A DNA stretch of 7,150 bases. Source: Caldilineaceae bacterium. Lineage in GTDB: Bacteria; Chloroflexota; Anaerolineae; Caldilineales; Caldilineaceae. Location of the stretch: positions 1-7,150 of the forward strand of contig JAPPKT010000262.1 of the NCBI GenBank assembly GCA_028819675.1, written 5' to 3'. Position 1 is the first letter of the stretch. Each line of letters starts with the position of its first letter. The translations under genes and the position numbers were made by a program. Positions 1 through 7,150 of this stretch are shown here, piece by piece. The notes under the pieces are model-generated. The model saw nothing but the letters and a program-made list of their open reading frames with translations. It did no database searches and was not told the DNA's origin.

Positions 1-46
1 GGTCGGGCCTATTCGGCCCTCCCTTGTGGGGGGGCTCCGCCCCCGC
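1..46. repeat. GC-rich overlapping hairpins at window start
   Basis: Three alternative hairpins can be drawn. GGGCC/GGCCC (5-9 with 15-19) has loop TATTC. CCCTCCC/GGGGGGG (17-23 with 28-34, one G-T pair) has loop TTGT. GGGGG/CCCCC (30-34 with 40-44) has loop CTCCG. The middle one carries the 10-mer CCCTTGTGGG (21-30), which is also the centre of the palindromes at 6860 and 6923, so it may be a degenerate member of that repeat family. No T-tract follows, so an intrinsic terminator is not supported. The gene to the left, if any, is outside the window. Confidence 0.4.
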
Positions 47-156
47 AACGCCCCCGGCCAACAACACGCCTCGCCGACCTGGTGTCGATATTGGTAACAG
101 GTCCCTAATTGAAAGAAATTCGCCCAACCAAGTCCCTCCTGTCCTACCAAATCCCC

Positions 157-182
157 GTAGGGGCACCCCTCTGTGGGTTCCC
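157..182. repeat. Dispersed palindromic repeat, copy 1 (imperfect)
   Basis: This begins with the same GTAGGGGCACCCC as the two copies near 6860 and 6923. The left arm GGGCACCC (161-168) and right arm GGGTTCCC (175-182) pair with one C-T mismatch around a 6-nt loop. It is intergenic and REP-like. Such short palindromes recur between genes in many Chloroflexota and cyanobacterial genomes (general knowledge). Their role (mRNA end protection, weak termination, or passive spread) cannot be read here. Confidence 0.65.
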
Positions 183-226
183 AGGCCCGCGTCGCCCTCA
201 AATGCGCCAACCAGCCATACCCCCCG

Positions 227-252
227 GTAGGGGCAGGCCTTGTGCCTGCCCT
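227..252. repeat. Dispersed palindromic repeat, copy 2 (stem variant)
   Basis: This has the same GTAGGGGCA start and the same loop CTTGT (239-243) as the right-hand copies, but different arms: GGGCAGGC (231-238) pairs perfectly with GCCTGCCC (244-251). Both arms have changed together relative to the GGGCACCC/GGGTGCCC copies, so pairing is kept while the sequence drifts. It lies about 70 bp after copy 1, close to the 63-bp spacing of the two right-hand copies. Confidence 0.75.
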
Positions 253-275
253 ATGCCTTCCTCAAAGCACGTAAA

Positions 276-355
276 AAATTCCAGCCTCCCCTGCCATAAA
301 TCTCCCCTGCCAAACTGTGACCACCCCAGAACGGGACCGCACCCCGAAATTCCAG
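276..355. repeat. 71-bp segment bounded by a 9-bp direct repeat
   Basis: AAATTCCAG occurs at 276-284 and 347-355. Copy B at the right end lacks the intervening sequence: there GCACGTGAATTGCAG runs straight into the promoter region, whereas copy A has GCACGT (267-272), AAATTCCAG, 62 extra bases, AAATTCCAG and then the promoter. The extra part also contains CTCCCCTGCCA twice (286-296 and 302-312). This is either a local duplication or insertion in copy A or a deletion in the ancestor of copy B. It has no coding content. Confidence 0.5.
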
Positions 356-374
356 GGCAAATGCATCCAAATCA

Positions 375-384
375 GTGATATAAT
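375..384 (+). promoter_or_regulatory. Extended -10 promoter of leader copy A
   Basis: GTGATATAAT contains a perfect TATAAT (379-384) preceded by TGA, the TGn extended -10 element recognised by housekeeping sigma factors. No convincing -35 hexamer sits 16-18 bp upstream, which an extended -10 can tolerate. The predicted start is G391, seven bases past the box. The same ten bases occur before copy B, and the surrounding 59 bases (349-407) match it at 46 positions without a gap. Confidence 0.7.
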
Positions 385-390
385 GGCACA

Positions 391-541
391 GTGCTGAAAT
401 GCGAAAACTAATGCCGGGTCAATGTCACCGTCTATCCAGACTCCCGCTGGCAGGAAATCTGCAGGCGAAGAAGGGCCCCTGAAAGACGGTAGACCTCCGA
501 AATTGTGTTTACCTTTAACCTGGTAAAGACAGCGAGGAAAC
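391..541 (+). ncRNA. Structured leader RNA, copy A (unknown family)
   Basis: This is a predicted transcript of about 150 nt from the extended -10 box to the GTG at 542. Compared with copy B it has a conserved 5' tag (391-407, GTGC then AAATGCGAAAA), a 31-nt variable stretch of equal length (408-438), a conserved core (439-490, 41 of 52 identical, containing AATCTG and AGGCGAAG), a second variable stretch (491-524, 15 nt longer than in B) and a conserved end with ACAGCGAGGA (529-538). Possible pairs are GGGTC (416-420) with GACCT (492-496), TAAT (409-412) with ATTG (502-505), a small hairpin GTCT/AGAC (430-433 with 438-441), CGC/GCG (445-447 with 465-467) enclosing GCAG/CTGC, and TTTACC/GGTAAA (508-513 with 522-527) just before the ribosome binding site. 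I could not assign it to a known riboswitch, 6S, SRP, RNase P or tmRNA. It may be a cis-regulatory leader or a mobile-element RNA. Confidence 0.55.
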
Positions 542-544
542 GTG
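534..544 (+). promoter_or_regulatory. Ribosome binding site and GTG start ending leader A, gene apparently lost
   Basis: GAGGA (534-538) is followed after three bases by GTG (542-544). The same layout, GAGGA-TTC-GTG, closes copy B. The frame opened by this GTG runs to 982, but its product is basic and low in complexity and reads straight through the 9-bp and 118-bp repeat blocks, so I do not call it a gene. The likeliest reading is that the leader once preceded a coding region since lost or replaced, or that copy A is a solo element. A short peptide from the first 30-60 codons cannot be excluded. Confidence 0.4.
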
Positions 545-583
545 ATCGAAGTCAAGCGCAAAAGACCAAAACAAGGAAATCCG

Positions 584-677
584 CCCGCTCTGACCCGACT
601 CCGGAATCGGAAAAACCGATGCAAAAGCGTTACGACAACAAGAGCCGGAAAGAAAATTCACCCGCTCTTACCCGACT
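584..677. repeat. Direct repeat pair downstream of leader A
   Basis: CCCGCTCTGACCCGACT (584-600) recurs as CCCGCTCTTACCCGACT (661-677), 16 of 17 identical and 77 bp apart. Between them lies a perfect hairpin ATCGG-AAAAA-CCGAT (606-620). No gene is visible. The pair may mark an old duplication in this repeat-rich spacer. Confidence 0.5.
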
Positions 678-715
678 TTTCCGCCATTTCCGCTATTTCC
701 GCCATATTCCCGCCA
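678..715. repeat. 9-bp tandem repeat TTTCCGCCA
   Basis: TTTCCGCCA (678-686), TTTCCGCTA (687-695) and TTTCCGCCA (696-704) are followed by a degenerate TATTCCCGCCA (705-715). A period divisible by three would allow an Ser-Ala-Ile peptide repeat in one frame, but nothing around it supports a protein. It is probably a simple-sequence expansion in the gene-free region. Confidence 0.7.
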
Positions 716-744
716 AAACACGACCCGCCATGTAAAGGTTCGTA

Positions 745-1122
745 CAACTCTCGCAGACGCTGGAATGAGACCCCCGTCGCCAGCCAGGCCTTTATCACAG
801 CCCATCGCCTGAATCACGTAAATAACAGTTCAGACAAGCCGCAAACACTCGTAAACGCTCATAAACTCTCGTCCAACACTCATACGGCACAACCTGCTAC
901 GGCAAGGCCTCGTCACATCCCATCAGGCAAAGCCCATGAACGGCAGTTCAGACATCATGCAAACACTCGTGAACGCTCATGAACTCTCGTCCAACGCTCA
1001 TACGACACAACCTGCTACGGCAAGGCCCTGTCACATCCCATCAGGCAAAGCCCATGAACGGCAGTGCAGACTTCACGCAAACACTCGTAAACGCTCATAA
1101 ACGCTCATAAACTCTCGTCCTA
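745..1122. repeat. 118-bp tandem array with nested 10-bp motifs
   Basis: Three copies are clear. CAGTTCAGAC starts at 826 and 944 and its variant CAGTGCAGAC at 1062, an exact 118-bp step. GCAAACACTCGT starts at 841, 959 and 1077. Copies 1 and 2 are nearly identical across the AACCTGCTACGGCAAGGCC and CATCCCATCAGGCAAAGCCC parts, while copy 3 ends after its CTCRT block. A worn copy precedes them, with AGGCCTTTATCACAGCCCATC-like sequence (786-806) matching the unit one step earlier. Each copy contains four CTCGT/CTCAT motifs spaced 10 or 11 bp apart (848, 858, 868, 879; 966, 976, 986, 997; 1084, 1094, 1104, 1114). Copy 3 has one AAACGCTCAT unit doubled (1089-1098, 1099-1108). It lacks the repeat-spacer structure of CRISPR and has no coding content. 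It could be a set of helically phased protein sites or a neutral minisatellite. Confidence 0.75.
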
Positions 1123-1423
1123 CACACACACGAGAAAGCCAGTGACCCACCGTCAAGACAAACGGTCCACGATGAATGAAATGCGCGCATCAGCACCCAA
1201 GGCTTTCATGCACAGCACAACTTGACCATTTTGCTCCGCACGGCTCTCAACCTCTTACGCAGACAGAAGAGCGCCCAAACCGGCATCTCTGCCAAGCGTT
1301 ACCGAACCGGTTGCAAAACTGACTATCTCTGGAATGTTCAATCCCAATGAGACGCGATTGCCCTGCCCGTTATTCCCTCACGGTTGCCAAGCGAAGATGA
1401 CTACTGTAAACTGAAAGTTCATA
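1123..1423. other. Gene-free upstream region of the dehydrogenase
   Basis: About 300 bases with no credible ORF. The only notable element is AACCGGTT (1305-1312), an 8-bp palindrome with the centre typical of LacI-family operators, 127 bp before the SDR start. The arms outside the eight bases are not symmetric, so this is weak. TTGCCA (1384-1389) and TGTAAA (1405-1410) could be read as a poor promoter with a 15-bp spacer, but this is not persuasive. Confidence 0.3.
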
Positions 1424-1438
1424 GTGGAAGGAAGAAAG

Positions 1439-2206
1439 ATGCGGCTGAAGGACAAAGTCGCCATCGTTACCGGAGCCGGCCGCGGGCTCGGCCGTACGAT
1501 AGCCAAACATTTTGTTGAAGAAGGGGCATCAGTTGTCATCGCCGAACAGGACACGGAGTCTGGGCGGCGTGTCCACGCCGAGTTGCAAAGTGCCCGCGCT
1601 CCCTCCATCTTTGTCAAAACCGATGTCTCCAGCCGCCCCGACGTAGAACGATTGGTTGACGAGACGGTGCGGCGTTTTGGCCGTATTGACATCCTCGTCA
1701 ATAATGCCGCTGTCCTCGGCGAAAACGGCCATTTCCTCGAAATATCCCAGTCCGTCTGGGATCATGTGCTCAGCGTCAATCAGACTGCCGTCTTTATCTG
1801 TTCACAGCTGGTGGGCCGTGTCATGGCCAAGGCCGGCAGGGGAAATATCATCAACATCTCCTCCATAAACGGCACCGTCCCTCTGCCCCGCTGCGCAGCC
1901 TATGTTTCTGCCAAGAGCGCGGTTGAGTCCTTGACACGCATTGCAGCCACCGACCTGGCTCCTTACAATATCCGCGTCAACACCATCGCCCCCGGCCCCA
2001 TTGAGAACCGCCCGCCGCACCTGACTTCACCGCGCCCGACCGAAGATACCCTGCTTGGCCGCAACGGCCTGCCCCACGAAATCGCGACCGCAGCCGTCTT
2101 TTTGGCCTCTGAAGAGTCCAGTTTCATCACCGGGGAGCGCATAGCCGTCGATGGCGGCATGTTGGTCAACGGCTATCGAATCTACGACGTCGAGCGCCCT
2201 GCATAG
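1439..2206 (+). CDS. SDR-family NAD(P)-dependent oxidoreductase
   Basis: This is a classical short-chain dehydrogenase/reductase of 255 residues, the usual length, probably cytosolic. It would oxidise or reduce an alcohol/carbonyl pair with a nicotinamide cofactor. Seen in the protein: the Rossmann motif TGAGRGLG (11-18), acidic Glu36 after the second strand (suggesting NAD rather than NADP), NNAA (88-91), and the catalytic set Asn114, Ser142 (NISS), Tyr155 and Lys159 (YVSAK). The PG motif (APGPI) and the C-terminal ITGERIAVDGG follow, so the fold is complete. ATG 1439 is chosen because GGAAGGA (1426-1432) sits six bases before it and the family N-terminus (MRLKDKVAIVTG) begins there. GTG 1424 is in frame, but it would add five residues and overlap the SD. 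It is the first gene of a same-strand group. The SDR fold does not reveal the substrate; 3-oxoacyl-ACP reductase-like, sugar or hydroxy-acid dehydrogenase roles are all possible. Confidence 0.93.
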   Translation: MRLKDKVAIVTGAGRGLGRTIAKHFVEEGASVVIAEQDTESGRRVHAELQSARAPSIFVKTDVSSRPDVERLVDETVRRFGRIDILVNNAAVLGENGHFLEISQSVWDHVLSVNQTAVFICSQLVGRVMAKAGRGNIINISSINGTVPLPRCAAYVSAKSAVESLTRIAATDLAPYNIRVNTIAPGPIENRPPHLTSPRPTEDTLLGRNGLPHEIATAAVFLASEESSFITGERIAVDGGMLVNGYRIYDVERPA

Positions 2207-2317
2207 CGCACTCTGCCTGCGCTACGTCGAGAGCAAGCACCGGCTCTTGGCAGAAAAAGTTGGAAAGACGAGGAGAAACGAGAGTAATTGCGTAGCGATA
2301 ATCCGAGTTGTCTGTCT

Positions 2318-3154
2318 GTGAAATTGCGCCGCCTGATAACTTCCCTGCTCATTCCACTCGCCCTCCTGTCCGCCTGCTTCGGCCCGGACCTGCCCGGCGC
2401 ACCCCAAATGCCCAAGCTCCCCTCGCCCCGTTCCCTGCCCGGCGTCGACGAACTGCTCGACCAGCTTCCCGGCTTCGATCTCGATCTCCTCAAAGAGCTC
2501 GAACTCCCGGACCTGAGCGATATCGCCGACCTGCCGCAGATGGTCGACCTCCCGACCGTCGACCTCGCAGAAAACGCCATCGCCTTCACCGGCCCGACCG
2601 AAATGCGCATCGAAATCGGCGATTTCATCCGCGGCACCGACATTCAGCTGACTGCCATCGCAGAAGGCCGCGCCCAATTCCTCTTCTCCGGCCTGCGCGC
2701 AGAGCGCATCGCAGGCGACTCTCTTGACTTCGACGGCCCCTGGCCGAACATTGGTGGCGTCGACTACCTGCTGAGACTGCGCGTCTATCGAGTGACCGAA
2801 GACTACGTTCGCGCCGCCGGCGTCCAACGCCTCCTGATCGAGGGCATCCAACCCATACATCAACCCGCCATGGTCCTGCAGGAGAATCCCCTCAAAATGA
2901 CCTATACAGGCTCTGTCGCCCCGGGCGATCTCCTGAAAGGAACAACGTTCGGCTACGTCGGACAGGCGGAACAGGGCGCTGAAATCAGTGGAATCCCCGC
3001 AGGCGACTTCCCCTTTCGCAAGACCGGTGATAGTCTGCGATGGCAGGGCATGCTGCGGCCCGACTTGCCTGCACAGTTCGACCTGCGCATCGTCCATTTC
3101 GGCGAAAACTCAGTCCAGGTGGCTGGCATCGTCTCCATGCAACTTCCCGATTAG
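2318..3154 (+). CDS. Putative lipoprotein of unknown function
   Basis: The protein has 278 residues from GTG 2318. The N-terminus has a short basic start (MKLRR), a hydrophobic stretch and the lipobox LSAC, with Cys20 the likely lipidated residue, so it should be exported and anchored to the membrane. Residues about 21-75 are a linker rich in Leu, Pro and Asp, with LP-x-x-D turns recurring every 6-11 residues. From about residue 80 onward the alternating hydrophobic pattern suggests a beta-rich domain, ending in VAGIVSMQLPD. I recognise no enzyme motif. Start choice is uncertain: TTG 2288 is in frame and has AGGAG (2271-2275) 12 bases before it, but gives a 15-residue n-region; GTG 2318 gives the cleaner signal but lacks an obvious SD. 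It lies 111 bp after the SDR and precedes another membrane-anchored protein, so the two may act together at the cell surface (inference only). Confidence 0.8.
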   Translation: MKLRRLITSLLIPLALLSACFGPDLPGAPQMPKLPSPRSLPGVDELLDQLPGFDLDLLKELELPDLSDIADLPQMVDLPTVDLAENAIAFTGPTEMRIEIGDFIRGTDIQLTAIAEGRAQFLFSGLRAERIAGDSLDFDGPWPNIGGVDYLLRLRVYRVTEDYVRAAGVQRLLIEGIQPIHQPAMVLQENPLKMTYTGSVAPGDLLKGTTFGYVGQAEQGAEISGIPAGDFPFRKTGDSLRWQGMLRPDLPAQFDLRIVHFGENSVQVAGIVSMQLPD

Positions 3155-3244
3155 GTGCTCTGGGCAGTCAGCCGCAAGGCCGCACGGTGAACTTTACGCA
3201 GAAAGGATTTCTTCTCAACAGGAATCTATGACCTGAGGACCGCG

Positions 3245-3316
3245 ATGAAGCAGAGAAAGTACGGCCGGCAACGAACAATCGGACCGCCGAGCTCCGGAGA
3301 AAGAAGCAATGGTTGA
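3245..3316 (+). CDS. Candidate 23-residue leader ORF
   Basis: ATG 3245 follows GAGGA (3235-3239) by five bases, a better placed SD than several larger genes here have. The frame encodes a basic, hydrophilic peptide (MKQRKYGRQR...) and stops at TGA 3314-3316, overlapping the ATG of the next gene (3309) by eight bases. This layout would suit translational coupling to the downstream membrane protein. No homology can be claimed and no membrane or signal segment is present. A chance ORF is quite possible. Confidence 0.3.
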   Translation: MKQRKYGRQRTIGPPSSGERSNG

Positions 3317-4142
3317 GGCCATAAGCAACACGGGTACGCTGAGTGTGATCCGGAGGTTCAGACCTCACGCCGACCTCCAGGGAATTCGCGCCGACTATTA
3401 CAACCTTACCGACCTCCAGGGCCAGCCCCTGGCCGGACTCCTTGTGCTGATGGACCGCCGCGGACGGCCCGTGCGCGGCGAAATCCATATGAACAACAAC
3501 ACCGCTGACGCCCTATACGAGATCGCCCTGCGCCAGAGCCTCCGCCTCATCGAAGACCGCTATAAAAGTGACCGTCCCGTTCGTCTCTACCCTCTGCGGA
3601 TGCAACTCAACAGTGACCCCCTCTCGGTTCAGCCCAGGGGCAGCGCCCCAACTCCCGCTATCGCACCGCCGCCCGCGTCGAGCAACCCCCTGCTTCTCGT
3701 CGGCGCCGTGCTCCTCGTTATCTCCGCGCTCTTCAGCGGCTGGTTCCTGAACGAATGGCTCACAGGCGACCTCGCCCGCACCGGAGCGCAAACTACGCTT
3801 TCCGCCGGGTCCTCCTCGGCCGCCGCCGGACAGAATGTCCTCATTGTCGAAACCAACGGTCTCCCTCCCAGTCGCAACGCAATCCCCATGAACGTCGGCG
3901 ACCGTATCCGCCTCCTGCCCGAGTACAAAATCTCATTGCGCACCGAAGCCGGCGCGCAGGCTGGAGTCATCGTTACCCACCTGCAGGACGCCGATCCCAT
4001 GACAATTCTCAACGGCCCCATCTGGCTCGAAGGCAACGCCGATACCATCGTCTGGTGGTATGTGCGCGTCGACAGCGGCGCCGAAGGCTGGGTACCGGCT
4101 AATACAAGTGAACTTACCCTGTTGGAACCTCTCGCCCAATAG
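3309..4142 (+). CDS. Single-pass membrane protein with SH3-like C-terminal domain
   Basis: The protein has 277 residues. The N-terminal part (1-105) is a compact mixed domain with no motif I recognise, followed by a Pro/Ala/Ser linker (108-125), one transmembrane segment (about 128-147, LLLVGAVLLVISALFSGWFL) and a second linker rich in Ala, Gly and Ser. The C-terminal 85 residues have the look of a bacterial SH3 (SH3b) domain: VGDRIRLLPEYKISLRTEAG, a central strand pattern, and the closing WWYVRV...EGWVPA signature. Such domains usually bind cell-wall or peptide ligands. With no signal peptide before the single segment, the N-terminus is probably inside and the SH3-like domain outside. ATG 3309 has GGAGA (3296-3300) eight bases before it. 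It is 26 bp upstream of the sulfatase-like gene, so probably cotranscribed. The function is unknown. Confidence 0.82.
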   Translation: MVEAISNTGTLSVIRRFRPHADLQGIRADYYNLTDLQGQPLAGLLVLMDRRGRPVRGEIHMNNNTADALYEIALRQSLRLIEDRYKSDRPVRLYPLRMQLNSDPLSVQPRGSAPTPAIAPPPASSNPLLLVGAVLLVISALFSGWFLNEWLTGDLARTGAQTTLSAGSSSAAAGQNVLIVETNGLPPSRNAIPMNVGDRIRLLPEYKISLRTEAGAQAGVIVTHLQDADPMTILNGPIWLEGNADTIVWWYVRVDSGAEGWVPANTSELTLLEPLAQ

Positions 4143-4168
4143 GCGCCACAACTCTGGTATCCCCAAAT

Positions 4169-5614
4169 ATGTCCGAAAATGAACAAACGCAACCCAACGT
4201 GATCGTAGTCGTCGCCGATACCTTGCGCACAGCCTTTCTCGGCTGCTACGGCAACGACTGGATACACACGCCTTCAATCGACCGCTTTGCCCAACAAAGC
4301 GTCCGCTTTGCGCGTGCCCATCCCGAATGTCTCCCCACCATCCCCACCAGGCGCACCCTGCATAGCGGCCGCCGCGCCTTCCCCTTCAACGACTACCGAC
4401 CGGTCCCGTGGGACAACGTCTACCTGCCCGGCTGGCAACCGATGAACGCCGAAGAAAGCACGATCGCCGAAACGTTGCAGCAGGCCGGCTACCACACCGG
4501 CTTCGTCGCCGACGTACCCCACTACTTCGTGCCGGGCATGAACTTTACCCGCGGCTTCCAGCAATGGGAATTCGTTCGCGGCCAGGCCGAAGACCGCTGG
4601 CACGCTGTCGCAGACGCCGACCCGGTACTCTTTGACCGCTACCGCGCCGGCGCCACCGACCGGATAGCCGCCCATCTGGTCAATGTTCGCCCTCAGCTTC
4701 CGGAAGAAGACTGGCCGACCGCCCGCACCTTCCAATGGGCCATCGACTTTCTGCGCGATAACCACCCGCCCGGCCGCAACCGGGACACCTCCCCCTTCTA
4801 TCTCTACGTCGACAGCTTCACCCCGCACGAAACATGGGAAGCCCCCCTCCACTACTATGATCTCTACGGCACTCGTGCCCAGCGCGAACCGATCTGCCTC
4901 ACAGCCGCCTACGGGCCCTTCGCCGATCAATACGACGACCGCATCCCCAGCATCCGCGCCAACTACGCCGGGCTCGTCACCATGGTCGATACCTGGTTCG
5001 GCCGCCTCCTCGAAACCGTCGACCAGCTGGAGCTGCGGGACAACACGCTGGTCTTCTTCTTCAGCGATCACGGCACCAACTTCGGCGAAAACCCGGACGG
5101 GATAATGGGAAAGCCCGCCGACTACATGTACCCCGGAACCATGAACATCCCGCTGCTCATGCGCCATCCCGCCGGCCTCGGAGCAGGCCAGAGCCGCGAC
5201 GAATTTGTCTACACCTTGGACGTGCCCGCCACGATTCTCGCGGCCACCCGCCAGCAGTCAGCCGACCCCGTCGAAGGTCAGAATCTGCTGCCTCTGCTCG
5301 ATGATGGGGGCGAATTCGCCCGCCGCGAGTACCTTACTTGCCGCTATGGCAACGCCGTCTGGTACCGCGATGACCGCAACTGGTTCTTCGACGCCGTCGA
5401 CTGGCAATCGCCGTCCAACGGGCGGCAGCCAATCACGCGCCTGTTCGATCTCGAGTCCGACCCCGACTGCCGTGTGAACATCGCCGCCCACAGCCCCGAG
5501 CGTGTCGCTCTGGCCCGCGACCGAATCCTCGCCGACGCCGGCGGTCATCTCAACTATTATGAGCGTCACGATTCCACCGACGCTCTCGGACGACCGCTGT
5601 TTTCCAGCAGGTAG
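4169..5614 (+). CDS. Sulfatase-family hydrolase with Thr at the nucleophile position
   Basis: The protein has 481 residues, normal for the sulfatase branch of the alkaline phosphatase superfamily, with no signal peptide, so probably cytosolic. Family features: VVVADTLR with metal ligand Asp17, LGCYGN (24-29), TPSIDRFA (34-41), SFTPHETW with His220, FFFSDHGTNFGE with Asp300 and His301, and GK with Lys315. The active-site signature reads CLPTIPTRRTLHSGR (54-68). The position normally held by the Cys or Ser converted to formylglycine (C/S-x-P-x-R) is Thr57 (codon 4337-4339, ACC). Cys54 lies three residues earlier and out of register. Thr is a nucleophile in other members of this superfamily (NPP-type phosphodiesterases), so the enzyme may act on phosphate esters or have lost sulfatase activity. 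Substrate unknown. It starts 26 bp after the SH3-like gene with no clear SD, which suggests coupled translation, and sits upstream of an Ldh2-type dehydrogenase. Confidence 0.92.
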   Translation: MSENEQTQPNVIVVVADTLRTAFLGCYGNDWIHTPSIDRFAQQSVRFARAHPECLPTIPTRRTLHSGRRAFPFNDYRPVPWDNVYLPGWQPMNAEESTIAETLQQAGYHTGFVADVPHYFVPGMNFTRGFQQWEFVRGQAEDRWHAVADADPVLFDRYRAGATDRIAAHLVNVRPQLPEEDWPTARTFQWAIDFLRDNHPPGRNRDTSPFYLYVDSFTPHETWEAPLHYYDLYGTRAQREPICLTAAYGPFADQYDDRIPSIRANYAGLVTMVDTWFGRLLETVDQLELRDNTLVFFFSDHGTNFGENPDGIMGKPADYMYPGTMNIPLLMRHPAGLGAGQSRDEFVYTLDVPATILAATRQQSADPVEGQNLLPLLDDGGEFARREYLTCRYGNAVWYRDDRNWFFDAVDWQSPSNGRQPITRLFDLESDPDCRVNIAAHSPERVALARDRILADAGGHLNYYERHDSTDALGRPLFSSR

Positions 5615-5686
5615 TTTACGATTCACCTGGGGTCGGTTATCGCTGGCTGCACCGCCCACCCGCCTCAGGCCACAGGAGTTTGCCCT

Positions 5687-6751
5687 ATGCCCAAGATTGC
5701 TGCCGATCGACTCGAACGGATCGCAGGACGGCTCATGCAGGCCGCCGGCGCCTCCTCCGCTGAAGCCGCTACCATCGCCCGCCACCTGATCGCCGCCAAT
5801 CTCGCCGGCCACGACTCACACGGTGTCATCCATGTCTCCGGCTACATCGCCTCAATCCAAAAGGGCCACGTGCAGCCCGGCGCCCCTTTCACCATCACAC
5901 AGGAGAGCCGCGCCACAACCGTCGTAGACGGAAACTGGGGCTTTGGATTCACCGTTTCCGAGCGGGCCATGCAGCTGACCATCGACAAAGCCCGCCGCGA
6001 AAACGTCGCCGCCGCCACCGTCGTACGCCAGGGCCACGTCGGCCGCCTGACCGACTACCCCCTCATGGCTGCCGAAACCGGCATGATCGGGCTGATGACC
6101 GCCGACTCCGGCCGCGGCCCCAAGAGCGTTGCCCCGTTCGGCGGACGCGAACCCCGCCTCGGCACCAACCCAATCTGCATCGCCGTCCCTTCCAACCTCG
6201 ACGGCCCCTTCTACATCGACATCGCAACCTCCGCCGTCGCCGGCGGCAAACTGGGCGTTGCCATCCAGCGCAATCAGGCAATACCCACCGGCTGGGTGAT
6301 CGACAGCCAAGGCCGCGCCTCCACAGACCCCGCCGCCGCCCGCAACGGCGGCGCCATGCTGCCCCTCGGCGGTTCCGAAGGCCACAAAGGGTACGGCCTT
6401 TCTTCCATGGTCGAAATCCTTTCGGGACTGCTGACCGGCCTGGGGTTCGGGATCGAACCGACCGGCCGCCACAACGACGGCTGCTTCATGGCCGTCTTTC
6501 AAGTTGATGCCTTCCGTCCTTTGGAAGAATTCAAGCGGGAAGTAACCGAATTCGCCCAATACCTGACCGCAACACCGCCTGCCGAAGGGATCGAACGCGT
6601 CTACTACCCCGGCGAACTCGAATACTTGCGGACCCAAAAAGGCCGCGAGGATGGCATATATGTCGAAGAGAAGACCTGGCACAGGCTTGAAGAACTGGCC
6701 GGCGAACTTGGCGTCGACGAGGACTTCTCCTCTGATCAAAATGGCCGGTAA
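5687..6751 (+). CDS. Malate/L-lactate dehydrogenase family (Ldh2) oxidoreductase
   Basis: The protein has 354 residues, the usual length. This NAD(P)-dependent family is unrelated to classical LDH/MDH. It oxidises 2-hydroxy acids such as malate, L-lactate, sulfolactate or ureidoglycolate, or reduces the matching 2-oxo (or cyclic imine) compounds. Seen: DSHG (43-46) with the conserved His45, RQGHVGR (114-120) with His117, RLGTNP (156-161), the DIATSAVAGGK segment (177-187), IPTGWVID (198-205), TDP (212-214), and GHKGYGLSSMVEILSG (231-246), which shapes the cofactor site. Family members often have Arg two residues after the SHG-V motif; here it is His49. AGGAG (5674-5678) lies eight bases before ATG 5687. 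The gene is 72 bp after the sulfatase-like gene and is the last of the cluster; palindromic repeats follow. If the neighbour handled a sulfo-compound, a sulfolactate-type substrate would be attractive, but this is speculation. Confidence 0.92.
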   Translation: MPKIAADRLERIAGRLMQAAGASSAEAATIARHLIAANLAGHDSHGVIHVSGYIASIQKGHVQPGAPFTITQESRATTVVDGNWGFGFTVSERAMQLTIDKARRENVAAATVVRQGHVGRLTDYPLMAAETGMIGLMTADSGRGPKSVAPFGGREPRLGTNPICIAVPSNLDGPFYIDIATSAVAGGKLGVAIQRNQAIPTGWVIDSQGRASTDPAAARNGGAMLPLGGSEGHKGYGLSSMVEILSGLLTGLGFGIEPTGRHNDGCFMAVFQVDAFRPLEEFKREVTEFAQYLTATPPAEGIERVYYPGELEYLRTQKGREDGIYVEEKTWHRLEELAGELGVDEDFSSDQNGR

Positions 6752-6859
6752 CAAATTCCCCCTTGCCCTAAACCGCGATTTGGCCCGTGCAGACCTGGTC
6801 TTGGGGTCATCGGCGCTGACAGACCGCCCAGCCCGGCCCTTGCCCCTCCCCCAGCACCT
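6752..6859. other. Spacer after the last gene, no terminator seen
   Basis: The bases between the TAA of the Ldh2-type gene and the first right-hand palindrome contain no T-tract hairpin and no credible ORF. A pyrimidine-rich run (6830-6852) precedes the palindrome. Termination, if intrinsic, would have to depend on the two palindromes or lie beyond. Confidence 0.4.
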
Positions 6860-6887
6860 GTAGGGGCACCCCTTGTGGGTGCCCTCG
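6860..6887. repeat. Dispersed palindromic repeat, copy 3 (perfect)
   Basis: GGGCACCC (6864-6871) pairs perfectly with GGGTGCCC (6877-6884) around loop CTTGT (6872-6876). Leading GTAG and trailing TCG are shared with copy 4. The 28 bases are identical to copy 4, 63 bp further on, and both are followed by TTGGGCTGCA (6902-6911 and, from TTTGGGCTGCA, about 6954-6964), so the duplicated unit is longer than the hairpin. It lies 109 bp after the last gene and might protect the mRNA end or weakly terminate it; no T-tract is present. Confidence 0.85.
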
Positions 6888-6922
6888 CCCTCGCACCCAA
6901 GTTGGGCTGCATGCATAGACCC

Positions 6923-6950
6923 GTAGGGGCACCCCTTGTGGGTGCCCTCG
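6923..6950. repeat. Dispersed palindromic repeat, copy 4 (perfect)
   Basis: This is identical over 28 bases to copy 3. The arms are GGGCACCC (6927-6934) and GGGTGCCC (6940-6947) with loop CTTGT. GCACGT (6962-6967) and the promoter of leader B follow closely, just as copy 2 is followed by GCACGT (267-272) and leader A. The palindrome pair therefore belongs to a larger block found at both ends of the window. Confidence 0.85.
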
Positions 6951-6995
6951 TACTTTGGGCTGCACGTGAATTGCAGCGCAATCGCATCAAAAACC

Positions 6996-7005
6996 GTGAT
7001 ATAAT
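6996..7005 (+). promoter_or_regulatory. Extended -10 promoter of leader copy B
   Basis: GTGATATAAT is identical to the ten bases at 375-384: TATAAT at 7000-7005 with TGA before it. The predicted start is G7012, exactly the equivalent of G391. TTGCAG (6971-6976) resembles a -35 box but is 23 bp away, too far to count. Conservation between copies starts about 30 bp upstream of the box, so the promoter belongs to the repeated unit. Confidence 0.72.
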
Positions 7006-7011
7006 ATCCCT

Positions 7012-7147
7012 GTGCCAAAATGCGAAAAGGTACTGCTGGGCGTACTGCCATGAAGCCATGACTCTCGCTAGCTGGGAATCTGAAGGCGAAGCAGAGCCCG
7101 TACAAGACTGTGAACTGCCCAGTACCCAACGAAAACAGCGAGGATTC
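7012..7147 (+). ncRNA. Structured leader RNA, copy B (unknown family)
   Basis: This is the second copy of the element at 391-541, aligned without a gap from the promoter to about 7111 (constant offset 6621). Pairing is stronger here: GGTACT (7029-7034) with AGTACC (7121-7126), a 3-nt bulge GCT, then GGGC (7038-7041) with GCCC (7117-7120), together closing the conserved core. A small hairpin CATG-AAGC-CATG (7049-7060) lies inside the variable part, near the position of the GTCT/AGAC hairpin in copy A. The core carries TCGC/GCGA (7066-7068 with 7086-7088 at its centre), AATCTG and AGGCGAAG. The second variable part is 15 nt shorter than in copy A and lacks its TTTACC/GGTAAA hairpin. The end, ACAGCGAGGATTCGTG, leads into a gene beyond the window, so a cis-acting leader is a fair reading; a mobile-element RNA is the main alternative. 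Confidence 0.58.
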
Positions 7148-7150
7148 GTG
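7140..7150 (+). promoter_or_regulatory. Ribosome binding site and GTG start of a gene outside the window
   Basis: GAGGA (7140-7144) is followed after three bases by GTG (7148-7150), the last codon visible. Spacing and context match the end of copy A (534-544). The product of this gene would decide between the riboswitch-like and transposon-like readings of the leader, but nothing of it is visible. Confidence 0.45.

Follow-up and report, generated by a model that had tools for sequence, protein, structure and literature searches.

The window analysed here, i.e. the whole stretch of 7,150 bp at the beginning of contig JAPPKT010000262.1 from a Caldilineaceae bacterium, encodes a short-chain dehydrogenase (SDR), an enzyme of the sulfatase family, a malate/L-lactate dehydrogenase (ldh) and two further proteins that match no Pfam family; many such Caldilineaceae MAGs come from sponges. 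The two proteins without a Pfam match are encoded at 2288–3154 and 3309–4142, the second one being kept in 18 Caldilineaceae loci at 40–98% identity; the comparison of the protein 3309–4139 with genome contigs gave these 18 loci, all of them from Caldilineaceae, the best one being 98% identical. Besides the genes, the window contains one complete element (element 1, at locus 1) and the beginning of a second one (element 2, at locus 2), the parts of which are as follows:

343..352, unstranded: left 10-bp target-site duplication CCCGAAATTC, from flank comparison
353..1365, plus strand: element 1, 1013 bp, very probably a non-autonomous ISAs1-family derivative, with both terminal inverted repeats, a target duplication and a transposase remnant
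353..367, plus strand: left terminal inverted repeat CAGGGCAAATGCATC, one mismatch against CAGGGCAATTGCATC, with which the left end of ISAs1 is formed in the intact copy of L067
375..384, plus strand: inward extended -10 motif GTGATATAAT, kept in 23 of 27 rows of the alignment that extend this far
391..541, plus strand: the 'leader', interior sequence without detected constraint, aligned in 31 copies, with no structure and a locus-1 rate about that of third codon positions
678..715, plus strand: tandem array of TTTCCGCCA, period 9 (period 11 over 694–715)
826..1106, plus strand: 118-bp tandem duplication, 2.4 copies
843..884, plus strand: 10-bp periodic array of AAACACTCAT, 4.1 copies
1079..1116, plus strand: 10-bp periodic array of AAACGCTCAT, 3.8 copies
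1207..1365, plus strand: remnant of the ISAs1 transposase C-terminus together with the right end, its 159 bp aligning at 81.8% identity with the intact ISAs1 of L067 (E = 3e-37)
1351..1365, plus strand: right terminal inverted repeat GACGCGATTGCCCTG, from end searches
1366..1375, unstranded: right 10-bp target-site duplication CCCGTTATTC, from flank comparison
1384..1412, plus strand: promoter-like site of the SDR gene, TTGCCA-17-TAAACT, outside the element, from a consensus match
6964..6973, unstranded: left target-site duplication of element 2, ACGTGAATTG, with ACATGAAATG at the right end in the L020, L031 and L019 orthologues
6974..7150, plus strand: element 2, 5′ end only, with the left inverted repeat CAGCGCAATCGCATC, the -10 motif (6996–7005) and the leader; it continues past the window

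The sequence-only reading had described 349–544 and 6970–7150 as two copies of a promoter plus structured leader. Its gapless identity counts were reproduced as invariant columns of the alignment of 340–560 with 6961–7150, i.e. 46 of 59 at 349–407, 41 of 52 at 439–490 and 16 of 20 at 525–544, position 349 being aligned opposite 6970 without gaps, and the motif GTGATATAAT is indeed identical in both copies (375–384 and 6996–7005). In local blastn, 146 bp were aligned at 72.6% identity with E = 1e-18, and the block GACTCNCGCTNGCNGGNAATCTGNAGGCGAAG occurs twice in the window as against 0 of 200 shuffles. The duplicated sequence is thereby confirmed as real, the match being beyond chance; its limits, however, were drawn too narrowly. 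In L020, a relative holding both copies, 6984–7855 aligns with 225–1070 at 71.7% identity across 900 columns and, therefore, the duplicated stretch represents approximately the first fifth of a repeat of about 1 kb.

That further copies would be present in related genomes had been expected, and dispersed copies were found by both blast and the family search. The blast pieces—pieces, not copies—number 22, 25, 2, 6, 1 and 5 in the genomes G001 to G006, respectively. With a limit of E ≤ 1e-5, matches were obtained in at least 10 of the 46 genomes in the family of G001, and a class-wide draw yielded matches in at least 8 of 396 genomes, all eight being already in the family list; with at most two candidates per genome scored in the class search and at most 17 in the family search, the copy counts are to be read as floors and the class negatives as weak. 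Several leader matches lie less than 400 bases from a contig start (C44, C114 and C175 in G001; C199, C281 and C375 in G002), as if the assemblies break there. Pattern scans of viral contigs gave 7 and 2 loci, none of which resembles the element in its surrounding sequence as judged by eye.

The 3′ part of element 1, when translated, gives a peptide resembling the end of the ISAs1 transposase. The remnant covers about the last 50 codons, with stops, and there is no intact transposase in element 1; as a protein, the window tail matched no NCBIfam model. An intact ISAs1 copy of 1253 bp was found in L067 (E = 7e-133 in the search of the genomes with the model NF033564, transpos_ISAs1), having the same left end as the elements and an exact 10-bp duplication, GCCCCTTGAC, and its protein matches this model with 443 bits. 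Terminal inverted repeats of the CAGGGCRATTGCATC type are common to the elements and the intact ISAs1 copies, and the target duplication is 10 bp long in both the ISAs1 parent (L067) and the elements (L031, L023 and L074). It should be noted that the target duplication of element 1 in the window (CCCGAAATTC and CCCGTTATTC) is decayed, its orthologues in L031 and L023 having the exact CCCGTAATTC on both sides; a further exact 10-bp duplication is GTAAGCGCAT in L074, and CCCATCTCCC in L043 is seen with a 1-bp shift. In a test for duplications of 8–10 bp, a score of at least 6 was reached by 13 of the 28 elements with both ends placed, as against 4.7% of re-paired flanks, the other 15 scoring below 6; the ends were placed automatically, some of them may be wrong, and several of the elements are orthologous and not all independent. 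Concerning locus 1 itself, the orthologue in L019 is 548 bp long, and the end search did not find the right end of the copy in L020. The comparison with element-free contigs did not reveal a clean empty site at this locus because several of these contigs start only a little upstream and a further insertion is located close by in L024.

The search with NF033564 in six genomes gave 24 matches, of which 21 are fragments of the C-terminus only, and a leader match is located upstream on the same strand at 14 of these 21 loci. Among the 30 transposase loci fetched, the leader is absent from all 12 near-full-length ones, its matches being confined to three loci (L131, L138 and L140), at partial copies. 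The possibility that the leader is the 5′ untranslated region of autonomous ISAs1 was rejected on this ground, and, for the same reason, the leader and the middle, together some 700–850 bp, are not derived from the autonomous ISAs1 copies observed.

Locus 2 offers a comparison of occupied and empty sites. Among the 14 loci with ldh and the gene of a Dak1-domain protein on one contig, the element is present in three (L019, L020 and L031) and absent from 11, absence being read from the spacing of the two flank matches, which is at most 278 bp in all 11 element-free loci. The element 2 orthologues measure 924 bp (L020), 913 bp (L031) and 921 bp (L019), and the start of the element is present but cut off in L021 and in the window. 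In L023, a single ACATGAAATG target is seen by eye at locus 2, adjoined by an unrelated small repeat. This repeat of about 105 bp, CGGGTGTATCCCAAATTATTGTCCG ... ATCTGGGATGCACCCG, lies at about 7938–8043 in L023, beside the element 2 target, and was recognised by eye also in L067 at about 1008–1115. A palindrome-like repeat, GTAGGGGCACCCCTTGTGGGTGCCC, is present in the window as two copies in a unit of about 63 bp (6860–6884 and 6923–6947), and about six successive matches to a unit of this type are found in L020 at 6539–6974, just upstream of copy 2.

Both stretches of the window are thus, with high confidence, the left ends of one MITE-like family that is non-autonomous and non-coding and has ISAs1-related ends, and the conservation of the two stretches is best explained by their descent from one transposable element. 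What the elements have in common with the autonomous insertion sequence of the ISAs1 family are the inverted repeats, target duplications of 10 bp and the final stretch of ~159 bp. Points counting against this reading are the interior not derived from the autonomous ISAs1 copies observed, the window tail without an NCBIfam match, the 15 elements with a low duplication score and the deviating copies described in the next paragraph. An ISAs1 transposase encoded elsewhere would have acted in trans on the ends of the elements and spread the copies, most of which are probably drifting now. The earlier description of the stretch as a possible cis-regulatory or mobile RNA holds for its mobility; the cis-regulatory part is not supported, the promoter-like sites being situated outside the element and kept in element-free relatives, and neither is the RNA part, according to the results given below.

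Some copies depart from the layout of element 1. Leader modules with another promoter-like motif and without the left inverted repeat occur in L024 and L054, and several partial leader matches each are found in L076, L077 and L090. Leader-like modules follow one another in a row in L060 (518–1728), and also in L054, L076, L077 and L090, these being elongated or tandemly arranged versions of the element; in some modules of L024, L054 and L060 the other promoter-like motif is TGTGCTATAAT and the arrays are of the GTCGACTTAC or CGCGACATT type. Distant leader-like matches (profile positions 108–231) in L059 (1431–1550) and L062 (1432–1554) are followed by quite different sequence and may represent an older branch.

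The interior of the elements is characterised by tandem arrays. Within at most 700 bp after the leader, arrays with a period of 9–11 are present in 45 of 45 elements, these being distinct by their first 60 bases with orthologues included; in control tiles of 700 bp from the same lineages, taken away from the elements and, as largely coding, an imperfect control, such an array was seen in 52 of 332, and in shuffled interiors in 13 of 225. The period is exactly 10 in 110 of the 174 array rows and 20 in 27, although the rows can overlap. In the first 110 bases past the leader, the identity at lag 10 is 0.399 (z 23; 62 regions), and the AA/TT/AT steps at lag 10 reach 1.46 times the expectation (z 25). 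The unit sequences differ among arrays and among copies, as illustrated by CCCGACTTTA, AAACGCTCGT, TTTCCGCCA, GTCGACTTAC and GTAGACATTT, most of them corresponding to one helical turn (10 bp) each with the A/T steps in phase. Since the elements are related by descent, the arrays in their interiors are not independent events. It is conceivable, although rather doubtful, that the interior is a selected module of DNA architecture, in which the arrays would bend the DNA or offer sites for proteins in phase, and would so improve the element as a substrate of the ISAs1 transposase beyond its parent.

Co-option of the element by the adjacent genes, as a module of regulation or of chromosome structure, would fit the position of element 1 upstream of the SDR gene and of element 2 upstream of the Dak1-domain gene (in L020), both in the same orientation, as well as the fact that several contigs retain the two elements at corresponding loci. 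The promoter-like sites of both genes, however, lie outside the element and exist also in element-free relatives: the SDR site has its counterpart, TTGCCA-17-TACACT, in front of SDR in L030, which is without the element, the corresponding stretch being covered also for L032, L022, L025 and L024, and that of the Dak1 gene, at 7927–7955 of L020, is present in the element-free L032. Such sites are matches to a consensus and do not prove promoters. With the locus-1 leader drifting, in addition, at the rate of third codon positions, co-option is very unlikely. As regards the promoter that had been assigned to the duplicated stretch, the inward extended -10 motif is real in the sense of its conservation in the alignment rows; a two-hexamer promoter scan of the window does not list GTGATATAAT.

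That the leader might be a structured RNA—a cis-regulatory leader or a stand-alone non-coding RNA with a selected scaffold, borne by the element or independent of it—could be argued from the conserved -10 motif and from the fact that the leader is alignable across 31 copies. Within it, the variability falls to 0.139 around GACTC...GGCGAAG, as against 0.222 and 0.238 in the neighbouring stretches, and at locus 2 the leader is slightly better kept (identity 0.933) than the middle (0.911) and the tail (0.872), a small difference in its favour obtained from three sequences only. Taken as a single sequence, copy 1 folds somewhat better than its shuffles (z -1.59, 18 of 200 being as good), but copy 2 folds worse (z +0.73). 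The alignment of the 31 copies, when folded by RNAalifold, retained 3 pairs at -0.13 kcal/mol with no compensatory changes. The fold of copy 1 can be paired in 59.8% of cells as against 60.4% in shuffles, and that of copy 2 in 75.3% as against 74.7%, a level reached by 44 of 500 shuffles; the covariation score is above shuffles for neither of them. When the partners are slid, fewer cells are paired in either fold, which is expected anyway for a fold taken from one aligned sequence.

The comparison of five locus-1 orthologues (10 pairs) points in the same direction. The identity of the leader is 0.806, that of the promoter stretch 0.825, of the middle 0.80–0.81 and of the upstream flank 0.817, the tail being at 0.891 (with 36% gaps) and the 63 bases between the element and SDR at 0.974; the codon positions of SDR are identical at 0.949 (first), 0.974 (second) and 0.827 (third). 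Purifying selection above the neutral rate was thus not detected at the locus-1 leader, its identity lying next to those of the flank and the third positions. Rfam 15 gave no match in the window at the gathering score, the two weak matches seen at E up to 10 (E 6.7 and 2.5) being far below it, so that the earlier remark that the stretch could not be placed in a known RNA family agrees with the absence of anything credible in this comparison; the structured scaffold, on the other hand, was not supported by the folding and covariation analyses. An undescribed structured RNA is not supported and must be regarded as extremely unlikely, and from the sequence comparisons it is concluded that the leader represents interior sequence in a state of drift. 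Group I and group II introns, bridge RNA and omega RNA were dropped once the inverted repeats and the transposase remnant had appeared, the Rfam comparison being the only test applied to them.

The chance that the leader is the 5′ untranslated region of a small protein starting at GTG (542 and 7148), as might follow from the likeness of AGCGAGGA plus GTG in both window copies and from the frame of 146 codons in copy 1, is practically negligible, as 29 of the 30 other rows have frames of 1–74 codons without a common end (row w2 being cut by the end of the window), 10 of 31 rows have a codon other than GTG in this column, the variation of the leader has no codon-position pattern and the 146-aa product matched no Pfam family, so that the proposed Shine-Dalgarno–GTG coding start opens no conserved frame.

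The non-autonomous family of ISAs1-related elements can be compared with several known systems. ISAs1-family insertion sequences (NCBIfam NF033564) resemble the elements in their terminal inverted repeats, in duplicating 10 bp of the target and in the final ~159 bp, which include the C-terminus of the transposase; the elements differ in being without a transposase gene and in possessing an interior that is unrelated and non-coding and has a -10 motif and tandem arrays of its own. A MITE in the strict sense is short, under about 600 bp. The elements measure 548–1661 bp between their placed ends, with 23 of 28 within 764–1236 bp, and they keep a transposase fragment; being too long for strict MITEs, they are called here MITE-like. 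Prokaryotic MITEs are described as non-autonomous and mobilised in trans by autonomous elements (PMC10969869), and a similar mobilisation in trans seems probable for the Caldilineaceae elements. The nearest published layout found is that of BrickBuilt from Porphyromonas gingivalis, a MITE with an internal minisatellite, present in 19 intergenic copies of up to 991 nt (PMC4596501). Both have a leader, a tandem repeat and a tail in this order, promoter elements inside and the inverted repeats of a resident insertion sequence; BrickBuilt, however, combines a single 23-nt repeat with ends of the IS5 type and lacks a remnant of a transposase (PMC4596501), in contrast to the ISAs1-type ends, the 10-bp target duplications, the transposase remnant and the several ~10-bp arrays with different units of the elements described here. 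The comparison concerns the layout, the inverted repeats printed for BrickBuilt differing by eye from those of the elements. No published account of this ISAs1-related repeat family of Caldilineaceae was found among the titles and abstract openings of the openly accessible papers listed in the literature searches.

Based on the above results, the duplicated stretch belongs to a mobile element of an ordinary type, in which only the ~10-bp arrays of the interior are unusual. The description of a false RNA family has thereby been averted, since diverged copies of a derivative of an insertion sequence can mimic a conserved promoter with a structured leader. The conserved -10 motif may yield a non-coding transcript and may be of importance while the element is active. 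An ISAs1-related repeat family is now documented in Caldilineaceae, and it raises a testable question on minisatellites of one helical turn within hitch-hiking elements.
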